Part shown: positions 1 through 64,000 of the stretch, in pieces | How positions within the stretch are numbered: position 1 is the first letter of the stretch | How the letters are laid out: each line of letters starts with the position of its first letter | Origin: Saccoglossus kowalevskii | Lineage: Eukaryota; Hemichordata; Enteropneusta; Harrimaniidae | NCBI RefSeq assembly: GCF_000003605.2 | Contig: NW_003150784.1 | Span: forward strand, 44,817-108,816 | Length of the DNA: 64,000 nucleotides | Direction: 5' to 3' | Made by a program: the position numbers and the translations under genes | The notes under the pieces: model-generated | What the model was told of the DNA's origin: nothing | The model's input: the letters and a program-made list of their open reading frames with translations, nothing else | The model's database searches: none

Positions 1-442
1 TACATTGCATCATTCATAATAACTATTCATAATAATAGCCCCATGTAATAATCAGGGCTAAGCTATGCAGTTCATACATATTTCTGTAGCTATTAATACT
101 AGTGATATCCATTGATGATCCGTCTCGTAGGATTAGCATGCTGGTCATATACAGGTCATGTCTGTTTGCTATATGCCAAGTGAAGTTCAACCTGATCTGC
201 ATTCAGGAAACACATGCTAAAGCAAGGAAATCTTATTTAGTAAATATACAGTTAATTGGTACTGTAAATTTGAACACGCAAGAACTATAAAATAGAATCA
301 CTGAATGATTCCACAATAGAACATGTTACGCGCATATGTTCTACCTGTATGTTTAAACATTTTCTTCCATGCTATCGATAAAGAGCCATTGCTCGAAACG
401 TCTAGCTATTTTTAATAGTTACTTAGGACTACGATTACCAAA

Positions 443-653
443 TACTGTAAAATGACTAATTTTCACTGGGTTTAAATTTTGCTGATTTACCATTTCAGGC
501 ATATTCAGTGTGTTTTAAATTCACGGTTTTGTCATTTAGATAATGTGTTCTATGCTAAATTTTACAAATTCACTGAGTTTTAATTTAGCGCATTTTCCAG
601 TCAGCGAAGTAAGCTAAATTAAAACCCAGTGAATAATTAACCCCTTTACAGTA
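443..653. repeat. TA-bounded MITE, 'TACTGTAAA' family, copy 1 (in RGP1 intron)
   Basis: The left end reads TACTGTAAAatgactaatTT, then CACTGGGTTTAAATTT. The right end, reversed and complemented, reads TACTGTAAAGGGGTTAATT, then CACTGGGTTTTAATTT. These are imperfect terminal inverted repeats of about 40 bp around a 130-bp centre with no coding capacity. TA at both edges fits a TA target site as used by Tc1/mariner-type elements, but the superfamily is inferred. Related copies lie at 51055-51254, 61437-61617 and 61661-61864. Confidence 0.7.
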
Positions 654-820
654 TTATATTCTATATATCATACATATGAACATGCATTCAGATTTAAAAT
701 GACCATCCACTGGGCAGTTTATGTCATGACATGTTTTGACCCTTTATGTTCAAATTTCATATATTTCCTAAACTTACTCATGGGGGTTCATGTATAGTTA
801 TAACTTGTTTTGTCTTTCAG

Positions 821-948
821 ATTTTTATAACATCACCAATGATCAAGGTAAAGTTGGACGGTTCTGTTTATTTAAACCAGCTTATAAAATAGGAGAGGAC
901 ATCATTGCTACGTTTGATTTCTCAGGTGCTACAATACCATGCCTGCAG
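821..948 (+). CDS. RGP1: RGP1 homologue, third-from-last exon
   Basis: This exon encodes about 42 residues that read FYNITNDQGKVGRFCLFKPA and then a KIGEDIIATFDF stretch ending in CLQ. I recognise the conserved core of the Rgp1 family (human RGP1 has LYNISDGRGKVG and RLGEDVVGTLN at this point). RGP1 pairs with RIC1 at the Golgi to form the nucleotide exchange factor for RAB6, which controls endosome-to-Golgi retrograde traffic. The exon follows a pyrimidine-rich acceptor (ttttgtctttcag, AG at 819-820) and ends at CAG before gtgggt (GT at 949). It leaves the frame at a codon boundary, matching the start of the next exon. Earlier exons, coding the N-terminal two thirds, lie left of the window. 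No exon is recognised in 1-820. Confidence 0.9.
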
Positions 949-1462
949 GTGGGTGGAAGATTTCTTGTTCTTTCTCAGTTCTCATTTCCAGTCTCTTGGC
1001 ACTGCATATCTGTGACTGACTCTGCCTCTGGCACCCATAGATGTCTGGTGAGCCACTTTCAGCAAGAGACTTGGGGGAACTTGGTCTTAGTGCAGTGTCT
1101 GTCAGTAATTCCGTGGTGTGAAGATAAAAAAAATATTATCAAGAATAACATGTACATGTATACACCAATGAAATCAATTACTGAAATTATATTCTGTTAT
1201 TATGTTATTCTGTAATTAAAAAAATTTGTTATATTTAAAAATAGAACATTTTCCCCCAAAGTTACCCCATGCAATGAAAAAATATATGCTGGTTTTGTGA
1301 GATGACAACAAACAAAGGTTATTCATCTCAAAGTGTCACTGTGATAATTTCAACCAGTCTAGGGAGACTGGTAGTTTATCAGGATCCCCTAGGTGAGTGA
1401 ATAATATGGCCATGACAACCCACTGAACACTGTGTTACCATGTTGTATAAATTCCTATACAG

Positions 1463-1640
1463 TTTAGCGTTGCTTTGCAAAGTGAAGAGAATATATCGGA
1501 GGAATGTAGGCGTAAACCGAGTCAGACATCTGCTGTTACGACTTACAGTAAACATGAAGAATTCTGTCTTCATACCACGAAATCACATATACAATTACCT
1601 ATACCACTGCATTTAACACCAGGATTCATCACTGATATTG
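1463..1640 (+). CDS. RGP1: RGP1 homologue, penultimate exon
   Basis: The exon opens FSVALQSEENISEECRRK and continues through HEEFCLHTTKSHIQLPIP to TPGFITDI. Human RGP1 has FSVSLQTEE, HQESCLHTTRTSFSLPIP and TPGFCTAI in the same order. The acceptor is ctatacag (AG at 1461-1462) and the donor is GTAAGT at 1641. The exon begins in phase 0 and leaves one base of a split valine codon, completed by the next exon. The intron between 949 and 1462 is about 0.5 kb and shows nothing else. Confidence 0.93.
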
Positions 1641-1856
1641 GTAAGTTTTCCTATGAACTTGACCTGAAATGTATGTGGCTTTTCGCTCATTATACATTAT
1701 TCTACTTTAGCCTAGGTACAATGCTAGTGATATCATTACCAAGTCAATAAATAAAGTTTGTCATGTAGTCACTATTATACAATACTTAGACATGATGTGA
1801 TTGATAATAACTTGTGTAAAGGTAAAAATTTTTGATTGTTTGCATCATTTTGACAG

Positions 1857-2080
1857 TGTGTCTCTGGTACCACCTCCATTTTGAGTTCATCACTGCCAGC
1901 CAGCCACTTCCTGACCATGTGATACCAGCTGACCAATCAGAGAGCTCCACATGGCAAGGACCAAAAAATGTAGAAGTAGAGACCATGGTGTGGGATCTAC
2001 CAGTCAAAATCGTACCAACCAATCCGCTTCAAGCTACGAGCATCTCCATAGCAAGGGCCTCCAACTCGGTCAATGTTTGA
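1857..2080 (+). CDS. RGP1: RGP1 homologue, last coding exon
   Basis: After the acceptor gacag (AG at 1855-1856) the split codon is completed as valine. The reading continues through LHFEFITASQPL, a variable acidic linker, STWQGPKNVEVETMVWDLPV and a serine-rich tail ending NSVNV before the stop at 2078-2080. Human RGP1 has [28 protein letters not shown] and a tail ending TSTITI, so this is the true C terminus. The 3' UTR follows. An ATTAAA-type signal lies near 2176 and an AATAAA at 2937-2942; I cannot tell which is used. Confidence 0.93.
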
Positions 2081-3295
2081 CCCGGATTCAGATTTTGTTC
2101 CCAGTTTGTGTACTCTTGAAAGCATTCCTACTATACCAGGGCAGGTGAACATAATGAGAAGTCCATGCCACAAATTAAATACAATGTAAATTCAGTTTCG
2201 ATTTGCTATATTTGTTTTAGGTAAAAAGCATGTATGTAAAACTTGTTGTACTATGAGTTATTTTTAACATTCCTATACCTGCACGGATTTGAATGAGTCT
2301 GATATGTCCTGTGTATACCTTAGAATTACGCAGTTGATTTTCAGTGTCCTGAACTCCTGCCATACATAATTTGGATCATTGATAGTACACATCACAAATC
2401 TTATACATGAATTATAAATGAAAACTTGAAAATTAATTTCGGAAAGGATTCCTTTTGCACCCCTAACACTAACCCTACCCCTTGTAGTAGAGAAAGCATT
2501 TACAATTACAATTGAATTTGGGGGCTTGGGGGTGATGATTAAATTAGGGGGTAGGGTAAAAAAGGAACTCTTTCCGTAATTCTGATAATCAGAAAGTTTG
2601 TTTTCTTATTTGGATAGTGGAATATTTACTGTAATTCATTATAGGGGGCAATATTTTATTCAAAAATTATTATTTACGACTAGAGCATTCTGATAAAAAG
2701 GCATTATGTTATCTATCTGTGGAATGTGTTAGATCAGTGCACGTTCATTATTACTTGCATGTGTATAAGGGGTAAACCATTTAGAATGAAAACATTTGAG
2801 TTGACAGGTTTATATCTAAGCCAAATAGCATATAGCTGTTATAATAATATTTGTTGAAAGCAAACACCATAACTGATTTCACCCCTCTCACCATCCTGCA
2901 AATCATCGCAATGCTCTGGCTGTCGGTAGTCAATGTAATAAATTTATAAATTGTTTTTCCAAATTCACTACATTTTTGTAATTACATCTAGAGGTGACTT
3001 CGTAAGTTATATGGAAACAGTTATTATCTTGTGATTTCTGTTCTCAATTATCGCATTAAACTAACCACCGACAAATTGAAGAGAGCATGCCCCCAAGCGT
3101 CGTCCCTAAAATTTCAATAGTCTACAAAAAGCTTTTCTTAACAGTAAATAAAATTTGTATATGGATATGTAACTTGTTAAATACTTAATATATGATAACA
3201 ATTTTCACTGAAAAAATCTGAGTTTGCTTGTTTTAACTATTAAGGGACAGTGGATAAATAAACAACTTGTCAGCTATTTGTGATGAATACTTTAT
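2081..3295. other. RGP1 3' UTR and downstream DNA with one small inverted-repeat element
   Basis: No open frame of note. The only clear structure is the inverted-repeat element at 2435-2581. A short stretch near 2765 (aaggggtaaaccatttagaa) resembles the units of the tandem array at 60.6-61.3 kb. Confidence 0.6.
2435..2581. repeat. Small fold-back MITE downstream of RGP1
   Basis: The left arm begins aattTCGGAAAGGATTCCTT and includes ACCCTACCCC. The right arm, reversed and complemented, begins aattACGGAAAGAGTTCCTT and continues TTTTACCCTACCCC. The arms are about 45 bp around a short AT-rich centre, total about 147 bp. AATT at both outer edges may be part of the arms or a target duplication. 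No coding capacity. Confidence 0.7.
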
Positions 3296-4088
3296 TAGTC
3301 CCCGTTCGGACGAAGTCCGAAAACGGGGACTTATATTTCGGTCTGCGTCTGTGCGTCCGTCCGTCCGTCTGGAGTCATATCTCAGAATCCTGTGGACCGA
3401 TTCTGTTCATTCTTTGCATGTGCCTAGTACCTTATGTGGAACATATGCACATGCAGTGGTTTAGCGATTCGATTCAAAATGGTCGACTGGCAGCCATCTT
3501 GTTTTTTTGAAAATGTTGTATTTTGGACATGCTTTGTCAGTTGTCATTCAAACTTGGTACATAGATTATACATGTTAGGATACATGTCCATGACGATTTA
3601 TTTTGCAATTGGATCAAAGATGGTCGACTGGCAGGCATCTTGTTTTTGTTTTTTTATGCGATATCTTGGACGTGCTCTGTCAGTTTTCATTCAAATTTGG
3701 CACATACATGTACTTTATACATGTTAGGATGCATGTCCATGACAATTTGTTTCAAAATCTGGTCAAGGATGGCCGATTGACAGCCATCTGACTTTTTGGC
3801 CTTACTACTATATTTCCACAATTTATGTACCATTTTCATTCGTATTTGGCACATACATCATACATATCAGTGTGTTTCATAATCAGATCAAAGATGGCTG
3901 AATAACGGCTGTTTTTATTTTGGCCATATTACTATGACACGAAACACGGTTTTGATGTAAATAAACAATCTGTTGTATACGCCACTTGGAACTCAAGTTT
4001 CAAGGACACGCTCGCGACAACCCCTCCGCTTTAATATGACGAGCACAAAAAGAACTTAACGGGGACTGTGTCATTTTCAATGACTTGT
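3296..4088 (+). mobile_element. Stem-loop/tandem-core repeat, copy 1 (HINE/DINE-1-like)
   Basis: The left end is a strong stem-loop: GTCCCCGTT-CGGAC, a GAA loop, GTCCG-AAAACGGGGAC. The right end has AACGGGGACT, the inverse of the left terminus, followed by a second small stem-loop GTCATT-TTC-AATGAC near 4068-4084. Between them is a tandem core. Units begin near 3481, 3622, 3771 and 3896, spaced about 141, 149 and 125 bp, each with a motif like ATGGTCGACTGGCAGCCATC and a block like ACATGTTAGGATACATGTCC. Terminal inverted blocks, end stem-loops and internal minisatellite together resemble Helentron-associated non-autonomous elements. No helicase or replication-initiator gene is present, so the class is inferred. 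Short open frames inside are by-products of the repeats. A near-identical copy is at 56876-57669. Confidence 0.7.
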
Positions 4089-4213
4089 TGAACATAGAAG
4101 AAGTTGGATTGAAGAAATCGTCACAAAATGAACAAATCTGAAGGTACACACCCAAGTTACCTTCACCCGAAACAGTCAGGTTAGGCCTTTTTCAAGAAAT
4201 TAAAAAATACCAT

Positions 4214-4227
4214 CCCCCCCCCCCCCC
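4214..4227. repeat. Poly-C run
   Basis: Fourteen consecutive C residues in the spacer between two copies of the stem-loop repeat. The rest of 4089-4460 shows no gene. Confidence 0.9.
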
Positions 4228-4813
4228 AAATGACACAAATATTCTCTAAAATTATTGAAGAATTGAAGTTATCTCCATGAAATGGACAAATCTGACAGAG
4301 ATCCACCCACAAATGCGTATTATTTATACCATAGCCACTGGGAACCACCCAAATCACTGACAGTAATGTTTTTGCTTAATTATAAGTGCAAGTAAAAAAG
4401 AAATAAGACTTATTTCAATGATTTGGTGATGTGCTTATTATATATTACAGTATTCCTTATTAGTCCTTGTTCGAAACAGGGACTTATAAATCGGCCTCCA
4501 TCCATCTGTGGGTCTTATTTCAGAATCATTTGGATTGAATCTGTTCATCTTTGCTTGTGCCTAGTACTTTATGTGGGACATATAAACATGCAGTGGTTTA
4601 GTGATTTGATCCAAGATGGTCGACTGGCAGCCATTTTGATTTTGGAAAATGTATCTTGGACATGCTTTGTCAGTTCAGTTTGTTTGTTCAAATTTGGTAA
4701 AAACATGTTAGGATACATGTCCATGACAATTTGTTCAACAATAAGATTAAAGATGGCCTACTGGTGGCCATTTTGCTTTTTGGCCATACTACTATGTCTT
4801 TTGTGGACCAAGT

Positions 4814-4935
4814 CACTACGTTCAATTACCCACCATCAGTCAAAATGACTATTTTGAACTGTAGGCATTAATCTGCAATTCAGCCCTCACGTCACACCAC
4901 GTGACCGAGGCCATGAGACGTAGCCATATGGCCAA
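4814..4935 (+). repeat. Left inverted terminal repeat of the DIRS-like element
   Basis: Contains CAGTCAAAATGACTATTTTG (4836-4855), AACTGTAGGCATTAATCTGC and CCTCACGTCAC. Each has its reverse complement in the right arm at 7728-7899, with one mismatch in the best block of about 37 bp. Confidence 0.85.
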
Positions 4936-7727
4936 ATATGTCACTTTGTTTCATTCTCTGCGCCGTGTGGATGAAACTTTGCGGTCCAGCCTGAAAGCCT
5001 GCTTTTTCCTGTTTGAGTTTAAGTTTGGGTTGCTGCCGCTAACACGGCAGCCGACAACGTTGCTGGTAGGATAAGTTATTATTTTTCACCCCTGTGTCGC
5101 CCCCCTTTGACCTTCGTTTGTTTTCTTTGTGTCAGCTTTCAACTGTAATTCGTTTCCCTCACCCATGTCGTTTTCGTATTTATATCTTACCAATGTATTT
5201 AAAAATGAATAGATGTAATGACAGCACCAGAGGCTCGCCACACTTGTCTACCAGTACCTCATGTGCTGAGACTTCTAGTAAGAGGCCCAACAGTGGAGGT
5301 ACCGATATTTTTTGCCCAGCCACATCTATCTCGTTAATTGGGATGAAGGCGAGGCGCAGGCTAGTGGTACTGGGTCTGCACCGAGCCCTTGGGTACTGAA
5401 TACCAACGGGGATGCTGGCAGCCAAGCTGCCGATTTCGGGGCTGAGCAGTTGAAACACATTGCACGTTGCCAGAGTCAGCCAGGAGGAAAGCGGAGGCAA
5501 GAGTAGCGGCGTGCCCCAGGGAGGGAGGACAAGGTGGTGTCTTCTCATCCTCCTTGGGTGGTCATCCACCCCGGCAGTGGGGCAAGCATGTTTGACACCT
5601 CTGCAACAGGGGGGGGGGGCATACATTTGGCGAGAGGCCAGGTCACAACTTAATGTCTACTTCAGGCCTCGTAGGAGCTCGCCCCATGGGAGGAGAGAGC
5701 ACCCACACCTTACAGCCGCCGAACCCAGACCCACATATCCCTGTCACACACAGATTGTGCCGTGTATTCCGGTTTGGAGACAGCGGGTGACCGATGCCTG
5801 GACTTTCCAGGTGTTGACACACGGTTATGGGATACACCTGAAATCTCCATTGGGGGCACTGCCAGGGGACTCCCGTAAGGCTGAAGCAATCAGACAAGAA
5901 GTAGACAGTTTGCTGGAAAAGGGCGCCATACACAAAGTAGATCAGCCGCCATTAAGTCCAGGCTTCTACTCAAATGTATTCGTAGTACCAAATCTACAGG
6001 TGGCAGGCGTCCAGTTCTGGACTTAGGCAGACTGTACATACGTACTCCTCGATCGTTTACGCATGGAGACTCCATGCAGCGTTTTTTTCTCTCCATCCAC
6101 CGTTTCGACTGGCTAGCCTCACTAGACTTAAGCGGGGACTACCTGCACATACCGATGCACTCAGCAAGTTGCCATCTCCTTTGAGTCTCCCAGCTGGGCC
6201 AAGTATTCGGATCTCGAGTGCCCCCCTTCGAGTTATGCACAGCTCCCTACGTTTCACCAGAATGTGTGGAACAGATGGTGCTGCTGCTTCACCAAACTTT
6301 GGTACACATCAATCCGTACCTAGACGTCTGGTTATTACATAACCCTAACAAGTGGTTATTAGCCAAGCAAGTAAGGGACAGGATTTAACACATAACACAG
6401 GATTTACCTCACCAGTTGGGCTCTTTAGTAAATCAGACAAAGTCCCATTCCTACCCAATGCAACAGTTGGTGTTCCTGGGCATGGAGTTTGACACAGAGG
6501 TAAGCTTAGTACATCTGCCTGGCGCAAGTAACCTAGCCGAATGCCTAGTCAGCGTTCCCTCGGTGTCCCTCCGAGAACTAATGCGGATCATTGGATCCAG
6601 ACCTTGGTTCAAAGGGTAGTTCTCCAGGCTGCATTACGCAGCCACCCAGTACAACGCATGTTTGCTACAACACCGAGCACACCTACGGGAACTGGACAGG
6701 CCTGCCAACGTCCTGGCCAGGATGTATAAGGATTCCACCAATGCAGCTTACGACTCGAAAAGGCGAGTGTACACTGATTGATGCAGCGGAAGGGAGATGC
6801 CATCCCTCTGTTCGCCAGGTAGCAGACCTCTTCGTCCACCAGTTTGACGAAGTGGGTTTGTCCTACGCAGCGATAGCTGGCTACCGGTTGGCCTTGTCAA
6901 TTGACAACGCTTTGGGAACAAGACTAGCCGATTGTCAGGAGACTGTTTATTTTCCATAATCAGAGGCCCAGACCCCGAACAAGGGAACCACCCAACTGGT
7001 ATTTGTTAGTAGTGTTGTCAGCAGTGTTGTCAGCTCTAAACAGACCGCCCTTTGAGCCTCTCTAATCTGCACCACTCAATTTTTTGACTATGAAAACAGA
7101 CTTCCTACTGACCCTACTAGGGTAGGCGTCAGTCAGAACGGGGGCATTCTCCTTCTCAGGCGGATGTACTACCTTTATGGACAATCAAGTTGTGCTAAAG
7201 ACAAGAATCTGGTTTCTCGCCAAGAACCAAATCCCAGGACACAATCCCCCGCCAATCGTCATTCCCTGGCTGTCAAACATTGTCGGCCCGGAGGATCGGA
7301 AAGAATTGCTTCTCGCCCGGTTCGAGCACTGAGTTGCTATGAAAACCATACTAAGGATTCGAGACGGGGTGTCAAGCAAATGTTTTTGTGTTACGACCAA
7401 GGCAAGCAAGACCATCACCAGGTGGATTACTGCGACTGCGTTAAAAGTCTATAGAGATACCAAGTCCGAGCACATGATGTCCGTGCGATTGCTATCTCAC
7501 TAGCACTGGCGTCAGGTGCCCCCTCGAACATTTACTGAGGGCAGGCTTCTGGAGAACGCAGAGCATCTTTATCAACTACTTCTCTTCAGGATGGGTTTCG
7601 TTGTAGCAGGTCAGACTTTGGTTGCTGACCCAGCCCGAACGACCACAGGGATCCCTGCGCATAGGCGATAAGTCAGTTTTGCCCTCATGCAGAACTGTTT
7701 CGGCCTTTATTTCAAGCGAGTTACCCC

Positions 7728-7899
7728 AGAATTGGCTACGCCTCGTGGCCTTGGTCATGTGGTTCGTGACGTGAGGGAAAATCTTGAGGTCATGGGGCTT
7801 CCCCTGACCTAGATTTATTAGCTGAATCGCAGATTAATGCCTACAGTTCAAAATAGTCATTTTGACTGACCGGAGTCTATGGTGGGTATGAACTATGTG
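7728..7899 (-). repeat. Right inverted terminal repeat of the DIRS-like element
   Basis: Carries the reverse complement of the left arm in three blocks (about 7731-7779, 7822-7870 and 7880-7899). About 43 bp without a match on the left separates the first two. In DIRS elements a region beside the right repeat normally holds copies of the outer edges used in circle formation; whether this insert is such a region is not settled. Confidence 0.8.
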
Positions 7900-8250
7900 A
7901 ATAGGCGGGTTCCGAGAACCCTCTGCCTAATTTTCATTCATATTTGTCACATACATCAAATGTGTTTCATAATCAGAAAAAAAAATACCTAACTCCATGA
8001 TAACTATCTTTTTTTGTGAAAATGTGGTTTCTTGAACATGCTTCATCTGTTTTCATTAACATTTGGTACAAACATTACACGTGTTGATATGCATGTCCAT
8101 GATGATTCATTTTGTGGTTGGATCAAAATGGCCAACTGGCAGCCATCTTGTTTTTTGAGAATGCATTATTTATCATTTATTTTTGTCACATATATCATAC
8201 ACCTATGTTTAATTGTAGGAATATCTTCCAAAGGCTGTATTAAATATTCA

Positions 8251-9296
8251 TAGTCAAAAAATCAAAATAATATATGAAAAATTAATGAATATAAAAAAAT
8301 TCACATAGATCAGCTAGGATAATAAAAATTAGTCTGGTTGTAAATGAATCCATGAATTGAAAGATTTTCTCCTGAGATACTTATTACAACTATGGGTGTA
8401 AATAAACTTTAACTGACACTCCAAATTGTATATTTTCAAACATACATTGTATGTTAGTCACTTGTGCACGTTCATGTTTAAATTACGATGTATGTAAAAT
8501 TGTGCCTCAATTTCCCGCCATGAAAACATTGAGTGTCATTGGATAACACCACAACAAATAAGCTGGAGAATGGCACTTTACTTGAGTTTGAATACAAAAA
8601 TGACATAAATATGAGAAATAGTAAATAAAATTAAAACTATATATATAACAGCATCACAGGGTTTAAGTTTTATATTGTGACTAATCTTGGCAGTTTGAAT
8701 ATTAATTAGCAAGATAGAATCATGGTTGTAATGTTGTTTTCTCGTAATCCTACTCGTGTTTGGAATTACCACCCACAACAACAAAATATGCAGTAACAGA
8801 TAAGGTTATTGTTATTATACTTCAGACAATGAACAATTGCCAGGTTATTGTTCTCGTTCTAGACGGTACCGATGTCACCATGTATCATAAATACTTACAC
8901 CCACTTGTTGGATTAAGTGCTTTGTGCTGTTACAACAGTGTAATGTCAAAGGTTAAACATTGAGGCATATCTTAAAAATAAATCAATAATCTCCAGTTCT
9001 CGTATTTTACTAATACTAATCAAGATTTTTTGGCTGTATCCCAATTTTTGTTCTTTTGCAGATAGTCGGAAATCTGTAATCAGCAAAATATCGGGTCTTA
9101 CACGTACAATATTCAGTTTGATTGATAGTACTAATCTTCGAGTCAAACTCCTATACTAGTACTTAAAGCCCCCCCCCCCCCGGCCCCTACCTCTAGATTG
9201 CGTTCAGAAGGATCGTAATGTCTGTAACGCACATATCATTTTTGGCTTCTCTTACCAGATCCTAATTTATGAGGGATTGAATAACTTATATTTTTA
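8251..9296. other. No gene recognised
   Basis: AT-rich DNA between two repeat copies. Short open frames here show no recognisable domain. A run of 12 or more C residues ends the stretch near 9169-9182. I see nothing else. Confidence 0.6.
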
Positions 9297-10115
9297 GTCC
9301 CCGTTCGGACGAAGTCCGAAAACGGGGACTATTATTTTGGGTTCGTTCCGTCCGTCCGTACGTTCGGAGCTATATCTCGGACACCCATTGACGGATTTCA
9401 TTCAAATTTTTCATGAAGTCAATACATAATGTCTTGCATATGATAAAGTTACTTTATGATTGATATAATGATCATACATATTGGGTTGTAGGTGCACGTC
9501 ATTTTTTTCGTGATTCGAACAAATATGGCCGACTGGCGGCCATCTTGTTTTTCATGGTACCCATGCTACTTTATATTGAAAACAATGAACGTTTCTGTTT
9601 AAATTTTGTATATACATCTGCACCAACATGATTTTTTGTGATTCAATTCAACGTGGCTGGCCGACGCCAAATGTTTATGCAAAAGCGCTAAATCGTCATT
9701 TTTACATGTCCGGAGCTGTTTCTCAAAGATGACTGGGCCGATTTGGTTATAGGTGCACGCATAGACCCTCCAGTACTGGAGGGTCTATGGTGCACGTCAT
9801 ACTTTTTCCGTGATTCGAACAAATATGACCGACTGGCGGCCATTTTGTTGTTCATGGTACCCATGCTACTTTCTCTTGAATGCCATGAACGTTTCTGTTT
9901 ATTTAAATTTTCTACAAAGATAGTATACAGAGAGATACAACTACATCATCATTATTTTTGTGATTCGATTCAATTTGGCTGACTGACGCCTAAATTTCAT
10001 GTAATGACTAGGCCGATTTGGATCAACGTTGGTATGGTGATCATACATATATAGGTGCACGTCATATTTTGTTCCGTGATTCGAACAAATATGGCCGACT
10101 GGTAGAAGTGCTCTG
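9297..10115 (+). mobile_element. Stem-loop/tandem-core repeat, copy 3, divergent subfamily
   Basis: The head (TAGTCCCCGTTCGGACGAAG, from 9297) is the same stem-loop as in copy 1, but the body differs. Its core units centre on GTGCACGTCAT, then GTGATTCGAACAAATATGGC, then CGACTGGCGGCCATCTTG. They recur near 9490, 9790 and 10060 at a spacing of about 270-300 bp. The last unit is cut off at about 10110, so the right end is uncertain. Sharing a head with a different tandem body is typical of rapidly evolving non-autonomous families. Confidence 0.65.
9760..9789. mobile_element. 30-bp perfect palindrome with flanking duplication
   Basis: Starts CATAGACCCTCCAGT and continues with its exact reverse complement. 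It interrupts a core unit of repeat copy 3. The interrupted word GTGCACG occurs immediately before (9753-9759) and after (9790-9796), while sister units have it once. This looks like a transposon insertion reduced to its two terminal inverted repeats with a 7- or 8-bp target duplication, a length usual for hAT elements. The superfamily is inferred. Confidence 0.7.
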
Positions 10116-10998
10116 CAATAAATTAGAATGAAAACCACAAATGTACAATCAAATTTATTTTATGTAAGTATTACAAACTTCAATAACGCATCTCAAAAAG
10201 CAGACGAATATTAGTTGCCCGAACGCTTCTTGTTTGAATTTTAAATTTTGAATTAATTCTTCAATACTCTTAATAGGAGGAGTTCGTTCTAAGCTTTCTT
10301 TAATTTGGTTTTGTCCCTAAAATACCAAGTGAATATTTTCTTCGCTTTTCAAAAGACATCCAAAAGAGGGGCTCTCATAAACAAGGACAAGCAAGTCTAC
10401 ATTTCGAAATTAAGAGTAGTTCATATCATGGAGGTAAAAAGAGAAAAATACAACGGAAAATGTGCTGAAAAACGAAAAATTACATAAACTTAACAAGAAA
10501 TTCTCCGATTTTCAAAATTCCAACTTTCCCGTTCTCACAAACACGATTCCTCTGCGTATAAAAGATCTGCGCATGCTTTATGTCCTTTGGCTTTTACTGC
10601 GACACCATAAAACAAGACCTTGGAGTGCGTACTGTACGCAGCAACGCTTGAGAGAAATGACGCGTCGGCGACGATCCTGGGGTGAAAGGACGATAAGGCA
10701 ATTATGGGATTAAACTATGGGACTAAAACAAAAGAAGTTGAAGAGGATTATTTTGGCTGTGACTCTTTTCTCTTTTTACCTCTATGTTCATATCAAATAG
10801 TTTACATGTACAAGTTTATATATTTGTCCTTTCTTTAAAAAAAAACATTAATTACTGTATTGAATAATATACAATCACTTTCAAATAAGTAACATCTTAT
10901 ATATCCATGCGGAAACTGCATTGTCTATACTATATTTATACTGTAGATCGGAAAATGATGACAAATAGAAACACGCATGTCAAACTAACCAATCCTGA
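10116..10998. other. Intergenic DNA with a possible TATA-type promoter
   Basis: Between repeat copy 3 and the glycosyltransferase stop. A TATA-like word (GTATAAAAG, about 10556-10564) lies in a locally GC-richer patch at 10540-10700. That patch is open on the + strand with an arginine-rich end (RRRRSWGERTIRQLWD). I recognise no domain, and coding status is doubtful. Confidence 0.35.
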
Positions 10999-12202
10999 TT
11001 AATTTAAGACTGCTTCTTTGAATAATTCTATGGATGTTGCCGTTGATTGACATGCCTGGAGACGGGTTTTCAATTTCTGTGCATTTTCAAAAGCACTGTC
11101 ATACTCAGGCTGTTGCAGAACTTCCTTGATTGCCTTGGTCCATTCTTCTTTAGTGCCAGCGCCTACTATCATGCTCTCAGCAATATCTGGAAACTCTTTT
11201 TGCAAGTACTCGGCTAGACCGGAATTTTTAGTTACCAAGACCGGCAATCCAACAGCTATAGCTTCCATTCCAACCAATCCAAATGGTTCACTTCTAGAGG
11301 CCATAATGCAGAGGTGGCTCTGTTTAAGATCTGTACGAATCTTGTCTTGAGTTCCATAAGGATACGGGTTGATTGAGAGTCTGTCGTCCTCCTTGTATTC
11401 ATCGAGAAACTTCTTGGCTTTATCATGTTCATCTTTCGGCACTCCGCGAATAATCCAGACAGGAACTTGCTGATTCCGATCGCCAAAGTATTTTACAACC
11501 CCACTCATTGCTTGAGTGACAAGATCGTACCCTTTTAACCTCTCCACTCCAAGAATACGCCCAAATGTGATTACTTGTATTTTGCCGTCTTTCTTTGGTC
11601 TCTTTATTTCAACGTCGAAGAACTTTGTGTCTGGTTTTGGAAGGAATTCGTGGTGGTTGTCCTTATCCTTATTAAATGCTCTGTACTTATTGTCGAAATG
11701 GTTAAACATTCGTGGGCCAACAGAGAATATGGCATCTGCTTCATCAGCAGCCTTAAGCAGAGTTTCCTCTCTGTCTTGCACTCTATCCGGGCTCCAGCTC
11801 TCCTTGTAGACTTCAATATCTTCTGGAATCACGTGGTTGAATAGAACCAGTTTTGCTGATTGAAACCTGTTCTTTTTTAAATGAATGACAGCATCACCAG
11901 TGATTGGTAGATGTCCAATTATTGCTTGAACGTTGGTGATTTTATCCAGACCAGGAAAAAATGATTTATCATTGATGAACCAATCTACGCATGGATCCTT
12001 GTTTATGAGACGGGCATGTACTTGTGCTTTGATGAGATTTATACCATGTTCACGAGCATCGTCGATGTCTTTATCAGTTGCAGTTAGTGTCAGTGCATAG
12101 ACATCACAATTTCGTGTGTCACTGAGGAGCATAGCAGCCTGGCGATGTATTGTTGATATACCGCCTTTTTCAGTTCCCCATTCATCATTAACCAGCAAAA
12201 TG
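10999..12202 (-). CDS. GT-B glycosyltransferase, large C-terminal exon (family 4, possibly GT4-conflict type)
   Basis: This - strand exon encodes about 400 residues, ending at TAA (10999-11001). It covers almost a whole GT-B glycosyltransferase, which would move a sugar from a nucleotide-sugar donor. The start ILLVNDEWGTEKGGISTIHR (residues 1-20) has the first Rossmann strand and glycine-rich loop. FGRILGVERLKGYDL near residue 213 opens the second domain. SEPFGLVGMEAIAVGLPVLV near 304 holds the E-x7-E donor-binding motif of family 4 enzymes. The acceptor is ctgtttccatag (AG at 12203-12204 on the opposite strand), and the exon starts on the last base of a split codon. Residues upstream of it are intron. 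The 5' exon(s) are not recognised and could add a signalling domain. The VNDEWG...KGGIST start resembles animal GT4-conflict proteins linked to immune-type domain architectures. That placement is from memory and needs a profile search. No signal peptide or membrane segment is seen. Confidence 0.85.
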
Positions 12203-12388
12203 CTATGGAAACAGAAATAATAGTCAACACAACTGCACTGTGATATATGGATTATCAACAACCACACATTTGTGACCTGTATTCAATTTGTGTGACTTTA
12301 TGGAGGCAGACGTCAATCAGCTAAATTAAAGTATAAAGGTCAAACAGTAGTCATGTTGTTGAGTTGTTGTTAGTTATAAACACAAACT

Positions 12389-12414
12389 AATATATATATA
12401 TATACATATATATA
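12389..12414. repeat. TA dinucleotide microsatellite
   Basis: About 13 TA units with one interruption (tatacata). Confidence 0.95.
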
Positions 12415-12914
12415 TTGGGATCATTATAGAATGGAGCTTATTTTTGCACGTATTGTAAGTCAACCTAACATACATACCCCCTATGTGCGATTGTAATATA
12501 CCGATAATAATTAGAAGCAAAACTGTGTACCACTTTACCAGTTAATGGCTCAGTGGGATTGTTTGATTGGTCTTTACAACCCACCCCCTCTTTTTCCTTC
12601 GCCAGAATTAGTCACATTGAATATTTTGGGTTGTATTCTTGACTAGAAATATCGACAGTTTTTTGTTGATTTTCTGGAATTATTTTCAGGTACATGTGAT
12701 GAATGTAGACTTGTTGTGAATGCGAAGGTTTAAATAGTTGACCACTATACAGAATTTGTGGCTCAAAACGCAGGTATACCTGTTTAGCGTCACACCTTTC
12801 TAATGGAAGTGCCACCTTTTGAAGTAGCAGCAAATGGTACAAATAGTGATACCGTACCAGTTAAGCAGTGAATCACAACTATTCGTGTCACTTCTGATTT
12901 CTTAATAAAGACTT

Positions 12915-12924
12915 GTCAGACACC
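12915..12924. repeat. Left 10-bp target duplication of the fold-back element
   Basis: GTCAGACACC immediately before the element. The same ten bases occur at 14400-14409 immediately after it. Confidence 0.85.
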
Positions 12925-13167
12925 CAATCTGATTAAAATCTGATGTAGTGTACGGGCTTTAATTATTTTAGCTATGAAGTTATTTTAATTTTATTTTTCA
13001 TTACTTTTGTTATTAATGCCCTTTTATTTTATTATTTTACTTTGATTTTTTTTAAAATTCCGCCCTACCTACATCTGAGCCGATGCCTATGTAACGAGAT
13101 TTCAACGAGACCCACTATCGACGATTTTAGTCAACGAATCACAGACCTCCTTCTATAGCGCACATGA

Positions 13168-13175
13168 TGACGTCA
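13168..13175. promoter_or_regulatory. CRE/ATF-type palindrome inside the fold-back element
   Basis: TGACGTCA, the full cAMP-response-element palindrome, lies just inside the left arm. About 90 bp downstream a donor-like ATGTAAGTTT follows, and an acceptor-like tgcttccattctag lies near 13891-13904, with an AATAAA near 14060. These could be pieces of a captured promoter and transcript, but there is no coding evidence. Confidence 0.3.
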
Positions 13176-13629
13176 CCGGGCAGAGTCAGGTAGCAAACAG
13201 ACTCAAATAAAATGGTGGATTATACCGACGTTAGCGACCGAGAATGACACGGCTTTTATGTAAGTTTATCATTGTAAAATGCAACGAAAGTCATTTTTAT
13301 GTTAATATTGTGGCTCGAATGGTTCGACTTTAGATCGTTATTTTGCATAGTTATTCTGGGAGTGAAGATTTTGTTTCCACCGGTTCGACCGAACACCGGT
13401 GTCTTTTTCCAGTCGCCTGCCCTGGAGACGGGTGATGTTTTGTTGACGATCGGGCCAAAATCGTCCACGGTATTGAAGCCGTAGCTGTAAATATTCATCA
13501 AATTGTATCAATGTTTTGTACATTATACAATAACTCTTTATTAAGTAATTGAGCTGATTTGGACTGAATAAATATTTTTTTATTTGGAACACATCGCAAT
13601 TGATCAGGAATATTATTTTGCTCCACTTG

Positions 13630-13812
13630 NNNNNNNNNNNNNNNNNNNNNNNNNNNNNNNNNNNNNNNNNNNNNNNNNNNNNNNNNNNNNNNNNNNNNNN
13701 NNNNNNNNNNNNNNNNNNNNNNNNNNNNNNNNNNNNNNNNNNNNNNNNNNNNNNNNNNNNNNNNNNNNNNNNNNNNNNNNNNNNNNNNNNNNNNNNNNNN
13801 NNNNNNNNNNNN
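13630..13812. other. Assembly gap (183 N)
   Basis: A run of N inside the fold-back element. Long inverted arms and AT runs are common causes of such gaps. Protein frames crossing it carry no information. Confidence 1.
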
Positions 13813-14399
13813 TTATACAATTTAAAATCAGTTTGCATTGTTTTCTATAGCTGTTTACAGTGTTCTAATCATTACGATTTACTTATTTTTTTGCTTCCAT
13901 TCTAGATAATTATGCTCAGTGATGTAAAATTGAAGCGATGACTGAATGAACGAACCTTGGCTGGCGAAGATGTATCTGGAAGTGTACACATTTGTTGGAA
14001 GTGAAAAAAATATTCAATGTAATGACAACAATTGTAAAATGCTGTGGAATTTCTTTTGCAAATAAAAATATACTAGCAATTTTCTATTAATGGTTCATTC
14101 AAGTGGGCAAAATATAATGTACAGAAAGATTGCCTGTATACACTGAAAAATAAGCACCGACAGCTGTATAAAAGGGGTCTGTGATTGGCTGTTACTTACG
14201 CGAGATTTGAACGGGACTTACATAGGCGTCGGATCAGATGTAGGTAGGGCGGAATTAAAAAAAATCACAAAATCAAAATCAAAGTAAAATAATAAAATAA
14301 AAGGGCATTAATAACAAATATAATAAAAAATAAAATTAAAATAAGTTTATAGCCAAAATAATTAAAGCCCGTACACTACATCAGATTTTAATCAGATTG

Positions 14400-15079
14400 G
14401 TCAGACACCCACCTTTTGCGCGATGTGTTTTCCGCCGCCGTCATACCTGCAAATGAACTGTATTACAAACTGTCCGAGTTTATATGCAGTTCTTGGAAAT
14501 ACCCGAATGGCGTAATGCCAAATATTCTAATTTTATTGATGCTGTGTACATACCGTACTCTGATCCTCAAACCAGGTCATTGTGCAAAAAATGGGTCACA
14601 CGAATGACAAAAGGGTATTGTTAAGAAAGGGTAACTCTTTCAGAATGGTTTTAAAACGTCATGAAAATGCCTCTCAATTCAATATAACTTGCGAAATATA
14701 GGAACTATTCAAAAAAAAAAAAAACACATTAATTGTCAACTCTGAATATGTTGAGTATATAATCTCCATCTTATCCCGTCCTATTAACTTTTGAAAATAC
14801 TAATATCATGTGAGGCAATATCTCGTGACAATCAGCGCACAGTGCAATGCTCCTTTCGTAGCACGTGATTGGAGGACCTGAATTACCCCTACTTCAACGC
14901 TAATGACGTCAAGGAGAGAGACGATACATTTGAAGTCTGAAGCCAGGCTGCAAGGTTACCCTTGAGGGTCGAGACCTAGAAACTACGTAACCTGTCAATG
15001 GCTTGCAGCTATTTGTAGATAACAAACGATCTGATCTTTAACAGACGTGTAAGTAATTGGAATTGGAATTGGGGAGATG
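14400..15079. other. No gene recognised
   Basis: Opens with the right target duplication (14400-14409). A short frame at 14416-14607 has no recognisable domain. Nothing else is seen. Confidence 0.55.
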
Positions 15080-15525
15080 AATCCGTGGCATATGGTGGTC
15101 ATTCGTTCATTCTATTGTGTAATGCATTATTGAACGTGAGATTAAGGCAAAATGTCGAATTCCAAATGTTTAAAACTATGCACAGATTTTCAAAAACTTC
15201 AATATCTTGCTGTTTTTTTCACACTTTGTTACAATGTATCATAATTCACCGTCATTATTTTCAGTCACTTCTTATAAGTCTATTGTTGTGATAAACATCA
15301 TTTAAACGAGTGGCCGACAGATTGGTCTTAGAGGGGCGTTAATTTGTGTAAATGTGTAAATGTTTTGTTGTAATAAATAAAACAGCAAAATATTTGTGTT
15401 TTAGAAAAACCTGTGCACTGTTTTCAACATTAGGAATTTTACACTTAGCCCAAATCTCAAGTTTGTTAACGCATCATACAGTCGAATAAACGAATGGCCA
15501 CCATATGCCATGGATTGAGATGAAA
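15075..15525. repeat. Imperfect fold-back repeat
   Basis: A segment at about 15080-15205 (GTGGCATATGGTGGTCATTC...) reappears in reverse complement at about 15400-15520 (...GGCCACCATATGCCATGG). The arms are about 120 bp with roughly 70% match by eye. Translation in the matching frames gives the similar strings MAYGGHSFI and FKTMHRF / LKTVHRF, but this reflects the duplication, not proven coding. The spacer is about 190 bp. No target duplication was found. It may be a diverged MITE or an ancient local inverted duplication. Confidence 0.6.
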
Positions 15526-16200
15526 GTGATAGAAGTGTGGAATTATCTGCCAAGCGAGTCAAATTTGGTGTATCTATTCTATGCATAAAACACTTGATCT
15601 CAACCAAAGTCAAACAACAACAAAAAAAACGGAATTACGTAACTATCACACCAGATAACCCAATAAACAGGCATCAAAGACCATAAATAATCATGAAATC
15701 AAAAAGGAATTTCAACTAAAATGATATAAAATGAATGCAAAACTAAAACAACAATTTGGCTCAATAGACACATTTTGCAATGAGACCAGATAGCATGCAC
15801 GAGTACCTCAGCTTCTGATATACCAAATGCTGAATGGTTCCGTCAATTACAAGGTATATCTAAGGGCGTCAATTTAAAAACAGAACAAAGTGAAGGAACA
15901 AAAAATAGAATGAATGCAAACCTGAATGGAACATCATTAACTAAAACAAAATGGCCATCGGTCGGCCATTTTGAATCGGATAGTCAAACCAGTACATCTG
16001 TATACCTATGACATGATGTTTAATGAATATATAAAATTTTAACATAATCAGTCAAAGCATTTCAATTAATAAAGTTGTTGGAAAATTGTCTGAATGATAC
16101 TGAATAAACACAGTACTGTCGCTGATATTTCCCAATCAGCACCGTTGAATGATTCTCTTTTTTTTGTATTTTCTTTAAGTTTTAAAAGTTTTATTTGTTG
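15526..16200. other. No gene recognised
   Basis: AT-rich non-coding DNA with no clear repeat or domain. An inverted word pair around a CGGTCGGCCATTTTG block near 15955-15975 is too short to name. Confidence 0.5.
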
Positions 16201-16224
16201 TACTTCCTTTAAGTTTTAAATTGC

Positions 16225-16330
16225 CTGTTTCATTTTTCATTTAGTATAGTATGTGCTTTTTTCCAATAATTACTTATTAGTGAGCCCCTGATGTAAAAGG
16301 GTAGCAATAAATAAATCAATAAATAAATGT
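16225..16330 (+). repeat. Possible 3' tail of a LINE or SINE
   Basis: The stretch ends GTGAGCCCCTGATGTAAAAG, then GGTAGCAATAAATAAATC and further AATAAA words. A short unique block followed by a simple AATA/TAAA tail is the usual look of a 5'-truncated non-LTR element end. No reverse transcriptase or endonuclease fragment is seen upstream. Confidence 0.3.
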
Positions 16331-17929
16331 AAACGGCGATTCGGAAAATAAATGATTTCATTATCAAACCATATCATCGAACACTGTAGACCAAACTAAT
16401 AGATTCTATACAGTTTACAGTAACCCCAACACGTACTGCGTCATGACGTACCACGAAACAGCCTGACATGGTTATTGATAGTTATTGCGCCCTCGCCGTC
16501 GTTTCACTTGGACGCAGTTTTTAGTCTTGTTTTTCGAGTAAGTCTGTCGGCGGTGGCGCAACCACTATCGCTGATCGTGTCAGGCAGTCGAAGCGCGCAG
16601 TCATTTTATACAACGAAAAATAACACTCAACTGGTCCCGTCTTCGTTCTACGACCCCACATACATTGGAATTAGATAAGTTATGAATTGACACGTACTAT
16701 TTTACAGTGTATATTTGTATGGGTATTTTAAAACTTGCCGTTTTTAACATATTAAAACGCTTTTTCTAATTGTGGTGGCTTTAGCTTTACCCTAAGTTAT
16801 GGCAAGACCATTGGGGGGTGGGGTGGTGGGGTGGTGGTAATGGTAATGATAGATAAGAAATTTACAATATTTATTTCTTCCGGGCAAGGTGCAAATGATT
16901 GGTATATAAATGCTTCTGATTTTCTCGCACAAAGATTTGTCTTTTCAAATATCAAATAAGAATTTGATTTTCCATCCAATACAAAGATGGTAAATCATAG
17001 TTTTTACAGATGTCGATTTCCTTTGAAGTTCAATGTTTTTCCGTCTTTGGCCGCTTCCGAAATAACCGGAAATTGAATACCTTGTGTAATGTCTGTCAAC
17101 AGAAGGAGCCATCAACACGTATAATCAGATACTAGTTTAAGTAGTTTCAGACTAAACATCAACTTAAAGATTTGATGAGAAAAACATTTGGATTTTAGTC
17201 GGTATCGGTCTGTCTATTGTGTACGTACTAATCCCTATCTGACTAACTCCCATGAGCCTCTAACTGTTGGCAAAGATGGATTGTGTCGTAACAACATAAA
17301 TAAATAACAGAAGAAAACAGTCCGATCATCCATGTTGCATCGTTACACGTCTCTGGTGGGTGGGCCCGACCCTTATATGTGAAATGTACCATGTAACGTA
17401 CAATACTAGTATCTTGTGATACTTTGTGCGGGACTTTGCGGACTTGGGATCAGGAGTAATTTTATTCATGCAGTTTTGAGTTCTCTTGTCCGGTAAGTTA
17501 TGCTCAAATTGTTCTACACCAATTGGTTACCTCCTAAAACTAAAAATAACTATCACTTTGTCTTCATCGCAGAAAATGACCTATATCTGCATCTCAGACC
17601 ACTAAAATTCTTCTTACATATATTAAAGATGCAGGCCTAGGTTCGTGTTTTTTGGTCATTTTTTGTTTAAGGAAGTTTCCACAAATTTGTTATATTAACT
17701 CTCAGACTAGTTTGAGATTAACTCAACAAATGGTAGCAAATCTGACTAAAATTACGTCTGGAAATAAGATAAATGTTAAAAAAAATAATGTCAACATGCT
17801 TGAGTGTGCTTATTTATTTGTGTTTATGTTTTGACTACTTGGGCAAAGTAATTAGCTACACAATATTTAAAAGCTTGACAAAAGACGTTTCGTTTACACT
17901 AGTGATAAGGTGTGAAAGTTGCCCCACCA

Positions 17930-17946
17930 TGTTTACTCAGTAAACA
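17930..17946. promoter_or_regulatory. Palindromic forkhead-type site pair
   Basis: TGTTTACTCAGTAAACA is a perfect palindrome joining two forkhead core words (TGTTTAC and GTAAACA) head to head. The motif match is direct; use in vivo is unknown. Confidence 0.3.
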
Positions 17947-20900
17947 CCATGTTTTCTGCTCATGCTGAGAAATATTTACGTTTTTTACACTAAACACCTA
18001 TTGTGCCACATTTATTGTTACTTCATTAAAATGTGCAACCACAGTCTATCGATAGAGGGGCTGTGGTGCAACACATTTCTGACCAAACAGAAGTAACCAA
18101 AATCCTGTTGAGATCATGGGCAAAGCCAAAAATTACTTTGTCACTTTAGACAACAATAAAATTGACTCGGCAGCAACTGAATGTCCAATTCTTTCTCATA
18201 GTGCTATACATGGAACCAATAACATGGGCGGATTTGTGGGGGAGGGGGTCTAAACAAAAAGAATCATGAAATGATTAAACACGCGTGGTACCACTTTAAA
18301 TACTATTAGTGCAAGTAAACAAAACGGCCGGACATGATAAAAAAACAGACACAGTTGTTTTCTTAGCTTGTTTACTAGACTACTGGAAGTCTTAAACTAT
18401 TGTCTGGTATAGCCTATTTTGAGTTCAAAGATGCAAAACTGCACTGACAGTTTTATGAAAACGAAATTACTTGATATTTATTTCAAAAAGGGGATTCTGT
18501 GAAGTAGAAATATTCTGCAAGCAACAGACTATTCTTGACCTCAATAATATTTAATATTCATACATATGCACTGCAAATATATATTATTTTCAAATTTTGA
18601 AGATAATGAATGAACGCATCGTTTTTACAATTCAAGAAAATAATAGTGGAGACAGAAGTTAATCTGACAACAAACCGTCGTAGCCGGAATAGATCGATCT
18701 AAAAACACCGTGACGGCCGTCGTGTATGTAGTTTATGACAACGTATACCGGTGACTGGAGCCCCCAACTGCGTCGGATATTAATCGCGGATTAATGAAAT
18801 CTGGCATTTGTGCAATGTTGGAACTTTAAACAAATCATTGACCCCAACTTGTTTTGGTTATTTCCAAATATGCTGGTGTCACGTGACATGTGGTTAATGT
18901 GACAGAAACCTGATAACTTAAGGAAGTCAGAATCATTAGAAATTAAATTTATTTTTTCAATGATACGAGTTCGTAACGCGATGCCAAAATGAAAATAAAC
19001 ATGAAGTAACAGACACAATTTTGAGAAGCGGAAATTGACTCGGTGAAACGAGCTGAAAATATGTTAAAGCGGGGAGTCGTCGCATGCGTCATGTGGCCAT
19101 AGCGTGTCATTGTTTACAAACAAGCGTCTACCCATGAACCTTTGCGTTTTTAGCATGTGTTGTTATCGTCGCCTGGGACTCAATTCCCGCGCGTGCGCAG
19201 GTGACGACCCTCCCGCTTTGAACAAAATATTTTTTCTACGAATATTCACAACATTATTGTGGTGATGTTTGTAGTCAATGGAATCTTATTATTGAAAAAT
19301 TGTTGTTTTAGGACAATTCCACCGTCAACAAAAATCACAGAATTTTGAAATAATTCATGATAACGAAACAGTAACCCAACAATCCTGATGTTTTCGCAAA
19401 AAAATAGGCTGGCGACACTGAACTTGTTTTAATGATTTACATTACTAATAAAGCAATGTTTGAATATGTGATGTCATCATTTGAAGCTTGACAGCAGACA
19501 GAACACTTACAGTTGTCTAGTCACCTCAACCCATATAACAGCTATAACTATAAGATTGGGAATAAACTAGTATCCATAGTATTTACAGGTGAAAATGGAA
19601 GTAAATTTGTTTTTCTATGATGAAATACAAGGCGAAAACTAAAAAGAAGATATGTATGGGGTTAATGCGAGGTTTGAATAGTTGTTTGTTGCATAAATAA
19701 TCCCCGCACAATTAATCACAATAATCATCATATTCTAATGAATCTTTGCCAAAATAAGGAGGGGTAGGAGTTCTATTTTTTATTGCTAATTTATGCATAC
19801 TAACGTATAATGTAACTGCTACTCGAAGGTATGTAATGTTATTTTAGCAGCGGTTTCTATAGGCCCCAATGAAAACAACCATCTAAGACTATTGTCATTT
19901 TTTTAATACTTCGAAACTCACACCAAAAAGTACCTTGTAATACACTATATATCTTTTTTTCTCAATATATCACCATGCAATATTTTGAGATATATAACTG
20001 CCACACGAAACTGACAAAACTTGGCATTTTCACTGTATTTTATGAATCGATTTTCTCTAAACTGAGTACGATAACCCCACAATTTTATAGATCCTTGTAA
20101 CATAACATAATATAACATATATGTAAAAATGAAGAAAATGACTATATTTTTACTGTGTAGCATTCAACTTTAAATTAACTATTCCTTGTTGATAATATGA
20201 TAAGGGTAAATGTAGTTTTAGTGAATCCCAACAACCTGTACTCAATCAAACATTTGAAATCATTGGGGTGGCTTGAGAGTGTAGGCTGTCCATTTAAAAA
20301 AAATAATCTGTCATTACCTCGTGTTTTTAAATGGTCAACCCCTTTGACTATTGAAAAACATTCTAGCATGTATATACTATATGAGCCTTTGGTTCATAGA
20401 TCTACCCTCTGCCCATGCCCATTTTTGTGAGATTTGGGGGTTTTTGACACTTGTCGGCAAGATCGAAAAACCGCGACAAAAGAAAACTATCAAAGTGTAT
20501 GATAAATGATGAGAGTGTGCACTTGTACTATGAATCCACAGTTATTACTGTGTAATAAATATAAATCTTATGAGAGTTTTCAACTTGGCTTGTATTTACC
20601 GTGACAATAAATTATCATGAATAATATTTCCAATACAACTTTAAGTATCAACAAAACCCATGTCTATATATCTTGACAGAATTGTCACACTTGTCATTTA
20701 TGTTCAATGTGCAGCTTACAATTGTCACAAGTTGATAAGACATGCGTTTATTTACAGACATACCAGTGCAGTTAGACTGGCCCATCTGTGGTGATATTTT
20801 CAGTTTAATTATAATAATAAAAATAGTTTTGCGAAATTTTGGGAGAATGCGGTTATAGTCTGAGGGGATTTCGCATTAACACCTCCATTTCGCAAAAAAA

Positions 20901-23089
20901 AAAAAGTAAATCGCCCAGACCGTGCCAGCCTACAATGCAGTCATCCATTGTTTATTTAGAAGACGTCACTTATAGGTATTACACCACCATTGTATTTTCC
21001 ATCACGCGTATAAAAGACCAATGTATTCAGTAGTAAATGGGAAATCTTGTGTTTTCAGTTTGTTGTCGAATAGAATTCAGAACAAGAGGGAAATTAATTT
21101 ACTATAATTTGTTTATTGTTATTTGTTATCAATATTTTCACTTGTTGTAATAAATGTTTAACAGTAAATTTTTACATATATTTCTGTCGGTTCTACAACT
21201 ATTAGGACATTTAATCGTATTCATCATGGAAGGTACCGTCCATGTATTCATGTAACCTTGTAATCGGAAATGATTACCCAGACTGAAAACAGGAAAATTG
21301 GCAGTGTCATTTATTTACTGGGCAGCGAATACAGCAACGCTATGTCGTGGTCAGGCAGATAACCTTGCGTAATGTTTCAGTGATTGAGTAATGAGTTTCC
21401 TGTGATTCCATTGCGTCTGTGTTTTGTTCGCGCGGAAATATGGCGTGTTTTTTTTTCAAATTACATCATGTGATTGATTTTTCATGAAGACGTTCGATTC
21501 AACAACAAAAAAAAACGGAAAAAAAGACAGACGTATTCATATGACAATTTCTGCTTACAACTCTTTTTATTTTAATTTTTATGAAACGTGTGCGTTTTGG
21601 CAGTTCTATGTAAGTGTAGGACGTCTGTTATCAGTTAGCACGAGAACTCAATGCCGCGTTTAGCAAGATCTAGTAATCGAGCTAACGATGTTCAGTTTTA
21701 GTGTGTTTAATTTGTTGAGATCTTGGTGTAATGATTGTATTCACCCATTAACTGTCTTTCGGAAAAGTGAGGGAAGCCACACGCTCCCTGACATTACTTT
21801 GCATTCAAATCGTAACGATGAACCAATTCCCCCGTAGCAATCCATTCCACATGTTTCAATTTAGACATGTCACCGGTGTTCATCAGTAACATCAATTTTT
21901 TTGACATGTCATTGCAAATATGCAGCCAGCATGTGAATCCACGTGACCTCGAGCAGACCTCCGTACAACCGACACCGTGACAGCGTACGAACTCTCGCAG
22001 TTGGGGGCACATGCCTTTCATCTGCCAATAGCGTTAATTACTTCGAGGTGCTAATACACTGGCGATTACGTCATATCTCGTGTGAAATCTGTTGTCAAAA
22101 CGTCTTAGCTGTGGCTGAATAGGAAATGGTCGTGGGAAGCTTTTTAGTGTGTTATATAACGTGGCCCGTCATCGGACCGATTGTTGTTATGGGCCACGGT
22201 AGTTAAAACGTGCGTACGTAAAATGGTCGTTACGCTGTCTTGTCTATAAGATTAGTTTACTCTTGAAGTACCAACAGTTTTTTCTGCAACACCTGGCATG
22301 CAATTTTTATGTCTTGGTGTCTAATTTGCATTTTGTTTTTAAATAAAACTTTCCCCTGCCCATAATTTCGAATGATCATCCCTTTACATATATATATATA
22401 TATTCGTATTCCAATTCGAATTATCCACAAAAATTGCGGATAATGTCGTAAAAACACTAATTATGTAACCGACATATTTCCGTTTGAACATCTAACAAGA
22501 GATCACCATTCTCCAAATACCGAAACATGGCCACCCATGACTTCCTGCAAATTTCTTTCTCGGTTAACGTAAATGATACACTCATTTCGCCTAGAAATTG
22601 GTGCCCAGTAACGTTTAAAATTTAATAGAACACAAGAAATGCACGATGTTACCCTGACCATTTGCTCAGGTGCAGTATCACGTGATATTTTTGTCACACT
22701 ACTTCATCAATACTGCCATTTTGTTGACCACCAATTTGCAATCGAAATTTGGGTATGTACGCGATCGTGTATCCAGTCTCGAAGAAGCCTACCCGGAAGA
22801 CCAAAAGTTAGGGACGTAGTCGAATTGTACATCAGACGCTCGAATCACACAATACGTCTGAAAATCGTCTCATGTAATGTGCTTAACAATCTCTATAACA
22901 GTTGTTGTCATCACGAAATCACTATTCCAATAATTACTACACGCGTTACACATAACGTTAACCGTACTAGTACCCCCTCGCGAACGCTCGCCCGTTTTGT
23001 ATGAGGTTCTAGTAAACGTCGAAGACCCCAAACAGGCCGTAAACAACGTAGTAATACTGCAAATTTGGCGAGTTTTATATGGTGACAAC

Positions 23090-23175
23090 CACAATCTAGC
23101 TGGTTAGCGTATTCAGTAGAATACCCATGCATGCACGTTAGTTCGTCGATCTAAAATCATCTGTTCGAATCTAAG
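23090..23175 (+). repeat. tRNA-like block, copy 1 (pseudogene or SINE head)
   Basis: Contains a TAGCTGGTTAGCG word like an A box and a TGTTCGAATCT word close to the B-box consensus, about 65 bp apart. The acceptor and T stems do not pair well, so it is not a functional tRNA. The segment GATCTAAAATCATCTGTTCG resembles GATCTGAAAATGGTTGGTTC in the block at 54142-54235, suggesting one tRNA-derived family. Confidence 0.25.
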
Positions 23176-24293
23176 AAAATACTAGTAGTTTGTTGAATAC
23201 AGCGCCCTCAAGAGAAAAGCGAGAATATCAGTACAAACACTGCGTTACCGGAGAGACAGACATGACGATCCTCACTTGTTTGTCACTTAAATCTGTATTA
23301 GCTGGCATTGATTTCACGAAATTAATTTGGTATACTGCAATAATATTTTTTTCGAGCATTGGTAACATAATTCTCAATTTCATTTTGTAAGAAAATAATT
23401 GATAAAAACACTATATTTTCGACCAATAATAAAGAAAGATAAATGTATTATCGTTTACGTATAAACATATTGTATACACGTATTAGGAGTGTATTAGGAT
23501 ATCGTTTTGGTTCTATCTAAATGTTAATATAAATACGCAACTGCGTTTTATTCTGAGTCACTGTGAAAGCACATTTGTTTATGAAGGGAAATTCATGTGA
23601 CATGTCAATCTGCGCTCATAAAGTCGCTGTTTCGTCCATCGACGTTAGAGAGTCTAAGTGTGTGTTCTGACTAAGGAAATTGTCATTTTTACGGCCTGGG
23701 AGAGTGGGGTGAGCGGTAAAACAATTTCGGCAGTAAGGTAATCAGCTCCATTGGGCCGTTGGTCATCGGTTAGATCAATGGGCGATCGGTGGCTATAACA
23801 TTGTCCGCGTAAACCTCATGTATTTACCTCGCGAGTTATATTTCATCTCATATACATAAAATATTTTGTTAATTAGTAAGTGCAATAAGAAACAAATACA
23901 AATTCCTAAAGTATGTCTTCCATAGTTTCTTTCACGGGTAAAGCCTTATTTGTTGAGTAACCGTTTCTGATGGCTATGTTTAAAACATATAACCGTCATA
24001 TTAAATCAAGGAGTACATGATAAAAGTTGCCGACAAAGGTGTCAAATTGTGACGACAACCCGCCCTGGTATTCACTGCAGTCCGATCAGTAAAATGTATA
24101 CAAGCTGTTAACTTTCAAAATGTAAACATATGAAGCATCACACTCTGTGCCTTTAACATCAAACAACCATCATTTTATAATTATTATACATTTTTTTTAC
24201 AAGGAATTCGAAAAAAATGTCGCCCTTCAAGAATTCCGCTTTCCCGTTTTTCGATTCCTTGATGAGGCCCTTCGTCGTGGACCTTGAGCTTAA

Positions 24294-24418
24294 AGGGCGG
24301 TGGTCGTCGCGCCGCGCTCTGTTCGATATGGGACTCATAGCAACGTACACAACGCGTGTAAAATACATTGTTTATTTACACGAAATTCGAACACGTGCTG
24401 CGCGACGACCACTGCCCT
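24294..24418. mobile_element. TTAA-flanked MITE, copy 1
   Basis: A 125-bp element with inverted ends AGGGCGGTGGTCGTCGCGC and, at the right, GCGCGACGACCACTGCCCT. It is flanked on both sides by TTAA (24290-24293 and 24419-24422). TTAA target use is typical of piggyBac-type elements. The centre contains CGATATGGGACTCATAGC and AACGCGTGTAAAATACATTG, shared with the copy at 32554-32643. An open frame crosses it on each strand but has no domain. Confidence 0.8.
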
Positions 24419-26878
24419 TTAATAGTATTTTGTTCTGCATCATGCCTTAAAGTATAAAACCGGCGTGGCGATCAAATTGCTGGCTTCGCCATGTGAATTC
24501 GATCAAAATGGGCGTGGTTACAACGCAAATTGGAAGTTTCCGTTACTGCAAGTTTTGCGCCGAATCTAACACCACGCACTAGTACATAAATAAACAAGCA
24601 GATACCAACTCAGATGGAGACGCTGCTGTATTTTCCAGAATTTACCCGACATCAAACTTCTATCATTTTTTCCGACAAATGCGCTGTTATTCAAAGAACA
24701 CCGCAAAAGCTATGTGGATTAGTCTTGCGCCCTGGTCGTGTCTCACCGCAGATACCAATAGTTTAATAACACTCTTTCTCGGTGACATTATTGGTGGTAC
24801 TCGTGCGACGTACTACTCAGAGAGTTTTTTTCTTTTGTCCTGTAAAACTAATCCCAGTAGGTTCAGATCATTGCTCTCGATTGCCATCCACCAGGCCGTG
24901 GCAAAGTGCATTAAAACTCGCTATTCAATTCACACCCTGTTTAAAAAAATATCCAATACGCCACAAATAGTTCATTTATAGAAACTTTTTTATTCACATA
25001 TGTTACACTAATTTACTTCTTAGTGGAAGTGCTTGCGGTTGGAGAGTTCTCCGCTTTCATAACTGAGAAATAAAGGGGGTACTCTCTAGTTGCGTGCGTC
25101 ATTTCGGCGTTAACACTCGGCGTGCCAGGGTTCGTTGAAACAGGTCAACGTACAAACAGGCGTGAGCATTGACTTGAAATGTGAGACAATCCCAGAAAGG
25201 AACGTGTTGAGAACGTATCGATTGGTTGTGTGTGCTAGATTATCACGGAAACAGGTAGGATTCTGTCTAAGATTGAATAATAACTAATGTAAAACTAAAC
25301 TGGGTACTTGTGTATTAATTACATAGAAAATTTAAGGTTCTTTTGTGAACATTTTAGTACCAGAGGTTCGTATGATCGCTGCCTGCTAACCGGAGCCGGA
25401 CACTTTAATAACAATTATCAAACTTACTTTTTTCGGTAGACACGTTCGTACAGAAATCAATCATGTGCATTGGACAGCGGGTACACTACATAAACCTCAG
25501 TTTGTTGTCTGAGCATAAACCTACAAAGAGGGTCCAAACATCGTGACGAACGATATACTGTTTTCATAATCAGTAATTATCGAATTATTCATAAAATCAA
25601 ATATATGCGCATTAAATCAAATCTGATTGTCGAATACGTACATTAAAATCACGGCTCTGATAACCGTGAATGAAGAAATACCACCAATTTAATTTTGTCG
25701 GAAAACAACAACCCAATAGCAAAGATTCCCGGCGTTGTGAAACACTGGAAGAAACAGCATTTTATATTCCAGCATATGTTGGAGCATGCTTAGCCTCTGT
25801 CAACTGCAAACCGCGAAGTGTTTACCGTACACCCGTGATTACTCACAATATTGAGAACGCTGATCTGTGTCAAGGATGGGTCGTTCTCCACTTTCAGGAT
25901 CACTGGAGCTATAATCGATGTTTTATGGTCCGTAGTCTTTAAATGTAAATACAGAGTACTTGAAAACCGTTTCGATGACAGTTAAGTTGAAACGATTTTA
26001 TTTATTATTAGTTCCTGCAAGCATCCCGTGTTTTTCGTCGTCTTGATGATGGCCGTTGCTACGGAACATCGATGAAAGAAACTCGTCCAACTTCAATGGA
26101 CACAAAGCAGTATGTCAACACCGCTGTTTTTAAAAAAAAATAACCTGGTTTTAGTCTGACAGCAAATAAAATTAAAAAGCTGAACGCTGGGAATACAAGA
26201 ATGTGGGCGACTTTTAAATGGCCAGCCATGCAGCAATGTGTGCGCAGTCTTCTGTGACGTCATGGTGTAATTTTGAACCCCTCTGGATACGCGTTTTCTG
26301 GTGTTACGGCAAAGTCTTCCATCTGTCCAATCACCGCGTGCGGTTCATATGGAATACTTCCGTGGATCTGATCGGTCGATCCTCTTCGATGAACACTCAC
26401 ATCCAATTATTTTAGGAAGGGTGTTTGTCCAAGATTACGTGGCGATCAATAAATACCCCGTTAATGTGTGTAGGATTGATTACACTCTAATATCACCCAA
26501 TTATATAAAATGTAACGGAATATCCTAGTTGCCATAGTAACACATAACGAAATTATTTCCCGCATAACTTACACGCCGCACAGCTCGATACTTATGACAG
26601 AACTCTAAATTTGTACTAGTTGCATGGTTGCTACACGTGGATGTTGTCAGAATTAATTGGGCTTGGACCCAGTCATCTGATCATCCTCCACTGTCAATCA
26701 AATGCTCCCACAGACCGATTTATTCGATTTAATTCGATATTCCCTGAAGGGAAGTGAAGGGAAAAGAAGTTAAACTGTGTGGTCTTTCGCTGCACGATTC
26801 TAAGCGATGTCAGGTGTGGTTATGGACATGCATCGCTAGAGTATGCTCGCCAAGCTGACGCCGTCTTCAGGTCTCCCA

Positions 26879-26904
26879 GGGGTATGGTGGAACCACCATG
26901 CCCC
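26879..26904. other. Tight 12-bp-stem hairpin
   Basis: GGGGTATGGTGG, a two-base AA turn, then CCACCATGCCCC. The stem is complete apart from one T-G wobble. The loop is too short for a microRNA precursor. Role unknown. Confidence 0.5.
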
Positions 26905-27825
26905 GTGGTGCTCGATCATTACTAACTTCAGTAATTCACATCAGCGTGTCGAATAATTGTACTAAGATGTTTATTGACTGCATAAAAAGGATTTTCTAAT
27001 TGTTTCACAAACATTCAGCAGCCATCGGCGTCGACTTAAACATGAACCTGACTTGGGGCGTTTTTCTATATATTCCTCCGTTCACTGCCCTAATTTAATA
27101 TACCCTACTGATCTAATTCGTTCTTCATACGATCGATTTTAAATTGGTGCTTAAACATCGTATATAAACAGAATATTCTTCTCGGATGGTTCAATCTGAT
27201 TGTCACGGTGGAACGCAACACCATCATTCTATCGACGGATACGGTGATAAACTTGGCCCATTAAGGCTCTTATCCTCGGGGAATAGTGCTCGTTTGTGTG
27301 ATGTGATGTTATCGTCTCGTAGATATAATGGTGACAGGCAGTCTAAAAAGATAAGATGGATGAATGTTTCGTTGTAAGCGATCTCTGGATCGCGATTGTT
27401 ACCCTCTGATAACACCTGTTAGCAACAATATATCGATTTACAATCGCGAGATTTACTGAATTAGCGTATAATTCAATTTATATGTATCGCTGATGGATCT
27501 ACCAATTGAAGTAAGAACATCTCGCATAGCTACAACTGAGACGAGATTACAATTGATATGCAGTAGTGAGAGAGGATATCGATGGGGCAGCTTATGTGCA
27601 ATACAAGCTCAGAAGGGAAACACGAACTAGTCAAAGGTTTTACTATTCACAATTAAAATATTAGGGTATTCAAACATAATAATATTATTTTCCTCTGTAT
27701 AAGGTCTCAGCACGATATACCACCGGCTAATACAGAATATCAATACTACATCATAACACGGCAACCCTCTTTCACGGAACATTCTCGTTGTGTGGTGGTG
27801 TTTAATCAGAAAGTCTGTATTAAAC

Positions 27826-27847
27826 CTCAGACCACTAGTGGTCTGAG
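27826..27847. other. 22-bp perfect palindrome
   Basis: CTCAGACCACT followed by its reverse complement, with looser pairing outward to TTAAA on both sides. A related imperfect palindrome occurs near 17698-17725 (CTCAGACTAGTTTGAGATTA). It could be a minimal inverted-repeat footprint. Confidence 0.5.
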
Positions 27848-30640
27848 ATTAAACCAAGGTTGACATGAGATACGCATACAATCATCGATTATCTGTTAGG
27901 TCAAGTGAACTTTCAAGTTACTTCATATTTTTAGAGCACATATTTTTAGAAAGATAGTATATGCGATATCCATCATGTATATACTTATCGCGCGTGGTAT
28001 TTAGCATGCACGCTCTCATCCCAGCAAAGTTCTGCATCCTTCAACTTGATAGTGAAGAACGATGATGTGACGTAATATTAACAGATAGTTTTAATTAGCT
28101 ATTCATAAAACCTCATAAATTCAAAGTTTAGCGGTATAGAGCTATTATACAAGGCTGTATCACATATGTTAACACGTGCTTTTTCAATTGGGAGGCATTT
28201 TGAAACGTTAGTGCTGTTGGGCTGATCACATTATATTATGTCGATCAGGCGTGGAGCATGGTTAAAACGTTTAGTTGAGTTCAATTCATTTGGTTTAGAC
28301 TCAGTATTCCCGTGAGTAGTAAGCAGTCACATAACATGTACACCAGAAAAGATATTCTGTAAGCAAGTATATGTACTTATGGTCTGATAAAGTTTGCAAC
28401 GAGCGGTTTATTAGTTGACATGAACGACTGGACGAAAATGTTACGTAAGAAGCATCGCACACTTACAAAGTTTAATATGAACAAATATTCGAATAAAAAA
28501 TGAGATCAGAGAATGAGGCACATATGACGTATTCTTTAATATCGTTTATAGTAATATTCAATACAATTATGAACGTTTTATGAATATTATAATTTCACGT
28601 TATGCTAATTTCCTTCACGTGGAAAACATACTTGTTTTCAGATATGCTTTCTCTATTATGATAATTAAAACCGGAAGTACTTGTAAAACTGGTGTGAGAT
28701 GCAAACAAGATGAGAAGTTCTAAATTTCACTACCAGTCTGACAAAGGTTGAAGTAATTCTGATTTCGATAACGCTAATGAACGCGATCTCGTGCAGCTCG
28801 TGTTTGTTTGCTCGTAGACTGGTACCTCTTCTCTCGAAATTCACACCGCTAGTAATGACTGTGAAACTCACCGTGAGGAGCGCAGGGAACGGAGGGTCGT
28901 GAACTCTTCAATTTCTGTCTCAATTTGTTCTCAATTTGAGGCGCACTTGGAAACTCGAGGCAGATTTGAAAAAAAAAATCCTAAAATAAAAATGACATAA
29001 ATTGTTCAACAAAATTACACATTCGACAGAGTTTTTCTACTCCCTCTTTCTGGATCCGTCAATGTGCTTTTTTTTGAAGAGTTTGCACGTGTGATGCCAT
29101 AACATTATTTGTTGCTCTAGCCACCTCCTCCCCATCAAGTTCTTCATCCCGAAAACCTCAAGGGGTCCATTTGTGTAACAATACGTCTAGAAATGCGAAA
29201 ATCACACCTACTTACGAAGGGAAATGCGAGCTATGTTTATAAGGCGAATCACGGGCCGAGGGGGGTCAACAAAGCAATTATACAAACCCCTTCTGAAAAC
29301 CACTGGCCATTAGCCTGAGACTGACGTGAAGTGAACCACGAAATACTACTTATAGCCCAGAGTCCTATCACAAGTGGATGTGCTACTATCGTACGTGGTA
29401 GATCGATGAAAACACGTTTAGTTATAAATTAGATAAACGTTATCGTATAACCGTCAAAAGAATAGTTCTTTTTTTAAATCTGAAGATACCCATATGCTCG
29501 CTATTTTTGATTGAGTACATATACACTTTGCAGCCGCCGCTTTCTCCCTGAGAGACACTCAGCCTATTACTACGTATTGTATGAAATACAAGCCTAAGGG
29601 GCAAACCATTATTTCGAGAGGGCTTCGAATTATAACAACCAATCCAGGGGGAAACCGATAAAAATAACAAGCAGAATGAAAAGAGACGCATAATCTGTAT
29701 GCAAACCCCTCCGAGAAAAAGAAATGTCACTTTACGAAGTGCGGGAACGTGAATGGGCGGCCTATCCATCCCCTAGCATCATTCACTGCATTTCTCTGCG
29801 ACTTTGATATATCAAGTTGCAAAGTTAAACTTTTCTTCCACGGCAATTTAAAACTTAATTGTTTGCCCATCTCACTTCTGTCAATACCGAGGACTTGATT
29901 TTGAGTAGGCCAGTCTTAATCTCAGACCCAATAAATGTGTTGTCATTCAGTTGCCCTGACGTCTTTGTCAATGACACTTAATCGTCTTGGTGAGCATACC
30001 CAAAAATGTGGGCATAATATTTATACACGAATTCTCCATCGGTTGATCATCCACGGAGTATCGCCGGTTTCACTGATACCGCTAGTCTCATGGAGCCCTG
30101 CTTCGAAAATCTATCAAGACGAGTTACATTCGCCAGTACAAGAGAAAGCGCAACTTGAACTAGCGCCCTCGGCGGCTGAAATAACTCAACCGTGACATTG
30201 AAATTTGTTGTTGAAAAACTCGAACATGCTAACATTTCTGGAAAAGCATGTAATTCTACTAAAATATAATATCATCGTCTTGTGTAAAGTATATTAGCAC
30301 AATGGAAATTCGCAAAATTATATTCCAGTTTGTTTAAAGAGGTCTGAGCAGAATCCCTTATTCTATGATATATAATGAAACATTACCCCAATGGAAACTT
30401 ACCCAATTTACTGCCAGTCTAGATCTGTTCATGCACAGTCGATTAAAACGAAAACAAAATTTCGCAGATGTGAAAGTCTTAAAACTGCCCAACATTGACC
30501 ATTGTTTTTCCTTGGTACGATCGATATCTCATGTCTTACTTACATCAGCGAAAATCAATGCAATTCAAGTTCGGCAATTGAATAGTGATACCGTTAGTAT
30601 TTATTATTAAAGAGGGCAATTTCGTAAGATGTAATTTAAG

Positions 30641-30699
<59 letters not shown>

Positions 30700-30700
30700 A
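30641..30700. repeat. (TAAA)15 microsatellite
   Basis: Fifteen uninterrupted TAAA units. Such runs often mark the tail of a retroposed element, but no element is seen to its left. Confidence 0.97.
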
Positions 30701-32553
30701 AAACGTAAATTCGTAGATATGGGCAAGGTGTAAAATGTAATCAGCTATTTTATTCGTCTGTGTAATCATTTGTACAAAGATCTTATTTTTTGTAAGCGTA
30801 TACTAAACATTTTCCACATTAAATGTCGCAATTTGTGCGCAATCTCCAATTTTGATTCTTAAACACGAATTATCTAATATATTATAGAAATATAAAATGT
30901 AATTAGGCATTTGCTTTATCTGTAAAGTGTAAAAATCTATTTTTTACTGTAAAAGGAACTTTCATTTTATTTCCTGTAAAAACGTAAAATACCTTCAAAG
31001 TTTTTTATTTCCTGTAAGCTGTACCAGCTATCCCCCTTGCCCCCCCCCGATTAAATGAGCCAAAACTAAACAGCCTGCAAATGACACACACACTGACTAA
31101 ACGAAATTCAGAAACGTTCTATCCGAGAGTCATCGCAGTATATGTGATATGGTTATGTAAGAAGTCGCACTAGTCACGTGACCACCCGGTGTTCACTGCA
31201 GATAAACACGCGCCACCAGTTTGACAACAGATCCTTGTTGATACAATCGTACGGGCTGTGCCTTTGATAAGTTACAGTAAATCACCAAACAAAACAATAA
31301 GTTGCACGCTGCTCAAATTAAATCGAGCTGAGTCGCCACATAACAGTTTACTGTTAATTAGTATGTGCCAACTTTCCCACACAACTTGACAATTGTCTTG
31401 ATATATAACACTAAGACGTTACATTCCAATCGTATTGTCTATTTAAGTAGTTGAGATGCAATGTTATTCACGTCTACGCAAATCAACATTTACATCGATT
31501 TGAGAATAATGGTCCATTGCAATGAACGTTTTCGGAACCATAAGGGGTGGACCAATAAAAAATATGGGAGGACGATAACAGAAAAACTGTGCAAAATATT
31601 TGTTTCCCTTTAATACCTAGTTTTGTGCTATTTTTTCATGATGAATATTTTTTGCACACTGAATTTTTCCTAAAATTTATGCGCGCTGACTTCATTTTCT
31701 GTTTTTGGGTCGTGTAGGATAGTTTTCCATAATTTTTATCCTGTGCATTTTTTTTTGTTTTCAATACTGCCATCGCCTGCAGATTTTCTAATGGTCAACT
31801 CCTAAAAACTTCACCATGCTCATAAAAAATGTTGTTTTATGGTGAAGTCTAGAAAAAGGAGTTAGTTGTTTGGTTAGCTGTGACTTCTGCCCTGCAGTGA
31901 TTGATTTCTCGTATCGACTCGTCGTATACTAGAGTCACCAGTCTATTATGCAGACAAATTAACTCAAGCGGTATTCGTAATTACCAAAACTAATTGTATT
32001 TTGGCTTATTTGCATATCTGACGACCTGTGACGTGGTAATGAGACAAATCAAGAGATGAAACGGGCTTATGTCATTAGGGAGCACCCACAACCACTATTT
32101 GTAAAATCCTCCCCAATGCTAGCACCTTTCTAGCGTCTTGTGTTACTCCATTCATTCACCAGCAGTGGCATTTGGTGTCCCAGACTTCGCATCTCTGCAA
32201 CCAAGTACACCTCACAGGTATTTCTGGACGAAGCATTTTAGTAACATTACGTCATTAAATCGAGTGGGCACTCACTGAAATGATGTCGTAGGTTGTATTT
32301 ACGATGTTCTCATATATTTTATTGTCACGTGATCGTAGTCCAGATATATTGCGGTTGTGGGTTCAAGTAGAATTCCAGGTATAAAATTCAAGACTTTCCG
32401 TTCGTCGCACGACTATGTTAAAAACGTTCGCAGGCAATAAAAGTTGATGTGTACTGAGAGGAAATATCTACTACATTCCGAGTGTAGTCTTCTCTGCAAC
32501 GGTCTGCTTAGCTCATGATGGACATTCTAAGGTTTGACGGACCTTTACTTTAA
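30701..32553. other. No gene recognised
   Basis: AT-rich at the left, more CpG at 31080-31260. No exon, RNA gene or repeat was identified. Confidence 0.5.
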
Positions 32554-32643
32554 AGGGCGTCGTGCCGCGTCCGGTTCGATATGGGACTCATAGCGATGTA
32601 TACAACGCGTGTAAAATACATTGTTTGCGGCGACCACCGCGCT
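32554..32643. mobile_element. TTAA-flanked MITE, copy 2
   Basis: A 90-bp relative of the element at 24294. It has TTAA on both sides (32550-32553 and 32644-32647), the left end AGGGCGTCGTGCCGCG, and the shared centre GATATGGGACTCATAGC and AACGCGTGTAAAATACATTG. It is shorter because part of the right half is missing. Confidence 0.75.
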
Positions 32644-32647
32644 TTAA

Positions 32648-35600
32648 GAATCCTTTTCGAATTTCGGTTTGTAACCAGGGAGACAGTCTAGTGAGTTTAG
32701 CATTACAACTTTATTACTGCTGAAACTATCGGGGGTTTTGATGTGGCAAATTACAAAAACATAACAAACAAAAAAAAAACAAATAGTGAGACCAAAAGTT
32801 AGCCGACAAATAAAGTTTCCATTGGATATTTTGCTAAAGGGAGATAATAAAATAGCTAATGTATTAGTCAGTTTCAGATTCGTTGTATTATGTTTGAAAG
32901 ATGACGTCATTGCTACTATTTCGGACAACTTCTACGGAATTAATTAATACATCGGGTACTAATGTTCGTGACGTGGCCAGCCTTATTACAACTTGAATGG
33001 TCAATGTGATATGAATTTTACGACGTGGCATTGAATTTATGTACAATTTTATGATATTTTAATGTATAAAATGAAGTTGTCAACATTTGTATAATGCCAT
33101 TTCTCGGCGGAATCAAGTTGCAACAGACGCGATCGGTGGACGCCGGGGAAGCCCATGGGGGTTGGTTCGCCCACTACTTATAATCTACTCTGATCAGATT
33201 GTTCTTTTTGTGTGTGTGGATGTCAGATTTCCACTCCCTCATCATAGTATTGAAAAGATACCAATAAATCAGTGTTTATTAATATATATATTTGATTTGT
33301 ATGTCCCACCCCGTTATTCGACGGCGACAGTATTTCGGCTGCCGGAAAAGGGGGTTACGTCTTACTCGTAAATGCAGCATGTCGGTAAATCAAATCAATG
33401 TCCACGGCACTCTGTGCTGCAAATTATTGGCATTATAGATGGAGGGACGTTGTACGCTGTAAGTTGCAATGTACTGTTAGACTACCGTGCTGTTTACTCG
33501 TATTACAAAACTGCACGGCGGCTGTGCTGACATGAAATCTCCAAGTATGCCGTGAGTACAGTAACCGGATACGTCGTTATTGTTGATTCTCACTGTTGCC
33601 GCTATCAATAATTATCCCCATGTTGGGCGTACTTCGCTCTAACTCAAAATAATCGCTTTTTATTGTAAACATCATTATATTTTTACACGTCATACTTTCT
33701 CTGAATCGTGATTGGTCAATTAAAAATTGTGTTTATGAATATATAATTACGTCGGCGGACTCGACCATTTTACTATAATACCACCAGGAAGTGAGGGGAA
33801 TTGTTGGTAGGTGTTTAAAGACACAGATTAATTGAGCGTAGGTAGTTGATGAAGTTCGGTCACAGAGTTTGTATTGGTATGAATTATATTGATACGGCGG
33901 CTGCTCGGTGTTAAGTAAGTGCTTTAACGTCTAGTCAATTAGTTGAATTCTTGCGTGTAATGTATGCTTCTATTGAGCGCAACTATATGAGAAATGTGAC
34001 GTGAAGCTGGCCGGCTTCTTTACTGAACTGTACGGAAAATAAGCCCAAAAACTGCCAGTTGATTATATGTTACCGACTACTACCAAAAACTTACAATACA
34101 TGTACATTTCTATGTCGTCGTGTCCATTTCCGATTTTGGGTCTTCTGCGCCAAAAATCTCCCAGTCAGATTTGTTAATAGACTTATTTATTCACTGAATT
34201 TGTTGTAATGGTCACATACGCCGCAGCTGGGCCGAGGAAGTTTGTTTGCCAGCGGCACTAATTTCTACATAGCTCGTTAACCGTCATCGATAGGGAGACA
34301 ACTGACATGACTTTCCGCTGGACACTGTGACATTTCATCAGTTCTTGTCATTTAGCTGCGAACGAAGATACCGAGTTGCGCGTACAGGATTCAGTGTTTG
34401 GTCATTTATAGACGGTACGCATCTCTGTTCACTGGGCATTGAACGCGTTCGTGATAGAAATAGATACTTATAAATCAGCCACTGTTTAGCACGTACTTTT
34501 CTTCTTCGTTTTATAGCGCCGTAATCTTGGTCGTGAAAAAGGAAGACAGTAGCTACTGGACCATTGATGTTCCAAGTTCATTGATGAGATCCTTCGAACT
34601 TCAGATTGGATTTTCGATATTGGTGTGTGAGATATAATCCGATAAAAATATATCAAGTTCGTTGTTTGCATCTGGTTGTTGGCTGAGAGGCGTGTTTACC
34701 GTTGTATCCAAGACAAGTCGAATACAAGAAGAGTGGAGATGACAGCGAGGGCCATTACGCAGGCTCTAATGGTAGGTGCACGCTGCATACGTCATCCCTT
34801 CCCCCCTCCACAGCAATCAGTGAAATATGGCATCGCGTTCCATCATCACCTCTTTCAATTTCCTCTCCAACCGTCAATATTGCTGTGGCGAACATACTTT
34901 CTCGTGAAACTGTCTGGCCACCTGGGTGCCCCCACATTGTCACCGCACAAAAGCTCGCCGATGAAATATCGGCAATTGAGCTCGTAATGAAAATAAACAG
35001 GAACATACGCTCCGTCAGATTTATAAGGCAGTACGATTTATTGTGAGACGTCTGTCATGCTATAGTGGTTCGTTGATCTGTTCAACCGTTAAGGGCTTCA
35101 CCGTTTGATTTATCCCCCAAAGGGACACGAAGTTCACTCTTACAGTCGCTCTATTCTGCAAGTGTAAACACTTTCTTTGCCCAGTAGCCAGCTTAATAGT
35201 AATTTCTCATTTCTGAATCACGTAATTTCTTGAGTACCCTAGCCCCGATTTAAGTATTTAACAGTCGTATATCAAATACAGGGGTCTTAACCGCTGATAA
35301 GAATATTTGAAAAAATAAAGGGCCAGGATGTCGAGAATTTAGTAGAATGGTCGTGAAATTATCATGCTATCAGCTTTGACGTTATACTAGCACTACATCT
35401 TCTCTGCACCAGTAACATACCAGTATCACATGCACTAGCATTTCATAATCGATTCCCATATTTACGCCGTAATTATTTTTAAACAGGGTATTTTAATTGG
35501 TACAACATGTTTATAAATATACAAATTCGTATTACCACTATATATATATAATACCGGCTCCCTGCTATCCGTGTCCGAGTTTTATACTGATATAACTCTT

Positions 35601-36020
35601 GTAGGTTGTTTTCAGCTTAAATTAATCAAATTTCAATTAAGCTTGATAAATATTTTCTTGAAGAATTTTCTTAAAGAAAATTCCAGGAAAGTCTCCAGCT
35701 TCAAGCCTGGCGGAAAGATTATCAAATTCTTGACCCCGACATTGAACTTTTGTGGCCTGCTTTTGCAATTAAGTGTGGTCACTGTGGGAAAAGTACAACA
35801 TAGGCGGATATAATGAAAAGGATCTTGGCATCAGCATTGGAATTCTGACGTGCTCCTGAGAGTATTATAAAACTACATCAGAGAATTCGATTTTGTAAAG
35901 TCGGCTTATTTTCTGAAGCCATGATGTACGCCAACGTGAGTCTATTTTCACGGGACATGGACTTCACGGTGGAATTGGTAAACTACTGATGCATTTCTTT
36001 TTGCTTGACCATTACGGCTC
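32648..36020. other. Non-coding stretch, CpG-rich in parts
   Basis: Overlapping open frames at 34676-35046 have no recognisable domain. A donor-like TTAAGTAAGTGC near 33913 follows a GCGGCTGCTCGG patch and could close a non-coding first exon, but support is thin. Nothing else is seen. Confidence 0.45.
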
Positions 36021-36297
36021 TTAAGCAGTGATCGCGTCACGCATGCGCGAGATATGGGTCTCATATCAACAAAGATGGAGATTTTGACTGTTGCGCACAC
36101 CAACGGGTACAAACTGTGAGGTTACCGAGCTTTAATTTGATTTTTTTGTGTGTGATTGGGAGGTATCGAAGGAGTCGCCGGCGGTAATTAGTGCAAGTGG
36201 CACTCAGGACAAAACTTGTACTTGGAATTTCATTTAAAGGCGCACTGGGTTGTGAGGAAATCATGCACATGCACGGCTCGACGACTACCGCCCTTTA
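36021..36297. mobile_element. TTAA-type MITE, longer diverged copy 3
   Basis: Starts at TTAA followed by a diverged form of the family end and AGATATGGGTCTCATATCAA, matching the GATATGGGACTCATAGCAA block of copy 1. It ends CGACGACTACCGCCCTTTA, matching the family right end. About 277 bp, so it is roughly twice as long as copy 1 and may hold an insertion. Confidence 0.5.
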
Positions 36298-37270
36298 CAG
36301 AAAATGCAATCGAAAAACAAAATAAAAAAATATTATTTCATCTCATTACCTTACTATGTTATCTTATTACTAGCACACGTACAAGCGCAAACCCGTAAAG
36401 CCTGTCGTCATGACGTCATTTTCGTCGACATTCGTGGCTATTGTAGATGATTTCAATTTGGTAGTCCAGTATATTATTTCTAGGTATTACACTAGTATTG
36501 AATAATTAAAGGAAACAATAATAAATAAAATATATCAATATACATCTGGCAGCACAAAATGTGAGCACGTGTTGTCATGGTGATGTTATGAATTCGCAGT
36601 TTTTATTATTATAAATGAAGGTCAAGCGCGGTTTTTATCTTATTAGAAGCGTATCTCCAAATTGAGGCGCGTTCAATCCAACTATTATGATAATGTCCTG
36701 ACCGGCTCGTAGTACTTTATAAAAAAAAAACTCCATATTCCGTTGTTGTTCAGCCTCGTTCGTTTGTATAATCACTAGAACAGTTGTTAAACTGACTATC
36801 CACCAATCTGCGGTTTTGCTTAAATTTGAAATACCGCGAAATTTAAAGCTGGGCCTATGCGTAATGAACCAACTTCGAAAGTAATCGAGTGAACTGTCGT
36901 CTGCTTCGGAAACCCCAAAATGGTGCATTGAATCTGGACGTCACCAGTGTTTCCAGTCTTTACGTTGATCCGACTGTGATTACAGAAGGGTATTATGTTC
37001 TATCAATGATCTTGATATGAACAGTTCTCACATTTTATCATATGACGCGGTATTGGATTTTGGCCCTCCAGTAAAATAAACTTTTCTCCCGGGGACTCTA
37101 TTAAGACCCTATCTTATCCAATTTGATCGTTCTCGTTAATTGGAAACTGTAGCGCTGTCGGTACATACTGAAGTAAAACACACACATTTACTTGCATTCA
37201 AAATTCTTGAAATGGGACTGGTGTTGTACTTACCACATAACTATGACAACAATAGTTGCTTGCTGCATTG
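36298..37270. other. No gene recognised
   Basis: Non-coding DNA with no repeat or exon that I can support. Confidence 0.5.
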
Positions 37271-37274
37271 GGTG

Positions 37275-38140
37275 GGTGTGGTAACATTGGTTGGTTAGGA
37301 TGATGTGGATGAGAAGAGGCATAACAACATTTGGGGGTTCTGAGATGGTTGAGATGGGACATGGTAACATTAGAGGGTTCTGAGATGGTTGAGATGGGAC
37401 ATGGTAACATTGGTGGGTTCTGAGATGGTTGAGATGGGACATGGTAACATTGGTGGGTTCTGAGCTNNNNNNNNNNNNNNNNNNNNNNNNNNNNNNNNNN
37501 NNNNNNNNNNNNNNNNGTTGAGGATGGGACATGGTAACATTGGTGGGTTCCGATGTGGTTGAGATGGGGCATGGTAACATTGGTGGGTTCCGAGGTGGTT
37601 GAGATGGGACATGGTAACATTGGTGGGTTCCGAGGTGGTTGAGATGGGACATGGTGACATTGGTGGGTTCCGAGGTGGTTGAGATGGGACATGGTAACAT
37701 TGGTGGGTTCCGAGGTGGTTGAGATGGGACATGGTAACATTGGTGGGTTCCGAGGTGGTTGAGATGGGACATGGTGACATTGGTGGGTTATGAGATGGTT
37801 GAGATGGGACATAGTAACATTGGTGGGTTATGAGGTGGTTGAGATGGGACATAGTAACATTAGTGGGTTCTGAGGTGGTTGAGATGGGAAATGGTAATAT
37901 TGGTGGGTTCCGAGGTGGTTGAGATGGGACATGGTAACATTGGTGGGTTCTGAGGTTGGTGAGATCGGGAAAGGTCGGATTGGAGGGTTCTGGGGTGGGT
38001 CAGATGAGGCATAGAACCAATGGTCTTTCTGGGGTGGGTTAGATGGGGGATAGCGGCATCGGATAGTTCTGAAGTGGGTTAGATGGGACACGGCAACATT
38101 GGAGAGTTCTGAGGTGGGTGAGATGGCAACATCGGTGGTT
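37275..38140. repeat. 40-bp minisatellite
   Basis: About 21 tandem units of 40 bp, unit GGTTGAGATGGGACATGGTA plus ACATTGGTGGGTTCCGAGGT. Inner units are almost identical. Both edges (37275-37320 and about 37960-38140) are diverged, as expected when exchange is most active in the middle. Because 40 is not a multiple of 3 and the unit has no stop on the - strand, all three - strand frames stay open. The resulting proteins (NHLGTHQCYHVPSQPPRNPP-like repeats) are an arithmetic by-product, not evidence of a gene. Confidence 0.97.
37467..37516. other. Assembly gap (50 N) inside the minisatellite
   Basis: The unit phase before and after the gap does not agree, so the gap length is not exact. The true number of units is unknown. 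Confidence 1.
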
Positions 38141-40085
38141 TAGGGTTGGCACTTGAAAAACTGCAATAACCCGAGATGTGTTAATTTCTCACCCACACAC
38201 TGAGTAGCCGGGAAATTAAACGGTTCGCCCCGCGCCGTGGCGCATTTAGTACTGAGAATACGTAGTACGAATAATACAATAAACAAAAATGAAATAAGAC
38301 TGGCTAAGTGTCGTCATCAAGTTTCAATACTGATTTTTGGTTTCATTTCCTTGGTCGTGCTCCGGATGTACGTGGAATCTGTTCTGCACTTTCGTCGGTT
38401 ACAGTGAAAACTTCCACCACCCACACATACGCAAGCACTATTTATATTTTCAGGAAAAGCTAATGAAGTTCGAAAGAGTGTCTTAATATGAACCATTGGC
38501 CGAAATGGACAGTTGACAAGTTTCAATTTATGTTTAATTCTTAGTATTCGGCTCATGTCAGTATGTCATTATTGTTTTGTTTTATTGGGCATTTGCAGGG
38601 GGTTGAACGTATAAAATGTACGTTTTAATACACTGTGTTGTTGATGAATGTCCCAGTGATTTGAATGTAAACCTGTGACCCGGAATGTCACTAGAGCAAA
38701 TTCTTTTCATCAAATGCGTATTAAATCTCTCTTCGAGGATTGTGATAGGGCTAATAACGACACCAAGCTACACTCCCACTTACATCTGAACTAATTGGAA
38801 TCCGAATTAGCAATATCTCACAGAGGGCTACTAGAAAATCGGACACAGCTGCCGTCCGGAAAATCCAACGATCCCCTTACCTTATATAATTGTAGAGAAT
38901 TCGTAGAATGAGTTATTTCATTTGTCCATTTTGTTATTTATGTCATGCGTGGACATTTGCGCACCATGACAGGATATCTGGAAACAGATCTTGCCTTATT
39001 GACGATGCGAGCCTTGAAAGAAATGTGCCTTGGCAGTGTCTGTCGTCACCTCCACGGTCGACCACCTGCTTCGCTCTTAGGTCGACGTAACATGTTTACT
39101 CACACACTGCATACCGTGACAACACAATATCACAGTCTTAGACTACTGTTGTTCGCGTAAACAGGACAATTCAGTTACACTTTAACGTTCAATGATGACT
39201 TGTAAGATTTGTACGACTATGACTTGCAATGAAAATAGTTTATAGTCAATATTCTGGTGAATAGCTTAAACATATCTCATCATTTAGAAAATAGTGCTCA
39301 TTTATCTTCAATAGCTACCGCCAATAATGCACAGTTGTTTTTAACGCTTCTGGAACAGTCATAGGGAAGGCGGTTATATGAATGATGGCAACGTGTTTAT
39401 AGTATCTATGCTGTACACTATTTGGGACCATGACGTACATTTACTCTAATATCGAGTTTCATATCGTCTCGCAAACAGCATGGAATATTTGGCATAACAA
39501 ACTCAGACATTGACATGCCATAGCCACATTGATTTCATAGATACAGTACATATGGTATGTTGGCCGATTCTTTGAGAGGGGAAATGAACACCTTTATTAG
39601 TTCAGTCGTGACAGTTGGTGTCAGGTGAACACAACAGCGAAGGTCAGAAAACGGCAGTAAAAATCGGGATGAGGTAGAGTCCCCGGAGGCCGTGAACATA
39701 CCGTCACCAAATGGTTGATAATCACTGCAGTGGGATATACGCAGGGGTATTCAATCTGTTATGTACCAGGCCTGAGGCAATGACGCACGGTCAGACTGTG
39801 TTCAGCTTGACAGGTTTCGACCCTCGGTCCCATAACCGCATTCTCTTTGTAAAATATTGTCGTGCCCAATCACCCAATTGTCCCAGTACCAGTGAAGAAC
39901 GGGGTATAGTTAATAAAATAAGAGAAGGCAAAAATTTCCGCCTGATGTTTTCCGGCGCCCTTGAGTAACATAAGTGAGCTAACCGCGCGGCAGTGTTATG
40001 CTCCCCAGAGTGGGAAATCAGTATTCGAATATTTTGTATTATGAGTAGTTATAAGCTGTTAACAAAAGAGGTGCACCAGAAAGTT
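38141..40085. other. No gene recognised
   Basis: Short open frames at 38945-39160 and 39711-39968 have no recognisable domain. CpG remains frequent up to about 40.3 kb. Confidence 0.5.
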
Positions 40086-40204
40086 CTGGGGATAAAAATG
40101 TTAACAAAGTTTTCGAAAGTTTGTATATCGATGTGCATTGTGGGTAATGTTGTTAGTGTTAAAGCGGCCATTTTGAATATCGACCGAAACTTGGTGATTA
40201 TAAG
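40086..40204 (+). promoter_or_regulatory. Candidate TATA-less promoter and first exon
   Basis: Within about 70 bp lie GCATTGTGGGTAA (about 40135-40147), like the half-sites common at housekeeping promoters, and GCGGCCATTTTG (40164-40175), the reverse complement of a YY1-type CAAAATGGC core. A donor-like ATAAG/GTGAGT (GT at 40205) follows. The order motif, motif, donor matches many animal 5' exons. Immediately downstream the sequence turns CpG-poor, as expected of a methylated gene body. No coding exon was found downstream to confirm it. Confidence 0.35.
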
Positions 40205-43200
40205 GTGAGTTAAATTTCCTGCAGTTCCACTGCGAATATATTCACTAGTCAGTTGTGTCATCACATTACGTGCTTAATTATAATGTCATATCTGCCACGT
40301 GCGTGGTTTTTAGCGTTTTTTGAACTGTGTTTTTCTTGTTACAATCTCAAATCCGTATCAGGAGACAAAATTATGTCAGAGTCAGAACCCTGATACAGAT
40401 AACTTTTCGGCCACACTAAATTAACAGCTTAACAGTGACATTTAACAGCAAATGCTACGTTCTTTTTTTAAGGTTAGTTGTATAAAGATCCACAGCTCCA
40501 TACTTATATTTCTTGTCAGTGTTGTGTCAAATAAATATGTACGTAACAACATGGTTCGAAAGAAAATTATAGAAATTGGTTTGCTACTGCAGGCGTGTGT
40601 GAATAGTCTAGTCTAGTGATAGGAACACATCTTTATATATGACACAAATGCAGTATTTTAGGATAATAATTTAATTTTGTTATTGCATCTTACATTGCTA
40701 GCAGTGTACAGCTACTCTTTTCTAATAGAAAATAATAATACAGTTCTGAGAGGGAATTCAAAATCAGTGTGATTAGTACGTCTATGGTTGGGGCGGAATC
40801 ATTTGATCAAGTTGTCGTATATATATATTGGCACAGTGAGTCCATCAACACATGAACACAAAGAAAATAATAATAAAAAAACAGATTGTGGATGAGTCAT
40901 GACTGACAACATGAAATTAAACGAACACTTTGATGATAATGATGTCACTGCAATACCAGCATATCCAGGCGATGAGGAACTGCATGCAGTATGGATAAGG
41001 GGTTTGGGTTACCTTTCAGCTTGATTACTAGTAAATTGGGTTTGAAACATTGTTAAAATAATACCAATGTCATATTCTTAATGGTTGTGTAATCAACTCC
41101 AAAACTCACCATGGACTTTTTGTAGTTGAATAATCAGTCAAATTGAAATTTAATTAAAATATGTGTAGATAATATGAGTTACTTCATCATCACCTCATGA
41201 ATATTCATGAGATTATTTAATTATATCATCACCTCATGAATATTCATGAGATTATTTAATTATGTCATCACCTCATGAATATTCATGAGATTATTTAATT
41301 ATATCATCACCTCATGAATATTCATGAAATTATTTAATTATGTCATCACCTCATGAATATTCATGAGATTATTTAATTATATCATCGCCTCATGAATATT
41401 CGTGAGATTATTTAATTACATCATGACCTCATGAATATTAATTTAATTGATTGATTGATTCAGAAAAACAAGTAAACAATTAATGGTGACACACTCAATA
41501 TTTCAAATGATTTTGACATTGAAATATCTTTCAATTTAGGCCAGGCAGTAAATCTCTTTGGGATTCCAAACAAATCACTCAAAAGTCACAACAAACATGA
41601 AAACATCTATAGTATATGCTCGCATTTCTGGAATTTTTTTGATGAACCTTTTCATCCAAGCCGATTATGAGTTTCCATGAATCGGATAGTACTTGTCTTT
41701 TTTAATACACAAATACAAAATTGTGCATAAAACAAATGAATATCTAGCAATACCATATCTTATGCTATTATAGTCGTACAAGCTTAGACCCTATCAAAAT
41801 TGAAACACTGAAGGATCTGAGAAAGCTGTTCGTTCAACATATCGGCTAATGAAAGCATCCACGAAAGGCCACGATGAATTGAAAAAAATCATTCAATAGA
41901 CAATGTATTAAGGATGTCAGTCTTCTCTACTTATCTTGTATAAGCAAATCTGTGCAGATGTACGGGAAAATAAGATTGTATTTCAATGTTAGCATTGTGT
42001 CTTGTGATCTGTGGCAGGTAGGAAATAAATTCTGTAACTGGAGACATTTACGTGTAATTTACAGTGTTGAACTTAAGTGAACTTACTTCCTTAGCACATT
42101 CTTTAAGGTTGCTAATGGACTTGTATTAGTCAAAAAACATTTTACTACTAGGTTAGAGTACTCCAGAACTATGTGTGGCTTTTGCGAATTTGATGCCATT
42201 TAATTAAGGGAGTGGAGTAAACAATTTTGCTGATTTGTTGGGAAAATCAATAATTTACAGTTTATAGGGACACATTCATAAGATTTTACCAACTTTAGAT
42301 GTAATTCTAAGCATTTTGAAGGCAATGCAGGGATTAAAAATTGATCTGTACACCCAACACATCATTTGAACTTATACATGTAGATATTGTTGAATAAGTT
42401 AGTGCATGTTACTATGGTTACTAGACAATTGCGATATAATATAACACTTTCAGTCAAGCACAAGATGTTCTTATTGCTATAGGCATGACGATCGCATCTC
42501 TGTTATCTTTTATCTGTCTTTCATTTCTTGCTATGACTGAAAAACTAAAGACATGCTCCTGACATTTGGTTGATGATGGAGGACGTATTGGCATTATGGA
42601 CAGGGGAGAGGAGAGAGGGCTGCATAGTCCTTTGGTATGTTCGGGGTTTTAGGTATTATTGAAAGGGTATTTTATTTTGTTATGTTCAAAATGGCTGATG
42701 TCAAACTTTCTGACTATATTCCTCTCAGTATCCACTTGCTTCCATCAAATATATTTGGTCTAAACCTGTCATATTTCTTCTGTTTGGGTAAAAAAACATT
42801 AAATGTTGACAAAACTATGGAAAAACATAAAGTGTTTTGTACAAAAAGTAGAAATATTCAAGAGCAAAAAAAAATTAACAAGTTAAAAAAAAAGTTTGAA
42901 AAAAGTTGAAAAAAAAAACAATGGTGTCTCATACACATTTGCAGTTTTCCTTTCAAAAGGTATACCATTACTAGTTGAAAAAAATTAGTTGACAGGTTAC
43001 CAAAGTAGATTAGCCATGATTTACCATCAATGTTTCAATTAGACAAAATTTATTTGATTATATAAGTACTGACGATAGTATGTAAAACACTGGAGACCTG
43101 TGAAATTGTGAATGGTCGAAAGTTTACTATAAACTAGTGTGAATTTACGAGTTCTTTCTTCTTGGCAGGGGACATAATTATGTCTTGAGTGTAGCATATA

Positions 43201-43600
43201 AATCTGTACGCTTATAGTAGTTTGTATAAAATTAAAGAAGAAAATCGATGCACAGAGACTTTATTTTATTTTGCCACCCCTGAACAATCTGTTTGCACTG
43301 CCCATTGAGGCTGATTAGGAAAAAAAACAAAACTTTTTTTGAAGTTTATGTACTTGAATACAGAGCAATTTATGAAGGCATTAATGTTTTTTATGTAAAA
43401 AAAATTCATAAATGTTTTCTATATTTCAAATGACAACTTGAGCAGTCACAATGCCTAAGTGGCTGCAGATTCCTGTACATGATAGTAAATCTGCCAATGA
43501 CTGGAGGAAACCTGCAAAGATTCATGGGTAATGGTCATTACCTAATTGCTTCTGTAGCCAATGAAATCATCATCTTTAGATTTGAATGAAGGTCTTACAA
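40205..43600. other. CpG-poor DNA, possible first intron
   Basis: Few CG dinucleotides and many TG/CA. Contains the 39-bp tandem array at 41187-41447. No exon recognised; the lysine-rich open frame at 42637-42909 is low-complexity AT-rich sequence. Confidence 0.45.
41187..41447. repeat. 39-bp tandem repeat with a palindrome in each unit
   Basis: Seven units start at 41187, 41226, 41265, 41304, 41343, 41382 and 41421. Each carries the perfect palindrome CTCATGAATATTCATGAG or a one-base variant, then ATTATTTAATTAT. The core ATGAATATTCAT resembles palindromic POU-dimer sites (ATGCATATGCAT type), which is inference. Confidence 0.95.
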
Positions 43601-43679
43601 AATAAATGTTTTATAGCTTTTTATATAAATTTACATTAAAAAAAACTATGCCCTCATGAAATATGTGATTTTCTGTTCA

Positions 43680-44010
43680 ACTGCGAGATCTCGCGAGATG
43701 CATGAAACATGCGTGTCGAACGTCTGTCGCAAAAATCGAACGATTTGATTTTGAACTCTAACTTCTTTATTTTGTAACTCACATCGACCGGCCAATCTTC
43801 GACAGAGGAATATTGCTTTTGAATACCCTCACTTAATCAAAATTGTCTATCATCAAATGTGTACAGCACATTATTAAGCATGGAAATGCTCCGCAAAATA
43901 TTTTCGCGTTTGTCGAATCCCACGCGATGTTTGACGCCACTACGACCCTATGACCTTTGTTTGTCCTGTTTTCACGTTCGATTTCACGCATAACACGTGA
44001 TTCTCGCAGT
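43680..44010. promoter_or_regulatory. Small CpG-rich island with a TCTCGCGAGA element
   Basis: In an otherwise CpG-poor region this stretch has many CG pairs. It opens with TCTCGCGAGA at 43689-43698, the palindrome known in vertebrates as a core element of unmethylated CpG-island promoters and bound by BANP. This suggests an unmethylated promoter or enhancer. Direction and target gene are unknown. Confidence 0.4.
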
Positions 44011-47000
44011 GAACGGAAAATGGTCTATTCAGCGTCAACTTTTTATTATTACCGGGTATATTTAAAATTAAAATGTGTCACAGTGTTGTGCAGCACTTAT
44101 TTGTTTTATGTGTAAACAAGGTATTTCACATGTATTGTGATGTATTTAAATGTACACCAGTTTCTCTTAATAGCGCATCTTGTTGGTAACATTGTCACAA
44201 AAGTGAGCTAGTATTGATCAGTAAGCCATAATTATTATCATACAGTTGCAGACTGGTTGGCATAACTGTAAACATTCAACATTAAAGTGCAATGACCTAT
44301 ATATCACATGGGACCCATAGCGAATATGAGGGCATGTGTTGTCTGTAACATTAAATTACTATACACATTTTTTCACTGTGAAGTAGTGATACTACATGTA
44401 CGAGAAAAAAAAAGTTGCTCATATTTTTGGAAATGAAGCCAAAGTTCTACTTTTTACAAATCTCTGCTAATGATGTCTAGACACAGGTTTAAAAGCATTA
44501 CAACCCAGCAGTGTCGCTACAGGAGATATTTGTTTTCCTCCGCGGAGAACCAAAATAAAAAACATGACATATACCGGTAGCATCTACATTAGGAACACAG
44601 ATGTGGTGTAAATCTGGATGAAAAAAAATCACAGAACATGCAGAGTGTGAAATGTTAAAAAATTCAGAGCTCTGACCTTGGTGTCAGGATACGTATAAAT
44701 ATAATTTTACTCTGTCATTCAATATACCACGTAACCGCTGTCCATCTTTGGTATACAGAGTATATTTTACTGATAGGTGATGATCTCTTGCTTTGATTTA
44801 TATTTTGTTGTGTAACCTGAATTGCAAAAAAGTTCATAAAAAACGTTCCAGGGTGGTGCAAACTATGCAGCAATTTCGAAAAAAAAGAAAAGATGTAAAC
44901 TCAAGGAGAGATTATTGATTGAACTTTTCATGTACCCATGATGCAATGCAAATGCTACTGTTCTTTGATGATAGATTTTTTCCCAGCATTATATAGTAAC
45001 CAAGAACGCCGGCATGTTTCAGCCATTTTTGTTGAAAAGTGCATTCATGGTTTATACCATAGTTTATCATAAACTTACTTATTACAAACTACAGTAACAC
45101 ATTTCAATTTCTGACAGCTTTGAGTAGTCCAATCAGAAGCAAATTTGCTTCAATTGTCTAGAATTTGACAACTAATATAAAGTACATATACTTTTCCCAG
45201 TAACTAGTGATTTCCAATGTACTTTATTTAGAAGTTATAAAACGTCACAGTATTAGGGTACTAGGGTATTAAGTATTAGGGCAGAAACTGGCGCATTAAT
45301 GTGTTGACAACTTTGGTTTTGCATGCATGACTAAACAGATCTACAATAGGATACTTCTCTAAAAAACATGTTTTTAAGTTTATAAGGTTTTTATGTGTGC
45401 TAGTTTGTATTAATTGGGCATCTGCACATGCTAAAAACCTAACTTGTCATGCTTGTTTCAAAATGCCAAATTGGTTTGATGCATATTAGTGTCATCTTAT
45501 TCTTAGCCTATATTGTGGTTATTAGTTTGATTCACTGTTGAAATAAACAACATTTTCTCTTCCCTTTTAGAAAAATATAAACTAGTCCGCTAAGTATTGC
45601 GTCCCTTTTTAATATATTAATACAACTTACTGCAAATTGCCTTCAAAATGCTTGTTATATCGTATGTTTTTTTTTTCAAACTGGTGTCAAAATTTTAGTC
45701 TAACAGAAACATTGCGCAATAGTTAATTTCTTTGTGTGCAAATACAGCTGACAGATTAGCCTCATGACCCGCAAACCAAAATCTATTCAAATGCATTAGA
45801 CTGTGTTCACTTAGAAATCATGCATCCTGGTTATGAGAATCTATGAATTAACACTTTGTTTAGCATAGAACAATACTACATAATGCAAATTATACAGCGT
45901 GTACCTGAGGTGACCAAAAAAAACAAAAACGTAAAGTGTTGGGGTAAATACAAATTTTACGATTCATTGTTCAACATGCGCATTAGCGTTTTTCAAACAC
46001 GTTTCTGCTTTCTCCATATTTGTTGGCTGTATCGCCATATATGGTCATGACATCCATGTTTTTTGGTGGTATATCCATATTTGGTGGCGATATTTCTGTA
46101 TAAGATAATAACATCCATATTTGCTGATGGTGGTATGTATTTGATTTTGGATGGTCTATTACACTTTCCAGTCTATTCAGTTACCACATTCATGATAATG
46201 ATTATTCTATGTGCAATACTTGGTAAACATGCTTAAGTGACATCATCTCTATTATGCGAGTGTCACGTACTTCTCCTTGTACACGTTATCACCAATTACG
46301 CATAGCTGTGTAGTCTTGTACTGAACGATATACTGAGCTTTAATCATCATTTCAAGTGGTTTGGAGAGTCAATTTGTGTTTAATATATACCTCTATGTCC
46401 TTGGTTCTAATTCCATTGATTGACTATTCAAGATATTGTTAGCACGTTCTCAAACTATTATATAGTATATTATCAGAGTAGATTGAATATAATATCTTAA
46501 AATCATAACAGTTAATTTGTGTGTAGTTTTATTCTGTATGTGGTCGCCTCATTCTCATGCGTGTGCATGCTATTTCAATGTCGCAAATACTTACGAGTGT
46601 GGTACCAGAACAAACAGTACAGTCCGAACATAACTTAACTTCCAAACTGACTTTGCCTTTCCAAGTATCAATGTCATCAACTTTTTCAACTTATTCTAAT
46701 AGGTAGTATTTACCTATGTTACTTAGACATATTTAGGCAGATTACCGTACTCTGCACAATTGACATATATTCTATTTCAGGCTAGAAATCTAGTTTTATG
46801 CCAGCTTGAAGCTATCTAAAGGTTATGTTATTCTTAGACCATACAATAGCTTAATTCTAGCTAGGGGTTTCTATAAATGCAGTTAATTAAAACCCCTGAT
46901 ATGCAATCACACAATGCATTTCCTCCACAATCCAGTGAATTTAAAATCTAGTTAATGTCTGTGCAAAAGCAAATCCATTAAAGCTATACCCTATGGATAT

Positions 47001-47920
47001 TTCTTCTTGTGACCTGATCACCTTGCTAGTAACGCAAGATGGTGGACCATATATCCGTATTACACGGGTCGGTATGCTACTGTGATCTCAACAGTTTATC
47101 AAGTTATGCATTCTTACAATGCAATGACAACTAAAACAACTTCACAGTCTAGTCCTTGATCACTGTGTTTAATTTAGAATACCATGCTTAAATTTACTGT
47201 TAATTTGCGCGTACATAAATGTACTATGTAAATGTAAGATGTGGCTTGTTGTTTTAAATCGTGTTGATTTATTGAAGGTGTACAATGTAATATTTACAAT
47301 AATAGACTAAACATCTTGACTTTATGACTTCATGACATCTGTTTCCGTTAGATACCTACTTCCCTTATAAATAACAGAAAACTCAATACTTTTTATCTGA
47401 TCTAATCTTTATTTGGTTAATTTGTGAAAATAATAAATTGGAATATCTTGTTGGTTTAAATTATCTATATAAACAGGATATACCATATTTCCTCTATTAG
47501 GCCAGACTTTTTTTATTCCTTGTTTCTCGAGTTTTATAAGGCAATTTTTTTGAGGAGGGCGGAAAAAAAATAAAATTAATTCTTTTTTCCTTTAGATTTG
47601 CGTGATTCTCAAAGAACTGTAAGTGAGATCATTGATCGAAGAGAAGAAATGAAATAAAATTTTATTCCATGTATAACCTTGTTTCTCATCTGCGCGAGAC
47701 TTTGGTGCTTTGATCATGATACTCCCACGAAAATGCAACTTGGGTTTGTTATGCGGCGGGCATAGTTTTTTTAGCAATTTTTTGCACTTACAAGTCGGCT
47801 GGCGCGAGAAATTACACTGAAATAAAATTTTATTTTTATTTCATTTTCGGCTCTTGTTCATTCGGCGGGTTTGCGAAACAAAGGATAACAAAAGTCTGGC
47901 CTTAGAAGCACATCTCCAAT
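44011..47920. other. CpG-poor DNA, no gene recognised
   Basis: A degenerate local repeat of words like CCATATTTGGTGG lies near 46010-46140. No exon or RNA gene could be supported. Confidence 0.45.
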
Positions 47921-47924
47921 AGAA

Positions 47925-48100
47925 ATTCTTCAATATTTCTGGAAATAAATCCTAATTTTGGGGCAAACTGAAAAAAAATTGTTCAATTATCAGTTTTTAC
48001 TCAAAAAGTTCAGCTACTTTTGTTCCAATCTTTAGATGGAAGTGCAGACTAGAAACACGACTATTTTGTAAATTTGTGATGAAAAGAGGGAACTGTTCTT
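47925..48100 (-). repeat. 'ACCTTTTCACCACCAG' MITE, copy 1 (reverse)
   Basis: In reverse complement it reads CAGTTCCCTCTTTTCATCAC, then ACAAAATAGTC, GTCTGCACTT, GAGTAAAAACTGA and CAAAATTAGGATTTATTTCC. These are the same blocks in the same order as the copies at 52995, 56334, 58309 and 60160. The outer inverted ends are weak here. Confidence 0.65.
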
Positions 48101-50097
48101 AACATAAATGTATGTGCTTTTAATAGAGAAAATACAGTATCTCCTTTATGAGCTAAAAGGAGGTATAACTGTTGATGTCATCTGAAAGAGCATTTTCAGA
48201 ATCTGTCTATCCGATTCCATGGTGATGATACATCTATCTTTATACTGTTTTAATATAAGTAGAATTATGTTTTTTCAGTCAACTCAAAGAACACCTAAAT
48301 ATCCATAACATTTTATTGTGTCTTTAAGGTAGATAGATACTTTAACCATAAATTACCAATGTTTCCAATCCGGAAAATCAATCACAGCCACTTTAATTGT
48401 CCCAAATTTTACAAATAATCACAAAAATGTTTTGTTTTTTTTGATGAAAATAGCATCACATTTAATTATAATAAATACAGCCTTAAAATGTGTGAGTTAA
48501 CACATAAACAAAATTCATAATGATAGATACCAATACTTGTACTAATATATAGAATACAGAATATAAAGAATTCCCAAGAAAATAGCAAATGAAATGTTTT
48601 TCTTATTGTTAGCACATGCTTTACTCTTAAATAAATAAAAGGCAACTCTCCAGTTAAGTTCCCAGAACTTTATTAAGTATTTTTGCGTAAAAGAAAATGT
48701 TTTTGTTTGACCAGTTTACATAACAACATGTACTGCATGGAGAATGCCTGGATAGAGCCAACATTAAATCATTTTCATCTCGTTAAATTTTCTTCAGTTA
48801 TTTCTCACTGTTAATAGCTTTACAGTTATTAAAATTTAGTGTCTAAAACAAATAACAAGACACGTTGGAATGACATCAGCAAGGTATTGATTAACCATAA
48901 TGATGTTATGACCTGTACTTGATTCAAATTTGAGTAAATTTTCTATAATGTTCACATAATTTTGAACCAAACAGACAAAATGTGACATTGTTTCTAGTTT
49001 TTGAAGAAGCATTTTGAAATTTTCAAAAAATTTCATGTGAAAAATGCAGACTATAAATGATATCGTTTTGTGGAAGTTGATGTTAGTGCTGAAAGGATTA
49101 TAATCAACTTCTTCTGGTGACTTTAAAATTGCTTGAGTGCTGTTTAAGCTGGCACCCCCCACCTTTGCAACTACATGTTAGTACTTGTATGTATATTCCA
49201 TTCCACTATGACCAATATCTCATTAGTGACATTTTCTATCTCTAGTGCACACTACCATCATCTTTGTTTTCCAGGGTTCCACGTCATAAAGAATTATCAC
49301 TAACGTATATATTTGTGACCTAGAGCCGCTTGCAGTGAAATTTAACCTGCAAAAAGAGGCAAACATTTGCTGGAACATATTCAAGTATTTTTATGTCATT
49401 TTGTAGGGAGATAAACAAGTTTGTGCCAAGACTGACTGTCATACATCTGATCTTTTAAGTGAATGATTATTGGTAGATGATGAATGATGTATGTGAGTTC
49501 CTCATCTGTTGGTAATTTGCTTCTTGTATTTACCCTCATTGACAGACATATGAGCTTTTTTTCTCATTTATATTTCACCAGACCTATGAGCAGAGACCTC
49601 TTTTAATTATAATTCACCTTGTAATTAGGAAAAGTGGAAAATTGCAACCGTGTTTGAATGGGAAAAAATTCAGGTCATAAGACGAGATTCAGACAATAAG
49701 TTGTCTGAGGATGAAAAACATGGATTTTAGCTGTAATACTTGTTTGCAATCGCCCTGCTAGACTCTTTCTAGATATTGTTGAACCCTGGATAGCACAAAT
49801 AGATTTATAGTGAAGCAGGATTTAAATTACTGGCTGCGACATAAAATATATATTCAGTAATTAGAACATAACATACATACTGGCTGTAGTAGGCGACACC
49901 CATTGTTTTGCAGAATGTATGAATCAGGCGCCTGTGAATGTATTTGTAAATGTAAAAAAAAAACTACCCTTTTCGCATATGTACGTGTCAGCAAATTATA
50001 CCCTGTAATGGTCACATGACATATGAATCAATTGATTTGTTGGACGCGATAAAAGAGCAGGGCATGCATGATGCATGACATAACTGGGAAAAACTCG
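48101..50097. other. CpG-poor DNA, no gene recognised
   Basis: A 108-codon open frame on the - strand (48836-49162) is AT-rich with no recognisable domain. Confidence 0.45.
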
Positions 50098-50430
50098 GAA
50101 AAATCCTACCACAGTCATTTTATTTCTGCTACTGTTTTTGATCATTTTCAAAACTTTTACCTTTGTAAGTGCATTAGATATTTAAATTTGACAATTTATA
50201 CCCCTACATTTATATTGTGCCTGGGCAAAATATGTAGAAAAACACTATGCAATATGAAATATGAAAAATCCTACCACAGTCATTTTATTTCTGCTACTGT
50301 TTTTGATCATTTTCAAAACTTTTTCCTTGGTAAGTGCATTAGATATTTAAACTTGACAATTTATACCTCTACATTCATATTGGGCCTGGCCAAAATATGT
50401 AAAAAAACACTATGCAATATGAAATTGCAT
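50098..50430 (+). repeat. 165-bp tandem duplication
   Basis: Two units begin at 50098 and 50263 with GAAAAATCCTACCACAGTCA and match over about 165 bp with few differences. As 165 is a multiple of 3, one + strand frame stays open across both units (128 codons). The encoded text is duplicated without a recognised domain, so I treat it as a recent tandem duplication rather than a gene. Confidence 0.9.
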
Positions 50431-51054
50431 ATGATCTTTAAATTCAAGTTATGAAATTTATGAGGGCGTTATGATGATGCACGGGAGCACTATTTGCTGG
50501 TTTTACTTATAGTACAGGTGGATATACTGTATACATACTGCAGGATGATTGCAAAACCATTAAAATCCAGTACATGCCTAGCTATACAGAGTATTACACT
50601 GAGTTAACCTGAAAATTAATGCTTTTTTATCCATTTCACCATAAATTTAAATCTTAAATCAACAGTTAATGGGTCCCAAAATAATTTTTTTCATGTATTT
50701 TGAGGTTACTCTGAATTTCGTTAATTATCTCATGAAAAAAAAGGTGAGAAGTCATGTAATTATTTGTCACAATCAAGATGTCGGCCATTTTGCCAAAACC
50801 ATAGATATTTTTATCAACAAATTTTGCTGTATTTTATAAAACGTCTTTGATTTCACCCATCTATTTCACTAGAGGGCGCTATACTTATATGGATTGTCTG
50901 TTCCACAACCTTTCATCAAATGTACCTGAAAGCACTTCAAATATGCTTTTCATTACCCGCTGTGTTGTGGCATTTTCCAATGTGTATACATTTGTAAACA
51001 TAATGCAATTGTGATATAAATTCAAACTTGGAGTGTGTGTGTCCATAATACATG

Positions 51055-51254
51055 TACTGTGAACCATTTAATTTCCAAAGCTAGAAATTTTTCGTGATTT
51101 TATAGCATTCGTGAAGACAAAAATTTCATGAATGCCATTGTGACACTTGGCGTCGTAGTGCCCCCGGGAAATTTCCACTGCTAGAAAAATTTGTGGTTTT
51201 TACCGACTTGCGAAATTCCTAAAAATTTGTCACTCGCAAAATTAAAGCGAGGTA
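51055..51254. repeat. TA-bounded MITE, 'TACTGTAAA' family, copy 2
   Basis: Starts TACTGTGAACCATTTAATTT and ends with the inverse of TACCTCGCTTTAATTTTGCG. The interior holds the GATTTTATAGCATTCGTGAA word, also present in the copy at 61437 (GATTTTACAGCATTCATGAA). Confidence 0.65.
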
Positions 51255-52994
51255 CAGCTAGGTGCATACAAGATCTGACATGACGACCGGTAGATTTATA
51301 TGGTTTTGGTGATACTGTATTTCTTCTACTAGAATTGTATGTGCTTATACATATTACAGGTGTGTTGCTATGGGGAAATAAATCATATTTTAATGATTTA
51401 TTATACAACACATGCAATTTTGGTTTATAAGTGCTTCTATCGGAGATGCGCTTCAAATAGAAAAAATATGGTACCAATAAATTCAGTGATAAAAAGTACT
51501 AAAATTAACGACCGTATTCTGCCATCATCATTCCACCTTTAATAGCCAGCATTGAATGGTATCACATTGTCGTATTAGGTGGAATTAATCTTGTTCTCCA
51601 GTTATCATGTGTCTTTTATGACCTGGAATTAATTTGACTTGTTTATACAACCAGTCTCTCGAATGGTTTATACTGATCTAAACTAATTTGGCTTCAACAT
51701 TTATGGACCAAGAAGAAATATAAAAAAGAGAGTGCACCCTTGATTTTAAATGATGAGTCACTGTACACAAAGATTTGCTGTGACACTAATTCCCTCGTGT
51801 AACAGAAAATTTTCTTTAGAAAATCATACATTTTACTATTCTGAGTAAGATGTAGCTTGGGCCATGCATAGGTGCCATAATTTCACTTTGGGACAAGTTG
51901 CAAGACCTTAAACAATCTGAATCAGCAGGACATAGGGAATCTTTGCAATTTTACCTTAATATTTATTATGTTTTTTTCTTATCTGGTGCAACATGAACCA
52001 AAAACTTTCTGAGAATTACTCGGAGAGTCAGTTAGCAAGATAACTGTCCTCATACTTCTCAGAACTGGTGTGAATGTATTGGTGGGCATTTCACAACACT
52101 TTAATTATTCGTCCACTACTCCTTACATGGATATGGTGAGTGAAGCAATAAAAATGTTTCTGACTACTACTAGTTATAACAAATATTTCTTTTCGGGCTT
52201 TGATCTTTGATTGCATTTGTAGCATAAATAAACAATTACCAAACAGTTGGGTCTATTGAAGACATATGATCCTACTACATAAACATTTATATAAAGTTAT
52301 GACAGGCAAATATTCCTTGAAGGGGTCTGGAAGTGTTTCTGGTATTTGCAGTTGCTGATTACCAACAGATAATTTGTCACAAAACAGAAGCCATCATGCT
52401 AATAAATGATCATTTGACTTCTATCTAATCAATCTGATTTTTGCATTCCTTTTTACAGAGACTTAGGGTGTTCTTTTCTTTGAATACCTATCATTCTGAA
52501 GATTATTATTATTATTATTTTTGAGTCAATGCAGAGTTGTTTAAAAGAGTGTGCCTGATTGGCTACCCAACCCTAACACCTAACAGTCTGACCAATCAGA
52601 AAGCAGCTTATTTGTGGAAAGTTTTTTTTCTGAATGAGTTAAACAAGTCTTGCACCTTTGACCACCAAAACTTTTGTCACCTTATACAAGTATTTTTTTT
52701 TTTTATCTTTTAAAAATGTTGTTCAAGCCCTTTATCTAATGAAATACATAAAATTGTCCAAAAATGTTGGGCTGAATTTTTGGCGAGAAAGAATTGTGGA
52801 ATTCAAAAGGTTTATATTAATAGTCTGATGTAACCAGTTGAGTTGTTGTAGTTACACAAACGATTTTTGGTATTTCTACAAGATCTCGCATTATGAGTGT
52901 AATGATTTGATCTTGAGCTTGAATTTCTTTTTTTTGTAGTTGAATGTCAAAAATACTGATCGAGAGTTTCAAATGTGTATAGCACATTCTAATT
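51255..52994. other. CpG-poor DNA, no gene recognised
   Basis: Contains an ATT microsatellite near 52505-52520 and, at about 52764-52811, a fragment of the right end of the ACCTTTTCACCACCAG MITE family. Nothing else. Confidence 0.45.
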
Positions 52995-53206
52995 TAACCT
53001 TTTGAACCACCAGTTCCCTCTTTTCATGACAAATTCACAAAATAATTCGGTTTATAGTCTGCACTTCTCTTCAGATATTGGGACAAAAAAGCAAAATTTT
53101 TGGGGTAAAAACTGAAAATTGATTTAAACTTTGTCCAAAATTAGGGTTCATTTCCAGAAATATCAAAGAATATTAAAAAAAATGCAGTCTGGTGGTGAAA
53201 AGGTTA
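52995..53206 (+). repeat. 'ACCTTTTCACCACCAG' MITE, copy 2
   Basis: Left end TTAACCTTTTGAACCACCAG, right end CTGGTGGTGAAAAGGTTAA: good inverted termini. The interior follows the family order (CACAAAATAATTC, GTCTGCACTT, GGGGTAAAAACTGAAAATTG, AAATTAGGGTTCATTTCCAG). About 212 bp, non-coding. TA or TTAA at the edges fits a target duplication. Confidence 0.8.
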
Positions 53207-53656
53207 AGATGTAGCTACCGTAACTTTTTTAATTCTCACTAATAGATTGTTAGCTCTGCTTTGAAATTAAGGTGCTGCTGATAGAGGCATTGAGCCAGAT
53301 TCACTAATTTATATGACACACATTCAGTGTATTTTACAGTACATTGTACTGTTCTGGGTTAAGATCTTGGCTTGTTCAAGTGTGACAGTCATTGATGAGT
53401 GACTTTGAATCAAGACGAGTTTATGTAGACTGTGTTTGCATGGGTGTATACATTCAAAGTGTTGTTTGTATTCCGGCTTTTTACGGATGCAACATGAAGC
53501 GGAAAATATAGTTACACACTATTTGTCGATGAAACTATCAAGAAGTTATTCATGTTTCACTCCTTTGTTGGAGTGTTGTTTGTCCTAGTTTCAATGTACA
53601 CTTGTACTTGACAATGTTAGTACGATCGAGTCACAATCATGTACTTACAAATCTAG

Positions 53657-53730
53657 AGAAAAATACAGATGCCTTTGAAGATGAAGCTGTCGATCCCAGG
53701 GATTGCACCAGTGAATCATGGGACATCATT
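53657..53730 (+). CDS. Possible small exon (unproven)
   Basis: After an acceptor-like tacttacaaatctag (AG at 53655-53656) the frame reads EKNTDAFEDEAVDPRDCTSE and SWDII. This is acidic and less AT-driven than its surroundings. There is no good donor (GTTTAT at best) and no homologue that I recognise, so it is only a candidate. Confidence 0.15.
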
Positions 53731-54141
53731 GTTTATGTTTTTTACTTTATTAATCTGTCTATTGTTTTTCAGTGTAGTTTTAATCAAGTAATATTACTAT
53801 TTGGCTCATCACTATTATTCTGACAGTCGCTAACCTTCCAAAGTGAATGTTTTTTATTCAGCATTTACTAGGAAAGTACTCTTTCTTAGTTCCAAACAGT
53901 ACTCATTTACTAGTTTCTTGAGTTCTCAACAATGCCTGTTTACTGTGAAAGTACTGTTTCTTTGTTTCAACCCGTTTAGCAGTTTCTTGACCAGACTTTC
54001 TCACCTCAAATTTTTTTGCATTTTTTTCTATATTATTCAGTATTTCTTAAAATGAAGCCTAATTCAATTTTCAGTTTGTCAACAATTTTGCTATTTAGGT
54101 TTTTCTCCTCACTGTTCAACAATAGTACATTTTTAAGAAGC

Positions 54142-54235
54142 AATAACCAGGATTCGAACCAACCATTTTCAGATCAAGGAGCAGTGACCATGCTTGATGA
54201 TTTGAAAATCATCTATTGAATGAGCTAACAGGAGG
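54142..54235 (-). repeat. tRNA-like block, copy 2 (pseudogene or SINE head)
   Basis: On the - strand a GGTTCGAATCC word matches the B-box consensus exactly (+ strand 54150-54162). A TAGCTCATTCAATAG word, like an A box, lies about 65 bp before it. A GATGATTTTCAAATCATC hairpin sits where an anticodon arm would be, and a CAAG...CTTG arm resembles a long variable arm as in Ser/Leu tRNAs. The acceptor stem does not pair, so this is not a working tRNA. Confidence 0.35.
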
Positions 54236-54484
54236 TTTGTGGTTGAAACATGCACTTCACTGTGATATGTTCATCGAACAGGTGTGTTTTATAACAGGTC
54301 ATTGGCCCATTGTCCTTCAATACAAAAGTTGCATAACAGATGAACACTGTGACAACACACAATCCACAATGAGGCATGCAAAAAAAGAAAAAAACACCTA
54401 AAACTTTTAAGTATAACATTAAAAATAGTTAAAGTACAACAATTCTGATGCTTGCAGCCTATTTGGTGTCTCAGTTGTTCTACA

Positions 54485-54760
54485 CACATCGGAGATTGAA
54501 GCCAGCTGCGTCAAGCAAAAGGAGGCTGGTTTTGGCTGAAGACGCCATCGCGCTAACGCTTTTGCGCGCGGGCCCCTTAGCAGTGTGGACTGGGTCCACG
54601 AACACTGTCTGACCTGTCACCACTGGTCCCTCCCTGTAAAGACTGTTCTCCAACACTTTGAGGTCTCTCAGGTAATAGTTAATGAAGACATTCTGAGATC
54701 TCCAGAACCCTGCTCGGAGAACCTGCTCGAGCGAGGCACCAGACATCAAAGCCAAGGAGC
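54485..54760 (-). mobile_element. Fragment of a DIRS-like element (tyrosine recombinase end)
   Basis: A - strand stretch carries ALMSGASLEQVLRAGFWRSQ followed by NVFINYYL. This is the C-terminal signature of DIRS/Ngaro-type tyrosine recombinases, and the same region is recognisable in the decayed element at 4814-7899. Only the recombinase end and some adjoining sequence are present. It is a GC-rich fossil fragment in AT-rich DNA, with no terminal repeats recognised. Confidence 0.75.
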
Positions 54761-56333
54761 TTCAATTCTCATAGCCATACTTAAACTAATGGAGTTGTCT
54801 ATGTTGCCCCTACATGATCAGAAAATTCTTATTCTGCATTGTATATTGGTAGTTTCATGGAAATCTAAATCATAGAAATCTATTTGCTCTGTATTTAATC
54901 TGAAATAACATTCCTCTAACCTCCATGAAGAGGAAAACTCTTGAAGAGCGTTATCACAAGAAAACTGCAAAGTACATTGATTGTATTAACAGACATTTAT
55001 TTTATAAGATTCATCCTAGTTTTCTTTCAGTAACTAGTTCTACTTCCATCATGTGCTACATATTTCTACATGTTGCTGTCTAATATAAACAAGGGAAACT
55101 TGAATGTTGGTGATACAGTGAATGGCAGAAAGCTGTATCTGTTTATAGATATATTTATAACAATTTGTAAATATTGATTATCAGCTTTCAATCAAATTCA
55201 AATATTTAATGATTGGCCCAAGAGCAAATTCAACAGCTCACTTATTTAAAATGAAAGGTTTCCTGATTGGATGATTTTGAACTAATTAATATTAATTAGA
55301 ACTTGTTATGATGTCACCTTATCATTTCCGGATATGTCAATTTGAATTGTACCAGTCATTTTTATTTGAAAAAATTTATATTGATAACACGTTTATAAAA
55401 TCCCCAGGTTTATGCCCTTCACTGTATTAGTTTCTCCCATATATTACTGGTAGAAAAATTTGAACATGTTAACACATTAAAACAAATGGAAATGCATCTT
55501 TTTATGAAATGCTAAAACCTATTTTTAATGCCAGCCATAGTAGTATAATAATACGGGTAATATATAATATTGACAATTACTGTGGGTCTTTCCTAAAATT
55601 TTGTTGTTAATTTTGAAATATTGGGAGCCTGAAATCTATCTACATGTAAGGATCAGAAAAGTATATAAATGTGTCTGGTCATCTTTTTTTGTCCAAATTA
55701 AAGAAAAAATGAAAGAAAAATTCAATTTTAAGGAAAATCAACTTAAAAGCATGATTTTATGACAATTTTAAAATAAAATAAAAAAACAGGCACATGCATA
55801 GATTTGGGGAAAGCAATGACCAGAAACTTCTTTTTTTTCCCTCTTGGCCTATGTTAGTGGAATGTGAAAGTGTTAAAGTTGATACTGTGAACAAACAGGA
55901 AGGAGGTGATTAAACCACAATTATGTTAATGTACATTGAATGACTGTGATGTAATGTCGTTACAATTATATATAGCTACAATTCTATTTCCTGTGTGTGA
56001 TGGTTATTATTGTTGGGAAGGTGTAAATTCCATAGGAATGGCGTAAAGCAATGATTTCATTACTAGCGTACTCCAAATAACTGTCTACTTATCATGAATG
56101 ATTGACTGCCTGCTTTAGTAACAGGCTATAAACCATGTTTATAAAGTATAAAACGAGAAGTTTTATGTTGTCTACTTCGTAAATGTGGACGCCTAATCAA
56201 AAACTCTACTCTGCATGCTCTGCCCTCAAGTGACTTTTTTCCAGGAATATCCCTATAATATTTACAAAATTAAACCCAACATGATGTATTTCAATTTTTC
56301 AAGGTCCATAGTCAATATGAAATTTGTCTGTTC
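54761..56333. other. CpG-poor DNA, no gene recognised
   Basis: No exon, RNA gene or clear repeat. Confidence 0.45.
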
Positions 56334-56585
56334 AACCTTTTCACCACCAGTTGCTTCTTTTTCATCACAAATTGACAAAATAGTCAAGTTTATAGTCTGC
56401 AGAAAATTGGTACAAAAATAGCAAAATTTGTGACAAACTGAAAATTTACTCAAATTTCGCTGCAGAATTAGGCTTCATTTTAAAAATATTGAAGAATATA
56501 GGAAAATAGAAGTTAAAAATTATCAAACAAATTCTAGAATAATGCATACAAATTTTGGCGGGAAAAAATATGTTGTTCAAAACCT
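56334..56585 (+). repeat. 'ACCTTTTCACCACCAG' MITE, copy 3
   Basis: Left end AACCTTTTCACCACCAGTTG is the clearest form of the family terminus. The right end (GGCGGG...GTTGTTCAAAACC) is diverged. Interior blocks are as in copy 2, with an extra stretch that makes it about 40 bp longer. Confidence 0.7.
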
Positions 56586-56875
56586 TATGGAGGAGGGGGC
56601 TATTTATAGGTTAGTGTTTCCAGTCTGGGCAAATTGTTATTCAAGGTCAAGTCTAGATGTACATTATTTTGTATCTTTCAAGATCTTGGTGTTTAGAGCC
56701 AGTAGTTATGGGCCAGTGAGTGTATACAGTACAGTACCATGTATGAGATAACCTCTGCCATCAGGCCAAACTCTATGGAATGTCTTTGTTTCTTGTCTAT
56801 TCTCCTGTCATTGCGAGGTGATGATGTATTAGGGGAACTTTGTCTGCCAGAGTCCTTGTCAGTGTTACAACCTGA

Positions 56876-57669
56876 TTAATTTTTGGAACAAAGTCCGAAA
56901 ACCGAGACTTACAATTCGGTCTGTGCATCTGTGCGTCTGTCCGGAGTCATATCTCAGAATCCCTTGGACCGATTCCATTCATTCTTTGCATGTACCTAGT
57001 ACTTTATGTGAGACATATGCACATGCAGTGATTTAGCGATTCAATTCAAAATGGCCGACTGGCAGCCATCTTGTTTTTTGAAAATGTTGTATTTTGGACA
57101 TGCTTTGTCAGTTTTCATTCAAATTTAGTACATCGATCATACATGTTAGGATACATGTCCATGACGATTTATTTCGCAATTGGATCAAAGATGGTCGACT
57201 GGCAGGCATCTTTTTTTTTTTTTTATGTGGTATCTTGGACGTGCTCTGTCAGTTTTCATTCAAATTTGGCACATACATGTACTTTATACATGTTAGGATG
57301 CATGTCCATGACAATTTGTTTCAAAATCTGGTCAAGGATGGCCGATTGACAGCCATCTGACTTTTTGGCCTTACTACTCTATTTCCACAATTTATGTACC
57401 ATTTTCATTCGTATTTGGTACATACATCATACATATCAGTGTGTTTCATAATCAGATCAAAGATGGCCGAATAACGGCTGTTTTTTTTTTGGCCCATATT
57501 ACTACTACTCGGAACACGTGTTTTGATGTAAATAGACAATCTGTTGTATACGCCACTTGGAACTCAAGTTTCAAGAACATGCTCGCGACAACCCCTCCAC
57601 TTTAATATGACGAGTACAAAGAGAACTTTCAAAAATTTAACAGGGACTGTGTCATTTTCAATGACTTGT
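56876..57669 (+). mobile_element. Stem-loop/tandem-core repeat, copy 4
   Basis: Nearly the same as copy 1 at 3296-4088 in length (about 794 against 793 bp) and order. The left stem-loop is worn (TTTGGAACAAAGTCCGAAAA). Core units recur near 57053, 57193 and 57342, and the right end is AACAGGGACTGTGTCATTTT then CAATGACTTGT. From about 56940 on the two copies differ only at scattered positions. Open frames at 57071-57360 are the same repeat-driven frames as at 3434-3791. Confidence 0.8.
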
Positions 57670-58308
57670 CTTTTTGTAAACTGTGTATATTCTCTATGAT
57701 CCAGTTGAAAAAATGGTTCCGAAAGCCATACACGCTACCAGTAGTTCAATTACTTGTATAGAAATAAAAACACAGTTTAACTACAGATGGCTTGCCCTGT
57801 ATATAAAAGGGCGGGCAGATCATAACATAGGGTGGGTATTTCATTACATAGACCATAAGTATAATATGTGAAAATGGACTAATGAGGGCGAGAAGATCAC
57901 ATCATAAGATGGAGAGATGGACTACAAAGGGCAAGGAAAATCAATAATGCATAAGATGAGAAAATTATAGAATAAGATGGGGAAGGTCATCTAGGTATAT
58001 AAATTAACCATATATACAAGTTTGATAGTACTCACCTAATTTGAATGTAGAAAAAAAATATGGAATTTACTCATAATGACTTTTAAAGAAACAATTTAAA
58101 CGACTCCAAATTATGTACATACAGAAACAAAAGTTCGTTACACTGTTAATTTAAGTTGAATGAACTGACCCTTATACATGTAGCTTATACCGGTAGTCAA
58201 TATTATTAATATTTTATTTCCAAAAAACTTGATGAGATTAGTTAAATTGCTAAATTAAAATCCCGATCATTGTGAACTTGTCTTCAGTAAATAATTATAA
58301 AATTATTT
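57670..58308. other. No gene recognised
   Basis: AT-rich non-coding DNA without a clear repeat. Confidence 0.45.
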
Positions 58309-58516
58309 TACCTTTTCAATACCAGTTCTATTTTTCATCACAAATTCACAAAATAGTCCCATTCAGAATAATGGGATAAAAACAGATAAATTTTTAGAGT
58401 AAAAACTGAAAATTTACATAATTTTGTCTGTTTGCTCCAAAATTAGGGTTCATTTCCAGAAATATTGAACTATATAAAAACAAAGTTGGTTGAGAAAGTC
58501 TGGTGATGAAAAGGTA
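58309..58516 (+). repeat. 'ACCTTTTCACCACCAG' MITE, copy 4
   Basis: TACCTTTTCAATACCAG at the left and CTGGTGATGAAAAGGTA at the right form clear inverted ends with TA at both edges. The interior has CATCACAAATTCACAAAATA, GAGTAAAAACTGAAAATTTA and AAATTAGGGTTCATTTCCAG. About 208 bp. Confidence 0.85.
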
Positions 58517-58960
58517 CTATTTTATAGGTTGAATGTTCTGTAAACATCCATATGTATATTGGAAAGATTAGTTTTAGAATCTAACATGAAGTCTGATTCA
58601 CTGTATACATGTTGTTCCCAAGGTTTTGAAAGTAGACTTGACAAGACTTTGTAGTGTCAAGTAGCCTGATAGACTACAGGGAATATGAAATAGGATTCCA
58701 TGCACCAAATATGTGAGGATACTTATAATCAAACCTATGTCAACGCCTGTCCCTATGGTCTGCTACTTAATAGTTTTATTCAATCACTTCTGGCAGATGT
58801 ATCTTATAAAGTTACCAAAAATGTTCATTCAGTCAGTAGCAATGACAAAATAAATTAATTAGTTGCATACCAATGATAGTTTATCAGTTTATACTGGAAT
58901 GGCGCCCTCATTGGTTGTTACTTGAGGGTGACTGCACACAGCATGGTCAACAGATTCCTT

Positions 58961-59400
58961 AACCATTTTGAGTGCCAAAGTCGACTTTTGTCACTATTCA
59001 CAAAATAGTTCTATATACCATATGTGCATATTAATTAAGGTAATTTGCATATCATTAACACTTTGAGCACCAAAGTCACCTTTTGTCACTATTCACAAAA
59101 TAGTTCTATATACCGTATGTGCATATTAATTAGGTAATTTGCATATCGTTAACATTTTGAGCACCAAAGTCAACTTCTGTCACCATTCACAAAATAGTTC
59201 TATATACCATCTGTGCATATTAATTAGGTAAAAATATTAACCATTTTTGAGTGCCAAAGTACACTTTTGTCACCTTTCACAGAATAAGGCTGAAGCCAAC
59301 AGGGATTTTATCCAAAATTAAGAGAATTATAGAAAAACACAAAAATGTTTTACCAAATTTGTTTGTCAGAAAAAATGTGGTGCTCGAAAAGTTAATTGCT
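58961..59400 (+). repeat. Array of multiplied MITE ends (~94-bp units)
   Basis: Three units of about 94 bp start near 58970, 59065 and 59159, each TTGAGTGCCAAAGTC-like and including CACTATTCACAAAATAGTTC. A fourth start near 59249 leads into a longer stretch ending GTGCTCGAAAAGTTAA, the inverse of the unit start (TTAACACTTTGAGCACC). So the left end of a MITE related to the ACCTTTTC family was tandemly multiplied before one more complete copy. Units 1 and 2 contain ATTTGCAT, the octamer word. Confidence 0.75.
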
Positions 59401-60159
59401 GTTAAACATGCAGGGTTAACATAAACTATTAATTTTGGTGATAATTAAGTTTTTTAGGATTTTTCTTGAGCTTTTGGTTGGTTTACTTGATTTTGCGTTT
59501 TTTGGTTCAATGGTGTGTTTGAGCAGGTCGTCTGGTGCATTTGTCTGCACTTTTTAATATTAATATTTTAATATTTAATAATGATTTTAATATTTGTTTT
59601 GGTGGATTGAACTGAAATGGCTTGTTTGTTATGTTCATTGGCTTTGTCTTGGAATTGAATCTCTGTGCCATACATCCAAACTGGATACATACAGGCATTG
59701 TACAGAAAAAATTACCAGTGGATTCTGGATGATGATTTGTGTCCTGCAATTTGCAAAAGAATGTGTATCATGATGGCCCTATGCCATACTTTAAAGAAGT
59801 GTAGTTGCCATGTAGAGTATGATTGAGTTTTGTGTATACTTACTATATAGGTCGTTGCACCGTGACGTTATTTCTTTACATTTTTGCCAACCAGCACAAG
59901 AATATCTGATAACAAATGTCGCTCATCGATCAGCAGTAGCTCACAATCTGCTGTGACAACATTGACTATAAGTTATTTTATCTGCCGTAACTTTAATATA
60001 TGTTAAAGCCATGAGAACAAAGCCACTGTTTTATCTTCTGGTGGAATGATTAGTTTTTGTCAACGAGTCACTGCATATTCGCTTGCACATAAAAAACGGT
60101 GACTATATATACATTGCATGGGATTGGTATCGAACATGGATGATGCACCTCATTGGTGC
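59401..60159. other. No gene recognised
   Basis: AT-rich, with local TTAATATTTAATA runs near 59555-59595. Nothing else. Confidence 0.45.
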
Positions 60160-60358
60160 TAAATAGTCCTGTGTATAGTCTGCACTTTCCTTCCGAGGAT
60201 TGGAACAAAAATAGCCAAATTTTTTGAGTAAAAACCCATAATTCACTAAAATTTTGTCTGTTGGCTCCAAAATTAGGGTTCATTTCCAGAAATATTGAAT
60301 AATATATAAGAAAAAGTGCAGAAAAATTTGGGCGAGAAAGTGTAGTGGTGAAAAGGTA
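60160..60358 (+). repeat. 'ACCTTTTCACCACCAG' MITE, copy 5
   Basis: Interior blocks GTCTGCACTTTCC, GAGTAAAAACCCATAATTCA and AAATTAGGGTTCATTTCCAG, and a clear right end AGTGGTGAAAAGGTA. The left end is not recognisable. Confidence 0.7.
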
Positions 60359-60644
60359 TCATAGAACTATATTTAGTACAATGCTGGTTATTTAACTATT
60401 CCGCCCAAGTACATGATGTTTTGAACCTAATGTGTATAACGACATGCATGCATGCTTGCTCTTCTCAAATACACGATTTGTTGTCGCAGATTAATGGAGT
60501 TCATTCATACAGGTGTTAACTTGTCACGATATAGGTGTTTCCGTTGATTAACCTTTTGATCTTCACATCACAGGGAGTCTAGTGTCATTAACAGTTCAAC
60601 TGGAACTACTCTAGTACTTCATCTGTACCACTTCTCCTCAGACC

Positions 60645-61315
60645 ACACATAAACACATCCACTCATGAGTGTGTTGCTAAGGGGTAGACCATTTATAATC
60701 ATATGGGGGGGGGGGGGTCCACAGACTACGCACTGCATATAAACATTGCACACATTGCTAAAGGATAGACTATTTGTAATCGGTTCATTTTGATCGTCCA
60801 CTGGCTACGTACTGCCTATAAAGCATCCACACATAGATGTGTAAAAGGGTAGTTCATTTATAATCAGGGGGGCAGTCTACTGACATCGCACTGCATAAAA
60901 AACATGGGTACACTACTGAGGGTGGGTCATTTATATTGTTGGAGTGTGCTTCCTCCTCGGTGCACACTGCATGTAAACAAACTATAGACTTGTTTATTTT
61001 ATATATTTGCACAATGTGCTTGTGTTATGTTAATTGTTTTGACCATAAATTACATATTTAGTACATGATTTTGTGTCAAATAAAATATACTATAATATAA
61101 AACTGTAATGCATGAGTTTGTTGCTAAGGGCTAGACCATTTATAATAATCGAGGTACTTCCTCAAATCATGCACAGAATAGATAACTACTCACACATGCG
61201 TGTCTTGCTGAGGGGCTGGCCATTTATAATAATGGAGGTACTTCCTCAAATCATGCACAGAATAGATAACTACTCACACATGCGTATCTTGCTGAGGGGC
61301 TGGTCATTTATAATA
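60645..61315. repeat. Diverged 84-90 bp tandem array
   Basis: About seven units share a block like TTGCTAAGGGGTAGACCATT then TATAATAAT, at roughly 60670, 60755, 60845, 60915, 61115, 61200 and 61285. The last units repeat at 84 bp and are nearly identical (GAGGTACTTCCTCAAATCAT at 61151 and 61235); the earlier ones are old and uneven. A 12-G run lies near 60705. As 84 is a multiple of 3, a frame stays open across the recent units (61112-61354) without coding significance. Confidence 0.85.
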
Positions 61316-61436
61316 ATTTATTTTCAAACCATTCTCATATGGGTTTTTTTCTAAAACCAAAAACAAACTCTTTGAAAGATCAGAAGAAATGTGTTTGTTT
61401 TTTTTGGAAAAATCAAATCTAGCCTCAATTGCTTTA

Positions 61437-61617
61437 TACTGTAAACCGTTTAATTTTCACTGCTTGAAATTTTTGTAATTTCATGATTTTACAGCATTCA
61501 TGAAGACCAGTTTTTGCAAAAGTCACAAACAATCCAAGTCTTAGGATGACAGAGAAATTTTCATTGCTACAAAATTTTGCAATTCCCATTCATTGTGAAT
61601 TAAAGTGGTTTTCTGTA
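61437..61617. repeat. TA-bounded MITE, 'TACTGTAAA' family, copy 3
   Basis: Starts TACTGTAAACCGTTTAATTT and ends with the inverse of TACAGAAAACCACTTTAATT. About 181 bp, non-coding. Confidence 0.7.
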
Positions 61618-61660
61618 TGTGGGAGTAAGAAGTATTACCTCATAATGTCAAGCCTTGGTA

Positions 61661-61864
61661 TACTGTAGAATACTTTATTTTCGCTTTGAATTTATTTTTG
61701 CTGAAGGGATGATTCCATGAAAATAAAAACCAGCGAATATACTTTTTTTTGCTATATTTCACATTGAACTCATCAAAAATAAGTGAAAATAAATTCCATA
61801 CGAAATGCCCAAAAAGCCTTTTCAGCGAAAACTTATTCCAGCGAATATAAAGTATTCCACAGTA
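61661..61864. repeat. TA-bounded MITE, 'TACTGTAAA' family, copy 4
   Basis: Left end TACTGTAGAATACTTTATTT then TCGCT. Right end, inverted, TACTGTGGAATACTTTATAT then TCGCTGGAATAAGTTTTCGC. The inverted arms are about 50 bp with a good match, inside 204 bp, and TA stands at each side. It lies only 43 bp from copy 3. Confidence 0.8.
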
Positions 61865-62206
61865 TGTACTCAATTGTGGAATTTCCCTACACTCTTTTAG
61901 TCAGAAGTTTAAATGGTCCCCTTGTTATCAAGTTTTATGTTATTATTCACCACTAATCAGAATTATAGTCTCTGTTTGATCCCATACTAAATTTATCAAA
62001 ATCGTCTTAAATCTTGATGCAACTGCAAACGATGCTGAGAGAAAAATACCAAAATTAAAAACATTTGGCACTGAATATTGGTTGGAAATAATCTACATAT
62101 TACAGAGAAAACAAGTGGTCAAATTGTTTCCATGGAAACAAAGATTGAGTTTTCTTTGAAACAGAGGATACAACTTTTAACTTGAACACGTGGATAGCAG
62201 AAAAAA

Positions 62207-62248
62207 ATGGCGTCAACAGACAATGCTGATGTTGACTCTGGTTTGAAA
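62207..62248 (+). CDS. Possible first coding exon, MASTDNADVDSGLK (unproven)
   Basis: AAAAAAATGGCGTCAACAGA gives an ATG in a favourable context (A at -3, G at +4). It reads MASTDNADVDSGLK up to a possible donor GTAGGA (GT at 62249). AAAATGGCG is also a YY1-like word, and YY1 sites often overlap start codons with alanine at position 2. If not spliced, the frame runs about 20 more codons to a stop. I recognise no homologue; the next exon would be downstream or outside the window. Confidence 0.25.
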
Positions 62249-64000
62249 GTAGGAAGAAAATTGCTTTTAATTTTCAATTCAGTTCAATCTTTAAGAGTGA
62301 AAATTTATTAATTTGTATAGTTGTCCATTATATTGCTCTTGCTTGCAATCTCTTCAACTAAAAAAAGTTTATATTAGATGCAAACATTTTCCCACTTCAA
62401 AAATGCCAACTTGTCATCTTGCCAGACTCTGTACACAGCTGTTCGCATTTCCCCATTCAGACCACACAGCCACATCATTTACTGTTCTTTTGATGTAATC
62501 CTGATTCAAATGGACTGTGATGGTGTTTTATTTCAAGTTTGGTAATCTCGTTCCTTGGCAAGCAATATTTCAATTTGTGTGTTTATAGAGCACTCACTCT
62601 TTGTGCTTGAAAGCTTTTTTTTAGAATGACCTTTGTTTTAAGTGTTATCTGTTGACAAGTTGCTTAATAGATAAGTAATAGTAAGATATCTACAGTGTAC
62701 CGAAATGTATACTGTGTTCTCACTTGAAGAAAGTTAATCGGGTTGCGTCTGTAATTAAAAAGATAAGGGTCTCATAATCATGCGTTCACACATAGCAATG
62801 CTTACAAGAGACATAAATATGGCAGCCACTGAATATGGCACACACTAGCAGTGACTCATAGATATGTTTCAGTTGATCATATATTTCTGTTTTTTGTGTA
62901 CTTTTTCAATCGAGCAAAAATTGTTTACAATTCTAGGCCATATACATGAAAAAGGTCATAATAATATATATTATTATACATCTTTCAGCGTAACGTCATA
63001 AGTTACAGCGTACTGTAATTTTGCGGTATTTTACAGGGTATTTTCATCGTACCATATAAGTAAATGCGAATTCCAAATATTAAACAATTTTAGTACATAA
63101 GCATTCTCTAATAGTAAAAACAAATATGGCTGCCACCAGGGTTTGACTGGGCGTTAAACAAAGAAGTTTGCTGATTCTGTTGCCTCTGCCATATATAAAC
63201 TCTTTTATGCCGTTTTATGCTAGCGAATGTATTACATAGTTATGTTGGTGCTGATATCCCTTCTGTATTTGAGTCCTTTACTTACCAACCTTAAAGTGAT
63301 GTAAAGGGACAATGAATGTGAACATGATAATAATGATACTATTTTCATCTCAAAATATTATGTTTGTGTTATTAACATATGTGTCTATGATTATACCAAG
63401 TCATATTTTAATGATAAATAATAAAATGATGATAAATATTGATTTTTAATGAATAATAACAATAAATACAAGTTTAGTTTATGTTGACTTTTATTAGAGT
63501 TGTGTTTCTAATACAGTGAATATGGTAGTCTGTAAATGGGGAGTACTGGTATTATATTTGTCCCCGCCCATCCCAACTTAATTACTTCCAGTTCATTGGT
63601 TCATTCATGTAGTCTTGTATGTCAAACATACATTGTCTATTCAACATTGCTACAAAGTTACCATATAGTAAGGCAGGAAATAAATGAGTTATTCTGTAGC
63701 TGAGAATATCATTGTTTCAGATTTCTATTGAAAATTAATTTTATTTTCATTATTTGCACCAAATTACCCGTAATAAAATAAATACACGAAAAGCACCTAT
63801 CCAAACATCAGACTATTCACTTTCCTTAGCCTCCAGGCATTCTAAAATTATCTCATGCATGTAATGTTTTCATATCCGGCACACAAACCAGGTAAAATTA
63901 ATAGCCTTACTAATGTTTTTCGACATAAACAGTCTAGTGTTGTGTGTGTTCTGTTTTCTTTCATTATAACTCTTGTTTACAAACAGTCTGATTGAAATGT
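62249..64000. other. CpG-poor DNA to the window end, no gene recognised
   Basis: No exon or RNA gene could be supported. Simple AT-rich stretches occur near 63400-63475. Confidence 0.45.

Follow-up and report, generated by a model that had tools for sequence, protein, structure and literature searches.

The window, by which we mean the whole stretch of 64,000 nucleotides of Saccoglossus kowalevskii DNA that was analysed, carries on its minus strand (12202-10999) a single exon for a near-complete GT-B glycosyltransferase that is entered in mid-codon. The frame is open for 400 amino acids (12201..11002) and closes with a stop at 11001-10999, while base 12202 occupies codon position 3 and is preceded on the minus strand by a T-rich tract and then an AG. 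We therefore annotate 10999..12202 as a terminal coding exon with a phase-2 acceptor and a GT4-conflict domain, based on the open frame, the PF20706 profile and a tree. The translation contains the glycine-rich loop GTEKGGIST and the motif SEPFGLVGME, with the glutamates of E-x7-E at residues 305 and 313, and the reading frame thus confirms the near-complete enzyme and mid-codon start that the sequence-only reading had described. The frame remains open for 27 codons ahead of the exon, and neither these nor the stretch up to the glycine loop contain an in-frame ATG; hence a 5' exon is expected. Elsewhere in the window there are two minisatellites (37326-38126, with 40-bp units, and 41186-41439, with 39-bp units) and a GC-richer block at 5454-7454, whose plus-strand open frames look by eye like a retroelement remnant; scanned as three separate pieces, the block gave no Pfam match.

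The open frame is far above chance: the GT4-conflict profile PF20706 matches exon residues 2-384 (profile positions 1-375 of 385) with E = 6.8e-78 and a score of 262.7 bits, versus 62.6 for Glycos_transf_1. PF20706 alone is unspecific at its cut-off of 26 bits, which 14 out of 14 ordinary control genomes pass. In ordinary bacterial GT4s the order of the two scores is reversed (47-80 bits for PF20706 versus 110-131 for Glycos_transf_1 in all four scanned), while three bacterial proteins show the same order as the window: L062 (377.6 versus 34.2), L063 (231 versus 25.4) and L064 (218 versus 54.6). A maximum-likelihood tree of 37 rows, three of them with long branches, separated 22 copies from this genome plus four bacterial conflict-type sequences from 11 other GT4s with support of 100/100. 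The four bacterial rows are all plasmid-derived, include two close relatives (L062 and L065), were Pfam-tested in three cases (L062, L063 and L064) and owe their conflict label to the PF20706 profile and to protein size. The outgroup was taken from 29 loci obtained by scanning genome contigs, of which four were Pfam-scanned (all ordinary GT4s) and 11 used, three of these 11 being Pfam-tested as ordinary GT4s. From the genome itself, the tree leaves out L015 (a near-copy of L014), L028, L032 and about ten further places. The window groups with the paralogues L009 and L010 (97/90), within a seven-member clade formed by L009-L014 and the window (99/99). The 17 pattern matches in viral contigs included no relative, and the PADLOC library gave no match to the window. 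Judged from its sequence, the exon is a member of the GT4-conflict group: this placement, put forward in the sequence-only reading, is borne out by a full-length PF20706 match that outscores Glycos_transf_1 and by the 100/100 split. As to the bacterial proteins themselves, L062 (4164-9077) is encoded on a Rhizobium pTi plasmid, close to a SIR2-family gene, a DfrB gene and a Tn3-family transposase, and L063 (4980-8921), also from a Rhizobium plasmid, bears GT4-conflict, B12-binding and radical SAM domains.

Counting paralogues had been suggested as a check, and copies turned out to be many. The PF20706 cut-off is passed at 36 places in the 572-Mb assembly, fragments included, with the window ranking fourth best; five or more of these are fragmentary or contain stops, and contigs C4117 and C1922 hold near-copies, which brings the intact genes closer to thirty in number. 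Contig C343 carries three GT4 copies in tandem. In the same genome we also came across the mitochondrial contig C4830 (17,037 bases; L070 and L071), in which cox1, identified by Pfam, lies on the strand opposite nd1 and cox2, and nd5 adjoins cob (these four named by eye). Its cox1 has ATA at positions that are presumably Ile in animals and a single AAA at what we take to be a Lys position. Judged by the criteria of PMC2697986, these features indicate a hemichordate of the Saccoglossus type. Asymmetron, an early guess from the orientation of cox1, was discarded because its published cox1 shares a strand with cox2 and because ATA here appears to encode Ile.

A candidate for the missing 5' exon (exon -1) is predicted by a splice model at 14413..14446 on the minus strand. 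It reads GT, an ATG (14444-14442) opening MTAAENTSRK, and two bases that, with the first base of the GT4 exon, would form a Ser codon. Its donor scores 9.8 and it is frame-compatible with the GT4 exon; the inferred intron (12203..14412, minus strand) has GT...AG ends, and joining both exons keeps the frame open over 411 codons, giving an uninterrupted predicted protein of 411 residues that starts with MTAAENTSRKSILLVNDEWG. Under the conditions applied (acceptor ≥9, donor ≥9.5, phase 2 and an in-frame ATG, with Ns removed and thresholds set after the candidate had been seen), this is the only candidate in 2.7 kb upstream on the sense strand, with none on the antisense; at least one such exon arises in 2.7% of 300 shuffles, and the antisense strand of all loci yields four in 164,715 bases. 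Just behind the donor of exon -1, the intron holds a DNA-transposon-like insertion (12924..14400) whose terminal arms (12924-13049 and 14275-14400) are inverted, 126 nt long and 95% complementary. The element includes a run of 183 Ns (13630-13812) and is flanked by direct copies of TCAGACACCCA, read by eye as probable target-site copies.

Tiny exons are predicted by the same splice model in the nearest paralogues: ESCNMETRK in L009, SSCNMARNN in L010, and DILCLTFADMAEQSKKRRKYSNNK in L011 and L012. None of the paralogues' exons could be convincingly aligned with exon -1. L013 and L014 have instead a longer conserved exon before GT4, which in L014 lacks an ATG, so that this gene needs more 5' exons. 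As modelled, the exon preceding GT4 is entered in phase 1 and left in phase 2 in the window, L013, L014, L016, L017 and L018, and is entered in phase 0, with an in-frame ATG, in L009-L012.

In some sister genes the GT4 exon is joined or adjacent to other modules. The L017 model consists of a DED exon, a linker exon, a 55-nt exon and GT4; its splice sites are GT-AG and the frame stays open across the junctions. The DED (PF01335, E 3.3e-11) begins in a 5' exon that is missing from the model. L022 has a DED exon (E 6e-9) about 1 kb upstream of GT4, and these two are the only cases of a DED just upstream of a GT4 exon among the at least 85 DED places listed for the genome. Downstream of GT4 in L022, at a distance of about 2.5 kb and on the same strand, there is a second DED (G000:C2347:635628-635852). 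L016 gave a complete three-exon model of 662 residues, comprising leucine-rich repeats (LRR), a linker and GT4 (oriented coordinates 6188-9896 on the minus strand of the locus); its start, MGQEHS, resembles an N-myristoylation site. In L019, an exon that is LRR-like by similarity to L016 lies about 7 kb upstream of GT4, their linkage being unproven. A different arrangement is found in L029 (2821-3306), L030 (2273-2773) and L031 (2443-2901), where GT4 is followed in frame by a conserved C-terminal extension (EGSLIIYITFPNLFSLYTF...SGTL). Pfam gave no match above cut-off for the extension in these three loci; that of L029 alone matches an OLD-like TOPRIM weakly (E 0.0013, 19 bits versus a cut-off of 27), and by eye only the extension appears TRADD-N-like. 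Pfam scans of paralogue flanks covered L016, L017, L022 and L029-L031, while DED and Death were searched genome-wide, and module counts in sister genes are therefore lower bounds.

We looked for a comparable module in the window gene. Pfam searches of the three minus-strand frames of 12201-58302, i.e. 46 kb upstream, at E limits of 1 to 5, found no domain outside the GT4 exon, and thus no immune or NTPase module linked to it. Stops were read as X in these scans, which met at five borders; an exon straddling any of these might escape notice. Control scans in the known frame recovered three of three paralogue modules: the L017 DED (2.9e-9), the L016 LRRs and the L022 DED (8.6e-8, slightly below its cut-off). 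When splice sites were scanned for phase-1 exons at least 30 residues long, one weak candidate came up in the 13.7 kb upstream of the window GT4; the same scan recovered the LRR exon of L016 and missed the DED exon of L017, so that its near-empty outcome is weak evidence. None of the at least 85 DED and at least 82 Death places listed genome-wide is on the window contig, C4089, and at the other end of the gene a stop codon directly follows GT4, with no TRADD-N after it. The Death, TIR or NTPase module that the sequence-only reading had envisaged in the 5' exon is hence not supported, given a short candidate exon and no Pfam domain in 46 kb of the same strand. That reading had set an upstream exon of only a few residues against its proposal, and the candidate, which adds about 11 residues (MTAAENTSRK-S) according to the splice model, comes close to this. 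Three other approaches were discarded: a hexamer coding-potential scan trained on GT4 exons, which missed the L016 LRR and L017 DED exons; a cross-comparison of ORFs in paralogue flanks, with mostly tandem copies and repeats among the matches listed; and short matches common to L009, L011, L019 and position 61.7 kb of the window, which are probable repeats.

These data bear on the strongest alternative, in which the ATG of exon -1 is internal and one or more additional coding exons of the window gene lie upstream, with a death-fold, LRR or other module that is too diverged, split or distant to be picked up. A further exon is possible because the acceptor of exon -1 is in phase 1, as in the corresponding exons of L016 (LRR) and L017 (DED), whose joined frames continue upstream. 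The need for more 5' exons in L014, a member of the same clade, and the unproven LRR exon upstream of L019 point the same way, and a real module can slip through a splice-site scan, as the DED exon of L017 did. Against it, Pfam found nothing in the 46 kb upstream of the window GT4 although like scans recover every paralogue module tried, the splice-site scan produced a single weak candidate, the contig is devoid of DED and Death among the places listed, and the nearest paralogues, L009 and L010, likewise have short ATG-bearing exons. On balance, we regard a hidden module as rather unlikely.

The catalytic residues R215, K223, E305 and E313 are all kept in 11 of 24 aligned copies, the window included; L014 and L015, being near-identical, do not count as independent. 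Both glutamates of E-x7-E are kept in 14 of the 24 and both are lost in six (L021 and L023-L027), while L028-L031 have an altered catalytic site that is difficult to align. The lost or altered E-x7-E or phosphate-binding residues suggest that these ten copies are pseudo-enzymes. Comparisons of the window with L009 and L010 gave dN/dS values of 0.18-0.19 with dS near saturation (0.18 and dS 1.45 for L009, the closest paralogue). Other pairs ranged from 0.12 (L014/L015) and 0.33 (L013/L014) to 0.51-0.58 (L026/L027, L011/L012 and L009/L010). With its four residues intact and a low dN/dS, the window copy looks like an enzyme that is maintained while other family members decay. An AF2 model of the GT4 protein (mean pLDDT 66, residues 7-81 unreliable) has MshA as its best PDB match, followed by other GT-B enzymes, at a TM of about 0.5. 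A housekeeping family-4 glycosyltransferase of glycogen, trehalose or lipid-sugar synthesis, devoid of an immune role, would share the GT-B fold and E-x7-E with MshA and with sucrose-phosphate and glycogen synthases and would keep its catalytic residues as the window copy does, yet it is improbable: the best match is not to Glycos_transf_1 or Glyco_transf_4, profile order and tree set the window apart from ordinary GT4s and on the conflict side, and tandem diversifying copies, fusions of immune type and several paralogues with degenerate catalytic sites fit poorly with housekeeping.

Our preferred reading, to which we assign a probability of roughly 0.6 from the sequence evidence, is that the window gene encodes a compact, active and unfused enzyme of a diversified immune-type GT4 family. 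The window exon would be the catalytic part of a GT4-conflict family gene in a hemichordate, and the predicted product a compact cytosolic enzyme of 411 residues with a short N-terminal tail. With an NDP-sugar as donor, such an enzyme would glycosylate a molecule of the pathogen or of the host in an immune-type response. In sister genes, GT4 would be tethered to death-fold or recognition modules deciding when and where the enzyme acts, and the window copy may work on its own or through recruitment in trans. We infer the immune role of the window gene from its family and their fusions, and a self/non-self effector function is a putative extension of it. More tentatively, the small exon modelled before GT4 could be a conserved splice socket, onto which exon shuffling plugs a DED, an LRR or nothing ahead of one GT4 exon. 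This might have furnished hemichordates with a set of active enzymes alongside GT4 paralogues that have lost catalysis, the latter being possible decoys or receptors, although we consider this scenario doubtful.

Part of this picture is already published. According to PMC8195603, metazoan GT4 domains are closest to the versions found in bacterial conflict contexts, Acropora digitifera has more than 500 GT4 paralogues, and GT4-TRADD-N proteins are reported from cnidarians, cephalochordates and hemichordates, with GT4 also fused to several other domains and occurring outside TRADD-N proteins. The immune role proposed there is the modification of invader molecules. Both the metazoan GT4 expansions and the hemichordate GT4-TRADD-N fusions are therefore known from that study. 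A literature search on PF20706 had no match, and no further paper on GT4-conflict in animals was recognised among titles and abstract openings; DED-GT4 and LRR-GT4 may already be in supplementary tables. What full-length profile and tree evidence establishes here is that this animal exon belongs to a conflict enzyme family of bacterial type, and the exon-level architectures (DED-GT4, LRR-GT4, GT4 with a C-terminal extension and bare GT4), together with catalytic decay, make an immune role testable.

Among known systems, MshA (3c4q) and the sucrose-phosphate synthase of H. orenii (2r60) are the ordinary GT-B enzymes whose folds best match the model, itself of modest quality; the E-x7-E region aligns, but identity is 16-18% in the Foldseek alignment and these are metabolic enzymes. 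The ORF J5287_RS27715 of a Rhizobium sp. K1/93 plasmid (L062) is a bacterial conflict-type parallel, matching PF20706 over its full length and falling on the same side of the 100/100 split. It differs in being a protein of 1637 residues with a C-terminal GT4 and a weak NACHT-like match at its N terminus (E 0.056, below cut-off), whereas our model of the window gene includes an intron and predicts 411 residues. The metazoan GT4 and GT4-TRADD-N proteins described in PMC8195603 are a further close parallel. Unlike GT4-TRADD-N proteins, the window gene shows no TRADD-N or LRR and its GT4 exon ends in a stop; like the metazoan family as a whole, it combines a GT4 near the bacterial conflict versions, a distribution in marine invertebrates including hemichordates, lineage-specific expansion and immune-module fusions among its relatives.
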